Source: Hyphomonadaceae bacterium (GTDB taxonomy: Bacteria; Pseudomonadota; Alphaproteobacteria; Caulobacterales; Aquidulcibacteraceae). From it: a stretch of 49,145 nucleotides of DNA. Position numbers and translations under genes: made by a program. The notes below the pieces were generated by a model. That model was not told the origin of the DNA and searched no databases. It saw only the letters and a program-made list of their open reading frames with translations. Each line of letters opens with the position of its first letter. Position 1 is the first letter of the stretch. The DNA lies in the NCBI GenBank assembly GCA_021299265.1, contig JAJTGP010000135.1, positions 1 to 49,145 on the forward strand. The letters run 5' to 3'. This document shows, one piece after another, positions 1-49,145 of this stretch.

Positions 1-367
1 CAATGATGATTTTACCGTCAAAACCAATCGTGTCACCGGCGGCTCGGCCCCGGCCCGCATTTGGCGCGCCTTTATGGTTCCAACCATGAAAGGTGTTGCC
101 CCACGTGGCTTTGCTTTGCCACTTGCCCCCGCCCCAGATCCCAATGCCTTGGCAGAGCCGACCGACGAGAATGTCGAGACCCTGCCGGTTGATGCCCTGG
201 ATATGCCGGCAGTCGGCGACGGCGCACCTGTGTCGGCTTCTCCAAGCCCAGAAGCCCAGCCAGCGACACCTACGCCAGCCCGTACGGCCCCTGAAACCCG
301 CAGTCTCGATGAGATCGTGAAGGACGTTCAGGCAAGGCCAGCGGAAGCCAGCGGCCCGCCGCGATAG
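1..367 (+). CDS. Class A penicillin-binding protein (PBP1A-like), C-terminal end only
   Basis: The reading frame is open from the first bases of the window and ends in TAG at 367, so only the C-terminus is present. The first residues include GNDD and, soon after, VTGGSAPARIWRAFM. This is the conserved end of the transpeptidase domain in bifunctional glycosyltransferase/transpeptidase PBPs of the PBP1A type. After it comes a tail rich in Pro and Ala, which is typical of alphaproteobacterial PBP1A proteins. The full protein would polymerise and cross-link peptidoglycan in the periplasm while anchored in the inner membrane. The catalytic domains lie outside the window and cannot be checked. The ATG at 74 in the ORF track is internal and is not a start. 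Confidence 0.85.
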   Translation, partial: NDDFTVKTNRVTGGSAPARIWRAFMVPTMKGVAPRGFALPLAPAPDPNALAEPTDENVETLPVDALDMPAVGDGAPVSASPSPEAQPATPTPARTAPETRSLDEIVKDVQARPAEASGPPR

Positions 368-480
368 CGGGTACCACAACTGGACTTTAACTTTTTGTAA
401 TCTTTGATTAGACAGTTCTGCCGTTGGCAGGACCGTCGTATCATGTCAATTTGCTCTCGTCTTTTCGGGGGAGAGTATCG

Positions 481-2508
481 ATGAATTTGAAGTCATTATT
501 GGCTGCGACGGCGCTGTGTTCTGTCATGTTTGTGCCGGCCTATGCGCAGACCACACCAAAAATGCGCGAAGTTTTGAAGATTTGGCAATTAGATAAGCCA
601 AGCCCAAATACGCAATTTGTAACTAAAAGCGTCACTGAAGATCGTACGGTATTGGAAAACGTTGTTTTCAAGAACCCGGCAACCAAGAAGACAGATGTCA
701 GCTTCGGTCAATTGATCCTTCAACGATTGCCACAAGTAGATGCGGCCACTGATCAAGCCCGTTTCAGCGTAAGTTTTCTGAACGGCACCGTGTTTCAAGA
801 AAATGGTGAAGATGTCGCGGTCGGCAAGTTGGAGATTAGTGGCCTTACAACGGCAACAAATCTTGAGACTTTTGCCAAATGGGCGAGTGGTAGCACTGTC
901 GATAAAAGTGCATCTGATGCTCGTTTTGATGGCGACATTCGCGCTTCAAACATGTCCACGAAGACCAAGGATTCAGCTGGCAAAGTCGCTGACTTGAAAA
1001 TTGGCGACTTAAATCTTCTGGGTCTGTCTCTTTCTGAAACTGGCTGGTCCGCCAAAACCGTCGAGATGTTGAATACTGAGGTTGTTGATTCTGAGGCGGC
1101 TGTAAAACTTGGCAAAATCTCTGTGTCCAATTTCAAAAGCAACGGTTGGGAATCCCTTGATTCTTCCAGCAACTTCCTGTCCGACAACTTTGATTTCAAA
1201 AAATTGTCCATCGATTCGATGCTGATTGAAGGCGTCGCCATGGATATTCAGATGCCCGCTGAGAAGGAAAAGGCCGAAAATCTGAAGTTCACCATGGACC
1301 GGATGGAATTGACCAACTGGACCGACAAAAATATTGGCAGGTTTGGCTTGTCAGGCATGAAGGCCACAACGGGTCAAGGCGATAAACGGATTGATATGCG
1401 GCTTGAATCCTTCACGCTGGATGACATCAATGTCGCTTATTATTCGGCTCTTGGAAGTGCTTTCATGAAGGCCGTGCCAAACTTGGATAAAAAGCCAAGC
1501 GGCCGCTCCGCACTCCTCGGCTTTGCTGAACTGGCCTCAGCGTCTGCATCGGCAGCGGCAACAACCGCTGCGCCTGCCAAATCGGTCACAACTGCCCCTA
1601 GTCCGAAACTGAAGGATTTGTTGCCAGGTGGTCCACTCGATGGCGGCATTGGAGCCATTGCGATGTCGAATTTCGGCTTCGAAGTTATGGGCTTTAACTT
1701 CACGATCGACAAAATTGCGACCAGCACGGTCCGCAATGGGGATGGGATCATTACTGAATCAAAATTGGCCCCCATCACGATGAAGCTGACCATACCAGAG
1801 GCCTTGCTGAACCAGCCCGACAGCCCGATGGCGATGTTTGCGCCATTGGTTGCAGATGGGATTGAACTGGTTATTCGCGCTGATGCCTCCTATGATCCCG
1901 TGACCGACGTCGTGAAATTTGACGACCTGAATTACACCTTAAACGGTTGGGCGGGTTTCAATCTGGATATGTCTATGGATGGCTTCGCGAAATTCTATCG
2001 CGAACAGACTGTCGATTCCTTGATCGCGCCATTTGCTGCAGATATGAAAAAGCTGAATGATCCCAAAGGTAAAGGGGCCAAAAAGCCAGACACGACGGAA
2101 GACCTAAAGGCACTGATGGCGATCTACAAAGGTGTGCGCTTCCTTAATGGCGCGCTGGAGCTTCGCGATCAGGGCGGGCTTGCTAAAGCTGCTGGGGTCT
2201 TTGCTTCTATGATGGCCCCTCCTGCCAAGGGAGCGACCAGCCGGACTGCCGCACAAGATGCGCAAGCTGTGGCCCAAGTTCGAACATCTTGGGCTGAGCC
2301 TCTGCGCAAGTCGGCTGCTGAGAAGAACAAATCGATCATGGAACGTCAGTTCCTGATTGCCTTGGCGCGCTGGATCGAAGTTGGTGGCGTGATGACGGCC
2401 GCAGTACAGCCGCCAGCGCCGCTTGATTTGCCTGCTTTGGCAAACGAAAAAGACCTGCAAACCCGACTGGGCCTGACGTTTACCAATCAGCCAGCCGCTA
2501 AGAACTGA
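481..2508 (+). CDS. Large secreted or periplasmic protein of unknown function
   Basis: This 675-residue protein begins with a clear Sec signal peptide (MNLKSLLAATALCSVMFVPAYA, cleavage near AYA-QT). I chose the ATG at 481, not the track start at 424, because GGGGGAG lies just upstream and the signal peptide begins there. I do not recognise the mature protein. It is rich in alternating hydrophobic and polar segments, with recurring phrases such as IGDLNLLGLSLS, KISVSNFKSNGW and SFTLDDINVAYY. This suggests repeated beta-strands, as in AsmA-like or other long beta-sheet envelope proteins. An Ala/Ser/Thr-rich linker lies near residues 355-380. No catalytic motif is evident. The N-terminal half looks more A+T-rich than neighbouring genes. 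Its 3' end overlaps phaZ on the other strand by 22 bp. It could be an envelope or lipid-handling protein, but that is only a guess. Confidence 0.8.
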   Translation: MNLKSLLAATALCSVMFVPAYAQTTPKMREVLKIWQLDKPSPNTQFVTKSVTEDRTVLENVVFKNPATKKTDVSFGQLILQRLPQVDAATDQARFSVSFLNGTVFQENGEDVAVGKLEISGLTTATNLETFAKWASGSTVDKSASDARFDGDIRASNMSTKTKDSAGKVADLKIGDLNLLGLSLSETGWSAKTVEMLNTEVVDSEAAVKLGKISVSNFKSNGWESLDSSSNFLSDNFDFKKLSIDSMLIEGVAMDIQMPAEKEKAENLKFTMDRMELTNWTDKNIGRFGLSGMKATTGQGDKRIDMRLESFTLDDINVAYYSALGSAFMKAVPNLDKKPSGRSALLGFAELASASASAAATTAAPAKSVTTAPSPKLKDLLPGGPLDGGIGAIAMSNFGFEVMGFNFTIDKIATSTVRNGDGIITESKLAPITMKLTIPEALLNQPDSPMAMFAPLVADGIELVIRADASYDPVTDVVKFDDLNYTLNGWAGFNLDMSMDGFAKFYREQTVDSLIAPFAADMKKLNDPKGKGAKKPDTTEDLKALMAIYKGVRFLNGALELRDQGGLAKAAGVFASMMAPPAKGATSRTAAQDAQAVAQVRTSWAEPLRKSAAEKNKSIMERQFLIALARWIEVGGVMTAAVQPPAPLDLPALANEKDLQTRLGLTFTNQPAAKN

Positions 2509-3767
2509 CGCTCTTTATCCGCACTGAAATAGGTGCGGATGAATTGCTTTTGGCGCGGGTAAATCTCGCTCTTGAATCGTCGGCCATTAAACACACCATA
2601 GTGGCCGACGCCTTCCTGCACATAATCATATTGCATCTTTTTCGGAATGCCGGTGCAGAGGTCGTGGGCTGCTTGGGTCTGGCCGATGCCAGATATATCG
2701 TCCTTCTCGCCCTCAACCGTCATCAGCGCGACGGTCTTGATCAATTGGGGCTTCACCAGACGGTCGCGGCACATCAAGATGCCGCGCGGCAGATGGTGTT
2801 CTTGGAACACTTTCTGGATCGTCTGGAGGTAGAATTCCTCTGACAGGTCGAGAACCGCGAGATATTCGTCATAGAATTCGCGGTGCTTTTCGGCTTCGTC
2901 GCCATCACCAGCAACCAAATGGTTGAAGAAGTCGCGGTGGGCGTCAATGTGGCGGTCCATATTCATTTGCATGAAGGACGCCAATTGCACAAAGCCCGGA
3001 TAGACACGCCGGAATGCGCCGGGGAAAATCGGTGGCACGGTCTGGATCATCTTGGACTCAAACCACGTGAACGGCTTTTCTTCAGCCAGCTTATTGGTCA
3101 CTGTCGGCGAACAACGCGCATCAATGGGCGAGCCCATATAGGTCATCGACGCGGGCAGGGCAGGGTCCTTGTCTTCGGCCATCAAGGCGATGGCGGCAAG
3201 GACTGGCGGGCCGGGTTGGCACACCGCCACCACATGGGCTTTCGGGCCTACTTGCACCAACATCTCGCGGATATGTTCGATATAATCATCCAGATCAAAG
3301 CGACCCATGCCAATCGGTACATCGCGGGCATCGTGCCAGTCAGTGATATAGACGTCGTGATCTTGGATGAAGGCTTCGACCGTACCGCGCAACAAAGTCG
3401 CGAAATGGCCCGATAAAGGCGCTGCAATTAGGACGCGAGGCTCAACCCAATCTGGGCCGCGCGCTTCGGTCAATGCCTGTTTGTCGCGTTTAAAGTGGAC
3501 GAGGCTGCACCAAGCAGAAGACCAGACGGTCTCAATCGTCACGGGCACCTTAATGCCGTTGATGATTGTGGAATCGATGCGCCAATCGGGCTTTTCATAG
3601 CGGCGGGTCATGGCCTCAAACAGGTCTGACGCGGCGCTGAGATTGCGGCCAAAGGGCGTCTGCGCGATGGGGTTCAGCGGGTTAGCCAGCATGGCGCGCT
3701 GGAAATTGACAGCCACTCGCCAAGGCATCAGAGCGGCACGCTGCATCTCAACTATGGAATAAAGCAT
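2487..3767 (-). CDS. phaZ: Intracellular poly(3-hydroxybutyrate) depolymerase
   Basis: This 426-residue protein resembles the intracellular PHB depolymerases of the Ralstonia/Cupriavidus PhaZ1 type, which mobilise stored polyhydroxybutyrate granules in the cytoplasm. The expected alpha/beta-hydrolase triad is visible. The nucleophile is Cys183 in VCQPGPPV (Cys replaces the usual Ser). The acid is probably Asp356 in EGEKDDIS and the base is His389 in GVGHYGVF. There is no signal peptide, which fits an intracellular enzyme. I chose the ATG at 3767 because GAGGGAG precedes it at good spacing; the track start at 3791 adds only an unlikely extension. The upstream 240 bp hold a TGC-rich inverted repeat that may be a PhaR operator. 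No synthase or phasin gene is in the window. Confidence 0.93.
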   Translation of the reverse strand: MLYSIVEMQRAALMPWRVAVNFQRAMLANPLNPIAQTPFGRNLSAASDLFEAMTRRYEKPDWRIDSTIINGIKVPVTIETVWSSAWCSLVHFKRDKQALTEARGPDWVEPRVLIAAPLSGHFATLLRGTVEAFIQDHDVYITDWHDARDVPIGMGRFDLDDYIEHIREMLVQVGPKAHVVAVCQPGPPVLAAIALMAEDKDPALPASMTYMGSPIDARCSPTVTNKLAEEKPFTWFESKMIQTVPPIFPGAFRRVYPGFVQLASFMQMNMDRHIDAHRDFFNHLVAGDGDEAEKHREFYDEYLAVLDLSEEFYLQTIQKVFQEHHLPRGILMCRDRLVKPQLIKTVALMTVEGEKDDISGIGQTQAAHDLCTGIPKKMQYDYVQEGVGHYGVFNGRRFKSEIYPRQKQFIRTYFSADKERQFLAAG

Positions 3768-3920
3768 GGTCGCTCCCTCTGCACGCACCACATGTGGCAG
3801 CCAGATCAGCTATGATTGCATGGTATCTATGAAGATTTGGCAACCATATCACGCAGCATATTTCGCCCGCTTGCCGCTAGGGAATGTAAATTTCACGATC
3901 AAAAACAGATATTTACAAAA

Positions 3921-3952
3921 ATGCTGCAACTGCGTTGTGCAAGGTGCACAAC
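3921..3952. promoter_or_regulatory. TGC-rich inverted repeat upstream of phaZ; candidate operator
   Basis: The segment has several TGC/GCA steps and ends in a 7-bp inverted repeat, GTTGTGC-AAGGT-GCACAAC, at 3934-3952. It lies about 165-180 bp upstream of the phaZ start, in the 243-bp gap between phaZ and the end of the SCO gene. PhaR repressors of PHB metabolism bind TGC-rich DNA in other alphaproteobacteria, so a PhaR site is a reasonable inference. The distance to the start codon is rather long. I see no convincing -35/-10 pair in this gap. Confidence 0.4.
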
Positions 3953-4010
3953 CGATAGGTGGACTGGACTTCGAACAAAACCGACGGCAACGGCCCGCAC
4001 GGTGAGTCTT

Positions 4011-4703
4011 TCAGAGGCCGTTCTTTGACAGGGCTGCCAGACATTGGCCCATCACTTTGGGGTCTGGATCGGCTGAAAAGAAGGTGGAAAGCTTGCCCTG
4101 ACGATCCACCAAATAGAAGATCGAAGTATGGTCGATCAGATAATCCTTGGCCGCAGAGCCCTCTGGCACGGACTTGCGAAAGCCAACCTTATAGGCTTTG
4201 GCCGCTGCGGCGACTTGCTCCACGCTGCCGGTTAGGGCTTGCAGATTTTCTGGGAAACCTGCCGACGCCACATAGGCTTTCAAGGCCGCTGGCGTATCGC
4301 GCTCTGGGTCCAAGCTGATCAATAGGGGCTGAATGTCACCCGCCTTAGAGCCTGGAACCGTTTTGGCTTCGTCCAAAGCCAGCCGCATGGTTTGCAGCGA
4401 CAGCGGGCAGATGTCCGGGCAATAGGTAAAGCCGAAATAGATCAAAGCGGGCTTGCCCAAGAAACTTTTCTCGGTCACCGCCAAATTGTCCTGATTGACC
4501 AGACTGAATGGGCCGCCAATCTCCGCAAAAGCCCGGGCGTTGCAGCCCTCTGGCAGGGCGGTCTCAACAGGCTTTGGGGTCAAGCCCTTTTGCACAAAGG
4601 CCGCGCCCAATACCACCAATCCAAGGCCAAGCGCGCCAATGGCGATCAGGCGCGGCAGAGGGGTAGATGGCTTGGTGGGGGGCGTTTCAGACGGTTTCGA
4701 CAT
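4011..4703 (-). CDS. SCO1/SenC family copper chaperone
   Basis: This 230-residue protein has a short cytoplasmic N-terminus, one transmembrane anchor (about residues 18-37) and a periplasmic thioredoxin-like domain. The copper-binding signature is present: Cys95 and Cys99 in YCPDICP and His192 in DHTSIFYLVD. SCO proteins deliver copper to the CuA site of cytochrome c oxidase or keep its thiols reduced. I chose the ATG at 4703 because it puts the anchor near the N-terminus. The track start at 4817 would add 38 residues with no family support. The gene diverges from the DJ-1/PfpI gene. No oxidase genes are nearby. Confidence 0.9.
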   Translation of the reverse strand: MSKPSETPPTKPSTPLPRLIAIGALGLGLVVLGAAFVQKGLTPKPVETALPEGCNARAFAEIGGPFSLVNQDNLAVTEKSFLGKPALIYFGFTYCPDICPLSLQTMRLALDEAKTVPGSKAGDIQPLLISLDPERDTPAALKAYVASAGFPENLQALTGSVEQVAAAAKAYKVGFRKSVPEGSAAKDYLIDHTSIFYLVDRQGKLSTFFSADPDPKVMGQCLAALSKNGL

Positions 4704-4853
4704 GGACCGTGATCCACCACTTATTCCGGGTGCTGGCAAGCACGCTTCGACAGTTTTGCCTGCGACCGTTTGTCCGGAAAGCGGCTCAAACACGTCTTTC
4801 AGGTCCCGCCGCATCATGTTAGGGGCTTAGCGTCAATTTAGTTGGGCGGACCC

Positions 4854-5534
4854 ATGTTTCAAATCGGCTTTATCCTGTTTCCCAACGTCACCCAGTTGGA
4901 CTTTACCGGGCCATTGCAGGTTCTCCACCGTTTACCGGACTCACAAGTCCACATCATCAGCCACGACCTCGCGCCGGTGCCGAGTGATTGCGGGCTGTCC
5001 TTGGTGCCGACAACGACGTTTGACGCCTGTCCGCCGCTGGATTTGATCTGTGTGCCCGGTGGCTTTGGGGTAGAGCAGGCGATGGCAGACCCGGTCCTGA
5101 TTGCATTTTTGAAGCAGCAGGCTGGCCAAGCGCGCTATATCACGAGCGTCTGCACCGGCGCGTTTGTCCTTGGCGCAGCCGGCTTATTGAAGGACAAGCA
5201 GGCGACCACGCATTGGGCGTATCATAACTTATTGGCCGAGGTTGGTGCGATCCCAACTCAAGGCCGTGTGGTGCGCGACGGGCGAGTCTTCACCGGCGGC
5301 GGCGTCACGGCTGGGATCGACTTTGCTTTGACGATTGTCGCCGAAATCGCAAGCCAAGCCGTGGCCCAACGCATTCAATTGTCGATTGAATATGATCCCG
5401 CGCCCCCGTTCGTCGGCGGTTCACCGCAAACAACGCCGGGTGATATTCTCGCAGGGCTTGCGGGTTTTTATGCCAAGCGCAATCTGGAGTTTGGACCAGC
5501 TGTGACAAAGGCTTATAGTCAGTTCAGCGATTAA
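4854..5534 (+). CDS. DJ-1/PfpI family protein, isonitrile hydratase-like
   Basis: This 226-residue protein belongs to the DJ-1/PfpI (class I glutamine amidotransferase-like) superfamily. The nucleophile elbow carries the conserved Cys in SVCTGAFVLGAAGLL, and an early acidic residue lies in TQLDFTGP. Both match cyclohexyl-isocyanide hydratase (InhA) and the related N-domains of AraC-type regulators. There is no DNA-binding domain, so it is more likely an enzyme than a regulator. The exact substrate is not decided by sequence. I chose the ATG at 4854; the track start at 4842 is a TTG four codons earlier. GGGCGGA precedes the ATG at rather short spacing. Its stop overlaps the end of mmcB on the opposite strand by 4 bp. 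Confidence 0.85.
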   Translation: MFQIGFILFPNVTQLDFTGPLQVLHRLPDSQVHIISHDLAPVPSDCGLSLVPTTTFDACPPLDLICVPGGFGVEQAMADPVLIAFLKQQAGQARYITSVCTGAFVLGAAGLLKDKQATTHWAYHNLLAEVGAIPTQGRVVRDGRVFTGGGVTAGIDFALTIVAEIASQAVAQRIQLSIEYDPAPPFVGGSPQTTPGDILAGLAGFYAKRNLEFGPAVTKAYSQFSD

Positions 5535-6028
5535 AGGCGCAATGCCCGCACGGCAGCGTGGCGCGCGAAGCTCAAGGTCACCGCCTTGCGTCGCGCTGGG
5601 GCCAGATCAAACCGCGGCGCGCGGCGCACAATCTCGGCCCCAAAGCTATCGGCGACAATCAGGCCAGGCGCTTGCTCTTCGGTTGCGGGGATCAAATCGA
5701 TGGGAAAGTCCGGCGCGACCGCGAAATAAAATAGGTCGCAATAGGGCGCATATTCAGGCCATTTCATATCGGTCTTGAAGTCCTCAACCCCGGATTTGAC
5801 CTCTACAATCACCAATTCGCCCTTTTGGCCGAGGCCGCAAATATCAGCGCGGCGACTATTGGCGAGCTTAAACTCCCAAATGGGCGCATAGCCCGCATGG
5901 ATCAGGCAGCGCGTCGCGCCATTGCGCACGGCCAAGGTCACGTCGGGCCGTGCCGCTGGCATGGCAACCGAACCCACTGTTTCTGTGGAGGTGTAAGACA
6001 AAAGATCAGGGCTCAGAGGATCAAGCAT
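5531..6028 (-). CDS. mmcB: MmcB family DNA repair protein
   Basis: This 165-residue protein matches the alphaproteobacterial MmcB family, named for mitomycin C resistance in Caulobacter. It contains a PD-(D/E)XK nuclease-like core: RRADICGLG followed by ELVIVEVKSG, then DFKTDMKW, Y and D residues typical of the family. The likely role is cytoplasmic handling of DNA crosslink or damage repair intermediates. The ATG at 6028 gives the longest product. An internal ATG at residue 23 (MPAARPDV) is also possible because no strong ribosome-binding site precedes the first one. It is tail-to-tail with the PfpI gene and lies just downstream of the DUF6065 gene on the same strand, with a gap of 40 bp. 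Confidence 0.85.
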   Translation of the reverse strand: MLDPLSPDLLSYTSTETVGSVAMPAARPDVTLAVRNGATRCLIHAGYAPIWEFKLANSRRADICGLGQKGELVIVEVKSGVEDFKTDMKWPEYAPYCDLFYFAVAPDFPIDLIPATEEQAPGLIVADSFGAEIVRRAPRFDLAPARRKAVTLSFARHAAVRALRL

Positions 6029-6068
6029 GACCCATCATGTTCCATCTATGTTCTTTTGTCGAGTGGCC

Positions 6069-6818
6069 CTATTTCTTTTTTGCTTTAGAGCCCGGCCACG
6101 GCTGAACATCCAGCTTGGTCCAATGACGGGCCTTCTGCGTCGGCTTTGCATCCGGCCCCAGACCCTGGAAATAGGCCTTTTGCCACTTGTCTTTGCGGGC
6201 TTGGGAATCGGGAATTTCAAGCTCTTGATTGAAGTTATTCCGGCTATCCTGCCAAGCCTCATAGGATTCCTTCAATTTATCCTCAGTTTCATAAGGCTGG
6301 AATTCTGGCTTGATTTGCTCAATCGCCGCCAAATTGACCGGGAAGATATGGGCAAACGGCTCGCCCTTTTGGAAGCGGACGGGGTGGAAGGCGCGCGTCA
6401 TTACCCAATTCATCGTGAACGTGTAATGCGACCAGTCGGTCTCGATAATACCAGAAAGGGCGGCAATCCCATCCTTGGGATTATTCATTGGCCCGGTCGT
6501 CATGAGTTGGGTGCCGGGCTCGGTGCGGAAAATCTGGTTCACATGGAAGGTCAACACGCCGTGGCCAAAGTGGCTGGTCGGGTGGGGCCAACCGTCTTCT
6601 AAAATTTCCACCACCATGGCATCGGGACTCGGCCCGCCATCCCACGTCACCTCAAACGAGCACGGGCACAACAATTCCCAGCCGTATTGGTTGGCAATGT
6701 TCAGTGGCAAGCAACGATAGGCAAAGCGGTCGGAGGTGGAGTCCATCCAAGGACGCTGGGCGGGGCCCGGACGCATCTCCGTCGGAGGAAAGCCAAGGGT
6801 GTAGGAGATCAGTTTCAT
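6069..6818 (-). CDS. DUF6065 family protein
   Basis: This 249-residue protein resembles the DUF6065 family, judged by its start (MKLISYTLGFPP), the early RPWMDSTSDRFAYRCLPL segment and the later GEPFAHIFPV segment. The family has no assigned function known to me. There is no signal peptide or membrane segment, and the sequence is rich in aromatic residues, with Trp and His spread through it. Residues 195-249 are Lys-rich and charged and end in KAKKK. It sits between a small membrane protein gene and mmcB on the same strand, but the gaps do not prove one transcript. The family assignment is from memory and is moderately sure. Confidence 0.75.
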   Translation of the reverse strand: MKLISYTLGFPPTEMRPGPAQRPWMDSTSDRFAYRCLPLNIANQYGWELLCPCSFEVTWDGGPSPDAMVVEILEDGWPHPTSHFGHGVLTFHVNQIFRTEPGTQLMTTGPMNNPKDGIAALSGIIETDWSHYTFTMNWVMTRAFHPVRFQKGEPFAHIFPVNLAAIEQIKPEFQPYETEDKLKESYEAWQDSRNNFNQELEIPDSQARKDKWQKAYFQGLGPDAKPTQKARHWTKLDVQPWPGSKAKKK

Positions 6819-6881
6819 GGCTAAGCTTCCTCAGTCTTTGGAGGCGATTTGTCTAGTCCTAATGGCGCAAGCCTCGCACCC

Positions 6882-7079
6882 TTAAGCCAGCAATGTGCGG
6901 ATGGCCCAAAAGATCAAACCCCAAAGGCCGCTGGAAGCCAGCAGCGCAAAGACGATCGTCTGCTGCCAAGACCATTTTTGCTTGCCAACGTCGTCTTCCC
7001 GATAGGCACGCGCGACAGCCACGGGCGGCCGTGAAACCGACCCAAGCTTGCGGGGAAAGGGAGACTCTAACTGGGTCAT
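6882..7079 (-). CDS. Small single-pass membrane protein, unknown
   Basis: This is a 65-residue product if it starts at the ATG at 7079 (MTQLESPFPRKLGS). The first 40 residues are polar and basic. A hydrophobic segment (TIVFALLASSGLWGLIFWAI) lies near the C-terminus, so the predicted form is tail-anchored with its N-terminus in the cytoplasm. I do not recognise a family. The ATG has no strong ribosome-binding site, and the track offers an extra 14 residues upstream. It diverges from kdsA and lies 63 bp upstream of the DUF6065 gene. Support comes from the coherent membrane segment and the lack of a competing frame. Confidence 0.55.
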   Translation of the reverse strand: MTQLESPFPRKLGSVSRPPVAVARAYREDDVGKQKWSWQQTIVFALLASSGLWGLIFWAIRTLLA

Positions 7080-7255
7080 GGAGCCATTAAAACTGCGAAA
7101 CCTTATGCATGTGTTAACCAAACCCCATCGAAAGGCATTGTCCTAATCCCTATCTGTTTATTTCAGCGCAAAGCTATGCCAAAAGCGGCGCGCGCCTGTG
7201 TCAGATCAGGCTAGTCAAACAAAGCTGCGGTCGCCACGCCGCCGGAGATGTAAAG

Positions 7256-8101
7256 ATGACCAATCCCGCCCCCATCGTAACCGTCGGTGCTGGCTCAGGC
7301 GCTGTGCAGGTCGGCAACAGCTTGCCAATCAGTTTCATTTGCGGGCCGTGTGCGATGGAAAGCCGCGAACATGCGTTGGAAACGGCCCAATGGCTGAAAG
7401 AAACCTATGGCAAATTGGGCGCGGGCCTCATCTACAAGTCCAGCTATGACAAGGCCAATCGGTCGAGCCTAACCGGCGCGCGCGGTTTTGGCCTCGATAA
7501 TGCCATGGCGGTGTTTCAAGAGATAAAGGACAAATTGGGCCTGCCAGTTCTGACTGACGTGCACACCGAAGAGCATTGCCGCATCGTGGGCGAAGTCGTC
7601 GATGTCCTACAGATCCCGGCTTTCTTGTGCCGTCAGACGGATTTGCTGATTGCTGCGGCCAAGACAGGCAAGGTCGTCAATATCAAAAAGGGCCAGTTCT
7701 TGGCACCTTGGGACATGAAACATGTGATCGCTAAAGTCACAGGCTCTGGCAATCCCAATGTGATGGTGACCGAGCGTGGCGCAAGCTTTGGCTATAACAC
7801 CTTGGTGACGGATTTCCGCGGCTTGCCGACGATGGCTGCTTTTGGCGCGCCGGTTGTGTTTGACGCAACCCATTCGGTGCAACAGCCAGGCGGCAAGGGC
7901 GATTCCTCTGGCGGGGACCGCACGATGGTCAAATATCTGGCGCGTGCCGCAGCGGCCGTTGGTGTCGCCGCCATCTTCATGGAAAGCCATCCAGATCCCG
8001 ACAAAGCCCCGTCTGACGGCCCAAATATGGTGCCGTTTGCTGAGTTGGAAGATGTTTTGCAGGGCATTATCGCCCACGACAAGATCACCAAGGGCTATTA
8101 G
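7256..8101 (+). CDS. kdsA: 3-deoxy-8-phosphooctulonate synthase (Kdo-8-P synthase)
   Basis: This 281-residue cytoplasmic enzyme condenses phosphoenolpyruvate with arabinose 5-phosphate to make Kdo 8-phosphate for lipopolysaccharide inner core. Family signatures include KSSYDKANRSS, FLCRQTDLL, NIKKGQFLAPWDM and ERGASFGYN. In the first strand the motif is CGPCAMES. Its Cys is the metal ligand of the metal-dependent class II enzymes, where class I enzymes such as that of E. coli have Asn. The start at 7256 follows GGAG at reasonable spacing. A 9-bp hairpin with a TTCG loop begins four bases after the stop. The gene stands alone; eno and pyrG, frequent neighbours in other genomes, are not seen. 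Confidence 0.96.
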   Translation: MTNPAPIVTVGAGSGAVQVGNSLPISFICGPCAMESREHALETAQWLKETYGKLGAGLIYKSSYDKANRSSLTGARGFGLDNAMAVFQEIKDKLGLPVLTDVHTEEHCRIVGEVVDVLQIPAFLCRQTDLLIAAAKTGKVVNIKKGQFLAPWDMKHVIAKVTGSGNPNVMVTERGASFGYNTLVTDFRGLPTMAAFGAPVVFDATHSVQQPGGKGDSSGGDRTMVKYLARAAAAVGVAAIFMESHPDPDKAPSDGPNMVPFAELEDVLQGIIAHDKITKGY

Positions 8102-8437
8102 GCTCCTGTGGCCTTCGGGTCACAGGTCTTCGCCAAGTTGGTCAAACCAAGCATGTTTCTGGCCTGACCGGGTTTACCCGCCTGCGCACTGCCGTTAACC
8201 ACACTTTCCACAAGTTGAGGGGAACCACTTAAGCATGACTGAGAACTGACACGGGGCGATTGCTGACGCCGCCCATCCAACGATGGTTTGTCTCATTGAT
8301 TTGAGCCGACCCATGCGCGTCGCACTTCAATTCCTTCGTGGCTTTGCCGTCCAACGGCCTTGCTTGAGTTTATTCAAACAGCACGCACTCTAAACCACAC
8401 CAGACGGTGCTTGGCTGTTTTTGATTTTGTGTGACCC
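8102..8437. other. 336-bp intergenic region between kdsA and an ABC exporter gene
   Basis: No convincing long gene lies here. The first 25 bases hold the kdsA hairpin. A 26-codon frame starts at 8313 (MRVALQFLRGF) and ends at 8393 with only a weak upstream ribosome-binding site. A four-codon frame at 8234, read ATG-ACT-GAG-AAC-TGA, follows a good GAGGGGAA. Either could be a leader peptide or chance. I see no tRNA, no clear promoter and no recognised riboswitch. The track ORF at 8098-8280 on the minus strand lacks support. Confidence 0.5.
8105..8126 (+). terminator. Stable TTCG-loop hairpin after kdsA
   Basis: The sequence CCTGTGGCC-TTCG-GGTCACAGG can form a 9-bp stem (one G-U pair) closed by a C-G pair on a UUCG tetraloop, one of the most stable RNA loops. 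It starts four bases after the kdsA stop. There is no following T-tract, so it is either a weak or factor-assisted terminator, or a 3'-end stabiliser that blocks exonucleases. Confidence 0.55.
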
Positions 8438-10282
8438 ATGTCCGACTTTTTTGATGATGAAGACGACGCCTCGACGCGTCAGCAAAAGGCCCATATCGGC
8501 CAGATTATGCATTACCTCTGGCGGCATTGGTCCAGCCAGCCTGTGAAGTTCTTCGCCGTTGTCGTGCTGATGATGGCCTCGACAGCGTGTGAGCTTCTCT
8601 TGCCCGCTTTGTCCGGGCGGATCGTTGAGACTTTGACGAAAGGTCCGCAAGCTGCCGATCGGGCCTTTGAACTGTTTTGGATTTTTGCGGCGATTGCGGC
8701 TGGCATGTTCGTGCTGCGCAACATTCTGGTGCGGGTTTGGAACCTGTTTGCCGCGCGCAATATGGCCAATATCACGAGCGCTAGCTTTCGGGACGTCCAG
8801 CGTTTCTCCAGCCAGTGGCACAGCGACAATTTTGCGGGTGCGACGGTGCGCCGGGTTAGCCGCGCCATGTGGGCCTATGACACTTTGTCCGACAATTTTC
8901 TCTGGTTCATTCTGCCCGCCGCCATTGTCTTGCTTGGCTTGACCGGGATGATGTTGGCAACTTGGCCATTGGTCGGCCTTTATGTTGGTGGGTCGATTAC
9001 GCTGTTCACGCTGGCCAGTATTCTGATTGCGCGGTTTTATATCCAGAAGGCGAATGAGCGATCCAATTCCGCTGATACAGCCATTGGGGCCTCACTGGCA
9101 GATGCTGTCTCGGCCAACCCAACGGTGAAAGCCTTTGGGGCAGAAGCCCGCGAAGAAGCGCGCTTTGGCGGCGTGGTGGAAAAGTGGCGTGGCCTCGTGG
9201 CCACCACTTGGATGCGCTATGCTGACGGTTGGGCCGTGTCCAACATCATCTTATGGTCGCTTCAAGTCGGGCTTTTGGGGCTGGTGCTGATTGAGTGGCG
9301 GGAGGGCCGGGCAAGCCCCGGCGACGCAACCTTTGCTTTGACCAGTTATTTTTTGATCGCCAGCTATCTGCGCAATTTGGGCGAGACAGTACAGCAAGTT
9401 CAGCGTGGCTTTGCCGATATTGAAGACGCCGTCGCCTATAGCTTGGAAGTGGAAGACGTGGCGGATGCACCTAATGCCAAGCGCTTTGTGCAAGGCAATG
9501 GCGAGATTGTGTTCGATCAGGTCACGTTCGGCTATCGCGGGCAGAGCGAGCCCTTGTACCAAGACTTTTCATTGACCATTCAGCCGGGAGAGACCGTGGC
9601 ACTGGTCGGTCAAACCGGGTCAGGCAAGTCCACCTTCGTGAAGCTGTTGCAGCGTCTTTATGATGTCGATGCCGGTGCCATCCGCATAGATGGCCAGGAT
9701 GTGCGGCACGTACGCCAAGATAGTCTGCGCGGCTCCATTGCCTTGGTGCCACAAGACCCAGCCTTGTTTCACCGCAGCCTGCGGGAAAACATCGCCTATG
9801 CCCGCCCGGATGCCAGTCTGGCAGACTTAGAAGCGGCGACGCGGGATGCGCGCGCGTCTGACTTCATTGGTCGTTTGCCGAAGGGGCTTGAGACCCAAGT
9901 GGGTGAGCGGGGGGTTAAATTGTCGGGCGGGGAGCGTCAGCGAGTGGCACTGGCGCGCGCCTTCTTGGCCGATGCCCGTATCTTGATCTTAGATGAGGCG
10001 ACATCCTCACTCGACACCCAAACCGAGCGAGACGTCCAAGATGCGATGAAGGCCTTAGCAAAGGATAAGACGACCATCCTGATTGCGCACCGCCTATCGA
10101 CTGTGCGTGAGGCGGATCGAATCTTGGTGTTTGAATCGGGACGTATCGTTGAACAGGGCACACATGACACCTTGGTGGCAAAAGGTGGTGCCTATGCCCG
10201 CCTCAATGCGCTGTCGGTTGGTGATAAACTGGGCGGCGACCTGGATTTGCATGCCGAGCTGCCCGTCCAGCATGCCCCATAA
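8438..10282 (+). CDS. ABC transporter, fused permease and ATPase (exporter type)
   Basis: This 614-residue protein has an N-terminal exporter membrane domain of about six helices (residues 30-320) and a C-terminal nucleotide-binding domain. The ATPase motifs are complete: Walker A GQTGSGKST, Q-loop VPQDPALF, signature LSGGERQRVALARA, Walker B ILILDEATSS and the H-loop in LIAHRLSTV. It works as a homodimer or heterodimer in the inner membrane and resembles the MsbA/MdlB-like lipid and drug exporters; the cargo cannot be told. The acidic N-terminus (SDFFDDEDD) is unusual but soluble. No strong ribosome-binding site precedes the ATG. It stands alone, with 336 bp upstream. Confidence 0.93.
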   Translation: MSDFFDDEDDASTRQQKAHIGQIMHYLWRHWSSQPVKFFAVVVLMMASTACELLLPALSGRIVETLTKGPQAADRAFELFWIFAAIAAGMFVLRNILVRVWNLFAARNMANITSASFRDVQRFSSQWHSDNFAGATVRRVSRAMWAYDTLSDNFLWFILPAAIVLLGLTGMMLATWPLVGLYVGGSITLFTLASILIARFYIQKANERSNSADTAIGASLADAVSANPTVKAFGAEAREEARFGGVVEKWRGLVATTWMRYADGWAVSNIILWSLQVGLLGLVLIEWREGRASPGDATFALTSYFLIASYLRNLGETVQQVQRGFADIEDAVAYSLEVEDVADAPNAKRFVQGNGEIVFDQVTFGYRGQSEPLYQDFSLTIQPGETVALVGQTGSGKSTFVKLLQRLYDVDAGAIRIDGQDVRHVRQDSLRGSIALVPQDPALFHRSLRENIAYARPDASLADLEAATRDARASDFIGRLPKGLETQVGERGVKLSGGERQRVALARAFLADARILILDEATSSLDTQTERDVQDAMKALAKDKTTILIAHRLSTVREADRILVFESGRIVEQGTHDTLVAKGGAYARLNALSVGDKLGGDLDLHAELPVQHAP

Positions 10283-10338
10283 GGCGACTGATAAGTGTGC
10301 AATGCCAGCCGCTTAACTGCCCTTGCCCTCATCGCAAT

Positions 10339-10370
10339 CCCGTGATCATGTGCGCGCCACAGATCACGGG
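10339..10370. promoter_or_regulatory. Perfect 9-bp inverted repeat upstream of the POT transporter gene
   Basis: CCCGTGATC and GATCACGGG form a perfect 9-bp inverted repeat with a 14-base centre, which itself holds GTG...CAC. A TATAGA hexamer at 10376-10381 lies just downstream and could be the -10 box of the transporter promoter. The right arm would then sit at or beside the -35 region, which is where a repressor operator often lies. Alternatively it is a terminator hairpin for the upstream ABC gene, but no T-tract follows. Confidence 0.45.
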
Positions 10371-10402
10371 GCTGTTATAGACAGCGCTCAGGGGGAGTTA
10401 TC

Positions 10403-12184
10403 ATGTCGGATCTTTGGGGTGTTATTTGGAACATCGTGTTTGCCGGTGGGCTTTTGGTGACGTTGGGAACGATTTTCCCCGTCGCCAGAGAAATGAAAAA
10501 TCACCCCAAAGGCTTGCGCGTCTTGTTCTTTGCCGAAATGTGGGAGCGCTTTTCCTATTACGGGATGCGTGGCCTGCTGACGGTCTATCTGGTCCAGCAC
10601 TTCCTGTTTGACCAAGCCGACGCGCAGAAGACATATTCCTCTTATACAACATTGGTCTATCTCTTGCCCTTGGTCGGCGGGGTGTTGGCAGACCGCTTCT
10701 TAGGCACGCGCAAGGCCATTGCTTTCGGGGCTTTGGCGCTGGTATTTGGCCACTTTGCGATGGGCTTTGAAGGTAAGCCCACCACCCAGACCTTGACCTA
10801 TCAAGGCGCGACTTATGAATTCGTCACCCAAGGACGCAACGAGGATTATGTTGCCAAGCTGAAGATTGGCGAACAAGCCTATGCTTATAGTGCTTCGGAA
10901 AAGGGCATTGAGATCAAGGATCTGCCTGCTACCGCACCCGTTCCTGCCCTCCTGCCGGCTGGCAGCTATGAGTTGAAGAAGGTGAAGTCGGAAGGTCCGT
11001 TTGAGATCATCTTCTACATCGCTCTTTCCTTGATCATTTTGGGCGTGGGCTTTTTGAAGCCCAGTATCTCCTCCATTGTTGGTCAACTCTATCCGGAGGG
11101 CGACCCACGTCGCGATCCGGGCTTCACCCTCTATTATTATGGCATCAATCTGGGGGCTTTCTGGGCCGCCATCCTCTGCGGTGCGTTGGGTACAGTTGTT
11201 GGCTGGTGGGCAGGCTTTGGCCTAGCCGGTGTTGGCATGTTGGCGGGCTATATCGCCTTTGTACGCGGCAAAGACAGCTTGGAAGGCAAGGGCGAACCAC
11301 CTGATCCTGAAGCCTTGAAGAAGAAAGTCTTGGGCCCGATCAATCTTGAGACCGCCATCTATATTGGGGCGATTGTCTCGGTGCCTGCAATCTGGTTCTT
11401 GGTGCAGAACAACCAATTGGTTGGTAATATGCTGGCCTTGGGCTCAGCTGCCGTCCTGATCTACATCGTCTATCATATGATGACGGCATGCAGCAAAGAA
11501 GAAGCCGGTCGCCTGATCTTGGCTTTGGTTTTGATCGCGGCTTCGGTTGTGTTCTGGACGCTGTTTGAACAAGCGGGCTCGTCGCTGTCGCTCTTTACCG
11601 CGACCAATGTGGCTTTGCCGGATAATGGCTTTGTCAGCATCAGTGCACCCCAGACGCAGAGCTTTAACTCAGGCTTTATTCTGATCTTTGCTCCGGCTTT
11701 TGCGTGGCTCTGGGTGAAGCTTGGTCAGCGCAATATGGACCCATCGGCACCGATGAAGTTCGCAATCGCCTTGGTGCAAGTGGGCCTTGGCTTCTTGATC
11801 TTGGTTTGGGGCGCGAAGTTTGCCGATGACCAGGCCCGCGTGCCGGTGATCTTCTTGGCACTCGCCTATCTGCTCCACACGACCGGTGAACTCTGCTTAA
11901 GCCCCGTTGGCCTCAGTTGGATGACGAAATTGTCCACGCCAAAACTGCTCTCAACCTTGATGGCGACATGGTTCTTGGCAAGCTCTGGCGCGCAATATCT
12001 GGGTGGCATCATCGCGCAATTGACCGCTACCGAGACAGTGGCCGGTCAAGTCACCGATCCTGCCAAGGCCTTGGCGACCTCGCTGGAAGTTTTCAGTGCC
12101 ATTGGTCTGTGGTCGATTGGGATCGGGATCGTGATGGCATTGGCTTCTCCACTCCTGAAGAAGCTGGCTCACGGCGTGAAATAA
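10403..12184 (+). CDS. POT family proton-dependent oligopeptide transporter
   Basis: This 593-residue inner-membrane protein belongs to the POT/PTR2 branch of the major facilitator superfamily, which imports di- and tripeptides with protons. The hallmark E-x-x-E-R-F-x-Y-Y motif of helix 1 is present (EMWERFSYYGMRGLL), as is the helix 5 signature in LYYYGINLGAFWAAI. Many hydrophobic helices follow. An extra soluble insert of about 80 residues (near 125-205) separates early helices and is larger than in the E. coli proteins. The start is well placed after AGGGGGAG. It converges with a TonB-dependent receptor gene 16 bp away, so both may serve peptide uptake, though that is inference. Confidence 0.93.
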   Translation: MSDLWGVIWNIVFAGGLLVTLGTIFPVAREMKNHPKGLRVLFFAEMWERFSYYGMRGLLTVYLVQHFLFDQADAQKTYSSYTTLVYLLPLVGGVLADRFLGTRKAIAFGALALVFGHFAMGFEGKPTTQTLTYQGATYEFVTQGRNEDYVAKLKIGEQAYAYSASEKGIEIKDLPATAPVPALLPAGSYELKKVKSEGPFEIIFYIALSLIILGVGFLKPSISSIVGQLYPEGDPRRDPGFTLYYYGINLGAFWAAILCGALGTVVGWWAGFGLAGVGMLAGYIAFVRGKDSLEGKGEPPDPEALKKKVLGPINLETAIYIGAIVSVPAIWFLVQNNQLVGNMLALGSAAVLIYIVYHMMTACSKEEAGRLILALVLIAASVVFWTLFEQAGSSLSLFTATNVALPDNGFVSISAPQTQSFNSGFILIFAPAFAWLWVKLGQRNMDPSAPMKFAIALVQVGLGFLILVWGAKFADDQARVPVIFLALAYLLHTTGELCLSPVGLSWMTKLSTPKLLSTLMATWFLASSGAQYLGGIIAQLTATETVAGQVTDPAKALATSLEVFSAIGLWSIGIGIVMALASPLLKKLAHGVK

Positions 12185-12200
12185 GGTTGGAATCTTCTGG

Positions 12201-14306
12201 TCAGAACGTCCCTTTGACCAGAAGATACCAGACTCCATCCTTGGATCGCTCCCGATATTGGGTTTGACGCACCACCCCTGACCGACGGTCGGGGGTGAAG
12301 TCTGTCCGCAGACGATTGAATGTCGTACCATTTGGATCTTCGACACCAAATTCCAAGCTTAAGTTCTTATACGCCTTGGTCTCAACCCACGCACCCCAGT
12401 TCTGGATCGTATCCCACAGAAAGGTCTGGTTAGGCCGGTATTCCCGGTTATTGTTGCCGCGCCAGTACCAAGCACCCATACGCAACTTCTTTTTGGGAAT
12501 CTCATAAGTGATGTTGGTGTTGAAATTCTTGCCATTCCAGCCAGAAAATGGCCGGGTCTGATTGGTAATTGGGTCTGCCAGCTCTGAATCACGCCAACGG
12601 TAATTGCCCTCAATCTCCAAGCCAGCCAAAAGCGCGGTTAAGGGGATAGCCCAAGAGATGTTGTAACCCCAACGCTCGGCTTCAGGCACATTGCCTAAGG
12701 CAACGCCGCCATTGCGGGTCGGCACAAGGGTCAATTGATCTTCAAATTTTTCCTGAACGAGGGAGACGTTGATCACCCCACGCTTGCCCCAGCGTCGCTC
12801 TACGCCGATCAGGCTTGACCAGACTTGCTCAGGCCGCAATTCGGGATTGCCACTATTTTGGTTGTTATCGCCGACAGAAGCTGAGTCCGCAAAGGCCCCA
12901 AAGTCTAACTGCCCAACGACCCGTTCAACCTCCACCCGATAGGTCCAGCCATCATGGGGCTTCCAAGCCGCCTTGATCCGAGGTTTTGGATAGAAGAATG
13001 AGCGCTTTTTGCCAGAAGCCCCGGTCTGCTCAATGGTCGACCATTCTCCTGTCAGGGTAGATTCGAGGGTTAGTTTGGGCGATAAAGTCCATGAATCGCT
13101 GACGAAGGCTTCCTTTCGGTTCTCTGACACTTCGGTCGAAGAAATGTCAGAAGGGCGAACGACAAAGATCGTGCCGTCGCCCTCCGCATATTGGCCGACG
13201 AAATCCAGACTATTGTAAGCCAGTTCGCCGCCAGTTTCGATTTGATGGGCCCCGAATTTCCTTTTGAATGTTAGGCGCGCCACCCGCTCTTCATTGGTGG
13301 AGTCGGCGACAAAGCGGCCGAAATTTTTAGTTTGCCCAACGGGGTTAAAGCCTGCGAGATCGAGGTTTTCGTCCTCCGTTGCCTTTGCCAATAGCGCAAG
13401 TTTTCCGGTCCAGCCTGCAACATCACGTTCTAAGTCGCCGCCAATTTCCCAGCGCTTAGTCGTGCCTTCTTCCTTACCCTCGTCAACCCGAAACGGCACA
13501 GTCGCGTTCGGCCGAAATGCGACATGGACCCAGTCTCGGGTAAAGTTGCCTTCCATATAGCTGGCATTGGCATTGAGCTTGGTATCGCCAATCTTGCCAT
13601 CCATCGCAAAGGTCGCTTGGGCATATTTTGAACGACGACGATCATCATTCGGCCCGCGCTCTGTAAAGACGCCAGATGGTGACAGAACGCCCTCATAGCC
13701 GATGAAGTCTTCGACATTCTCAATTTCGGCATGCAGACCATTGGTGACGTTAAAACCACCCAGTTTGGAGGTGTAGGAGGTGTCGAGCTTTGGCTTGATC
13801 CGGCCACTGCCGACGCCTGTCGTTTGCACTTCCCATTTACCGCTGGCCTTATTGTTGGCTTTGCGGATGACATTGACGATGAGGCTCTTGCCCGGCGCTA
13901 AAGCGCCAGCGGCCGCCCCTTCCAGAAGCTCAATTTTCTCGACATTGCCCGCCGGAATTCGCGAAAGGATAGCGAATAGGCTCTCATTCTTGCTGGTAGG
14001 CCGTGAGCCGTCGATCAGCACATTGCCTGCTGCCCCACCAAACCCGCGAACAGATTCGCCATCTTCAATGTTAAAGCCAGGAATGCGTACCACCATATCG
14101 GCGGCGGTTTGTGGGGTGATGTCGTTGAAATAGGCGGGTTGGAACGTGCGCTTGCCATCGATCAGATTTGGTAAGGCATTGGTCACGCTTGTAGCTGGGC
14201 TGACCGTTTCTGCCGTCTGCGCCAAAGCAGGTGCCAGGCCAATGCTGCCAACAAAAGCAAGAGGTGCAATCGCAAAAGCGAGTGCTCGGTAAGAGATCAA
14301 AACCAT
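12201..14306 (-). CDS. TonB-dependent outer-membrane receptor
   Basis: This 701-residue protein has a signal peptide (MVLISYRALAFAIAPLAF... to ALAQ), a plug domain at about residues 60-150 (PQTAADMVVRIPGF, VRGFGG, NVLIDGSRP, VEKIELLEG) and a long beta-barrel ending in aromatic Phe (YLLVKGTF), as needed for barrel assembly. Such receptors import large or scarce substrates using the TonB-ExbBD system. The substrate is unknown, and no clear TonB box is visible. I chose the ATG at 14306, which follows GGGGAAG; the track start nine codons earlier has no support. It diverges from the HtrA-like gene and converges with the peptide transporter gene. Confidence 0.92.
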   Translation of the reverse strand: MVLISYRALAFAIAPLAFVGSIGLAPALAQTAETVSPATSVTNALPNLIDGKRTFQPAYFNDITPQTAADMVVRIPGFNIEDGESVRGFGGAAGNVLIDGSRPTSKNESLFAILSRIPAGNVEKIELLEGAAAGALAPGKSLIVNVIRKANNKASGKWEVQTTGVGSGRIKPKLDTSYTSKLGGFNVTNGLHAEIENVEDFIGYEGVLSPSGVFTERGPNDDRRRSKYAQATFAMDGKIGDTKLNANASYMEGNFTRDWVHVAFRPNATVPFRVDEGKEEGTTKRWEIGGDLERDVAGWTGKLALLAKATEDENLDLAGFNPVGQTKNFGRFVADSTNEERVARLTFKRKFGAHQIETGGELAYNSLDFVGQYAEGDGTIFVVRPSDISSTEVSENRKEAFVSDSWTLSPKLTLESTLTGEWSTIEQTGASGKKRSFFYPKPRIKAAWKPHDGWTYRVEVERVVGQLDFGAFADSASVGDNNQNSGNPELRPEQVWSSLIGVERRWGKRGVINVSLVQEKFEDQLTLVPTRNGGVALGNVPEAERWGYNISWAIPLTALLAGLEIEGNYRWRDSELADPITNQTRPFSGWNGKNFNTNITYEIPKKKLRMGAWYWRGNNNREYRPNQTFLWDTIQNWGAWVETKAYKNLSLEFGVEDPNGTTFNRLRTDFTPDRRSGVVRQTQYRERSKDGVWYLLVKGTF

Positions 14307-14480
14307 GGGTGCTTCCCCGCCCAAATAAAGCAATTGACTCCTCTATCCTCGATTATTTCTTCAATTACCCGTGAAAAGGCTGTCATGAAGTTTTTTAAAC
14401 TGAGGGGCTTATGTGATTGCGTGCGCTTTGAGGCTAGGGGTTACTTTCCCAAATGCTCGCTCCGGTTTAAGTCGTACGTC

Positions 14481-15851
14481 ATGATGATTGCGCGCTTGCT
14501 TGCTTGTTTCTGGATTTCGGTAATCGGGTTGGGCCTCTCAGGCCTTGAGCCCGTAGGCGCGCAGAGCGCGGGGCCTGCACCAGCGGGCCCCGCCGTCGGG
14601 TTGGGCAACGGATTCGCTGATCTTTCAGCCCGACTTCAGCCTGCTGTCGTTGCGATCCGGGCCAAGCGCTCCTTGGTCGGTGCCCCGCGCGATTCCGTGC
14701 ATGCAGCAGCAGGGGGGGCTTCAACGGGCTCTGGCTTTGTGATTGATCCGCGCGGCGTTGTCGTTACCAATAATCATGTCATCGAAGGCAACGACCGGTT
14801 TGAGATAATCTTGGTGGATGGCACAGTCCTGCCCGCCACCTTGGTCGGCCGCGACACAGAAACAGACCTCGCCGTTTTACGCGCGACAGGGACGCAGCGT
14901 TTGGCCAGCGTCACTTGGGGCAATAGTGATGCTGCCCGTGTGGGCGATTGGGCCATCGCGATTGGCAGCCCGTTTGGACTTGGTAATTCCCTGTCGGTCG
15001 GGGTGATTTCGGCCCGCAACCGCGATTTGCAGGCCGGGCGCTATGACGACTTCTTGCAGACCGACGCAGCCATCAATCGTGGCAATTCCGGTGGGCCTTT
15101 GTTCAATGCGCGCGGTGAAGTGATTGGCGTCAATACAGCCATTGTTTCGCCCGGCGGCACGCAAGGTGGCTCTGTTGGGGTTGGCTTTGCGGTGCCGTCA
15201 AATTTAGCGCGCAAGATCGTGTCCGACATTCTTCAAACCGGCAGCGTTCAGCGCGGATGGATCGGGCTGCGCGCGCGCCTGTTGACGCCTGAAGAAGGCG
15301 GTACAGGGCAGAATGGCGTCATTGTTGCCGATGTCGCTGCCAACTCGCCTGCTGCCAAGGCCGGTTTGCGCATGGGTGATCGGATCTTGAAATGGGCAGG
15401 TCAGCCCGTGACAGACCCACGTGCCTTAGCTCGCTTTGCCGCAGCAACGCCTGCGGGTGCCAAGGTAAAGCTTGAAGGGTTTCGTGGTCGCCAAGCCATT
15501 TTTGCCAATTTAGTTATCGGACGCTCACCCAGTGAAGCGCGTGCACCAACGCCACAAGCCTCGCCAAGCGTTACGGCAATGGGCCTTGTTCTGCGCGCGG
15601 CTGCGCCGTCAGATCGTCCAAAGCTGCCACCGGAAGTGCGGGTTGTCGTCTCTGCCCTCGATCCGTTTGGGCCGGGCAAGGATCAGGTTCGCCCAGGCGA
15701 TGGCTTGCTAGAGGTGCAAGGCCAAGCGATCGGGAGTCCACAAGAAGCGCGGGCGGCGTTACAGGCTGCGGCCCGCAAACGCGATGCAGTGGTGATCCGT
15801 CTGTACCGGGACGGGCAGCCGATTTACCGGGCGCTGCGTCCGACGCGCTAG
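14481..15851 (+). CDS. HtrA/Deg-like serine protease with PDZ domain
   Basis: This 456-residue periplasmic protein has a signal peptide (MMIARLLACFWISVIGLGL... to VGAQS), a trypsin-like protease domain and C-terminal PDZ repeats. The triad is visible: His in TNNHVIEG, Asp in ETDLAVLR and Ser in NRGNSGGPLF. The first PDZ domain lies near residues 265-345 (GWIGLRARL, SPAAKAGLRMGDRIL). A second, more divergent one ends the protein (VRPGDGLLEVQGQ). It should degrade or refold damaged envelope proteins. The start is uncertain: ATG at 14481 or 14484 gives the best signal peptide, but an ATG at 14385 after GAAAAGG is possible. It diverges from the receptor gene. Confidence 0.9.
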   Translation: MMIARLLACFWISVIGLGLSGLEPVGAQSAGPAPAGPAVGLGNGFADLSARLQPAVVAIRAKRSLVGAPRDSVHAAAGGASTGSGFVIDPRGVVVTNNHVIEGNDRFEIILVDGTVLPATLVGRDTETDLAVLRATGTQRLASVTWGNSDAARVGDWAIAIGSPFGLGNSLSVGVISARNRDLQAGRYDDFLQTDAAINRGNSGGPLFNARGEVIGVNTAIVSPGGTQGGSVGVGFAVPSNLARKIVSDILQTGSVQRGWIGLRARLLTPEEGGTGQNGVIVADVAANSPAAKAGLRMGDRILKWAGQPVTDPRALARFAAATPAGAKVKLEGFRGRQAIFANLVIGRSPSEARAPTPQASPSVTAMGLVLRAAAPSDRPKLPPEVRVVVSALDPFGPGKDQVRPGDGLLEVQGQAIGSPQEARAALQAAARKRDAVVIRLYRDGQPIYRALRPTR

Positions 15852-15939
15852 TAACAGGCAGCGAAGCTAGACCTTTCAGTCCGCCTCGACTATCGCTTGG
15901 CACGCGAAATAGCAGACTTGGTAACCTGGGGAATTCTGG

Positions 15940-17610
15940 ATGGCAGACGGCCGCGACGATGTGCCTTATGACTGGAATAAGGTGATCAACCCAGAAGCCA
16001 AGAAAAAGCCCGCAAAGCGTCCGCCCGGCAAAGGTCCAGCCTTGCCAAAAATGCCTCGTGTTAGCCTTAAGCTTGATTTGCTCGGATGGCTGATGGCCGT
16101 GACGGGGGTGGTCATCGTTGTTGGCATCCTGGTGCTCTTCTACATGTCCTGGCTGTTCCAGGCCGAAGGCCAGCGCGTTACCGCGCAAGATCAAGGCCAA
16201 ATTCCAATTACCGAGGACTTTGCCGCAGGAGAACCCAAACCAGCCGATGTCCTGTTTCGGATTGGTGGCGCGTCCAGCATGGGCCAAAGCGTGACGATGG
16301 ATCTCGTGTCGGCGTGGATGCGGGTAAGGGGCTATTCCTCTGTTCGGGCCGAGCAAGGTGACAAGGTCATTGAAGTGACTGGGTCGCGGGGTGGTAAAAA
16401 TGCCCGCGTGCTGATCGCGCTCGGCTCGTCGCATGGTGGCTTTGAAGCTTTGACGCAGCAACGTCTCGAGGCGGTGATGTCGTCTCGCCAAGTTTTGCCC
16501 GGTGAAGCAGACCGCTTGTCTGCTTTGGGCAACTTTACGAATGCATCGAGCGAAAAGATTATTGGGTTGGATGCCAGCCTTGTGGTGGTCAACCGCAATA
16601 ATCCAGTCAATCGGATCGATACCGAGACTTTGAGCCGGATCTTAAGCGGCGAGTTCACCGATTGGAATCAGGTTTCTAAAGAGGCTGAGGGTAAAATCTC
16701 CATCAAGCTTGAAAACCTCGGTGCGGATTTTGATTCAAGCCCCGCAGGGCGCCTTTTGGGCGATCGTGAGCCGCCTGAAACCGTTACCTTCTTGGATGAT
16801 CCCGTCGCAGTTTCTGATGCTGTCAGCCGAGATGAAAAAGCCATCGGGATCACGCGGCGCAGCACAGGCGGCGTAAAGGCCTTGGCACTCAATGAGCGAG
16901 GCGCACGTTCTGTCGGTGCCGACGATTTTTCGATCTCGACGGAAACCTATCCCTTTACGGAGCGCTTATTTGTTTATGTCGGCTCGTCCGGCGGCGATCC
17001 CAATGCACGCGATTTTGCTGATTTCGCGACTTCCCAACCGGGCCAGGAATTGGTTGCGCGCATGGGTATTACGCCTTTGCGCTTGGGCGCGGTAAAGGTC
17101 CTGTCCCCGCCTGATGCGCCGAGCGACTATCGGACCTTTGGTCGGTTTGCAGAGCGAATGAATTTTGACATTCGCTTCTATGACGGGGCCAACCAGCCTG
17201 ACTCCCGCGCCGAAGAAGACCTTAAGCGCTTTGTTGCCTTCATCAATAAGAACCAGATTGATAAACGCCGGATCGCGGTGATGGGCTTTGCTGACAATGT
17301 CGGCGCGCGGGTGACCAATATTGGCTTGGCACAGTCACGGGCTGAGACCGTTGCATTGGCACTGCAAGGCCTCGGCGTGACGCCCGGCGTGGTGCGCTCT
17401 TATGGCGACTCGCTGCCAGTCGGGTCAAATTCCGACGAGCGTGGCCGCATACGTAATCGGCGCGTAGAGATTTGGTTATGTGCGCCTCCGGCCTGCCCAT
17501 TGATCAATCTGGGCGCTGAAGCAGAAGCCACAACACGGGGCATCCCAGCCGGTGTTCGCCTTGGCCCGCCGCGACCAGCCGCGGAAGGCGAACCCGTGCC
17601 GAAGGGCTAA
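15940..17610 (+). CDS. Membrane-anchored PstS-like domain fused to OmpA domain
   Basis: This 556-residue protein has a 45-residue basic, Pro/Lys-rich cytoplasmic N-terminus, one transmembrane helix (about 48-72), then a periplasmic part. Residues of about 105-385 look like a phosphate-type periplasmic binding domain (PBP_like_2). Marks include IGGASSMGQSV, a Ser-Arg pair in MSSRQVLPGEADRL, and NNPVNRIDTETLSRILSGEFTDW. Residues of about 400-525 form an OmpA peptidoglycan-binding domain (MGFADNVG, LAQSRAETVALAL, NRRVEIWL). The tail is Pro-rich. The layout recalls MotB: inner-membrane anchor outside, wall-binding domain at the end. Its ligand and role are unknown. The start follows GGGGAA. It lies 88 bp downstream of the HtrA gene, on the same strand. 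Confidence 0.88.
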   Translation: MADGRDDVPYDWNKVINPEAKKKPAKRPPGKGPALPKMPRVSLKLDLLGWLMAVTGVVIVVGILVLFYMSWLFQAEGQRVTAQDQGQIPITEDFAAGEPKPADVLFRIGGASSMGQSVTMDLVSAWMRVRGYSSVRAEQGDKVIEVTGSRGGKNARVLIALGSSHGGFEALTQQRLEAVMSSRQVLPGEADRLSALGNFTNASSEKIIGLDASLVVVNRNNPVNRIDTETLSRILSGEFTDWNQVSKEAEGKISIKLENLGADFDSSPAGRLLGDREPPETVTFLDDPVAVSDAVSRDEKAIGITRRSTGGVKALALNERGARSVGADDFSISTETYPFTERLFVYVGSSGGDPNARDFADFATSQPGQELVARMGITPLRLGAVKVLSPPDAPSDYRTFGRFAERMNFDIRFYDGANQPDSRAEEDLKRFVAFINKNQIDKRRIAVMGFADNVGARVTNIGLAQSRAETVALALQGLGVTPGVVRSYGDSLPVGSNSDERGRIRNRRVEIWLCAPPACPLINLGAEAEATTRGIPAGVRLGPPRPAAEGEPVPKG

Positions 17611-17650
17611 ACGCCCTCTGGAAGAGTCAGTTGAGCCCTTAATCTGTAGC

Positions 17651-19048
17651 TTATTTGGCCTTCGCGGGCAGTTCGTTGATCCAAGCTGCCATCATTTTGG
17701 TTAGCTCTGGATTATAGGGGGCCACAGTCACAGGCTTACCCGCCTGATTGGCTGCCCGAACCGCATCCCGGCTCGCTTGAATGTCAAAGCCATGGCCGGT
17801 TAGGGGCAAGAAACGATAGGTCGCGGTGCCCGGACGGTAGAAATTGACGACATCGACAATCCGTTTGTGGTCCCGCTCATCAATGGCAGCAAAGTCCGCC
17901 TCGCCATAAACCGCCAGAACCGGTGCCTTAGTGTCGCGCCAAGCGGCCACTGTGTCTTGCGCCGCAACGCCACGCCAATAGGCAAGATTGCGACCCAGGA
18001 TGAGGTCATCGCCATCCCAATCAAACGCACTGCGCAACATGGCCTCATGATTGGGGTTTTCACTGGCGATGGTTTTCAAGCTGACATCTTCATTAAAGAC
18101 CCGCTGCATGAGAGGCCGGAAGGCCTTGGCGGCTTGTTCCGCTTCTGCAGGGTCGGCCCCGGCAGATAAAAAGCCCTGCATGGCAAATAGCTCTTGCATA
18201 TAGTCCTGCCAGTTGCGCAGCGCCGTGCCATAAACCATCACACCGCGGGGCGCAGGCCCTTTGGCTGCAACCAAGGGCGCTTGAATTCCGCCCATAGAAT
18301 GACCCAGAATGATAATGCGGTCGGGGCTGATGCCGCGATCCTTGATCAAGGCTTGATAGGCGGATTCAAACCCTTCCATTTCCAAGGCAAAATCCGTCTT
18401 GAGGCAGGGCGTGTTGGTGAGGCTATCACCCATGCCGAGCTTTTCGATCCGGTAGGACCCGATTCCCGCCTCTGCCAAAGTCTTGGCCAAGAGGTGATAA
18501 GGATGGGTGGGCGGGCCTTCGACACTGCCGCAGCCATAGCCTTGGATTAGGAAGACCACAGGGGCACCCGGTGCCGCGTCTTTTGGGGTCACCAAGATGT
18601 CGCGCAAGCGGCCATCCTTAAACGCCACGGTACCATAGCGGACATCGGCGCTTGGAATGGACTCGAGCGGGCGGGCTGTGGCTTTGGCGGTAACGGTTTT
18701 GGTGCCTGTGCCGCGCTGGATGGTTAGTGTCGCCATATCTCCCGCGCGAAGGAGGCCAGCAGCGGCGACCAGTTCGCTACTGGTCTTGGTTACTTTGCCA
18801 TTGAGGCTGAGGATGATGTCCCCGGGTTCCACTCCTGCCAAGGCTGCTGTCAATTGTGGGGTGACTGTCGTGACTTTCGGGCCGTCGCTGGTGTTTTCCA
18901 GCGCTACGCCCAAAGCCGCGCGCCGCGTCAATTCTGCCGTCGATTGTGAAGCCGCACTTTGACCTGCAAAGGCCGAACCTGCCGCGAATGTCCCCGACAG
19001 CATGGCTGTCACCAATAAAAATCCTCGTGTCAAAAGCACGCCCTCCAT
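17651..19048 (-). CDS. Secreted alpha/beta hydrolase with N-terminal PDZ domain
   Basis: This 465-residue protein has a signal peptide (to SAFAGQ), a PDZ-like domain at about residues 40-120 (LGVALENTSDG, AALAGVEPGDIILSLNGK) and a C-terminal alpha/beta hydrolase. The nucleophile elbow is GHSMGG, the acid is probably Asp in YGEADFAAID and the base His in LTGHGFD. A GYGCGS segment probably forms the oxyanion loop. The fold resembles carboxylesterases or acyl-peptide hydrolase-like enzymes, acting in the periplasm or outside. The substrate is unknown. I chose the ATG at 19048, which begins the signal peptide; the track start adds 13 polar residues. It converges with the PstS-OmpA gene and lies just downstream of serB. 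Confidence 0.87.
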   Translation of the reverse strand: MEGVLLTRGFLLVTAMLSGTFAAGSAFAGQSAASQSTAELTRRAALGVALENTSDGPKVTTVTPQLTAALAGVEPGDIILSLNGKVTKTSSELVAAAGLLRAGDMATLTIQRGTGTKTVTAKATARPLESIPSADVRYGTVAFKDGRLRDILVTPKDAAPGAPVVFLIQGYGCGSVEGPPTHPYHLLAKTLAEAGIGSYRIEKLGMGDSLTNTPCLKTDFALEMEGFESAYQALIKDRGISPDRIIILGHSMGGIQAPLVAAKGPAPRGVMVYGTALRNWQDYMQELFAMQGFLSAGADPAEAEQAAKAFRPLMQRVFNEDVSLKTIASENPNHEAMLRSAFDWDGDDLILGRNLAYWRGVAAQDTVAAWRDTKAPVLAVYGEADFAAIDERDHKRIVDVVNFYRPGTATYRFLPLTGHGFDIQASRDAVRAANQAGKPVTVAPYNPELTKMMAAWINELPAKAK

Positions 19049-19120
19049 TAGATCCCGCGCTCGTCCTAAGCGGGAAGGGGCTGCCAACTCAAATGAATTC
19101 GAGGTAAGGTTTTAGGACTT

Positions 19121-19996
19121 TCAGACTGCCACGAAGGCGCTACGTGGGATGCCTTGGAAGAAGAGGGCGCTTTCCAGCGTCCCATGCTCGATCCGGGCCG
19201 GGGCTTGAGCGGCAACGATGGGCTTGGCCCGATAGGCGATGCCAAGGCCTGCTGCTTCAATCATCATTAAGTCGTTGGCTCCATCGCCAATGGCGAGGGT
19301 CTGCGAGAGATCGAGGTTCAAGCGCGCTGCATCTTCCTTTAATGCGGCCAGCTTTGCTTCTTTGCCGAGGATCGGCATTCCAACTTTGCCCGTCAGATAT
19401 GTGCCGTCATCCAACAACTGGTTGGCGCGATTGGTGTGGAAGCCGGCGCGGTCGGCTACGCGGCTGGTGAAGAAGCTGAATCCGCCCGACACCAGAGCAC
19501 AATGCGCACCCAAGCTTGCCATGGTTTTCACAAAGACTTCGGCACCGGGGTTCAGGGCCACACGGGCATCGTAGCACGCCTGTAAAGCCGCTAACTCAAG
19601 GCCCGCCAACATGGCGACCCGCTCTGTCAGGGCGCCCTCGAAATTGAGCTCGCCAGCCATTGCCCGTTCTGTGATCGCCGAGACTTCAGCCTTCTTATTG
19701 GCAAAGTCAGCCAATTCATCGAGGCATTCGCAGCCAATGATGGTGGAATCCATGTCTGCCACTAAGAGACCCATGCGTTCAGGGGTGCGTGACGAAAAAT
19801 CGAGTGGTAATCCGTCCAGCCAAGAAATGGCCTCTTCGATGTCTCCCTCGGCAGCGCTGATATGGAGTGCTTCGCCGGCTTCAATCGTCCTTAAGGAAAC
19901 CTCACCCCACAGGGCTTCGATCCGCGCCAAGGCTTCTTCAAGGACTTTTTCGCCAGTGGGGCTCACGAGGATCAAAGAGGGCAATTCGAACTCCAT
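19121..19996 (-). CDS. serB: Phosphoserine phosphatase
   Basis: This 291-residue cytoplasmic enzyme performs the last step of serine synthesis, hydrolysing O-phosphoserine. It is a HAD-superfamily phosphatase with the motifs DMDST (nucleophile Asp in VADMDSTIIGCECLDELA), SGGFSFF, a Lys in GKEAKLAAL and GDGANDLMM. The N-terminal 75 residues form a degenerate ACT-like regulatory region, as in other SerB proteins. The ATG at 19996 gives the usual length. It diverges from miaA over only 58 bp, so the two promoters must share that short region. Confidence 0.95.
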   Translation of the reverse strand: MEFELPSLILVSPTGEKVLEEALARIEALWGEVSLRTIEAGEALHISAAEGDIEEAISWLDGLPLDFSSRTPERMGLLVADMDSTIIGCECLDELADFANKKAEVSAITERAMAGELNFEGALTERVAMLAGLELAALQACYDARVALNPGAEVFVKTMASLGAHCALVSGGFSFFTSRVADRAGFHTNRANQLLDDGTYLTGKVGMPILGKEAKLAALKEDAARLNLDLSQTLAIGDGANDLMMIEAAGLGIAYRAKPIVAAQAPARIEHGTLESALFFQGIPRSAFVAV

Positions 19997-20054
19997 TCAG
20001 CTTATGCGCATCAGACTATTGGCGGTCTTGGCGGACTTAGGTTAGAGGCAGGCG

Positions 20055-20924
20055 ATGCAAACCGTCCTCCTTATTCTCGGGCCCACGGCTTCGGGCAAGA
20101 CCGCCTATGCCATTGATGCTGCTATCAAGCAAAATGGCGAAGTCATCAACATGGACTCGATGCAAGTCTATGCAGATTTGGAAATCCTGACAGCGCGGCC
20201 CAGCGTGGCTGAAATGGGCGACGTACCGCACCATTTGTTTGGCCATGTCGACGGGGCGGTCGCCTATTCGACTGGGGCTTGGCTGGCAGAGGCCGAAGCG
20301 GTGATTGACGATATTCAGGCGCGCGGTCGCCGTCCTATTCTCGTGGGTGGCACGGGCCTTTATGCACATGCTTTGACCCAAGGCTTGGTGCCCACCCCGC
20401 CTGTTCCTCCAGACGTGCGGGCCTCTACCCGACGATTGGTTGGCGCTGATCCACGTGCTGCCCATGCGCGTCTGATGCAGATCGACCCAAAAGCGGCTCG
20501 AAAAATTGAACCCAAGGACGCCGTGCGCATTGCGCGGGCTTTAGAGGTCTTCGAAGCAACTGGCAGGGCTTTGTCTGACTGGCACCAAGACCCACAACCG
20601 CCCGTGCTGGCACCAGGTACGTGGGAAGGTATCGCCCTGATGCCCGAGCGCGATGTGCTTTACGCCCGCATTGAGGCGCGCTTTGAACGCATGATGGAGG
20701 ACGGCGGTCTCAATGAAGCCCACGCGCTGTATCAACGTCGGCTGGAGCCCGATTTGCCCGTGATGAAGGCAGTCGGCATGCCCGGCCTGATCGATTTCTT
20801 TGAAGAGCAATGCGGCTATGATGAAGCCATCTCGCGCTCCATCCTCGACAGCCGCCACTATGCCAAGCGGCAAATGACGTGGATCCGCAACCGTGCGGCG
20901 GACTGGAAGGTTATTCCTCTATGA
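20055..20924 (+). CDS. miaA: tRNA dimethylallyltransferase
   Basis: This 289-residue cytoplasmic enzyme transfers a dimethylallyl group to N6 of A37 in tRNAs that read codons starting with U. Motifs seen are the P-loop GPTASGKT, DSMQVYADLEILTARPS (substrate-binding Asp and Gln), the GGTGLYAHAL segment and a C-terminal RHYAKRQMTWIRN tRNA-contact motif. It starts 58 bp from serB, in the opposite direction, after AGAGG. Its TGA overlaps the ATG of the downstream methyltransferase by four bases (ATGA), so the two are co-translated. Confidence 0.96.
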   Translation: MQTVLLILGPTASGKTAYAIDAAIKQNGEVINMDSMQVYADLEILTARPSVAEMGDVPHHLFGHVDGAVAYSTGAWLAEAEAVIDDIQARGRRPILVGGTGLYAHALTQGLVPTPPVPPDVRASTRRLVGADPRAAHARLMQIDPKAARKIEPKDAVRIARALEVFEATGRALSDWHQDPQPPVLAPGTWEGIALMPERDVLYARIEARFERMMEDGGLNEAHALYQRRLEPDLPVMKAVGMPGLIDFFEEQCGYDEAISRSILDSRHYAKRQMTWIRNRAADWKVIPL

Positions 20925-21598
20925 GCGAGTCTGTGACCTTGGGTGTCGCAGCCGCTTATGATGCATGGGCGGCGAGCTATGATGGCTATGACAATCCGAT
21001 GGTCTTTGCTGCTGGCCACGTGCTCAGCCAAGCGTCACTTCCTCTGTCTCAGAAGACGTGTCTGGAGTTTGGCTGCGGTACGGGGCGCAATCTGGCAGCT
21101 TTAGCCGCATGTGGGGCCTCCAGCCTCATCGGCTTTGATCTGTCAGCAGCCATGTTGGCAGAGGCGCGCAAACGCGACGCGAGCTGGACCTTATTTCAAG
21201 CCGATATGAGCGCCCCCATTCCCTTGCCGGATCAAAGCGCAGATTTCATCCTGTTCTCGCTCACGCTGGAACATGTGGCAGATCTTGAGCAACCCTTGCG
21301 AGAGGCGAGACGCTTGTTGCGGGCTGATGGCACGATCAAGATCATCGAGATCCATCCCTTTGTGTCCTTGCAGGGCATATCGGCGCATTTCAAAACCGCA
21401 GAAGGTACCGAAATCACCATGCCGGCGTTTGCCCATCCGTTTCAGGATTGGCTGTCAGCTTTTGATCGCATAGGCCTGCGCGTCGATGGACTTAAGGAAT
21501 GGCAGGCCCGCGATATCGGGCCTGAGGCACCGGCCAAGATATTGCGCCGTGGGCCGGATTGGCCGTGGGTGGTGGACTGGACTTTATCCCCTGTTTGA
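20921..21598 (+). CDS. Class I SAM-dependent methyltransferase
   Basis: This 225-residue protein has the Rossmann-type methyltransferase core: motif I LEFGCGTGRNLAAL, an acidic strand-2 end in GFDLSAAML, QADMSAPIPLPD and LTLEHVADLEQPLREARRLL. The N-terminal AYDAWAASYDGY segment is common in UbiE-like and biotin (BioC)-like methyltransferases, but the substrate cannot be read from sequence. I chose the ATG at 20921, which overlaps the miaA stop as ATGA; the track start at 20879 lies inside miaA. Coupling to miaA could suggest a role in tRNA or small-molecule modification, but this is weak evidence. Confidence 0.87.
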   Translation: MSESVTLGVAAAYDAWAASYDGYDNPMVFAAGHVLSQASLPLSQKTCLEFGCGTGRNLAALAACGASSLIGFDLSAAMLAEARKRDASWTLFQADMSAPIPLPDQSADFILFSLTLEHVADLEQPLREARRLLRADGTIKIIEIHPFVSLQGISAHFKTAEGTEITMPAFAHPFQDWLSAFDRIGLRVDGLKEWQARDIGPEAPAKILRRGPDWPWVVDWTLSPV

Positions 21599-21693
21599 GG
21601 TGGCTTTGGCCATTGCGCTTTTCCCCACATTGTCGCAACAGATTGGCTAAAGGCTCGTGAAGGGTCGCAAACCAATAGCTCAAGGGGAAAGCC

Positions 21694-22788
21694 ATGTCCG
21701 GACCATTAAGTGGTGTCAAAGTCGTCGAGTTTGAAGCAATTGGTCCAGGACCTTTCTGCGGCATGTTATTGTCTGACTTGGGCGCAGACGTCATCCGCAT
21801 TGATGGCCCCCGGTCGCGTTCAGGTGGTGGGGCAAAAGACGTAACCGGGCGCGGTCGCCGTTCGATCAGCCTTGACCTGAAAAACCCCGAAGATGTCGAA
21901 ACCTGCTTGAAGCTGTTGGAACAGGCCGATGCCATGCTGGAGGGCTATCGCCCCGGCGTGTTGGAGAAATTGGGCCTCGGCCCAGATGTGGTTTTGGCGC
22001 GCAATCCAAAGCTTGTTTATGGCCGCATGACGGGCTGGGGGCAGTTCGGACCCTTGGCAAAAGCGGCTGGCCACGACCTTAATTATATTGCTTTGACGGG
22101 GGCTCTTTGGGCAACCGGTCGGCAGGGACAGCCCCCAGCGCCGCCACTCAATCTGATTGGCGATTACGGCGGTGGCGCGCTTTATCTCGCGTTTGGTCTG
22201 TTGGCCGGGGTCATTCATGCCCGCGCAAAAGGTGAGGGCCAAGTGATTGACGTAGCCATGACCGATGGCGCTGCCTCGCTCACCTCCATGTTCTGGGGCA
22301 TGCGCGCCAGCGGCATGTGGCAAGACACGCGCGATGCCAATTTGCTCGACGGCGGCGCGCATTTCTATGATTGCTATGAAACCAGCGACGGCAAATGGGT
22401 TTCGATTGGTTCGATCGAACCGCAATTCTACGCGCTCTTGCTGCAACAGGCCGAGATCACCGACCCTGCCTTCCAAAACCAGTTTGACCGCGCCAATTGG
22501 CCGGTCTTGTCGGAGAAGATTGCTGCGATCTTCAAGACCAAGACGCGGGATGAGTGGACGGCCATCATGGAAGGCACCGATGTGTGCTTTGCGCCTGTCT
22601 TGAGTTGGGAAGAGGCAGCCCAGCATCCCCACAATGTGGCGCGCCAGACCTTTGTGGAAGTCGAAGGTGTCACCCAACCTGCACCCGCACCGCGCTTCTC
22701 CAAAACCCCCGGCACCATTCGCTCTGTCGCGCCCAAGCCCGGCCAGCATAGCCAAGACATTTTGGCTGATTGGGGCATCTCTTCATGA
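21694..22788 (+). CDS. Alpha-methylacyl-CoA racemase-like CoA-transferase family III protein
   Basis: This 364-residue protein belongs to the CaiB/BaiF family. Two features point to alpha-methylacyl-CoA racemase (AMACR/Mcr type), not to a CoA-transferase: the AGHDLNYIALTGAL segment, whose His is catalytic in racemases, and GDYGGGALYL, whose Asp is the second catalytic residue. The reaction epimerises 2-methyl branched acyl-CoA thioesters so they can enter beta-oxidation. The start follows AAGGGGAAAG. Its TGA overlaps the next gene's ATG, so it forms an operon with the histidine phosphatase. True substrates are unknown. Confidence 0.9.
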   Translation: MSGPLSGVKVVEFEAIGPGPFCGMLLSDLGADVIRIDGPRSRSGGGAKDVTGRGRRSISLDLKNPEDVETCLKLLEQADAMLEGYRPGVLEKLGLGPDVVLARNPKLVYGRMTGWGQFGPLAKAAGHDLNYIALTGALWATGRQGQPPAPPLNLIGDYGGGALYLAFGLLAGVIHARAKGEGQVIDVAMTDGAASLTSMFWGMRASGMWQDTRDANLLDGGAHFYDCYETSDGKWVSIGSIEPQFYALLLQQAEITDPAFQNQFDRANWPVLSEKIAAIFKTKTRDEWTAIMEGTDVCFAPVLSWEEAAQHPHNVARQTFVEVEGVTQPAPAPRFSKTPGTIRSVAPKPGQHSQDILADWGISS

Positions 22789-23558
22789 GCGCTTTGGAAG
22801 GGACAACCGGCCGCCGCCGCATTTATTTGATGCGCCATGGCCATGTTGATTATGGCTCACGTGAAGTCGTCAAATCGCAAGACCCGACCATTGCGCGCTT
22901 GACGCCGCTGGGCAAAGAGCAGGCCAAAGCGGCGGCTGCTGCCTTTGCCCATGTGCCCTTAGATATTGCGATCTGCTCAGGCTTGCGCCGCACGCGCGAG
23001 ACCGCAGAGATCGTGCTGTCCCAGCATGTCGCGCCACCTGTGTTAGAGGATGAGCCAGGTCTAACCGAGCTCCATTCCGGCAAATTCATCCCGTTTGCGA
23101 CACGCGAGGAATTGAGCGCCTATTTAACCTTCACGTTCGAACAGGCAGGTAAAGAAGGGGCAACTTTCTTTGAAGGCGGCGAACTGTTCGCTGATGCCTA
23201 TGCGCGCGCAGTGGCCTCCATCGAAGCCTTGCTGCACCGTCCGGGCTGGAGCAGCGCATTGGTTGTCGCCCATGAAGGCATCAATCGTTTGTTGCTCGGT
23301 TGGATGTGCGGGGCAGGGCCGTCGGCTTCGCTGCCGTTTGAGCAAGATTTGGCCTGCGTCAATGTGCTCGACTTTGATCTGGTACCTGAAGAGGGCGACA
23401 ATCCTGTCAGCCGGATCGAGCGCCGCATTATCAAAGCCACCAATGTCACGCCTTATGGCTGGCTGAAAGCCGGCATGCACCAAACCAGCTTTGAAGCTAT
23501 CTTTACTGCGCCAGAGCTTGAGGATGAGGTTGAGGTTGAGGTTGAGGTTGAGGGCTAG
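22785..23558 (+). CDS. Histidine phosphatase family protein with repeat-encoded acidic tail
   Basis: This 257-residue protein carries the phosphoglycerate mutase-like signature LMRHGHVDY (phosphohistidine site), an Arg in SGLRRTRETAEIV, and the second His in VVAHEGINRLLLG. It should be a cytoplasmic phosphatase of unknown substrate. I chose the ATG at 22785, which overlaps the racemase stop as ATGA; the track start adds five residues inside that gene. The last residues are EVEVEVEG, encoded by a GAGGTT hexanucleotide repeat, and add an acidic tail that is not part of the fold. Confidence 0.87.
   Translation: MSALEGTTGRRRIYLMRHGHVDYGSREVVKSQDPTIARLTPLGKEQAKAAAAAFAHVPLDIAICSGLRRTRETAEIVLSQHVAPPVLEDEPGLTELHSGKFIPFATREELSAYLTFTFEQAGKEGATFFEGGELFADAYARAVASIEALLHRPGWSSALVVAHEGINRLLLGWMCGAGPSASLPFEQDLACVNVLDFDLVPEEGDNPVSRIERRIIKATNVTPYGWLKAGMHQTSFEAIFTAPELEDEVEVEVEVEG
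23526..23549 (+). repeat. GAGGTT hexanucleotide tandem repeat in a coding 3' end
   Basis: Four perfect copies of GAGGTT lie in frame just before the stop codon of the histidine phosphatase gene and are followed by a partial GAG. Each copy encodes Glu-Val. Change in copy number would lengthen or shorten the tail by two residues without a frameshift. Confidence 0.9.
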
Positions 23559-23568
23559 CCCCCCCCGC

Positions 23569-24924
23569 TCAACTCCCCTTCGTCCGCACGGCAGGCACAC
23601 CGCGTTCCAGATAGCGAATGGAAGTCATCACAAGGGTGCGCACCCCGATGGGCAGGACGTCTTCATTGGTGTCGAAATTGGGTGCGTGATTGATGGTCCA
23701 TTCCGATTCTGGCACACTCGCTTTGCTGGCCCCCAAATGAAAGAAGACGCCCGGAATCACGGCTTGGTAGTCTGCGAAATCTTCCGCGCCCGTAACGGGC
23801 GGGCGATTGATATTGACCTTGTCGGCACCAACTGCTTCGGCCAAAGCCGATTGGGTGGCGCGCGCTAAATTCGGGTCGTTAAAGGTGACATTATTGCCGC
23901 CGTAGGGGTCGCCGCTGTTGAAAGCGATCTTGGCCTCTGCGCCATAGGCGGCGGCGAGGGACACAACCGTTTTCTCCATCTTGTTCTTGATGTCTTGGCG
24001 TTGCGCGGTGTCAAAGGTGCGCAAGGTGCCGCCCATTTCTAAGGTCTCAGGGATGATATTATACCGTACGCCTCCATGAACCATGGCCGTAGTGATAACG
24101 GTCGGTGTCGCCGTCACATCGACAGTGCGCGCCGCCAAGCGGTTGAAGTCTTGGATGATAGCGGCTTGCAGCGACATGATGTCGATCCCGCCCCAAGGTG
24201 CGGCACCATGGGTCTGCTTGCCCTTGATGAAGACTTGGAACTTGTCCGACGCCGCCATAAAGCCGCCCGGACGATAATGGATTGTGCCGGGGACGCCGGG
24301 GAAAACATGCAGGCCGAAAATCGCCGAAGGGGCGGGGTTTTGCAGCGCGCCTTCTTCAATCATCAGCGACGCCCCGCCCTTTTCGCCCGGGGGTGCCCCT
24401 TCCTCAGCCGGTTGGAAGATGAAGACAATGGTGCCAGGGATCCGGTCCTTCATCTTGGCGAGGACTTCGGCCGCCCCCATGAGCATCGCGGTATGGGCAT
24501 CATGGCCGCAGGCGTGGGCAACTGGCACCTTATTGCCAAGATACTCACCGACTGCTTTGGAAGCAAAGGGCAGGCCAGTGGCTTCCAAGACAGGCAAAGC
24601 GTCCATGTCCGCCCGCAGCGCGACAACAGGGCCAGGACGACCGCCACGCAAGACCGCGACGACACCTGTTTTGGCGACGTTTTCGCGTACCTCGAGCCCA
24701 AGTGACTTCAAATGGGCGGCGACCAAAGCGCCCGTACGAAACTCACGGTTTGAAAGTTCGGGATGTTCATGAATATCGCGCCGCCACGCCACCACTTTTG
24801 TCGCCATGGCGTCAGAAGCAGCATTAATTTCCGCTGCTGGAATCGGCGCTGGGGCCTTTGCGGCTGAAACCATGGAAAGAGCCAAAAAAAGGCTGGCGAT
24901 ACGGGTCGGCGTGAGATTTTTCAT
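23569..24924 (-). CDS. Exported M20-family amidohydrolase
   Basis: This 451-residue protein has an N-terminal signal peptide (MKNLTPTRIASLFLALSMVSAA) and an M20 metallo-amidohydrolase domain like hippurate hydrolase and AbgB. Metal-ligand motifs include HACGHDAHTAMLMGAA, the Glu pair in QPAEEGAPP and the His in GLHVFPG. A PPVTGAEDFADYQ segment near the end matches the family. It probably cleaves N-acyl or peptide bonds of small molecules in the periplasm. Starts are GTG at 24927 or ATG at 24924; neither has a strong ribosome-binding site, and I chose ATG. It diverges from the VOC gene. Confidence 0.9.
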   Translation of the reverse strand: MKNLTPTRIASLFLALSMVSAAKAPAPIPAAEINAASDAMATKVVAWRRDIHEHPELSNREFRTGALVAAHLKSLGLEVRENVAKTGVVAVLRGGRPGPVVALRADMDALPVLEATGLPFASKAVGEYLGNKVPVAHACGHDAHTAMLMGAAEVLAKMKDRIPGTIVFIFQPAEEGAPPGEKGGASLMIEEGALQNPAPSAIFGLHVFPGVPGTIHYRPGGFMAASDKFQVFIKGKQTHGAAPWGGIDIMSLQAAIIQDFNRLAARTVDVTATPTVITTAMVHGGVRYNIIPETLEMGGTLRTFDTAQRQDIKNKMEKTVVSLAAAYGAEAKIAFNSGDPYGGNNVTFNDPNLARATQSALAEAVGADKVNINRPPVTGAEDFADYQAVIPGVFFHLGASKASVPESEWTINHAPNFDTNEDVLPIGVRTLVMTSIRYLERGVPAVRTKGS

Positions 24925-25065
24925 CACGGGATCGTTATGTGGAACCGGGGGTCTGTCAACTGGCTAGGACTAAACGGCCGCTCATGCTCAACAGCCTTTT
25001 GGCTATACCTCTGCCAAAACTGCGATAGACTAGTACCTAACACAGAATTTTTCGGGGAAATGGCC

Positions 25066-25647
25066 ATGGCGATCGACTTTGCAAAAGCCGCTAACAAAGC
25101 CAAATCAATCAATCCGGCTCCGACCTTGAAGGGCGTCCACCATAGTGCCTTTCGCTGCCGTGACGCCGAAGAGACACGTAAATTCTACGAAGATATTCTG
25201 GGCCTGCCGCTCAAAGCCGCCCTCGTGTTTGAGGAAGAGCCGGGCTCGGGTCGTCCTATCCCTTACATGCATCTGTTCTTTGAATTGGGTGACGGCAATT
25301 ATGTCGCTTTCTTCGATGTTCCCGAAGGGGCCCATAGCGGCAAGTTCAAAATGAAATGGGGCATGGATTTGCATTTCGCCATGGAAGCTGAAAATCACGC
25401 CACGATGATGGCCTTTAAAGATCGGCTAGACCAAGCGGGCATCCCATGCTTTGGCCCAATCGACCATCATTTCGTCCATTCGATCTATTTCTATGATCCC
25501 AATGGTATCAATGTGGAAATCACCTGTCGGGACCCCAAGCATGATGAGATTATGGCCGAAGAATCCGCCAATGCCGCTGACATCATCGCGGCTTGGACGG
25601 CACGGACCGCCGAGCAAAAAGCCCTAAACGCGGCGCAAAAGACCTAA
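25066..25647 (+). CDS. VOC superfamily (glyoxalase/dioxygenase-like) protein
   Basis: This 193-residue protein has one vicinal oxygen chelate domain: KGVHHSAFRCRDAEETRKFYEDILGLPL at the first repeat, HLFFELGDGNYVAFFDVP in the middle and PNGINVEITCRDP near the end. The His and Glu in these phrases are likely metal ligands. It may be an isomerase, lyase or ring-cleaving dioxygenase; sequence does not decide. I chose the ATG at 25066 because GGGGAA precedes it by six bases. The ATG at 25060 overlaps that site, and the track start at 24937 is far too long. The next gene follows after 22 bp, so a shared transcript is likely. Confidence 0.87.
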   Translation: MAIDFAKAANKAKSINPAPTLKGVHHSAFRCRDAEETRKFYEDILGLPLKAALVFEEEPGSGRPIPYMHLFFELGDGNYVAFFDVPEGAHSGKFKMKWGMDLHFAMEAENHATMMAFKDRLDQAGIPCFGPIDHHFVHSIYFYDPNGINVEITCRDPKHDEIMAEESANAADIIAAWTARTAEQKALNAAQKT

Positions 25648-25669
25648 ATCCCTTCCATTAGGAGCCCCC

Positions 25670-26221
25670 ATGTCCCTCATCTACCTCGTGCGTCACGCCG
25701 AGCCTGCCGCCACTTGGGGTGCCCACCCTAATCCGGGCTTGTCAGAGCTTGGCCATAGGCAGGCCGAGGCCGCCGCGACGCGCTTGGCTGACATTGGGGC
25801 CAAAAAGCTCCTCACCTCACCTTTGGCGCGTTGCCAAGAGACGGCGCAGCCGAGTGCGGTTGCCTTAGACTTCACCCCTCATATCGAGCCGCGCGTGGCC
25901 GAAATCCCGGTTCCAGCCCATGTGACCGATCATCGCGACTGGCTGACCAAGGTTATGAGTGGGTCTTGGCAGGACGCTCATGTTGATCAAAGGCTTCGCG
26001 ACTGGCGTGACCAAATTGGCCAAGCCTTGGTAGAGCTCAACCAAGACACTTTGGTGTTTTCGCACTTTGTGGCGATCAATGCGGCGGTGGGGATTGCGAC
26101 GAAATCCCACAGCGTGACCTGCTTTAAGCCCGGCCACGCGTCGGTCACGATCCTGCGCAATGTTGGCGGGACTCTGACAGTGGAAAGCCTTGGTGAGGAA
26201 GCGCCCATCCGCCTGACTTGA
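25670..26221 (+). CDS. Histidine phosphatase family protein
   Basis: This 183-residue protein has the phosphoglycerate mutase-like LVRHAEP motif, a conserved Arg in SPLARCQETAQP and the second His in LVFSHFVAINAAVG. It is a likely small-molecule phosphatase in the cytoplasm, substrate unknown. It is shorter than the first histidine phosphatase in this window and lacks its acidic tail. The ATG follows TAGGAG at good spacing. Two hairpins follow the stop directly, so the VOC-phosphatase unit probably ends there. Confidence 0.88.
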   Translation: MSLIYLVRHAEPAATWGAHPNPGLSELGHRQAEAAATRLADIGAKKLLTSPLARCQETAQPSAVALDFTPHIEPRVAEIPVPAHVTDHRDWLTKVMSGSWQDAHVDQRLRDWRDQIGQALVELNQDTLVFSHFVAINAAVGIATKSHSVTCFKPGHASVTILRNVGGTLTVESLGEEAPIRLT

Positions 26222-26279
26222 CGGCCGGGTGAGTCACAAGGCCGTGAGATCGCGGCAATGTGTCAAGTTTCATTGCCGC
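26221..26279. terminator. Tandem hairpins between a histidine phosphatase gene and yajC
   Basis: The first hairpin is ACGGCC (26221-26226) with GGCCGT (26240-26245). The second is GCGGCAATG (26252-26260) with CATTGCCGC (26271-26279), a perfect 9-bp stem with a 10-base loop. Neither has a T-tract. They directly follow a stop codon, so termination or RNA stabilisation is likely. They also lie 130 bp upstream of yajC and could instead be part of its leader. Confidence 0.5.
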
Positions 26280-26407
26280 AGAGGTCTTTGGCATGCTAAC
26301 TCCCGCGCCTTGCTGCGGTTTGCCTTGCCATTCGGGTTTGGCGTCCTTACCTGCAGCGCACTGTTTAACCGCCTATTCTTCTGTCCGTCAGAAACTTTGA
26401 GGTCCCT

Positions 26408-26758
26408 ATGTTTTCCACCCCCGCTTATGCTCAAGCTGCCGGCGCTGCGGCCCCAGCAGGCCCAGAAGTCATTATGATGCAACTCCTGCCACTCGTGATG
26501 ATTTTGGTGGTGTTCTATTTCTTGCTGATCCGTCCCCAACAAAAGCGTATGAAGCAGCATACGGAGATGTTAGGCGCGATCCGTCGCGGCGACAGCGTCA
26601 TCACTTCGGGTGGGATCATTGGTAAAGTGACCAAAGTGGCAGACGACGAATTGACCGTCGAAATCGCACCAAATGTTGCGGTACGCGTGGTGAAGTCTAC
26701 CGTGAGCCAAGTTCAAGGCAAAGGCGAGCCTGTCGTCGCCAATGACGCCAAATCCTAA
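26408..26758 (+). CDS. yajC: Preprotein translocase accessory subunit YajC
   Basis: This 116-residue membrane protein has one transmembrane helix (VIMMQLLPLVMILVVFYFLLI), followed by the family signature RPQQKRMKQHTEML and a C-terminal domain (RRGDSVITSGGIIGKV). It is a partner of SecDF and YidC at the Sec translocon. The start follows TTTGAGG. The first 20 residues are Ala-rich, as in other alphaproteobacterial YajC proteins. It is the first gene of the yajC-secD-secF run, 59 bp before secD. Confidence 0.96.
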   Translation: MFSTPAYAQAAGAAAPAGPEVIMMQLLPLVMILVVFYFLLIRPQQKRMKQHTEMLGAIRRGDSVITSGGIIGKVTKVADDELTVEIAPNVAVRVVKSTVSQVQGKGEPVVANDAKS

Positions 26759-26817
26759 TTGAGATCAGTGCAGGCCCGTCTCGAAAGGGTCCGCTTCTGC
26801 CGAAGGGCTAGATAGAC

Positions 26818-28467
26818 GTGTTACATGTTGCGCGCTGGCGGGTTCTCGCCGTTATCATCGTTTCCCTCCTGGGCTTGATTTTCGCCCTGCCGAATGCCCT
26901 ACCGCAATCGGTGCGCGACTCGATGCCGAGCTTCTTGCCCAGCAAGACCGTCAATCTGGGTCTGGACCTGCAGGGCGGCTCCTATCTCATGTTCGAAGTG
27001 GAGAGCCAAGTGGTCTATAAGGCCCGCTTGGAAGCGGTTGCTGATGACCTCTCGCGGGAGTTGCGTGGCCAGAAACGCCCCGGCGAATTGGGCGCTTCAA
27101 AGACACCTATCCTGTTCGCAGGTCGTGGCCTAACCCCGGATGGGCAAGTTGCGCGTGTCACGATCCAAAACCCAGCGGACATTCCAGAGGCCATTAAGCG
27201 TATCGAAACCTTGGCTTCACCCGTTATTGGCCTGACCGGGCCTACGGGGCGGACCGATTTGGACGTCAAAGCTGCCCCCGGCAATGTGGTCGAAATCCGT
27301 CTGACCGATGAAGCCAAAGTGGCAATGACCCGCCGCGCCGTCAGCCAATCTATCGAAGTTATCCGTCGCCGGATCGATGAAACTGGCACCAAGGAACCCG
27401 CGATCACCCGCCAAGGTGTCGACCGGATTGTGGTGCAAGCCCCCGGTGAGAGCGATCCTGAAAAGCTGAAGCGCTTGGTTGGTCAGACAGCCCGTCTGAC
27501 GTTCCAAATGGTCGATGAAACGGTTTCGCCATCGGAGGCCGCCGCTGGTCGCATTCCGCCGGGCTCGATCCTATTGGAGCAACCCGGTCGCTCAGAAGAG
27601 CCGATGGTTCTGGTTCGTCGTCGCGCGCTGGTGACTGGCGATAATTTGACCAAGGCAGACCCCGGCTTTGACCAACAATCTGGCGAACCTGCTGTGACTT
27701 TCCAATTCGATGGCGCAGGCGCACGTGCTTTTGCCCGTGCCTCGACTGATAATGTTGGCAAGCGGTTTGCCATTGTTCTCGACGATAAGGTTCTTTCCGC
27801 TCCATCCATTCGCGAGCCCATCTTGGGCGGAAGTGGCCAGATTTCTGGTAGCTTCACGATTGAAAGTGCCAATGAATTGGCGACCTTGTTGCGGGCAGGG
27901 GCATTGCCTGCACCTTTGAAAGTGATGGAACAGCGCACGGTTGGCCCCGAATTGGGCCGCGACTCCATCAATGCCGGTGCAACGGCTGGCATTATCGCCA
28001 TGCTCTTGATCGTCGTCTTCATGATCCTGGCTTACGGCCTGGTCTTTGGCGGCATTGCGATCTTGGCTCTGACGGTCAATCTGATCTTGATTTTGGCAGC
28101 TATGACCATGGTCGGTGCAACACTGACCCTACCCGGTATCGCCGGTCTGATCTTGACCATTGGCGCCGCGGTGGATGCCAACGTGCTGATCTATGAACGC
28201 ATGCGGGAAGAGGAATTGGCGGGCAGATCTACAGCCTTGGCGATTGATGCGGGCTTTAAGCGCGCGATCGTGACCGTTATGGACGCCAACGTGACGGCCC
28301 TGTTGACTGCGTTGATCCTTTTCTACTTTGGTGCCGGCCCCGTCCGCGGCTTTGCTTGGACCCTTTCAATTGGCGTGATCACGTCGCTCTTTACCGCCAT
28401 CCTGATGACGCAGGTCTTGGTCGCTGCCTGGTATCGGCAGACCAAACCTAAGCGCCTGCCGATCTGA
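26818..28467 (+). CDS. secD: Protein translocase subunit SecD
   Basis: This 549-residue inner-membrane protein uses proton flow to help pull secreted proteins into the periplasm. It starts with MLHVARWRVLAVIIVSLLGLI, an N-terminal helix followed by the motif LGLDLQGGSYLM, a large periplasmic P1 domain and six helices in all. Helix 4 has the conserved GAAVDANVLIYERMREE motif that serves proton conduction. The start codon is GTG at 26818; family proteins usually begin M-L-H/Y here, so this choice fits. It is in operon with yajC and secF. Confidence 0.96.
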   Translation: MLHVARWRVLAVIIVSLLGLIFALPNALPQSVRDSMPSFLPSKTVNLGLDLQGGSYLMFEVESQVVYKARLEAVADDLSRELRGQKRPGELGASKTPILFAGRGLTPDGQVARVTIQNPADIPEAIKRIETLASPVIGLTGPTGRTDLDVKAAPGNVVEIRLTDEAKVAMTRRAVSQSIEVIRRRIDETGTKEPAITRQGVDRIVVQAPGESDPEKLKRLVGQTARLTFQMVDETVSPSEAAAGRIPPGSILLEQPGRSEEPMVLVRRRALVTGDNLTKADPGFDQQSGEPAVTFQFDGAGARAFARASTDNVGKRFAIVLDDKVLSAPSIREPILGGSGQISGSFTIESANELATLLRAGALPAPLKVMEQRTVGPELGRDSINAGATAGIIAMLLIVVFMILAYGLVFGGIAILALTVNLILILAAMTMVGATLTLPGIAGLILTIGAAVDANVLIYERMREEELAGRSTALAIDAGFKRAIVTVMDANVTALLTALILFYFGAGPVRGFAWTLSIGVITSLFTAILMTQVLVAAWYRQTKPKRLPI

Positions 28468-28478
28468 GGAATACGAAC

Positions 28479-29423
28479 ATGAAATGGCCCTTTATCAAAC
28501 TCATCCCCAAGAACACTAAGTTCAGGTTTGTTCGTTTCTCGATCCCCGCCGCGATTGTCTCGGTGGTGCTGTGCATTGCCTCGCTCGTATCCTGCTTCAC
28601 GCTCGGTCTGAATTTCGGGATCGACTTTAAGGGCGGCACGGTTGTTGAGGCGGTTTGGGACAAGCCAATCAATCTGGCGCAAGTGCGTGAGCGGGTTGGA
28701 AATATGAATTTGCGCGATGTTGGCGTTCAAGACTTCCAAGAGCCAAACCAAGCGATGATCCGCTTCTTGCCGCCTGAAGGGGCGGATGCTTCGGCAACCG
28801 TGGACGCGGTCAAGGCCGAGTTGCGCGCCATTATGCCGGGCGTCAAATTCCCGCGTGTCGAAGTGGTGGGGCCAAAGGTCTCGGAAGAATTGGGCACCAA
28901 TGGCGCCTTGGCCTTGGGCATCGCAATCATTCTGGTCGTGCTTTACATCTGGACCCGGTTTGAATTGCAAATGGGCTTTGGTTCCATCGTTGCCTTGGCC
29001 CACGATATCATTCTGACTTTGGGCTTCATGTCCATCACGCAACTCGACTTTTCCTTGACGACGATTGCCGCGCTTTTGACAATCATTGGCTATTCGATGA
29101 ACGACACGGTGGTGGTGTTCGACCGGATGCGGGAAAACATGCGCAAATATAAGAAGATGTCGCTGGGTGATATCATCGATTTGTCGACCAATGAGACATT
29201 GTCGCGCACGATCATTACAGCTTTGACCACCTTCCTCGCTTTGTTGGGTTTGACCGTTGTTGGTGGCGAAACCATGCAAGTGTTCACGGTGATCATGCTG
29301 TTTGGCGTGTTCATCGGCACCTATTCGTCGATCTATGTCGCCGCACCCGTTCTGATCTTGTGGCCACCTAAGCGTGGCGCGGAGAAGGCTGCGGCCAGAA
29401 CCGAAGCAGACGCACGGCCCTAG
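28479..29423 (+). CDS. secF: Protein translocase subunit SecF
   Basis: This 314-residue inner-membrane partner of SecD has six helices. The first periplasmic motif is LNFGIDFKGGTVVE, and helix 4 has the expected IIGYSMNDTVVVFDRMRENM. The complex uses the proton-motive force in late steps of export. The ATG follows GAGGA and lies 11 bp after secD. The next gene starts six bases after the stop, so one transcript is likely. Confidence 0.96.
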   Translation: MKWPFIKLIPKNTKFRFVRFSIPAAIVSVVLCIASLVSCFTLGLNFGIDFKGGTVVEAVWDKPINLAQVRERVGNMNLRDVGVQDFQEPNQAMIRFLPPEGADASATVDAVKAELRAIMPGVKFPRVEVVGPKVSEELGTNGALALGIAIILVVLYIWTRFELQMGFGSIVALAHDIILTLGFMSITQLDFSLTTIAALLTIIGYSMNDTVVVFDRMRENMRKYKKMSLGDIIDLSTNETLSRTIITALTTFLALLGLTVVGGETMQVFTVIMLFGVFIGTYSSIYVAAPVLILWPPKRGAEKAAARTEADARP

Positions 29424-29428
29424 TCGCC

Positions 29429-29830
29429 ATGCAATTGGTCCCCGCAACAGGCAAAGGCCGCCCGCTGATCACAGCTTATGGTGCAGGTGGCTTTCGCTTC
29501 GGCTTGGAGATAGGCGATGTGCGCCTTGAAGGCTCTGTCCTGATTTTGGCCGATACACCGTCTGCTTGGGGGCCTCTGACAATGGTGGACTTGGCAGGGG
29601 AATCCCTGAGCGCACATTTCGCGCCGATCCTGGACTTGAAGGGTGAGATTGAATTCCTACTCTTCGGGACTGGCGGCGATATGGTGCCGCCGCCTGCTGG
29701 CGTTCGCGACCTACTGAAGGGTGCGGGCATCGGCCTTGAGATCATGCCAACGCCCGCGGCCTGTCGTACCTATAATCATTTAGCCACTGAGGGCCGTCAC
29801 TTTGCAGTGGCAATGTTACCTGTAACGTGA
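29429..29830 (+). CDS. Mth938-like (DUF498) protein, NDUFAF3-like
   Basis: This 133-residue protein matches the Mth938/DUF498 fold, in which human NDUFAF3, a mitochondrial complex I assembly factor, also belongs. Family-like phrases are ITAYGAGGFRFG, LEGSVLILAD, EFLLFGTGGDMVPPP and EIMPTPAACRTYNHLATEGR. There is no signal peptide, so it acts in the cytoplasm or at the membrane. Gene order secD-secF-Mth938 is conserved in alphaproteobacteria, and a link to respiratory complex assembly has been proposed from that. In bacteria the role is not settled. Confidence 0.9.
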   Translation: MQLVPATGKGRPLITAYGAGGFRFGLEIGDVRLEGSVLILADTPSAWGPLTMVDLAGESLSAHFAPILDLKGEIEFLLFGTGGDMVPPPAGVRDLLKGAGIGLEIMPTPAACRTYNHLATEGRHFAVAMLPVT

Positions 29831-29891
29831 CATGGCGGGGAAATAGGCTACATAGGGGCTAATCTAGCCATCCGTACTTAAAGGGGAAACT

Positions 29892-30512
29892 ATGGGCGCG
29901 CTTCTTTCTAACTTCAGAAACACATTCATCGTCAGTTTGGTGTTAGCTATCGTTTTGATCGCCGTCTTTGCCGGTCAACCCAATAACACATCGGGCAATA
30001 TGCACGAATTGATGGGCCATGCAGCCATGCGCTGGTTGCACGTCTTCTTTGGCATCTTGTGGATCGGCCTGCTCTATTATTTCAACTTCGTGCAAATCCG
30101 CACCATGCCGAAAATCCCTGATGAACTGAAGCCAGCTATCGGCAAGTTCATCGCGCCAGAAGCGTTGTTCTGGTTCCGTTGGGCCGCTGTGGGTACTTTG
30201 GTGACCGGCATTCTGGTCGCTTGGGCACGGGGCTATTTGGTCTCTTCGCTGACTTTGAACGCCGCCAATGGCTTTGCTTTGGATGATGGCAGTGTGTTCA
30301 TCGGCATCGGCATGTGGCTGGCCATCATCATGTTCCTCAATGTGTGGCTCGTGATCTGGCCAAACCAGAAGATTGCTTTGGGCTTGGTCGAAGCGCCCGC
30401 AGAGGCAAAGCCAAAGGCTGCGCGCACCGCTATGTTGTTCTCGCGCACCAATATGCTGCTGTCGCTACCCATGTTGGTCGCCATGACCATGCGCCAAACC
30501 ATGTGGGGCTAA
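29892..30512 (+). CDS. Membrane protein with Urate_ox_N-like domain
   Basis: This 206-residue protein has several transmembrane helices: one near the N-terminus (NTFIVSLVLAIVLIAVFAG), then MRWLHVFFGILWIGLLYYFNFVQ, WFRWAAVGTLVTGILVAW, IGIGMWLAIIMFLNVWLVIWP and a C-terminal one. The WLHVxxGIxWIG phrase is shared with the N-terminal membrane part of the urate hydroxylase PuuD. This protein lacks the C-terminal cytochrome c domain, so it should not be called a urate oxidase. Conserved His residues could bind heme. The start follows AAAGGGGAAAC. A good terminator follows the stop by 22 bp. Confidence 0.78.
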   Translation: MGALLSNFRNTFIVSLVLAIVLIAVFAGQPNNTSGNMHELMGHAAMRWLHVFFGILWIGLLYYFNFVQIRTMPKIPDELKPAIGKFIAPEALFWFRWAAVGTLVTGILVAWARGYLVSSLTLNAANGFALDDGSVFIGIGMWLAIIMFLNVWLVIWPNQKIALGLVEAPAEAKPKAARTAMLFSRTNMLLSLPMLVAMTMRQTMWG

Positions 30513-30534
30513 ACCCTTTTCGATCCTATGAAAG

Positions 30535-30564
30535 CGGCCCGCCCCAGTGCGGGCCGTTTTTGTT
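30535..30564 (+). terminator. Rho-independent terminator after the Urate_ox_N-like gene
   Basis: The stem CGGCCCGC-CCCAGT-GCGGGCCG (8 bp, six-base loop) is followed by TTTTTGTT. This is a standard intrinsic terminator. Its T-tract runs straight into the ribosome-binding site of the next gene (GGGGAG), whose ATG lies at 30576. Confidence 0.85.
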
Positions 30565-30575
30565 GGGGAGCTGCC

Positions 30576-31421
30576 ATGATCACGCTTAGTCCCGATATGA
30601 TTGAACAAGCGGCCCAAGTCGCGCCGGACCAAACCTTGGCCACGAGCTTTCTGGCACCAGAAGCGCGGGCTGGAATGATCGCGCTCATTCTGTTTGCCCA
30701 CGAAGTCTCCCGTGCGCGCCAAGCCGTGTCCGAGCCCATGTTAGCAGCCATCCGCCTGCAATGGTGGCGCGAGGCGTTGGACGAAATTTATACCGGCAAG
30801 ACGGTGCGCGCCCAGCCGACGGCGCAAGCGCTGGCTCAAACCATTCGCGCCTTTGATCTGCCTCGGCCTTGGTTGGATACCTTGATCGATGCCTTCGCCG
30901 TCGAACAGGACGACGTGCCCTTTCAGACTTGGGCGGAATTGGTCGACCATGGCGACCAGACCTATGGCAATTTCAACCGCCTGGCCTTGTTGATCGCAGG
31001 TGCCCCGGCCATCTCGGCACCCTTAGACCAAGTAGCGCGGCACGCAGGCATCTTATGGCGTCTCTGTGACCTGATGGCGCAATGGCCCCGCTGGACGCAT
31101 CGGCGTCAGTTGTGGCTGCCGGTGGAGGCGCAGGCGGGCTTGGATCGTGAGGCGACCTTTGCAGGCAAGACCAGCCGTGAACTGGCAATCGGCCTCCAGC
31201 AAGCTCATGATCATATCGTGGCGGCGCGTAAGAGGGCCAATCAAGCCTGCGCAGAAGCCGCCTTTGGGCTGGCCTTCCCGGCCGTGGCCTATGCTGCACT
31301 GGGCTTTCCCTATGCCAAAGCCTATAGGTCGCTGCGTGACCCATTCCGGCAGGTAGCAAGCCTAAGCCTGCTAGAGCGCCAGTTGCGGCTTGTTTGGGCC
31401 GTTGCACGCCAGCGCCTCTAG
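30576..31421 (+). CDS. Squalene/phytoene synthase family protein, NDUFAF6-like
   Basis: This 281-residue protein has the all-helical squalene/phytoene synthase fold but looks like the NDUFAF6 branch. The first Asp-rich motif region reads RLQWWREALDEIY, as in NDUFAF6. The second, normally NxxRDxxED, is replaced by LCDLMAQWPRWTHRRQLWLP, so prenyl synthase activity is doubtful. It may be a respiratory complex I assembly factor. I chose the ATG at 30576, after TTGGGGAG; the track start at 30528 lies inside the terminator. It stands at the end of the yajC-secDF-Mth938 neighbourhood. Confidence 0.85.
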   Translation: MITLSPDMIEQAAQVAPDQTLATSFLAPEARAGMIALILFAHEVSRARQAVSEPMLAAIRLQWWREALDEIYTGKTVRAQPTAQALAQTIRAFDLPRPWLDTLIDAFAVEQDDVPFQTWAELVDHGDQTYGNFNRLALLIAGAPAISAPLDQVARHAGILWRLCDLMAQWPRWTHRRQLWLPVEAQAGLDREATFAGKTSRELAIGLQQAHDHIVAARKRANQACAEAAFGLAFPAVAYAALGFPYAKAYRSLRDPFRQVASLSLLERQLRLVWAVARQRL

Positions 31422-31431
31422 GGCGTTGGTG

Positions 31432-33045
31432 TTATTTCGCGGGGTCCAGTGGCGCGAGATAAAGATAAATCGCGCGATGGCCACCATTAGGCAAAGGCCC
31501 GCCTAAGCGACAATGGGTAACTTTCACATCGCGCACATAGGCATGATCATGCGCGACGCCGATCAGGCCGAAAGCTTGGCTAACTGTTGTGCCCATAAAG
31601 CCGCCACAGCGCACCCGCGTGACATTGCCATATTTGCGGAACTGACTCATCGCGCCATCCCACGGGGCAACACCAAAGTCACCCAGAACAGCGACGGGGC
31701 CGTCTTGATCGCCAGCCCGGACTGCGGTGCGATTTAACTGCGACTCCCGCGCGACACCGATTTCTTTGCCGCCTCTGGAGGGCGGGGGCAGGGTGGCGAT
31801 AATGGTCAGGTCACCTGCCGCGGTGCGTGCAATTGTCGGCTCGCCCGGTATGGTAGAGGATTGCCAACGGCCACGCGACAAGACAGCGATGCTGGTTGGC
31901 TCGGCGAAGTTAGGCCGCTCAATGACGTTCCAGCCCTGCGGCGGCGTCAGAATGCTTTGTGGCGCTCTGGCAATCAGCACAAGACTTGCCTTTTGCCGCT
32001 CTGCCTCGCTCAAAACCTTTTTAAGCGCCTTGTCGTCCCCGGCAACATTGGCCCAGGCCACGACGGCATTTGAGATCTCGCCGCCTTTAGGGCCCGCGCC
32101 GAGGGAGGGGATAATCACCATCAGATTGATCGCGCCAACGACCGCCGACGCTATCATCATACTTCGGCCGCGCACCAAAGCCCACGAGAGACCGGCGGCC
32201 AATGCTAACAGCGTCCAATACCAACGATAGCTGGATGCCGCGTCAAATGGATGTCCTAGGGGGGCTAAGAAGGATAGCAGGGTAAAAAACAGGGCGATGG
32301 CAAAAAGCGCCGTGCCTACCACCGTAGCGGCCAGTTTTTGTGCTGCCTTGCGCCGACCAATTGGACTGCGCTTCATATTCGCCCGGCGCTGTGCCGCCCT
32401 AGAAGGGCCGGGCGCACGTTCAACGCGCTTTGCCGCTGACGTCGAGGTGATGCCCACGGGTGCTGCCGCCAACATTGGCTCGGTGGAAGGCTCTGGCCTC
32501 TCTGGCCCCTCTGGCTCTGGCACATCATCTTGAGCAGAGGAAAGTGGCTCAAATTCTTCCGGCGCAGGCTCGGCAACGAATTCTGGCGTGGCTTCTGGCT
32601 CGGAATAATTCTCCGCCACTTGGTCAATTATTGCTGCGGCTTCAACGTTGGCCTCTGGCTCGGCTGGTACATCTTCCTCAGCTTCATAAAGCTCGGGTGC
32701 ATCGGGTGGAATTTCAGCAACCAGTTCAGGGTCAGGCACAGGCTCAGGTTCTGGACTGGGTTCCGGCTCCGGTTCTTTGGCTTCAGCGGGGCTTTCCATC
32801 CAGTCTAGTAGGCTGGGTTGCGCGGTCTGCGCCGGCGGCTTTGCTGCGACAAGTGCGGGTTCCTCAACCCATATGTTCTCGGACACAGGCTCTGGTTCGT
32901 CAAATACGCTTTGATCTGGGTCCAGAGGCGCGGCGGCGCTCGCAGCAACGGGCATGGGCTCGTCTCGGACAGAGCGACCCAATAGCGGATCATACTCGTC
33001 GTCCAACTCATCAACAGGTCCTAGCCGAAGGATCGGTTTTGCCAT
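31432..33045 (-). CDS. Acidic membrane protein with degenerate EEP-like domain
   Basis: This 537-residue protein has three parts. Residues 40-195 are disordered and very rich in Glu and Pro (EPEPEPSPEPEPVPDP). Three hydrophobic helices follow at about 239-262, 276-291 and 297-314. The last 215 residues resemble endonuclease/exonuclease/phosphatase family proteins: AVLGDFGVAPWDG aligns with the usual GDFN...PW, and GGHRAIYLYL with SDHRP. Key Asn and Asp residues are replaced, so nuclease activity is doubtful. Some membrane EEP proteins have this helix-then-EEP layout. The ATG at 33045 has no strong ribosome-binding site. It converges with the NDUFAF6-like gene 10 bp away and lies downstream of argC. 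Confidence 0.72.
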   Translation of the reverse strand: MAKPILRLGPVDELDDEYDPLLGRSVRDEPMPVAASAAAPLDPDQSVFDEPEPVSENIWVEEPALVAAKPPAQTAQPSLLDWMESPAEAKEPEPEPSPEPEPVPDPELVAEIPPDAPELYEAEEDVPAEPEANVEAAAIIDQVAENYSEPEATPEFVAEPAPEEFEPLSSAQDDVPEPEGPERPEPSTEPMLAAAPVGITSTSAAKRVERAPGPSRAAQRRANMKRSPIGRRKAAQKLAATVVGTALFAIALFFTLLSFLAPLGHPFDAASSYRWYWTLLALAAGLSWALVRGRSMMIASAVVGAINLMVIIPSLGAGPKGGEISNAVVAWANVAGDDKALKKVLSEAERQKASLVLIARAPQSILTPPQGWNVIERPNFAEPTSIAVLSRGRWQSSTIPGEPTIARTAAGDLTIIATLPPPSRGGKEIGVARESQLNRTAVRAGDQDGPVAVLGDFGVAPWDGAMSQFRKYGNVTRVRCGGFMGTTVSQAFGLIGVAHDHAYVRDVKVTHCRLGGPLPNGGHRAIYLYLAPLDPAK

Positions 33046-33140
33046 ATTTGCCCGACTCTCTCATCTGCCAAACAAGGCTATTGGCCTCGCGTACAAACAC
33101 GTGCGCGCGCGGCAAGGCCCGCTCTGGACCGAGGTCTCCT

Positions 33141-34190
33141 TTACGGAAACAAGGGCTCCATCGTCAATCCTTGTGACTCAGGCAAACCAAAGGCGACATT
33201 CATGTTCTGAATGGCTTGTCCGCCGGAGCCTTTGACCAGATTGTCGATCACGCCCACCACGATGACGCGGCCGGGAATCCGGTCTGAGAAGACTGCCAGA
33301 ATGCACAGGTTGGAGCCGCGAACCCAGCGCGTATCGGGCGACGCCCCTTTGGCTGCCAGCTTGATGAAGCGCTCGCCGTCATAGCGCTTGGCCAAAGTCG
33401 CGCGTACATCGTCGACGGTCGCCCCATTGGCCAGCTTCACATGGCACGTCACCAACTCACCGCGCGTCATGGGGACCAAGTGTGGGGTAAAGTTCACCAA
33501 AACGGGGGAGCCAGACGCATGGGACAATTCTTGTTCAATCTCGGGCGCATGGCGGTGGTTGCCAATGCTATAGGCGTGCAGACCTTCGGCAGCTTCACAG
33601 AACAAATTGCCTTCCTTGAGGCCCCGCCCAGCACCCGACACGCCAGACTTTGCATCCACAATGATGTCACGCGACGAGACGACGCCCGCTTCCACCAAAG
33701 GCTTGATCGCCAAGAGGCTAGCGGTTGGATAACAGCCGGGGCAGGCGATGATGTCAGGATTTTTGGCAAGTTCTGCCCGCGCAAACTCCGTCAGGCCATA
33801 GACCGCGTTGCGGGTCTTCTCTGGGTGGAGGTGGCTGCGGCCATAGACATTGGCATAGGCACTCGGATCGCGAAACCGGAAGTCGGCTGACAGATCAATC
33901 ACCTTCACATGGGCGGGAAGTTCGCCCAACAGCTCTTCGCTCGCCCCATGCGGCAAACAGCCGAACGCGACATCCACGCCGTCCCAATTGACGTCTTCGG
34001 CCTTAACCAAGGTGCGATCGGCAAAAGGGTGCAAATGCGGGAAGAGATCACCCAAGGAGCGCCCAGCTTGGGCATTCGCCGTAATCGCGCCGACACGAAC
34101 GTTTGAATGGTGGGCGAGCAGGCGGATCGTCTCCGCCCCCGTATAGCCAGAGGCACCAAGGATCGCGGCATTCAGGGTCTGAGAGGTCAT
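33141..34190 (-). CDS. argC: N-acetyl-gamma-glutamyl-phosphate reductase
   Basis: This 349-residue cytoplasmic enzyme catalyses the NADPH-dependent third step of arginine synthesis. The dinucleotide-binding start is AAILGASGYTGAETIRLL, and the catalytic Cys sits in CPGCYPTASLLA. A His in GLHAYSIGNHRHAPEIEQ and the VKGSGGQAIQNMNVAFG end motif match the family. I chose the ATG at 34190; the track start at 34214 is a TTG. The gene lies downstream of rplM-rpsI, which is a common order in alphaproteobacteria, with a cupin gene in between. Confidence 0.96.
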   Translation of the reverse strand: MTSQTLNAAILGASGYTGAETIRLLAHHSNVRVGAITANAQAGRSLGDLFPHLHPFADRTLVKAEDVNWDGVDVAFGCLPHGASEELLGELPAHVKVIDLSADFRFRDPSAYANVYGRSHLHPEKTRNAVYGLTEFARAELAKNPDIIACPGCYPTASLLAIKPLVEAGVVSSRDIIVDAKSGVSGAGRGLKEGNLFCEAAEGLHAYSIGNHRHAPEIEQELSHASGSPVLVNFTPHLVPMTRGELVTCHVKLANGATVDDVRATLAKRYDGERFIKLAAKGASPDTRWVRGSNLCILAVFSDRIPGRVIVVGVIDNLVKGSGGQAIQNMNVAFGLPESQGLTMEPLFP

Positions 34191-34255
34191 GGGCTTAGAC
34201 TTTCGGGTTTTCAAAGGTGCGGTTTGGCACAGGTGAACGCGTTCTTTTGATCAGG

Positions 34256-34588
34256 TCAATCAACGATGAATAACGTTGCCCCTTCAAGTGTGCTTGATCG
34301 GTGTGCCGAGTCACCAAAATCGGAAACATGATAGCTCATGCCGGCTTTCAAGGTGAAAGTTCGACCATCGTTAAGTTCGGACACAAGGCTTCCATGTAAT
34401 ACAAACAGAATGTGCCCACGATCACACCAATGATCTGCCAGATAGTTTGGCGAGTAGGTCACTTGGCGTATCCGTATGTCACCCAGTTCAATCATGCGCC
34501 ATTCGGCGTGACCTGTGTCACCCGGATGAATCGTGGGCGTGATGCTTGACCAATCTGTCGTGGTAAAAGCTGACGCTGGAAGTTTCAT
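34256..34588 (-). CDS. DHCW-motif cupin fold protein
   Basis: This 110-residue protein is a small single-domain cupin of the DHCW-motif class; here the motif reads DHWCDRGHILFVLHG. The His residues in DHWCDRGH and in MSYHVSDF are likely metal ligands. The C-terminus is short (GATLFIVD). Function is unknown. Its ATG lies just 16 bases after the T-tract of the rpsI terminator, so it either depends on read-through or has a promoter overlapping that terminator. It is inserted between rpsI and argC. Confidence 0.85.
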   Translation of the reverse strand: MKLPASAFTTTDWSSITPTIHPGDTGHAEWRMIELGDIRIRQVTYSPNYLADHWCDRGHILFVLHGSLVSELNDGRTFTLKAGMSYHVSDFGDSAHRSSTLEGATLFIVD

Positions 34589-34604
34589 GAGTTTGATTCA
34601 ATCC

Positions 34605-34641
34605 CAAAAACGAAAAACGGGCGGCCCGCTAAGGCCGCCCG
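34605..34641 (-). terminator. Rho-independent terminator of rplM-rpsI
   Basis: Read on the minus strand, the 9-bp stem CGGGCGGCC-TTAGCG-GGCCGCCCG is followed by TTTTTCGTTTTT. This is a strong intrinsic terminator about 33 bases after the rpsI stop. Confidence 0.92.
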
Positions 34642-34673
34642 CTTGAAACATGGATATGTTCGACGCGTAGGTC

Positions 34674-35156
34674 TTAGCGCTTGGAGAACTGGAAGCTACG
34701 GCGTGCTTTCGCGCGGCCATACTTCTTACGCTCAACCACACGGCTGTCGCGGGTCAGATAGCCAAATGGCTTCAGAACTGGACGCAGACCTGGCTCAAAG
34801 CGGGTCAAAGCGGTTGCGATACCGTGACGAACGGCACCAGCTTGGCCCGACAGACCGCCGCCCTTTACGGTGGCGATGACGTCAAATTCAGTCGCGCGAT
34901 CGGTCACTTGCATCGGCTGGTTGATCACCATGCGCAGAACTGGGCGCGCGAAATAAGCGCCTTGGTCTTTGCCATTGATGGTGATTTTGCCCGTGCCGCG
35001 CTTTACCCAAACGCGTGCAATCGCGTTCTTCCGCTTGCCGGTCGAATAAGCCCGACCCAAGGAGTCGATTTCGGGTTCACGAACGACCACTTCCACAACA
35101 CCTTCACCGGTGCCCATGGCTGCGAGGTCTTCGAAGCTCTTTGCTACTTCTTCCAT
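34674..35156 (-). CDS. rpsI: 30S ribosomal protein S9
   Basis: This 160-residue protein is ribosomal protein uS9. It has the family core [20 protein letters not shown], an [13 protein letters not shown] segment and the conserved basic tail RRSFQFSKR that reaches the ribosomal P site. The N-terminal 30 residues are an extension typical of alphaproteobacteria. Its ATG overlaps the rplM TAA by one base (TAATG), so the two are translated together. A terminator follows. Confidence 0.97.
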
Positions 35157-35623
35157 TATGCGGCCCCGACGTTCTTGCGGTTACGACCCTTGAAATCTAC
35201 CACTTCTGGAGATTGGGCCTCATGTGGGTGTTCCGTGCCAGCGTAAACGCGCAGCTTGCCGAATTGCGAGCGCGCCAAAGGGCTTTCCTTTGGCATCATG
35301 CGCAGAACGGCCTTTTCCAGCACGCGCTCTGGGAAGCGACCGCCGAGCAAACGCGCAGCTGTGGTTTCCTTGATGCCGCCAGCATAGCCGGTGTGGCGAT
35401 AATAAACTTTGTCACGCAGCTTGTTGCCGGTGAAAACAACCTTTTCTGCATTGATGACCACAACATGGTCGCCAACATCAGCATGAGGCGTGAAATCTGG
35501 ACGGTGCTTGCCGCGCAAACGCATGGCGATAAAGGTCGCGAGGCGGCCAACAACCACCCCTTCGGCATCTACCACGATCCATTTACGGTCGGCTTCGTGC
35601 GTCTTGGCACTGAAGGTCTTCAT
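35156..35623 (-). CDS. rplM: 50S ribosomal protein L13
   Basis: This 155-residue protein is ribosomal protein uL13, with [44 protein letters not shown] and [16 protein letters not shown]. The track start at 35668 adds 15 residues inside the leader. The ATG at 35623 (MKTFSAK) matches the family start. Upstream are a hairpin leader and a promoter with a perfect TTGACA -35 box. rplM-rpsI is a conserved operon. Confidence 0.97.
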
Positions 35624-35645
35624 GGAGTTAGTTCCAAATGAACGC

Positions 35646-35666
35646 GACCGCCCGAAAGGGGCGGCC
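35646..35666 (-). promoter_or_regulatory. Hairpin in the rplM leader; possible L13 autoregulation site
   Basis: Minus-strand RNA can form GGCCGCCC-CTTTC-GGGCGGTC, an 8-bp stem with one G-U pair and a five-base loop. It ends 22 bases before the rplM ATG. Since no gene ends here on either strand, it is a leader element and not an ordinary terminator. L13 is known to autoregulate rplM-rpsI through its leader in E. coli, so a similar role is possible. Confidence 0.5.
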
Positions 35667-35680
35667 ACTTGAGAGCGGCG

Positions 35681-35709
35681 CTTCTAGGCGGGGGTAAAAC
35701 TTATGTCAA
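35681..35709 (-). promoter_or_regulatory. Sigma-70-type promoter of rplM-rpsI
   Basis: On the minus strand TTGACA (35704-35709) is followed after 17 bases by TAGAAG (35681-35686). The -35 box is perfect, the -10 box is moderate, and the spacing is ideal. Transcription would start near 35674, giving a leader of about 50 bases that contains the hairpin. The upstream DNA is A+T-rich, which may act as an UP element. Confidence 0.7.
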
Positions 35710-35810
35710 CAGGCTTGCTGAAATTGATATAAAAACAGGATGTTAGATATATGGTATTATGTTACCGTATCACGTGGGCTTATGTGAAGAGCGTTTTAGC
35801 CAATTGAGGC

Positions 35811-37109
35811 TTACTGCCGCAAGCGCAATGGAACATCGTTCGCTCCGCCAACATTGCTGCCGACACCTATCGGCACTGGAACGGGAGAGCCTTCATAGTC
35901 GGAATTGATGATGAGTTGGGCCGCACTGCTGACGATCAGTCGATGAGCGACAATCACACTCCATTGAGCGGCTTCGGCAATACTGCCCGGCGAATTCACC
36001 ACGAGGTTTGAGTTGGGCAGATAGATGGTTCCCAGCAATTCATCGACATTGGGCGAAAGAAAGCTGACTGGGCTGGCATTGGTGCGACTTGCCACAATCA
36101 CAAAGCCCGCCCACGTTCCGGTTTCGCGGCCTTTAAGCGAGGTCGAGGCTGGCGCGCGCACCGTCAACTCACCCTCGATCAGCATCATGACCGCATCTTG
36201 GCCTTCCAGGCGGGAATTGTCGCTGAAAATGCTTGGGCTACAGAAATAATGTTCACCGGGCAGAAGCTTCATGATGGACGTACCGCGCATCACAAATTGG
36301 GTACGATGCATGCCAGGTGGCAAGGTCAAGATGCCCTGCTTCCATACATCTGTGCCGCCATCGGGGACAGAGGCGCAAGCTTTTGGGGGATTGATGGTCC
36401 GGGCCGAAAAGGGGTCTGGGATTTTCAATGCACCAACATTTGGCGTGGGCGAAATAGTGCCGCCATCGCTGGTGCCACTGGTCCGCACTGTCCCTGCCGT
36501 AACTCTGGCGCGGTCCTTCAAAATGATGTCGCCATTGGCGTGCACCACACAGCCGCGCGCATTCAACCCGGCAGAGCCATCGCCTGAAATAGCATTTTCC
36601 GCCAGCGCCTCATTCTGCCGTAGAATACACAGAGGCTGTCGCACCATGTTTTCCGCGACAGATCGGACTTGGATGCGGAAACCGCCCGGTGGAACCAAAC
36701 TACCGAAGAAGGATGGTCGGGCCGCGAAACCATCGACGGCAAAGACGCCCTCTTGCTCTGGCGTTGCTACAAAGGCCACTTTGGCGCGTTCAGCAAAGGA
36801 CCCAACCTGCGAAAGTGCGAAGCGCTCTGCAAAATTCTTGGCGTTCCGCCGGCTTGAACCAGAAACCATCAAGTCGCGAGCGCCCGCCAAGGCCGCAGCA
36901 TCGGCGGCGGATTGCATCATCGCGCGCTCATTATTGAGGGCGACAATTTCAATCGCCATGACAATTGCGATCGCGCTCGGCAGCACCAACAAGCCCGTCA
37001 TGATCGTCAGATTGCCGCGCGAGCGCTGTCGTCGGGCCGCACTTTTCCTCAGCAAACGGACTCTATTCCAAAAACTCAATCCAACCGCTCCTGACGCGGT
37101 GACTGGCAT
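35811..37109 (-). CDS. TadE/TadG-like protein (Flp pilus-type), orphan
   Basis: This 432-residue protein has a basic N-terminus (RRQRSRGNLTIMTGLLVLPSAIAIVMAIEIV) with one hydrophobic helix near residues 35-57, followed by AMMQSAADAAALAGAR. This is the standard start of TadE/TadG-like Flp pilus assembly proteins. The rest is a long periplasmic part with several Cys residues and many short beta-like segments. It shows no von Willebrand MIDAS motif. No other tad or cpa gene is in the window. The ATG at 37109 lacks a clear ribosome-binding site. It diverges from mraZ over a 249-bp region. Confidence 0.75.
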   Translation of the reverse strand: MPVTASGAVGLSFWNRVRLLRKSAARRQRSRGNLTIMTGLLVLPSAIAIVMAIEIVALNNERAMMQSAADAAALAGARDLMVSGSSRRNAKNFAERFALSQVGSFAERAKVAFVATPEQEGVFAVDGFAARPSFFGSLVPPGGFRIQVRSVAENMVRQPLCILRQNEALAENAISGDGSAGLNARGCVVHANGDIILKDRARVTAGTVRTSGTSDGGTISPTPNVGALKIPDPFSARTINPPKACASVPDGGTDVWKQGILTLPPGMHRTQFVMRGTSIMKLLPGEHYFCSPSIFSDNSRLEGQDAVMMLIEGELTVRAPASTSLKGRETGTWAGFVIVASRTNASPVSFLSPNVDELLGTIYLPNSNLVVNSPGSIAEAAQWSVIVAHRLIVSSAAQLIINSDYEGSPVPVPIGVGSNVGGANDVPLRLRQ

Positions 37110-37289
37110 AGCGGAAAGTGATTGGTGAACCTTTAAACAGGCTACATGGGTTTTTTCAGTAAGGGCTGATCTACACTTAAGTCTTTAAGCCTTATTCCTT
37201 CACTTCTTTACGGAATATTCTTCCCGCTTAGCGAATTCGTAAGGCGATACGGCACGCCTCTGCGACTCCCGCATCTCTAAAGGCCAAGA

Positions 37290-37334
37290 ATCCACAAAAT
37301 CCCATTGAATGGGGCAGGTTCCCATGTTATCCCA
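37290..37334 (-). promoter_or_regulatory. 10-bp-phased TGGGN boxes; candidate MraZ operator
   Basis: On the minus strand TGGGA occurs at 37330-37334, 37320-37324 and 37300-37304, and a TGGAT variant at 37290-37294. The missing 37310 position holds TGGGG on the plus strand. All five sites are spaced by exactly ten bases. E. coli MraZ binds TGGGN boxes separated by five bases upstream of its own gene. The array lies 25-69 bp before the mraZ start, between the expected promoter and the gene. Confidence 0.6.
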
Positions 37335-37358
37335 AGTGCTGATTGCTTTGGGGGGCCT

Positions 37359-37841
37359 ATGCGCTTTGTTTCGACCTATGACGCGGGATTGGATGACAAG
37401 CGGCGGGTAACCCTGCCTGCTGACTTCCGCGCTGGGTTGAAGGCCGATGGCGATGCCCAAGACCATGTGCGCGTTTGGCCTGGCGATGGCGATTGGTTGG
37501 AAGGCGCGGACGATCGTTTCATCGCTGCGCTGTCGCAATCGGCTGAAGATATGGCGCAGGACGATCCTGAGGCAGCCGAGGCTGCTACTCTGGCCATTTT
37601 GGGCGGTTCGCGAAAGCTTTCTTTAGATGGGGCTGGCCGCATCGTTTTGCCAGAGACCTTTGTTTCCCACGCAGGTCTTGCAGACCGGGTCAGCTTTGTT
37701 GGTCTTGGACCTTACTTTCGGATCGCGAGCCCTGAAGTCGCCGCTCGGATGGCCCAGACCGCGCGGGATCGAACTGCGGCAACTAAAGCGAAGATTTTCG
37801 CGATGGCGCGGCGCAAAGTGCGGGAAGGGGCGCCGGAATGA
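37359..37841 (+). CDS. mraZ: Transcriptional regulator MraZ
   Basis: This 160-residue protein is MraZ, a SpoVT/AbrB-like DNA-binding regulator and first gene of the division and cell wall cluster. It holds two repeats: FVSTYDAGLDDKRRVTLPADFR and ILGGSRKLSLDGAGRIVLPETF. Each has the D-x-K/A-x-R core that contacts DNA. In E. coli it represses its own operon. I chose the ATG at 37359, right after TTGGGGGGCC; the track start at 37305 lies inside the operator boxes. Its TGA overlaps rsmH as ATGA. Confidence 0.95.
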   Translation: MRFVSTYDAGLDDKRRVTLPADFRAGLKADGDAQDHVRVWPGDGDWLEGADDRFIAALSQSAEDMAQDDPEAAEAATLAILGGSRKLSLDGAGRIVLPETFVSHAGLADRVSFVGLGPYFRIASPEVAARMAQTARDRTAATKAKIFAMARRKVREGAPE

Positions 37842-38815
37842 GCGGCCATCTGCCCGTCATGCTCGCCGAAGTGCTCGAAACGCTGTCCCCACAAGCGGGT
37901 CAAGTGATTGTCGACGGCACCTTTGGTGGGGGCGGCTATACGCGCGCCATCCTAGCCGAGGCATCGTGCCACGTCATCGGTCTTGATCGCGACCCGGATG
38001 CGGTTGTGCGCGGCAAGGCGCTTGAACAAGAAATGTCCGGCCGCTTCACCATGGTGGAGACGGAATTCTCGAAATTGGACGAGCTGCAAGGCAAGTCGGA
38101 TGCAGTCGTTCTCGATATCGGCGTGTCGTCATTCCAGATCGACCAACCCGAGCGCGGCTTTTCTTTTATGCAGGACGGGCCCTTAGACATGCGCATGGGC
38201 AAGGATGGTCCAAGTGCTGCCGACGTCGTGGCGCAATTGAGCGAGGGTGAACTCAGCACCTTGTTTCATGTTTACGGCGAGGAGCGCGAAGCGCGTCGTA
38301 TTGCACGCGCGATTGTGACCGACCGGGTAGCAACCCCCTATCTGCGTACCTCTGAATTGGCGGGTGTGGTCTCGCGCGTCATTGGTCGCAAGCACCAAGA
38401 CCATATTCATCCCGCTACCCGCGTTTTCCAAGCCTTGCGCATCTATGTGAATGACGAGATTGGCGAGCTGGAAAAGGCCCTCATCGCCGCCGAAGCTGTT
38501 TTGCCACCCGGTGGCCGTTTGGTCGTGGTGACCTTTCATTCTCTCGAAGACCGCGCCGTCAAAACCTTCTTAAATGACCGCAGTAAAGAGGCCCCGGGCT
38601 CTCGCCATGCGCCAGCTCAAGTCGGCCCTGCGGCCACCTTTAACCTGATCAATCGCAAGCCCCTAATCGCAACCGAGGCAGAAGTTGCAGCCAATCCCCG
38701 TGCACGTTCTGCAAAACTGCGCGCCGCCATCCGCACCGACGTGCCAGCCCGCGCAGGTCGGGTCACGGGCCTTGGCGGCGTTCCAACACTTGATCAGATA
38801 AAGAGGGCCGCATGA
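37838..38815 (+). CDS. rsmH: 16S rRNA m4C1402 methyltransferase RsmH
   Basis: This 325-residue enzyme N4-methylates C1402 of 16S rRNA in the decoding centre. It has the SAM-binding motif VDGTFGGGGYTRAIL, GLDRDPDAV, the LDIGVSSFQIDQPERGFSF block that marks the family, and VVTFHSLEDRAVK. It overlaps mraZ and ftsL by four bases on each side, so it is co-translated with both. Confidence 0.97.
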   Translation: MSGHLPVMLAEVLETLSPQAGQVIVDGTFGGGGYTRAILAEASCHVIGLDRDPDAVVRGKALEQEMSGRFTMVETEFSKLDELQGKSDAVVLDIGVSSFQIDQPERGFSFMQDGPLDMRMGKDGPSAADVVAQLSEGELSTLFHVYGEEREARRIARAIVTDRVATPYLRTSELAGVVSRVIGRKHQDHIHPATRVFQALRIYVNDEIGELEKALIAAEAVLPPGGRLVVVTFHSLEDRAVKTFLNDRSKEAPGSRHAPAQVGPAATFNLINRKPLIATEAEVAANPRARSAKLRAAIRTDVPARAGRVTGLGGVPTLDQIKRAA

Positions 38816-39237
38816 CATTGACCCGAACCCATTTGTTTGGATTTGTCGGCCTCGTGGCTCTGGCCTTCGTGCTCTATTGGGCTAAGGCGGAAGCGCAAGC
38901 CGTGCGTGAAAAAGTTTTGGTTCTGCAAGAAGAAGTCGATACCGAACGGCGTGCCGTGCGGACCTTGGAAGCGGAGCTGACTTGGGTTGAGCGTCCAGAT
39001 CGGCTGGAAGCGGCCGCAACGCGCAGATTGGGTCTCGTGCCGATGACTGCTGATCGCATGGCGACTGTGGACGAGATTGACCAGATTGCGCCTTTGCGCG
39101 CGCTAACATCGGCCCCAGCAGACCCAAACGCGATTGCATCAACCGATCCGGTGCCAAAACCATCTGAGCCTGCGGCGGACAAGCCAAAGTCGGCTGCACC
39201 TAAGCCTGCCTCTGTCGCCACGGTGGTCGCCCGATGA
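38812..39237 (+). CDS. ftsL: Cell division protein FtsL
   Basis: This 141-residue bitopic membrane protein has one N-terminal helix (LFGFVGLVALAFVLYWAKAEA), then a Leu/Glu-rich coiled-coil (VREKVLVLQEEVDTERRAVRTLEAEL) and a DRLEAAATRRLGLVPM segment seen in alphaproteobacterial FtsL. FtsL forms a complex with FtsB and FtsQ and helps activate FtsWI. The C-terminus, from about residue 100, is Ala/Pro-rich. Its position between rsmH and ftsI supports the call. It overlaps both neighbours. Confidence 0.9.
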   Translation: MTLTRTHLFGFVGLVALAFVLYWAKAEAQAVREKVLVLQEEVDTERRAVRTLEAELTWVERPDRLEAAATRRLGLVPMTADRMATVDEIDQIAPLRALTSAPADPNAIASTDPVPKPSEPAADKPKSAAPKPASVATVVAR

Positions 39238-40976
39238 CCGACGCGCGCCGCCCAGAACCCAGCTTCGATTGGCCAAGACCTGCCCCGCGCGATCAGGGCG
39301 GCATTGGCACCATGCGCGGGCGGACAATTGCGTTGGCTGTCGCCTTTTGTGCGGGCTTTGGCCTGTTGAGTCTGCGCGCTGTTCAGATTGGCTTGTTCAG
39401 GCCGGTCGACGAGGCAGCGACTGCCGCACGTGCCGCCGTCGCCCCTCCGTCCAAGCGGGCCGATATTGTCGATCGAAATGGCCAATTGCTGGCCACTTCT
39501 CTAGTGGCCCATTCTCTTTACGCCGACCCCAAGCGTATCTGGGACCCCGTGGAAGCTGCGCGCGCCTTGCGCAAAGTCTTCCCAGAAATGGACGAGGCGA
39601 GCCTTGTTGAAAAGCTGTCCAGCCGCTCGCGCTTTGTCTGGATCAAGCGCCGCCTGACGCCGAAGCAAAAGCAAGCTGTCTGGGAATTGGCTCAGCCCGG
39701 TCTTGAGTTCATTGAAGAATCCGAGCGGATTTATCCAATGGGTCATCTGGCGGGCCATGTGGTCGGCTCTATGCATCCCGATGGATCGGGCATCAATGGG
39801 ATCGAGCGCGCGCTCAATGACCGATTGACGACGGGATCTGGTACAGAACCCGTCCGGCTCTCACTAGATATGCGCGTGCAATATATCCTAGAGCGCGAAC
39901 TCGGCGAAGCCGCCAGCGCGTTCCGTGCGCAAGGTGGCGCAGCGGTCATGCTGGACGCCAAGACGGGTGAAGTGATTGCCTCGGCCTCCTGGCCCTTCAT
40001 GGACCCGAACCGGCCAGAGGCCAACACGCCCAATCAACAGAATAATCGGGTGACCAATTCACGCTTCGAAATGGGCTCGACCTTTAAGGTCTTCACCGTC
40101 GCCATCGGGCTCGAAGACAATATCATTACCCCTGAATCAGTGTTCGATGCCCGCGCCCCAATGCGCATTGGCTCGGAAATGATCTCAGACTTTCATGCGA
40201 TGAATAAGATCGTATCGGTGTCGGAGATTCTGGCACACTCTTCCAACATTGGCACGGTTCGGATCGCGCGTTCAGTTGGTGCGCCGCGTGTGCGCGAGTT
40301 TTTCTCGCGTCTCGGCTTGATGGAAGCAGCCGGCGGTGAGCTTCTCGAAAATGCCCGACCTATTTTGCCCAAACGCTGGAGTGAAATTACTGCGGCCACA
40401 GCCTCGTTCGGCCATGGGATTGCGGTATCGCCCATGGCGGTTGCTGGCGGCTATGCGGCGGTCTCCAATGGCGGCCATTATATTCGCCCGACCTTCATCG
40501 CCCGCGACCCGAACGTTCCAGTCTCCAGCCGGGCGGTACTGACCCCGGCCACCTCAACGACTGTTGTGAAACTCATGCGTGAAGTGGTCACCAATGGCAC
40601 TGGCCGGAATGCCGATGCGGCAGGCTATGAGGTTGCAGGCAAAACCGGCACGGCAGAGAAAGCAGGCCCGAACGGCTATGATTCCAATCGCCGTGTTTCG
40701 AGCTTTGCCGGCGTCTTTCCGGCTAACAATCCGCGTTACGCGATTGTTTTCTTGTTGGATGAGCCCAAGGGTCATGCAGCGTCGGGCGGTGTCGCCACAT
40801 CCGCTTATGCAGCTGCACCTTCGGTCTCGCGGATTGTTGCGCGCTCTGCACCGCTTCTAGGGATTGCGCCGACGCGCGCGTTAGCTCAGATGGACCCGCC
40901 GCGCGCGCCGACCTCAAAGTCTGCGCCACCACCAAAGACCAATCCGTCGCAGAAAGCGACGCAGGGGGAGCCATGA
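39234..40976 (+). CDS. ftsI: Septal peptidoglycan transpeptidase FtsI (PBP3)
   Basis: This 580-residue class B penicillin-binding protein cross-links peptidoglycan at the septum. It has a cytoplasmic N-terminus, one helix (TIALAVAFCAGFGLLSLRAV), a pedestal domain and a transpeptidase domain. Active-site motifs are STFK (GSTFKVFTVA), the SSN triad (HSSNIGTVR) and KTGT (GKTGTAEK). The C-terminal 40 residues are Pro/Lys-rich. It overlaps ftsL by four bases and murE by four bases, so it is in the core dcw transcript. Confidence 0.96.
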   Translation: MTDARRPEPSFDWPRPAPRDQGGIGTMRGRTIALAVAFCAGFGLLSLRAVQIGLFRPVDEAATAARAAVAPPSKRADIVDRNGQLLATSLVAHSLYADPKRIWDPVEAARALRKVFPEMDEASLVEKLSSRSRFVWIKRRLTPKQKQAVWELAQPGLEFIEESERIYPMGHLAGHVVGSMHPDGSGINGIERALNDRLTTGSGTEPVRLSLDMRVQYILERELGEAASAFRAQGGAAVMLDAKTGEVIASASWPFMDPNRPEANTPNQQNNRVTNSRFEMGSTFKVFTVAIGLEDNIITPESVFDARAPMRIGSEMISDFHAMNKIVSVSEILAHSSNIGTVRIARSVGAPRVREFFSRLGLMEAAGGELLENARPILPKRWSEITAATASFGHGIAVSPMAVAGGYAAVSNGGHYIRPTFIARDPNVPVSSRAVLTPATSTTVVKLMREVVTNGTGRNADAAGYEVAGKTGTAEKAGPNGYDSNRRVSSFAGVFPANNPRYAIVFLLDEPKGHAASGGVATSAYAAAPSVSRIVARSAPLLGIAPTRALAQMDPPRAPTSKSAPPPKTNPSQKATQGEP

Positions 40977-42424
40977 AACTCGCCGATCTCCTCGACTTAG
41001 AGTCGGGACATCCAGCCGCAAACCTCATCATCACTGGCCTATCATCCGACAGTCGCAAGACGAAGCCAGGAGACTTTTTCGCCGCCTTAACTGGCACACA
41101 AAGCGATGGCCGCGCTTATGTCGAGCAGGCTGTTGCGGCCGGTGCCGTCGCCATTTTGGCAGAGCCGGGCTTGGCAGAATGCGGTGTGCCCGTGATCGAA
41201 GTACCCCAAGCAAGGGCTGCGCTTTCGACTGTGGCGTCGCGCTTTTATTCCCGCCAGCCCGCTTGTGTGGTGGCGATCACCGGTACCAATGGCAAGAGCT
41301 CGACGGTCGATTTCTTGCGCCAAATCTGGACCCACGCGGGCAGGGCGGCGGCAAGTGTTGGTACCTTGGGGGCCATCGGGCCAAAAGGCCGCATCGATCT
41401 GGGCTTTACGACACCTGACCCGATTGCCCTACATGCCACCCTTCAAAGCTTGGCAGATGAGGGCATCACCCATATTGCGATGGAAAGCTCCTCGCACGCA
41501 TTGGATCAACGCCGGATGCATGGCGTGCGTCTGTCGGCGGCTGGCTTTTCCAATCTGACCCAAGACCACCTCGACTATCACGGCACCATGGCTGAGTATC
41601 GCCAAGCCAAGCTGCGCTTGTTCAACGATCTCTTGAGCGCTGGTCAGCCCGCCATCGTCAACGCGGACGCCGCGGAGGCACCAGCCTTTGAAGAAGCTGC
41701 TCAAGCTAAGTCGCTGGACCTCAAGCTGGTCGGTTGGCGTGGCGATTTTCTGAAGATCGAAGAGCTTTGGCCTAAGCCCGCGAGCCAGCGGGTAGATCTG
41801 CGCTTTGCCAACAAGACCTATCCCGTCGAAATTCCGCTCATTGGCGAGTTTCAGGCATTGAACGCTGTGATGGCAGCAGGCTTTGCTTTGTCGCTCGGTG
41901 AAGAACCCAGTAAAGTGTTTGAAGGCTTGGCAGGCTTAAAGACGGTCAAAGGCCGGATGGAACATATTGGTAGCACCGATGATGGCGCTCATGTGTTCGT
42001 CGACTATGCCCATACGCCAGACGGGCTTGATGTCTTGTTGCGCGCGGCCCGACCGCATGCGCCCGGTCGCGTGGTTTTGGTATTTGGTTGTGGTGGTGAT
42101 CGCGACAAAGGCAAGCGGCCCTTGATGGGTGGCTTGGCTGCCAAATTCGCCGATGTCGTTATCGTCACCGATGATAATCCCCGCACCGAAAATGCCGCCC
42201 AAATTCGTAAAGAGGTCATGGTCGGCTGCCCAGAAGCACTGGAGATTGGCGACCGAGGTGAGGCGATTGCCCATGCTGTCGGCCTCTTGAAGAAGGGCGA
42301 TTGCCTGTTGATTGCCGGAAAAGGCCACGAGACGGGGCAATTGGTGATGGGCCAAGTTCTGCCTTTCTCCGACCAAGAAGCTGCCGCTTCGGCCCTTTTG
42401 GCGCGGGGAGGCACGCTTGACTGA
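40973..42424 (+). CDS. murE: UDP-MurNAc-L-Ala-D-Glu:meso-DAP ligase
   Basis: This 483-residue cytoplasmic Mur ligase adds the third amino acid to the peptidoglycan stem. It has the ATP site TGTNGKSSTVDFL, GMEBS-type ESSSHALDQRR and the DNPR motif (VTDDNPRTE), which is the usual mark of meso-diaminopimelate specificity as opposed to lysine. Its last residues overlap the murF start by eight bases. This agrees with a Gram-negative DAP-type wall. Confidence 0.96.
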   Translation: MKLADLLDLESGHPAANLIITGLSSDSRKTKPGDFFAALTGTQSDGRAYVEQAVAAGAVAILAEPGLAECGVPVIEVPQARAALSTVASRFYSRQPACVVAITGTNGKSSTVDFLRQIWTHAGRAAASVGTLGAIGPKGRIDLGFTTPDPIALHATLQSLADEGITHIAMESSSHALDQRRMHGVRLSAAGFSNLTQDHLDYHGTMAEYRQAKLRLFNDLLSAGQPAIVNADAAEAPAFEEAAQAKSLDLKLVGWRGDFLKIEELWPKPASQRVDLRFANKTYPVEIPLIGEFQALNAVMAAGFALSLGEEPSKVFEGLAGLKTVKGRMEHIGSTDDGAHVFVDYAHTPDGLDVLLRAARPHAPGRVVLVFGCGGDRDKGKRPLMGGLAAKFADVVIVTDDNPRTENAAQIRKEVMVGCPEALEIGDRGEAIAHAVGLLKKGDCLLIAGKGHETGQLVMGQVLPFSDQEAAASALLARGGTLD

Positions 42425-43820
42425 TCCTCTGTGGACCTCAACGGCAGCCGCCTTGGCCGTATCCGGCAAGGCGCAGGGGCAATGGGCCGTCAACGGTATT
42501 TCGATTGATAGCCGTGCCGTCGAGCCCGGCGATTTGTTTGTGGCCCTTAAGGCCGAACGCGATGGCCACAGCTTTGTGCGCAATGCCCTAGCGGCTGGCG
42601 CTGGTGCTGCATTGGTGGTCGACCCAGCCTGCGCCGATCCTGGCGCGCCGCTTTTGGTGGTACCCGATACGTTGTTGGCGCTGGAGAACCTTGGTACCCA
42701 AGCGCGCCGCCGCAATGTGATCGCCACCCGCGTGGCTATAACGGGTTCGGTCGGAAAAACGACGGTCAAGGAAATGACCGCTGCGGCCTTGGCCGCCACC
42801 GCCAAAACGCACCGCTCGGTCAAATCCTACAATAATCATTGGGGTGTGCCGCTGACCTTGGCCCGTATGCCGGGCGATGCCCGCTTTGGCGTGTTTGAGA
42901 TCGGCATGAATCATGGCGGGGAAATTTCGCGCCTTTCGCCACAAGTACGGCCCCATATTGCCGCCATCACCATGGTCGCGCCCGTCCATATTGAACATTT
43001 TGCCGATGAGACTGGCATTGCCGATGCGAAAGCTGAAATCTTCCTAGGTCTCGACGCGGGCGGAACAGCGTTGATCCCTGGAGACAATCGCCATGCCGCC
43101 CGCTTGGCGGCGCGGGCACGGGACCGCGACGGTATTTCCACTCTAACCTTTGGCATGAAGCCAGGCTTTGACTCCCACATTGTCGCGATTGACGAGATGG
43201 ATCACGGCCGTCGCGTGACGGCAGATGTTATGGGCCAACAGCTTAGCTGGATCATTCAAGAGCCGGGTGCCCATTGGGTTCACAATGGCTTATGCGCTTT
43301 GACACTGGCCGTGCTGGCCGGGGGCGATGGACAGGCCGCAGCAGCAGCCCTCTCGCACTTTGGGGCGATTGACGGTCGGGGCGTATCTCGCCCCATCTCG
43401 CTCGCATCCGGTGGCTTCTTTGTCTTGGTGGACGAGGCCTATAATGCCAATCCAGCCTCTATGGCCGAAGCGATCACAACCCTTTCTGGTCGCGCTGGCC
43501 TCCGTCGTATTGCCGCGCTCGGCGATATGTTGGAGCTAGGTGTGAATGAAAACGCCTACCATGCCGCAATTGCGAATGATGTTATCCGCGCCGGGATTGA
43601 CCTCGTGTTCTGTGCTGGCCCGCGCATGAAGCATTTATGGGACGCATTGCCGGAAGCCCAGCGCGGGGCCTATGCCGCCACTGCGGCCGAGCTTGCCCCC
43701 GTGCTCGCCCAAGCGGTGCAAGCAGGTGACGTGGTAATGGTCAAAGGGTCAAATGGGTCAAAGATGGCCGAAGTCGTGCGTGCGCTGCAAGCACTTGAAG
43801 CCCCCGCTGGAGAGAGCTGA
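42417..43820 (+). CDS. murF: UDP-MurNAc-tripeptide:D-Ala-D-Ala ligase
   Basis: This 467-residue cytoplasmic ligase completes the UDP-MurNAc-pentapeptide. Motifs include [41 protein letters not shown] and [12 protein letters not shown]. The start codon is TTG at 42417, preceded by GGGGAGG at ideal spacing within the murE end. No ATG is nearby in frame. Its stop shares one base with the mraY ATG (TGATG), so both are coupled. Confidence 0.95.
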
Positions 43821-44905
43821 TGCTGTACGAATTGCTGCACCCCCACTTTAATATTTTTACTTATCTGACCTTTCGCACGGCGGGTGCTGTCGTCACGGCT
43901 GCCCTGATCATGTTTGTGTTTGGCAAGCCGATGATTGGCTGGCTCCGGGTTAAGCAGGGCAAGGGCCAGCCCATCCGCACGGATGGTCCTGAAAGTCACT
44001 TCAAAAAGGCTGGCACCCCTACGATGGGCGGGGCGATGATCTTGCTCTCCATCTTTGTCGGTGCGCTTTTATGGGCCGACCTGAAGAACCCTTACGTCTG
44101 GATCGTTTTGGGCGTCACGGCGGGCTATGGTTTCATTGGCTTTTTGGATGATTATGCCAAAGTCGCCAAGCAAAAGACCGATGGAGTCTCTTCGCTCTTC
44201 CGACTGGCGGGCGAGTTTGTCGTGGCCTTCATCGCCGTCTATTTCATCGCCCAGCTCCAAAATGCCGGGGATAATGCGCCGCCGGGCTTTGGGACGTCGA
44301 TTGCCTTTCCCTTCTTCAAGGACCTGCTTCTCAACTTGGGCTGGTTCACGCTGATTTTCGGCATGATTGTCGTGGTTGGCTTCGGCAATGCGGTGAATAT
44401 GACCGATGGCCTCGACGGTTTGGCCATTATGCCTGTGATGATTGCCTCGGCCACTTTTGGCTTGATCGTCTATCTCGTCGGCAATTTCGTTTTCGCCAAT
44501 TATCTCCAGCTTCACTTCGTGCAAGGCGTGGGCGAAATCGCCATCATTCTGGGCGCGGTCTTAGGCGCAGGGCTTGGCTTTCTGTGGTGGAATGCCCCGC
44601 CTGCCCAGATCTTCATGGGCGACACGGGTTCTTTGGCCCTTGGCGGGCTTCTCGGCATTACGGCAGTTGCGACCAAGCATGAGTTCGTTCTGGCCATCGT
44701 CGGCGGTCTGTTCGTGCTGGAACTGGTCTCGGTGATCGTGCAAGTCACCAGCTTTAAGCTAACCGGTAAGCGGGTGTTCCGCATGGCCCCCGTCCACCAT
44801 CACTTTGAGAAATTGGGTTGGAGTGAGCCCACAGTGGTGATCCGCTTTTGGATTATCGCCACTGTCTTGGCCTTGATCGGTCTGACCACGTTGAAGCTGC
44901 GTTAG
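43820..44905 (+). CDS. mraY: Phospho-MurNAc-pentapeptide transferase MraY
   Basis: This 361-residue inner-membrane enzyme makes lipid I by transferring phospho-MurNAc-pentapeptide to undecaprenyl phosphate. About ten helices are present. Catalytic and family motifs are [33 protein letters not shown] and the histidine motif [10 protein letters not shown]. It lies between murF and murD, 19 bp before the latter. Confidence 0.97.
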
Positions 44906-44924
44906 AGCTGAAGGACCGAAGCCC

Positions 44925-46364
44925 ATGTTCCCTGTCACCACGTTCAAAGGCGAAAAAGTTGCCGTCTTCGGATTGGCGCGCACTGGGATTGCAGCGGCTT
45001 TAGCCTTGAAGGCAGGCGGCGCGCAGGTTCTGGCTTGGGATGATGGGGAAGCGGGCCGTGCTGCAGCCGTGGCGCAAGGTCTAACGCCTGTTGATTTGTC
45101 GACAACAGACTTTGAAGGACTGTCCGCGCTGGTCATGAGTCCCGGTGTGCCGATTTATGGGCCTAAGCAGCATTGGACGGTGACCAAAGCGAACGAAGCA
45201 AAGGTTCCGGTCATTGGTGATGTTGAACTCTTCGCCCGTGAGATTAATGCCATTCCAGAGGGCCAGCGCCCCTCCGTGGTCGCGATTACAGGCACTAATG
45301 GCAAATCCACAACCACCGCTTTGATCACGCATATCTTGTCATCCAATGGCAAGGATGTGCGCATGGGCGGCAATATTGGCACCGGCGTGCTGGCGCTTGA
45401 CCCACCCCGGCCTGATGCAATCTATGTGCTCGAACTTTCCTCCTACCAGCTCGATCTGGTGGAAAGCCTGCGCGCTAAGGCCGCCATCCACCTCAATCTG
45501 ACGCCAGACCACTTAGAGCGCCACGGCACAATGGAGCGTTATGCTGCAGCAAAGCGGCGCATCTTCAATAATCAGACCGCGACCGATTGGGCGATTGTTG
45601 GCGTCGATGATGACTGGGGCATGGCCTTGTGTACGCGGATGAATGCCGGGGCACAGCGGGTGGTGGTGCCGATTTCTGCCTGCCAAGCCCTCGGCAAAGG
45701 CGTTTGCGCGCTGGGCTCTATGCTCTGGGACAATTTGGATGGTCGCAGCCAAATGGTGGTCGACCTGGCCCACGCCCATGCGCTTCCAGGATCTCACAAT
45801 GCGCAGAATGCCGCCGCCGCCTATGCGGCTGCCCGCGCCTTGGGGCTCAGCCCCCAAGCGATCACGAAGGCGTTGATTAGCTTCCCGGGTCTTGAACATC
45901 GCTTACAAGAAATTGCTCAGGTCGGCCCGATCCGGTTTTATAATGACTCCAAGGCGACCAATGCAGATGCAGCCGCCCAAGCCTTGGCGGCTTTTCCAAG
46001 ATTGCGTTGGATTGTAGGCGGACAAGCCAAGCTGGGCGGGATCGAAAGCCTTTCGCCTTTGTTTGATCACGTCACCAAAGCCTATCTAATTGGCGAGGCC
46101 GGTGAAGCCTTTGCCAAGACCCTGGAGGGCCACGTCCCGTTTGAGATTTGTGGCACAATCGACGTGGCAACCGCGCGGGCCTATGCCGATGCACAAGAGA
46201 CTCAAAGCGAGGAGATCATCATCTTGTCGCCCGCTTGCGCCAGTTTCGATCAATTTCCAGATTTTGAGGCACGAGGACGGCATTTTACTGCCTGCGTGAA
46301 AGGACTCATTAACCCTGATGATGGCCTATCGGCGCAAGCGCTGCCTGCCGCTGAAACGGCCTAG
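44925..46364 (+). CDS. murD: UDP-MurNAc-L-alanine:D-glutamate ligase
   Basis: This 479-residue cytoplasmic Mur ligase adds D-glutamate. It begins with a Rossmann-like domain (KVAVFGLARTGIAAAL), has the ATP site ITGTNGKSTTTAL, the LNLTPDHLERH motif and the C-terminal NDSKATNADAAAQAL motif. The start at 44925 is ATG, after GAAGGACCG. Gap to ftsW is 29 bp with a good ribosome-binding site (TTTGGAG). Confidence 0.96.
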   Translation: MFPVTTFKGEKVAVFGLARTGIAAALALKAGGAQVLAWDDGEAGRAAAVAQGLTPVDLSTTDFEGLSALVMSPGVPIYGPKQHWTVTKANEAKVPVIGDVELFAREINAIPEGQRPSVVAITGTNGKSTTTALITHILSSNGKDVRMGGNIGTGVLALDPPRPDAIYVLELSSYQLDLVESLRAKAAIHLNLTPDHLERHGTMERYAAAKRRIFNNQTATDWAIVGVDDDWGMALCTRMNAGAQRVVVPISACQALGKGVCALGSMLWDNLDGRSQMVVDLAHAHALPGSHNAQNAAAAYAAARALGLSPQAITKALISFPGLEHRLQEIAQVGPIRFYNDSKATNADAAAQALAAFPRLRWIVGGQAKLGGIESLSPLFDHVTKAYLIGEAGEAFAKTLEGHVPFEICGTIDVATARAYADAQETQSEEIIILSPACASFDQFPDFEARGRHFTACVKGLINPDDGLSAQALPAAETA

Positions 46365-46393
46365 CGCGACCACATCCTTTTTGGAGCCACCCT

Positions 46394-47563
46394 ATGGCGA
46401 TGCTCGCTTCTGTTCGACTGCCACGCCTTGAATTCACCTTTGTCGCCGATTGGTGGCGCACGATTGATCGCCCTGTGGTGTTGATCGCAGCCGTTCTGAT
46501 GACCATGGGATTGGTGTTCAGCTTTGCCTCCTCTGGCGCGGCGACCGGGCGGCTGGGCTTCAGCAATGAGTATTTCTTTGTGCTGCGTCAGGCGATGTTT
46601 GTGACAATCGGAGCCGCCGTCGTGGTGGCTTTGTCCTTCTTAAGCCCCACCGGCGCGCGACGCGCGGCGGCCTTGTTTTACCTTTTGGCTATCGCCTTGA
46701 TGGTCTACATCCTATTGTTTGGGCATGAGGCCAAAGGCGCGCAACGCTGGCTGCGCGTTGGCGGCTTTTCGTTCCAGCCGTCTGAAATCCTAAAGCCCTC
46801 TTTGATCGTTTTGGCAGCATGGTTATTCTCCAAGCGGATGGAAAACCCATCATTCCCCGCCGCACGCATCGGTATGGCGCTTTATGTATTGCCAGTTGCA
46901 CTCCTCATCGCCCAACCCGACATTGGCCAGACGGGCCTTTTGACCATGGCCTTCTTGACCGTGTTTTTGATCTCCGGCATGTCTTGGGTTTGGATTGCAG
47001 CCTTCGCCAGTGCTGCCGTCGTTGGCGGTGGGGTTCTGTATTTTGCGTTTGAGCATGTGCAAAAGCGCGTCCAAGGCTTTTTGAACCCCGAAGCAGGCGA
47101 GACCTATCAAACAGACCGCGCGCTCGATGCGATTGCCGCTGGCGACTTCTTGGGCCGTGGGCCGGGCGAAGGTGAAATCAAGCACTTCTTACCCGACGCC
47201 CATACTGACTTTATCTATTCGGTGGCAGCAGAAGAATTTGGCTTGATCGCCAGCGTCGGCCTCGTGGTGCTGTTCTGTGCGCTGGTGGTGCGCGGCCTGC
47301 TGATCGCCAATCGTCAAAGCGAGAACTTCCCACAATTGGCGGCGACGGGCCTGTTTGCCCTGATCGGCTATCAGGCTGCGATCAATCTGGCGGTGAATTT
47401 GAACCTCATGCCAGCCAAGGGCATGACCCTGCCGTTCATCTCCTATGGCGGCTCGTCCATCTTAGGCTCTGCCGTCACCATTGGATTAGCGCTCGCCTTG
47501 ACCCGCAAGCGGCCCGGGCAGGATTTGCGCAATGGCAAGTCCCAAGGTTGGGTTGGTTGGTAG
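46394..47563 (+). CDS. ftsW: Septal peptidoglycan glycosyltransferase FtsW
   Basis: This 389-residue SEDS-family protein has about ten helices and polymerises lipid II at the septum in complex with FtsI. Conserved phrases are GFSFQPSEILK, IAQPDIGQTGL, LPDAHTDFIYSVAAEEFG (with the putative catalytic Asp) and PFISYGGSSIL. It ends in RKRPGQDLRNGK. It is followed by an unusual 112-bp gap before murG, where overlap or close spacing is more common. Confidence 0.96.
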   Translation: MAMLASVRLPRLEFTFVADWWRTIDRPVVLIAAVLMTMGLVFSFASSGAATGRLGFSNEYFFVLRQAMFVTIGAAVVVALSFLSPTGARRAAALFYLLAIALMVYILLFGHEAKGAQRWLRVGGFSFQPSEILKPSLIVLAAWLFSKRMENPSFPAARIGMALYVLPVALLIAQPDIGQTGLLTMAFLTVFLISGMSWVWIAAFASAAVVGGGVLYFAFEHVQKRVQGFLNPEAGETYQTDRALDAIAAGDFLGRGPGEGEIKHFLPDAHTDFIYSVAAEEFGLIASVGLVVLFCALVVRGLLIANRQSENFPQLAATGLFALIGYQAAINLAVNLNLMPAKGMTLPFISYGGSSILGSAVTIGLALALTRKRPGQDLRNGKSQGWVGW

Positions 47564-47628
47564 TGCGCGAGCACTTGGCCTATTCAGCAGTCACTTACCG
47601 ACCAAATCGCTTCATTCTGTACTCAAAG

Positions 47629-47646
47629 CGCCCTAAAGAACGGGCG
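47629..47646 (+). other. Small hairpin between ftsW and murG
   Basis: CGCCC and GGGCG form a 5-bp stem with an eight-base loop (TAAAGAAC). It lies 29 bases before the murG ATG. There is no T-tract. It could modulate expression or be chance. Confidence 0.3.
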
Positions 47647-47675
47647 AATTACCTTTCCAAGGATTGAGTACACTT

Positions 47676-48761
47676 ATGGGTCCCCTGATAATTATTGCTG
47701 CTGGTGGCACTGGCGGTCATATGTTTCCAGCCCGCGCCTTTGCTGATGCGATCGTCGCCCGTGGCGGCCGCGTCGCCTTGGTCACCGACCCACGGGGCAA
47801 GCGCTATACTGAGGGCTTCCCCGCTGAAGAAGTTATGATTTTGCCCGTGACCAATGCGGATGAAGGCGGGATCAAAGGCAAGATTGATGCGGGCTTTGCC
47901 GTAATGAAAAGCCTCAATCTCGTTGGCCCCTTTATCAAAAGCCATGATCCGTCGGCCATTGTTGGCTTTGGCGGCTATCCAACCTTCCCAGTTCTTTTTT
48001 CCAGCGGCAAAATCCCCGTCATCGTGCATGAGCAAAATGCCGTGTTGGGCCGCGTCAACCGTCTATTTCAAGGCAAAGCTATCTCGATTGCTTCTGGTTT
48101 TGCCCAGTTAGACGGGCTGGAACACCCAGAAAAGCATGTCGTTGTCGGCAATCCCGTGCGTCAGCCCATCGTCGATGCCCGCTTGGACGGCTATCCCGAT
48201 CTTTCCAGCGGCAATCTGCGCATTTTGGTGACTGGTGGCAGTCAGGGCGCGCGCGTCTTGGGCAGTATCGTTCCCCAAGCCATCGCCTCACTGCCAGAGC
48301 ATTTGCGTGCATGCTTGTTCGTCTCGCACCAAGTGCGCGAAGAGCAATGCGACTTTGCCCGCGACACCTATACCGACGCAGGTGTTCAATGCGAAGTTTG
48401 GCCTTTCTTCAAAGATATGGCCGACCGCTTGGCTAAGAGCCATTTGGTGATCGGTCGGGCAGGGGCTTCCACCGTGTCAGAAACCGCCGTGGTCGGTCGC
48501 CCTGCGATTCTGGTGCCGCTGCCCGGTGCCACCAATGACCACCAGACCTTCAATGCCGAAGCTTTGGCCAGTGTCGGGGCCGCCGATGTGATCAAAGAAG
48601 CGGAGTTCACCGTCGATGCCTTGGCCCAGCTGTTGGAAAACCTTCTGACAGCCCCCGACGAGCTACAAAAGCGCGCAAAAGCCGCCAGAGCTGTTGGCAA
48701 GCCAGACGCGGCAGAAGCCTTGGCCGATCTGGTATTTGCGGCGATTCAACAAGGGGTTTAA
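47676..48761 (+). CDS. murG: UDP-GlcNAc:lipid I N-acetylglucosaminyltransferase MurG
   Basis: This 361-residue peripheral inner-membrane enzyme makes lipid II. It has the glycine-rich GGTGGHMFPARAFADAI, HEQNAVLGRVNR, VTGGSQGARVL, IGRAGASTVSE and PLPGATNDHQTFNAEAL motifs of the family. The track start at 47664 is a TTG that falls right after AAGGA. The ATG at 47676 gives the more usual start (MGPLIIIAAGGTGGH), and I prefer it. murC does not follow directly. Confidence 0.95.
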   Translation: MGPLIIIAAGGTGGHMFPARAFADAIVARGGRVALVTDPRGKRYTEGFPAEEVMILPVTNADEGGIKGKIDAGFAVMKSLNLVGPFIKSHDPSAIVGFGGYPTFPVLFSSGKIPVIVHEQNAVLGRVNRLFQGKAISIASGFAQLDGLEHPEKHVVVGNPVRQPIVDARLDGYPDLSSGNLRILVTGGSQGARVLGSIVPQAIASLPEHLRACLFVSHQVREEQCDFARDTYTDAGVQCEVWPFFKDMADRLAKSHLVIGRAGASTVSETAVVGRPAILVPLPGATNDHQTFNAEALASVGAADVIKEAEFTVDALAQLLENLLTAPDELQKRAKAARAVGKPDAAEALADLVFAAIQQGV

Positions 48762-48771
48762 TTCTGGGCGC

Positions 48772-48999
48772 TCAGACTTCCCTAGTCCCGGGTCTCTCAA
48801 GCCACATTAGAGCCAATCCACACACACTGACTGCAAACATAATGGACATTGGTAGAAAATGTACCACACCCAATTGGCTAAGGCTGGGCCAAGGGCGACC
48901 ATCTCGCATAAAGATGATCCATAAAACCGAGGCAATTGTGTAAAGCAAAGCACTCCAAAGTGCAGACTTAAATAAAGCCCTGTGACTCAGATTTGCCAT
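48772..48999 (-). CDS. Small two-helix membrane protein, unknown
   Basis: This is a 75-residue product if it starts at the ATG at 48999 (MANLSHRALFKSALW). It has two hydrophobic segments, SALWSALLYTIASVLWIIFM and VVHFLPMSIMFAVSVCGLALMWLE, so it is probably an inner-membrane hairpin. I do not recognise a family. The track start at 49110 adds 37 polar residues with no support. No clear ribosome-binding site is seen. It lies tail-to-tail with murG, 10 bp apart, and interrupts the dcw cluster. Nothing further can be supported in the last 145 bp of the window. Confidence 0.5.
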   Translation of the reverse strand: MANLSHRALFKSALWSALLYTIASVLWIIFMRDGRPWPSLSQLGVVHFLPMSIMFAVSVCGLALMWLERPGTREV

Positions 49000-49145
49000 G
49001 ATAGCGATCGTGTCCCACAGCGTGGTGTAACAGCGTTGCCATGATGTAGCCGGTTTAGGGCTTGGCTGGTCATGATCAGGGGACTGCGCTGAGCATGACG
49101 ATTGGATCATTGCTCAAAGGTGCGAGAGTTTCAAGGGACATGTAG

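Follow-up and report, generated by a model that had tools for sequence, protein, structure and literature searches.

MraZ is among the most conserved bacterial regulators, and the way in which its ring-shaped oligomer reads rows of short DNA boxes is only now being solved. The locus described here raises the question of whether a row of TGGGN-type words upstream of mraZ constitutes a MraZ operator, how many boxes it holds, and what is to be made of the one that faces the other way. In the window, i.e., the whole stretch of 49,145 nucleotides of alphaproteobacterial DNA that was analyzed, these words lie 10 bp apart: ATCCA at 37290, TCCCA at 37300, TGGGG at 37310, and TCCCA at both 37320 and 37330 (Table 1).

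Four MraZ-type boxes at the head of the division cluster

The boxes are real MraZ-type boxes that stand far above the chance level, and their number is four, not five. Cells 10 bp apart were counted as filled when they held NCCCA or TGGGN, and 300 dinucleotide shuffles of the window served as the null. By this count the window has a single run of four filled cells and the 300 shuffles have none; runs of three turn up in about 5% of the shuffled windows. The array lies just 5' of mraZ, the gene that opens the dcw cluster and is followed by rsmH, and box 4 ends 25 bp before the mraZ start codon. Three of the four boxes are direct TGGGN repeats with 5-bp spacers and a 10-bp period; box 2 is the exception. 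The four-box sequence is single-copy in its own genome with up to three mismatches allowed, a threshold at which no further copies indicative of a wider regulon were found. Elsewhere in the genome, TCCCA-N5-TCCCA is found just once, and the reversed control likewise gave 1+1.

Table 1. Features of the mraZ upstream region, in window coordinates (invariant columns are counted over the nine genomes of the genus).
Feature	Positions	Strand	Remarks
Candidate CcrM methylation site	37288..37292	+	GAATC (GANTC); same position in 8/9 genus members
Box 1	37300..37304	-	TCCCA (minus strand TGGGA); 5/5 columns invariant
Predicted -35	37305..37310	+	TTGAAT; in spacer 1; TTGAA 5/5 invariant
Box 2, inverted in place	37310..37314	+	TGGGG; TGGG 4/4 columns invariant (4/5 over the whole box)
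Box 3	37320..37324	-	TCCCA (minus strand TGGGA); 5/5 columns invariant
Predicted extended -10	37325..37333	+	TG 37325-37326, n, TATCCC 37328-37333; 17 bp after the -35
Box 4	37330..37334	-	TCCCA (minus strand TGGGA); overlaps the predicted -10; 4/5 columns invariant
Predicted transcription start	37340	+	about 7 bp after the -10; from promoter spacing only
Likely ribosome-binding site	37350..37355	+	GGGGGG run; from sequence
mraZ	37359..37841	+	160 aa, divergent MraZ, two DxxxR motifs
rsmH (mraW), next cluster gene	37838..38815	+	TIGR00006 291.5 bits, cut-off 154.3

The initial annotation had recognized MraZ-type boxes upstream of mraZ in an array longer than that of Escherichia coli, which is borne out by these results (four against three). 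It had counted five boxes at exact 10-bp intervals; the spacing and positions stand, but the outermost word is better taken as a GANTC site. It had also set the spacing apart from that of E. coli, a distinction that disappears on comparison, since a 10-bp period and a five-base separation are one and the same arrangement (TGGGA-5-TGGGG-5-TGGGA).

The fifth candidate, a minus-strand TGGAT at 37290, matches three of the four TGGG letters, reads CGGAT in one genus member (G002) and overlies the conserved GAATC, and for these reasons was not counted as a box. A likely CcrM/GcrA input, with a candidate methylation site, is the better reading of this word. In Caulobacter, GANTC is the CcrM methylation sequence and, near promoters, is associated with cell-cycle timing (PMC4287350). 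GcrA and a RAMA-domain protein were each found in 9/9 genus genomes, and the Caulobacter control genome has both as well. Upstream of the array, GAATC recurs at a slightly different offset in the genomes read of another Caulobacterales genus from a second family (f2/g20), and GANTC is found in some genomes of a third family. The presence of GANTC just 5' of the mraZ operator, in 8/9 members of the genus and 13/13 of the other Caulobacterales genus, suggests CcrM/GcrA timing of the division cluster.

The mraZ product, whose gene is overlapped at its end by rsmH, scores 41.1 bits against Pfam MraZ PF02381 (curated cut-off 23) and falls below the NCBIfam MraZ equivalog cut-offs (NF001477, 75.6 of 162; TIGR00242, 32.2 of 98.35). 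The TIGR00242 shortfall is not special to the window, because no sampled genome of the order or class reaches that cut-off. The DxxxR motifs D12...R16 and D90...R94 are invariant, and the AlphaFold2 model (pLDDT 92) has the MraZ fold, Foldseek matching it to 9qlg (E 2.4e-11, TM-score 0.68). The model's hits among MraZ chains from crystal and cryo-EM structures have E ~1e-11, and one of those chains was solved on a four-box promoter. The predicted subunit is built of two similar halves, residues 3-28 and 85-105, each a strand-strand-helix unit with one DxxxR. As a separate observation, MraZ was undetected in genera g2, g7 and nearly all of g14 of the same family, f1, as the present genus (G009-G012, G014, G016-G021 and most of G030-G059), many of these assemblies being near complete; there, MraZ has possibly been lost or diverged extremely.

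Conservation of the array and orientation of box 2

Nine genomes of the Aquidulcibacter/Ca. Phycosocius group (Caulobacterales), namely the window and eight others, were compared in columns anchored on box 1. All nine keep the pattern TCCCA-TTGAA-TGGGN-N5-TCCCA-TGnTA-TCCC[AT]. Besides the invariant box columns of Table 1, all 5 columns of spacer 1 (TTGAA), none of the 5 of spacer 2 and 4/5 of spacer 3 are invariant; in the inverted box 2, TGGG is constant and the fifth base is G or T. From 100 to 20 bp upstream, only 1 of 80 columns is invariant, and between the window and each genus relative the array is 83-89% identical as against 17-45% for the upstream flank. The gene 5' of the array also varies among genus members. 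Since columns of the array are invariant while its flanks and the upstream gene have diverged, the array, inverted TGGG included, is kept by selection. More broadly, an alignment of relatives' mraZ upstream regions, the check proposed by the initial annotation, finds both boxes and spacing conserved in 9/9 genus genomes and in most of the genomes read from the order and the class.

The inverted orientation of box 2 has a much narrower distribution. The boxes are nearly always NCCCA on the coding strand in the Caulobacterales and other Alphaproteobacteria genomes checked. For 86 relatives outside the genus, box 3 together with TGnTA provided an anchor; their box 2 reads CCCA in 68, retains three of four letters in 14 and fewer in 4, and is TGGG in none, as compared with 9/9 in the genus. 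A sister genus (L011) carries GCCCA-TTGAA-ACCCA-ACTTA-TCCCA-TGTTA-TCCCA, that is, the same register with a direct box 2. In 84,980 species genomes, an exact search for CCCAN5TGGGN6TCCCAN5TCCCA, which left out the window's own genome and did not match G008 (ending in CCCT), returned 14 matches. Seven lie upstream of mraZ, all in this genus; the seven others, all outside the genus, are off mraZ contigs or stretches, against about 7.5 expected by chance. In this strict scan, the inverted layout at mraZ is thus confined to the genus. The array is read as a known kind of operator, of which the lineage-specific variant with a flipped box 2 is well supported. The genus counts are not independent events, because a single inversion on the genus stem accounts for them, and any tie between the inversion and changes in MraZ consequently rests on one branch.

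The inverted member at 37310, singled out in the initial annotation, is accordingly strictly conserved within the genus. The same annotation had stressed that most boxes lie on the other strand and had seen in this a possible sign of a different MraZ oligomer. Their orientation is indeed opposite to that of E. coli, but it is the norm in nearly all Caulobacterales and Alphaproteobacteria genomes checked, and for this reason does not itself imply a new oligomer. A different arrangement of MraZ is possible for the flipped box 2 only.

Two entries among the relatives deserve mention in their own right. L077 (CAMDDL010000044.1), a metagenome-assembled genome titled Maricaulis salignorans, has an Aquidulcibacter-type mraZ and the inverted-box operator, and its organism label therefore looks wrong. 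In one alphaproteobacterial genome (G237), the sequence 5' of mraZ (L168, positions 265-279) is TGGGGcaaagTGGGG, which is oriented as in E. coli and is nearly the E. coli sequence.

The MraZ of the genus differs from that of its relatives by R15, where nearly all aligned relatives have G, by A or T at position 123, where all 21 others have W, and by a basic C-terminal tail. The idea that Arg15 (DxKRR) is tied to the inversion was considered and rejected: L040, a member of the order, has DAKRR together with direct boxes, so that Arg15 alone does not explain the inversion and no residue is proved to go with it.

A promoter-like signal among the boxes and the proposed operator

A strict sigma-70 scan found no promoter at the array, where the -10 hexamer TATCCC is poor, its last position not being T. 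Comparison of relatives nevertheless points to a promoter-like signal. TTG stands in the -35 register or up to 2 bp upstream of it in 82/86 anchored relatives, most commonly as TTGAC, and the distance from TTGA to TA is 16, 17 and 18 bp in 2, 33 and 14 cases, respectively, with no other length among the 10 to 25 tested. The extended -10 is not an independent count in this set, because TG-n-TA belonged to the anchor. When TTG plus at least two CCCA cells served as the anchor, TA was at the -10 position in 50/50 order and 35/35 class sequences. TTG is also the commonest triplet in its register, by a wide margin in the order set (41 as against 6 for the runner-up) and with 28 as against 23 in the class set. 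The box 4 cell is CCCA in 72/86 anchored relatives. Across the Alphaproteobacteria, the array is thus interleaved with a promoter-like signal: TTGAC stands in spacer 1, and an extended -10, TGnTAT, follows after 17-18 bp and extends into box 4. We found no description of this class-wide layout in the open-access papers to which our search was limited. Four class members (L105, L110, L112 and L136) have TACCA at box 4, which gives a better -10 (TATACC) and loses the box; a trade-off between promoter strength and MraZ binding is a possible explanation. Closer to the gene, TTGGGGG (37349-37355) just 5' of the mraZ start is kept in 8/9 genus members. In Caulobacter, mraZ mRNA is on the list of putative CcnA targets, CcnA being an ncRNA, and a GGGG motif is present in many of these targets (PMC8959179).

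We consider it probable that the array is an autoregulatory MraZ operator on the gene's own promoter, with a genus-specific flipped box 2 that MraZ likely still contacts. MraZ binding, promoter activity and repression at the array are all deduced here from sequence. In this model, MraZ would control its own division and cell wall cluster through the array, and four 5-bp boxes, one per 10 bp, would present MraZ with four contact sites along the same side of the helix. Boxes 1 and 2 would bracket the predicted -35 and boxes 3 and 4 the extended -10, whereas the E. coli boxes follow the -10. Because these contacts would cover the region from the predicted -35 to the -10, bound MraZ would directly block RNA polymerase. 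The case for autorepression draws both on the position of the boxes and on the repression known in E. coli. On the genus stem, the second box would have been inverted where it stood, and selection would have retained it since. That a box could be read in either direction is plausible since the MraZ subunit has two similar DxxxR halves, and we see about even chances that MraZ contacts the flipped box 2 in reversed orientation. More tentatively, the operator may be of mixed orientation, one MraZ subunit binding box 2 with its half-sites swapped, and Arg15, Trp123Ala and the basic C-terminal tail may accompany this switch.

The conserved TGGG may also serve something other than MraZ. Boxes 1, 3 and 4 would then be used by MraZ and box 2 left unread, its sequence being kept for a second factor on the palindrome CCCATTGAATGGG (37301-37313) or through an effect on the promoter spacer, an account that is possible but, in our judgment, somewhat doubtful. 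It draws on CCCATTGAATGGG, which forms a perfect palindrome centered on a single base and is invariant in 9/9 genus genomes, and on the decay of box 2 to three or fewer of its four letters in 18/86 relatives. Box 1 is present in 12 of these 18 and in 25 of the other 68 (Fisher p 0.03, uncorrected for relatedness), and an array of boxes 1, 3 and 4 therefore seems workable. Against such disuse, TGGG sits exactly in the cell and frame of the box as the reverse complement of NCCCA, and its fifth base is free to be G or T, which is what a box still in use would show. The inverted pair could also be taken for an RNA or terminator hairpin acting on antisense transcription instead of a protein site, and a terminator scan does report a weak terminator-like hairpin on the minus strand (37313-37301). 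Its stem has only five pairs, its T-rich tail is interrupted in relatives (ATTATGTGG), Rfam gives no match, and a hairpin would account neither for boxes 3 and 4 nor for the 10-bp register, all of which makes this explanation very improbable.

The sign of the regulation could differ from repression as well, given that MraZ of mycoplasmas is reported as an activator (PMC7761207); activation through these boxes nonetheless seems unlikely, their position over the predicted -35 to -10 and not upstream of it favoring occlusion. Chance spacing of short words is an explanation of negligible weight: although a single TGGG pair at the array spacing is expected about 2.75 times per window, the row of four cells is missing from every shuffle, is conserved throughout the genus between diverged flanks, and recurs across the class.

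Returning to the proposed autoregulatory MraZ operator, the class-wide interleaving of its boxes with the predicted -35 and -10 provides a testable repression mechanism for Alphaproteobacteria, unlike that of E. coli. If the mixed-orientation reading of box 2 were true, a pseudo-symmetric MraZ subunit could bind a box either way, and a natural operator with one box flipped and kept is a ready-made test of the interchangeability of the MraZ halves.

Comparison with known MraZ sites

Among the closest known systems is the E. coli mraZ operator, with which the array shares TGGGN boxes, 5-bp spacers, a 10-bp period and a place just upstream of mraZ. The E. coli boxes, TGGGA-AATTG-TGGGG-CAAAG-TGGGA, follow TAAACT on the coding strand. 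They are three, all on that strand and after the -10, whereas the array described here has four boxes on the other strand, placed among the -35 and -10, with box 2 inverted. For the M. genitalium four-box promoter, we know of no flipped box. Mycoplasma genitalium MraZ on this promoter (PDB 9sz7, a cryo-EM structure, and 9r4j) resembles the present case in its MraZ fold and its four boxes.

As reported in PMC7761207, E. coli MraZ represses its cluster from a repeated site, and Burkholderia cenocepacia MraZ binds a fragment upstream of mraZ in gel shift. The B. cenocepacia site also has four repeats with a 10-bp period (a 7-nt repeat and a 3-nt spacer); it is reported to lie downstream of the -10 and over the transcription start, and the excerpt mentions no inverted repeat (PMC7761207). 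In Mollicutes, the motif is AAAGTG[T/G] in direct repeats (PMC8475190), in contrast to TGGGN with a flipped box 2. Finally, alphaproteobacterial mraZ promoters that lack the inversion, such as L011, L129 and L147, have the NCCCA cells of the window, with TTG(AC) again in spacer 1 and the extended -10 again in spacer 3; they differ from it at box 2, where they have NCCCA and the window TGGGN.
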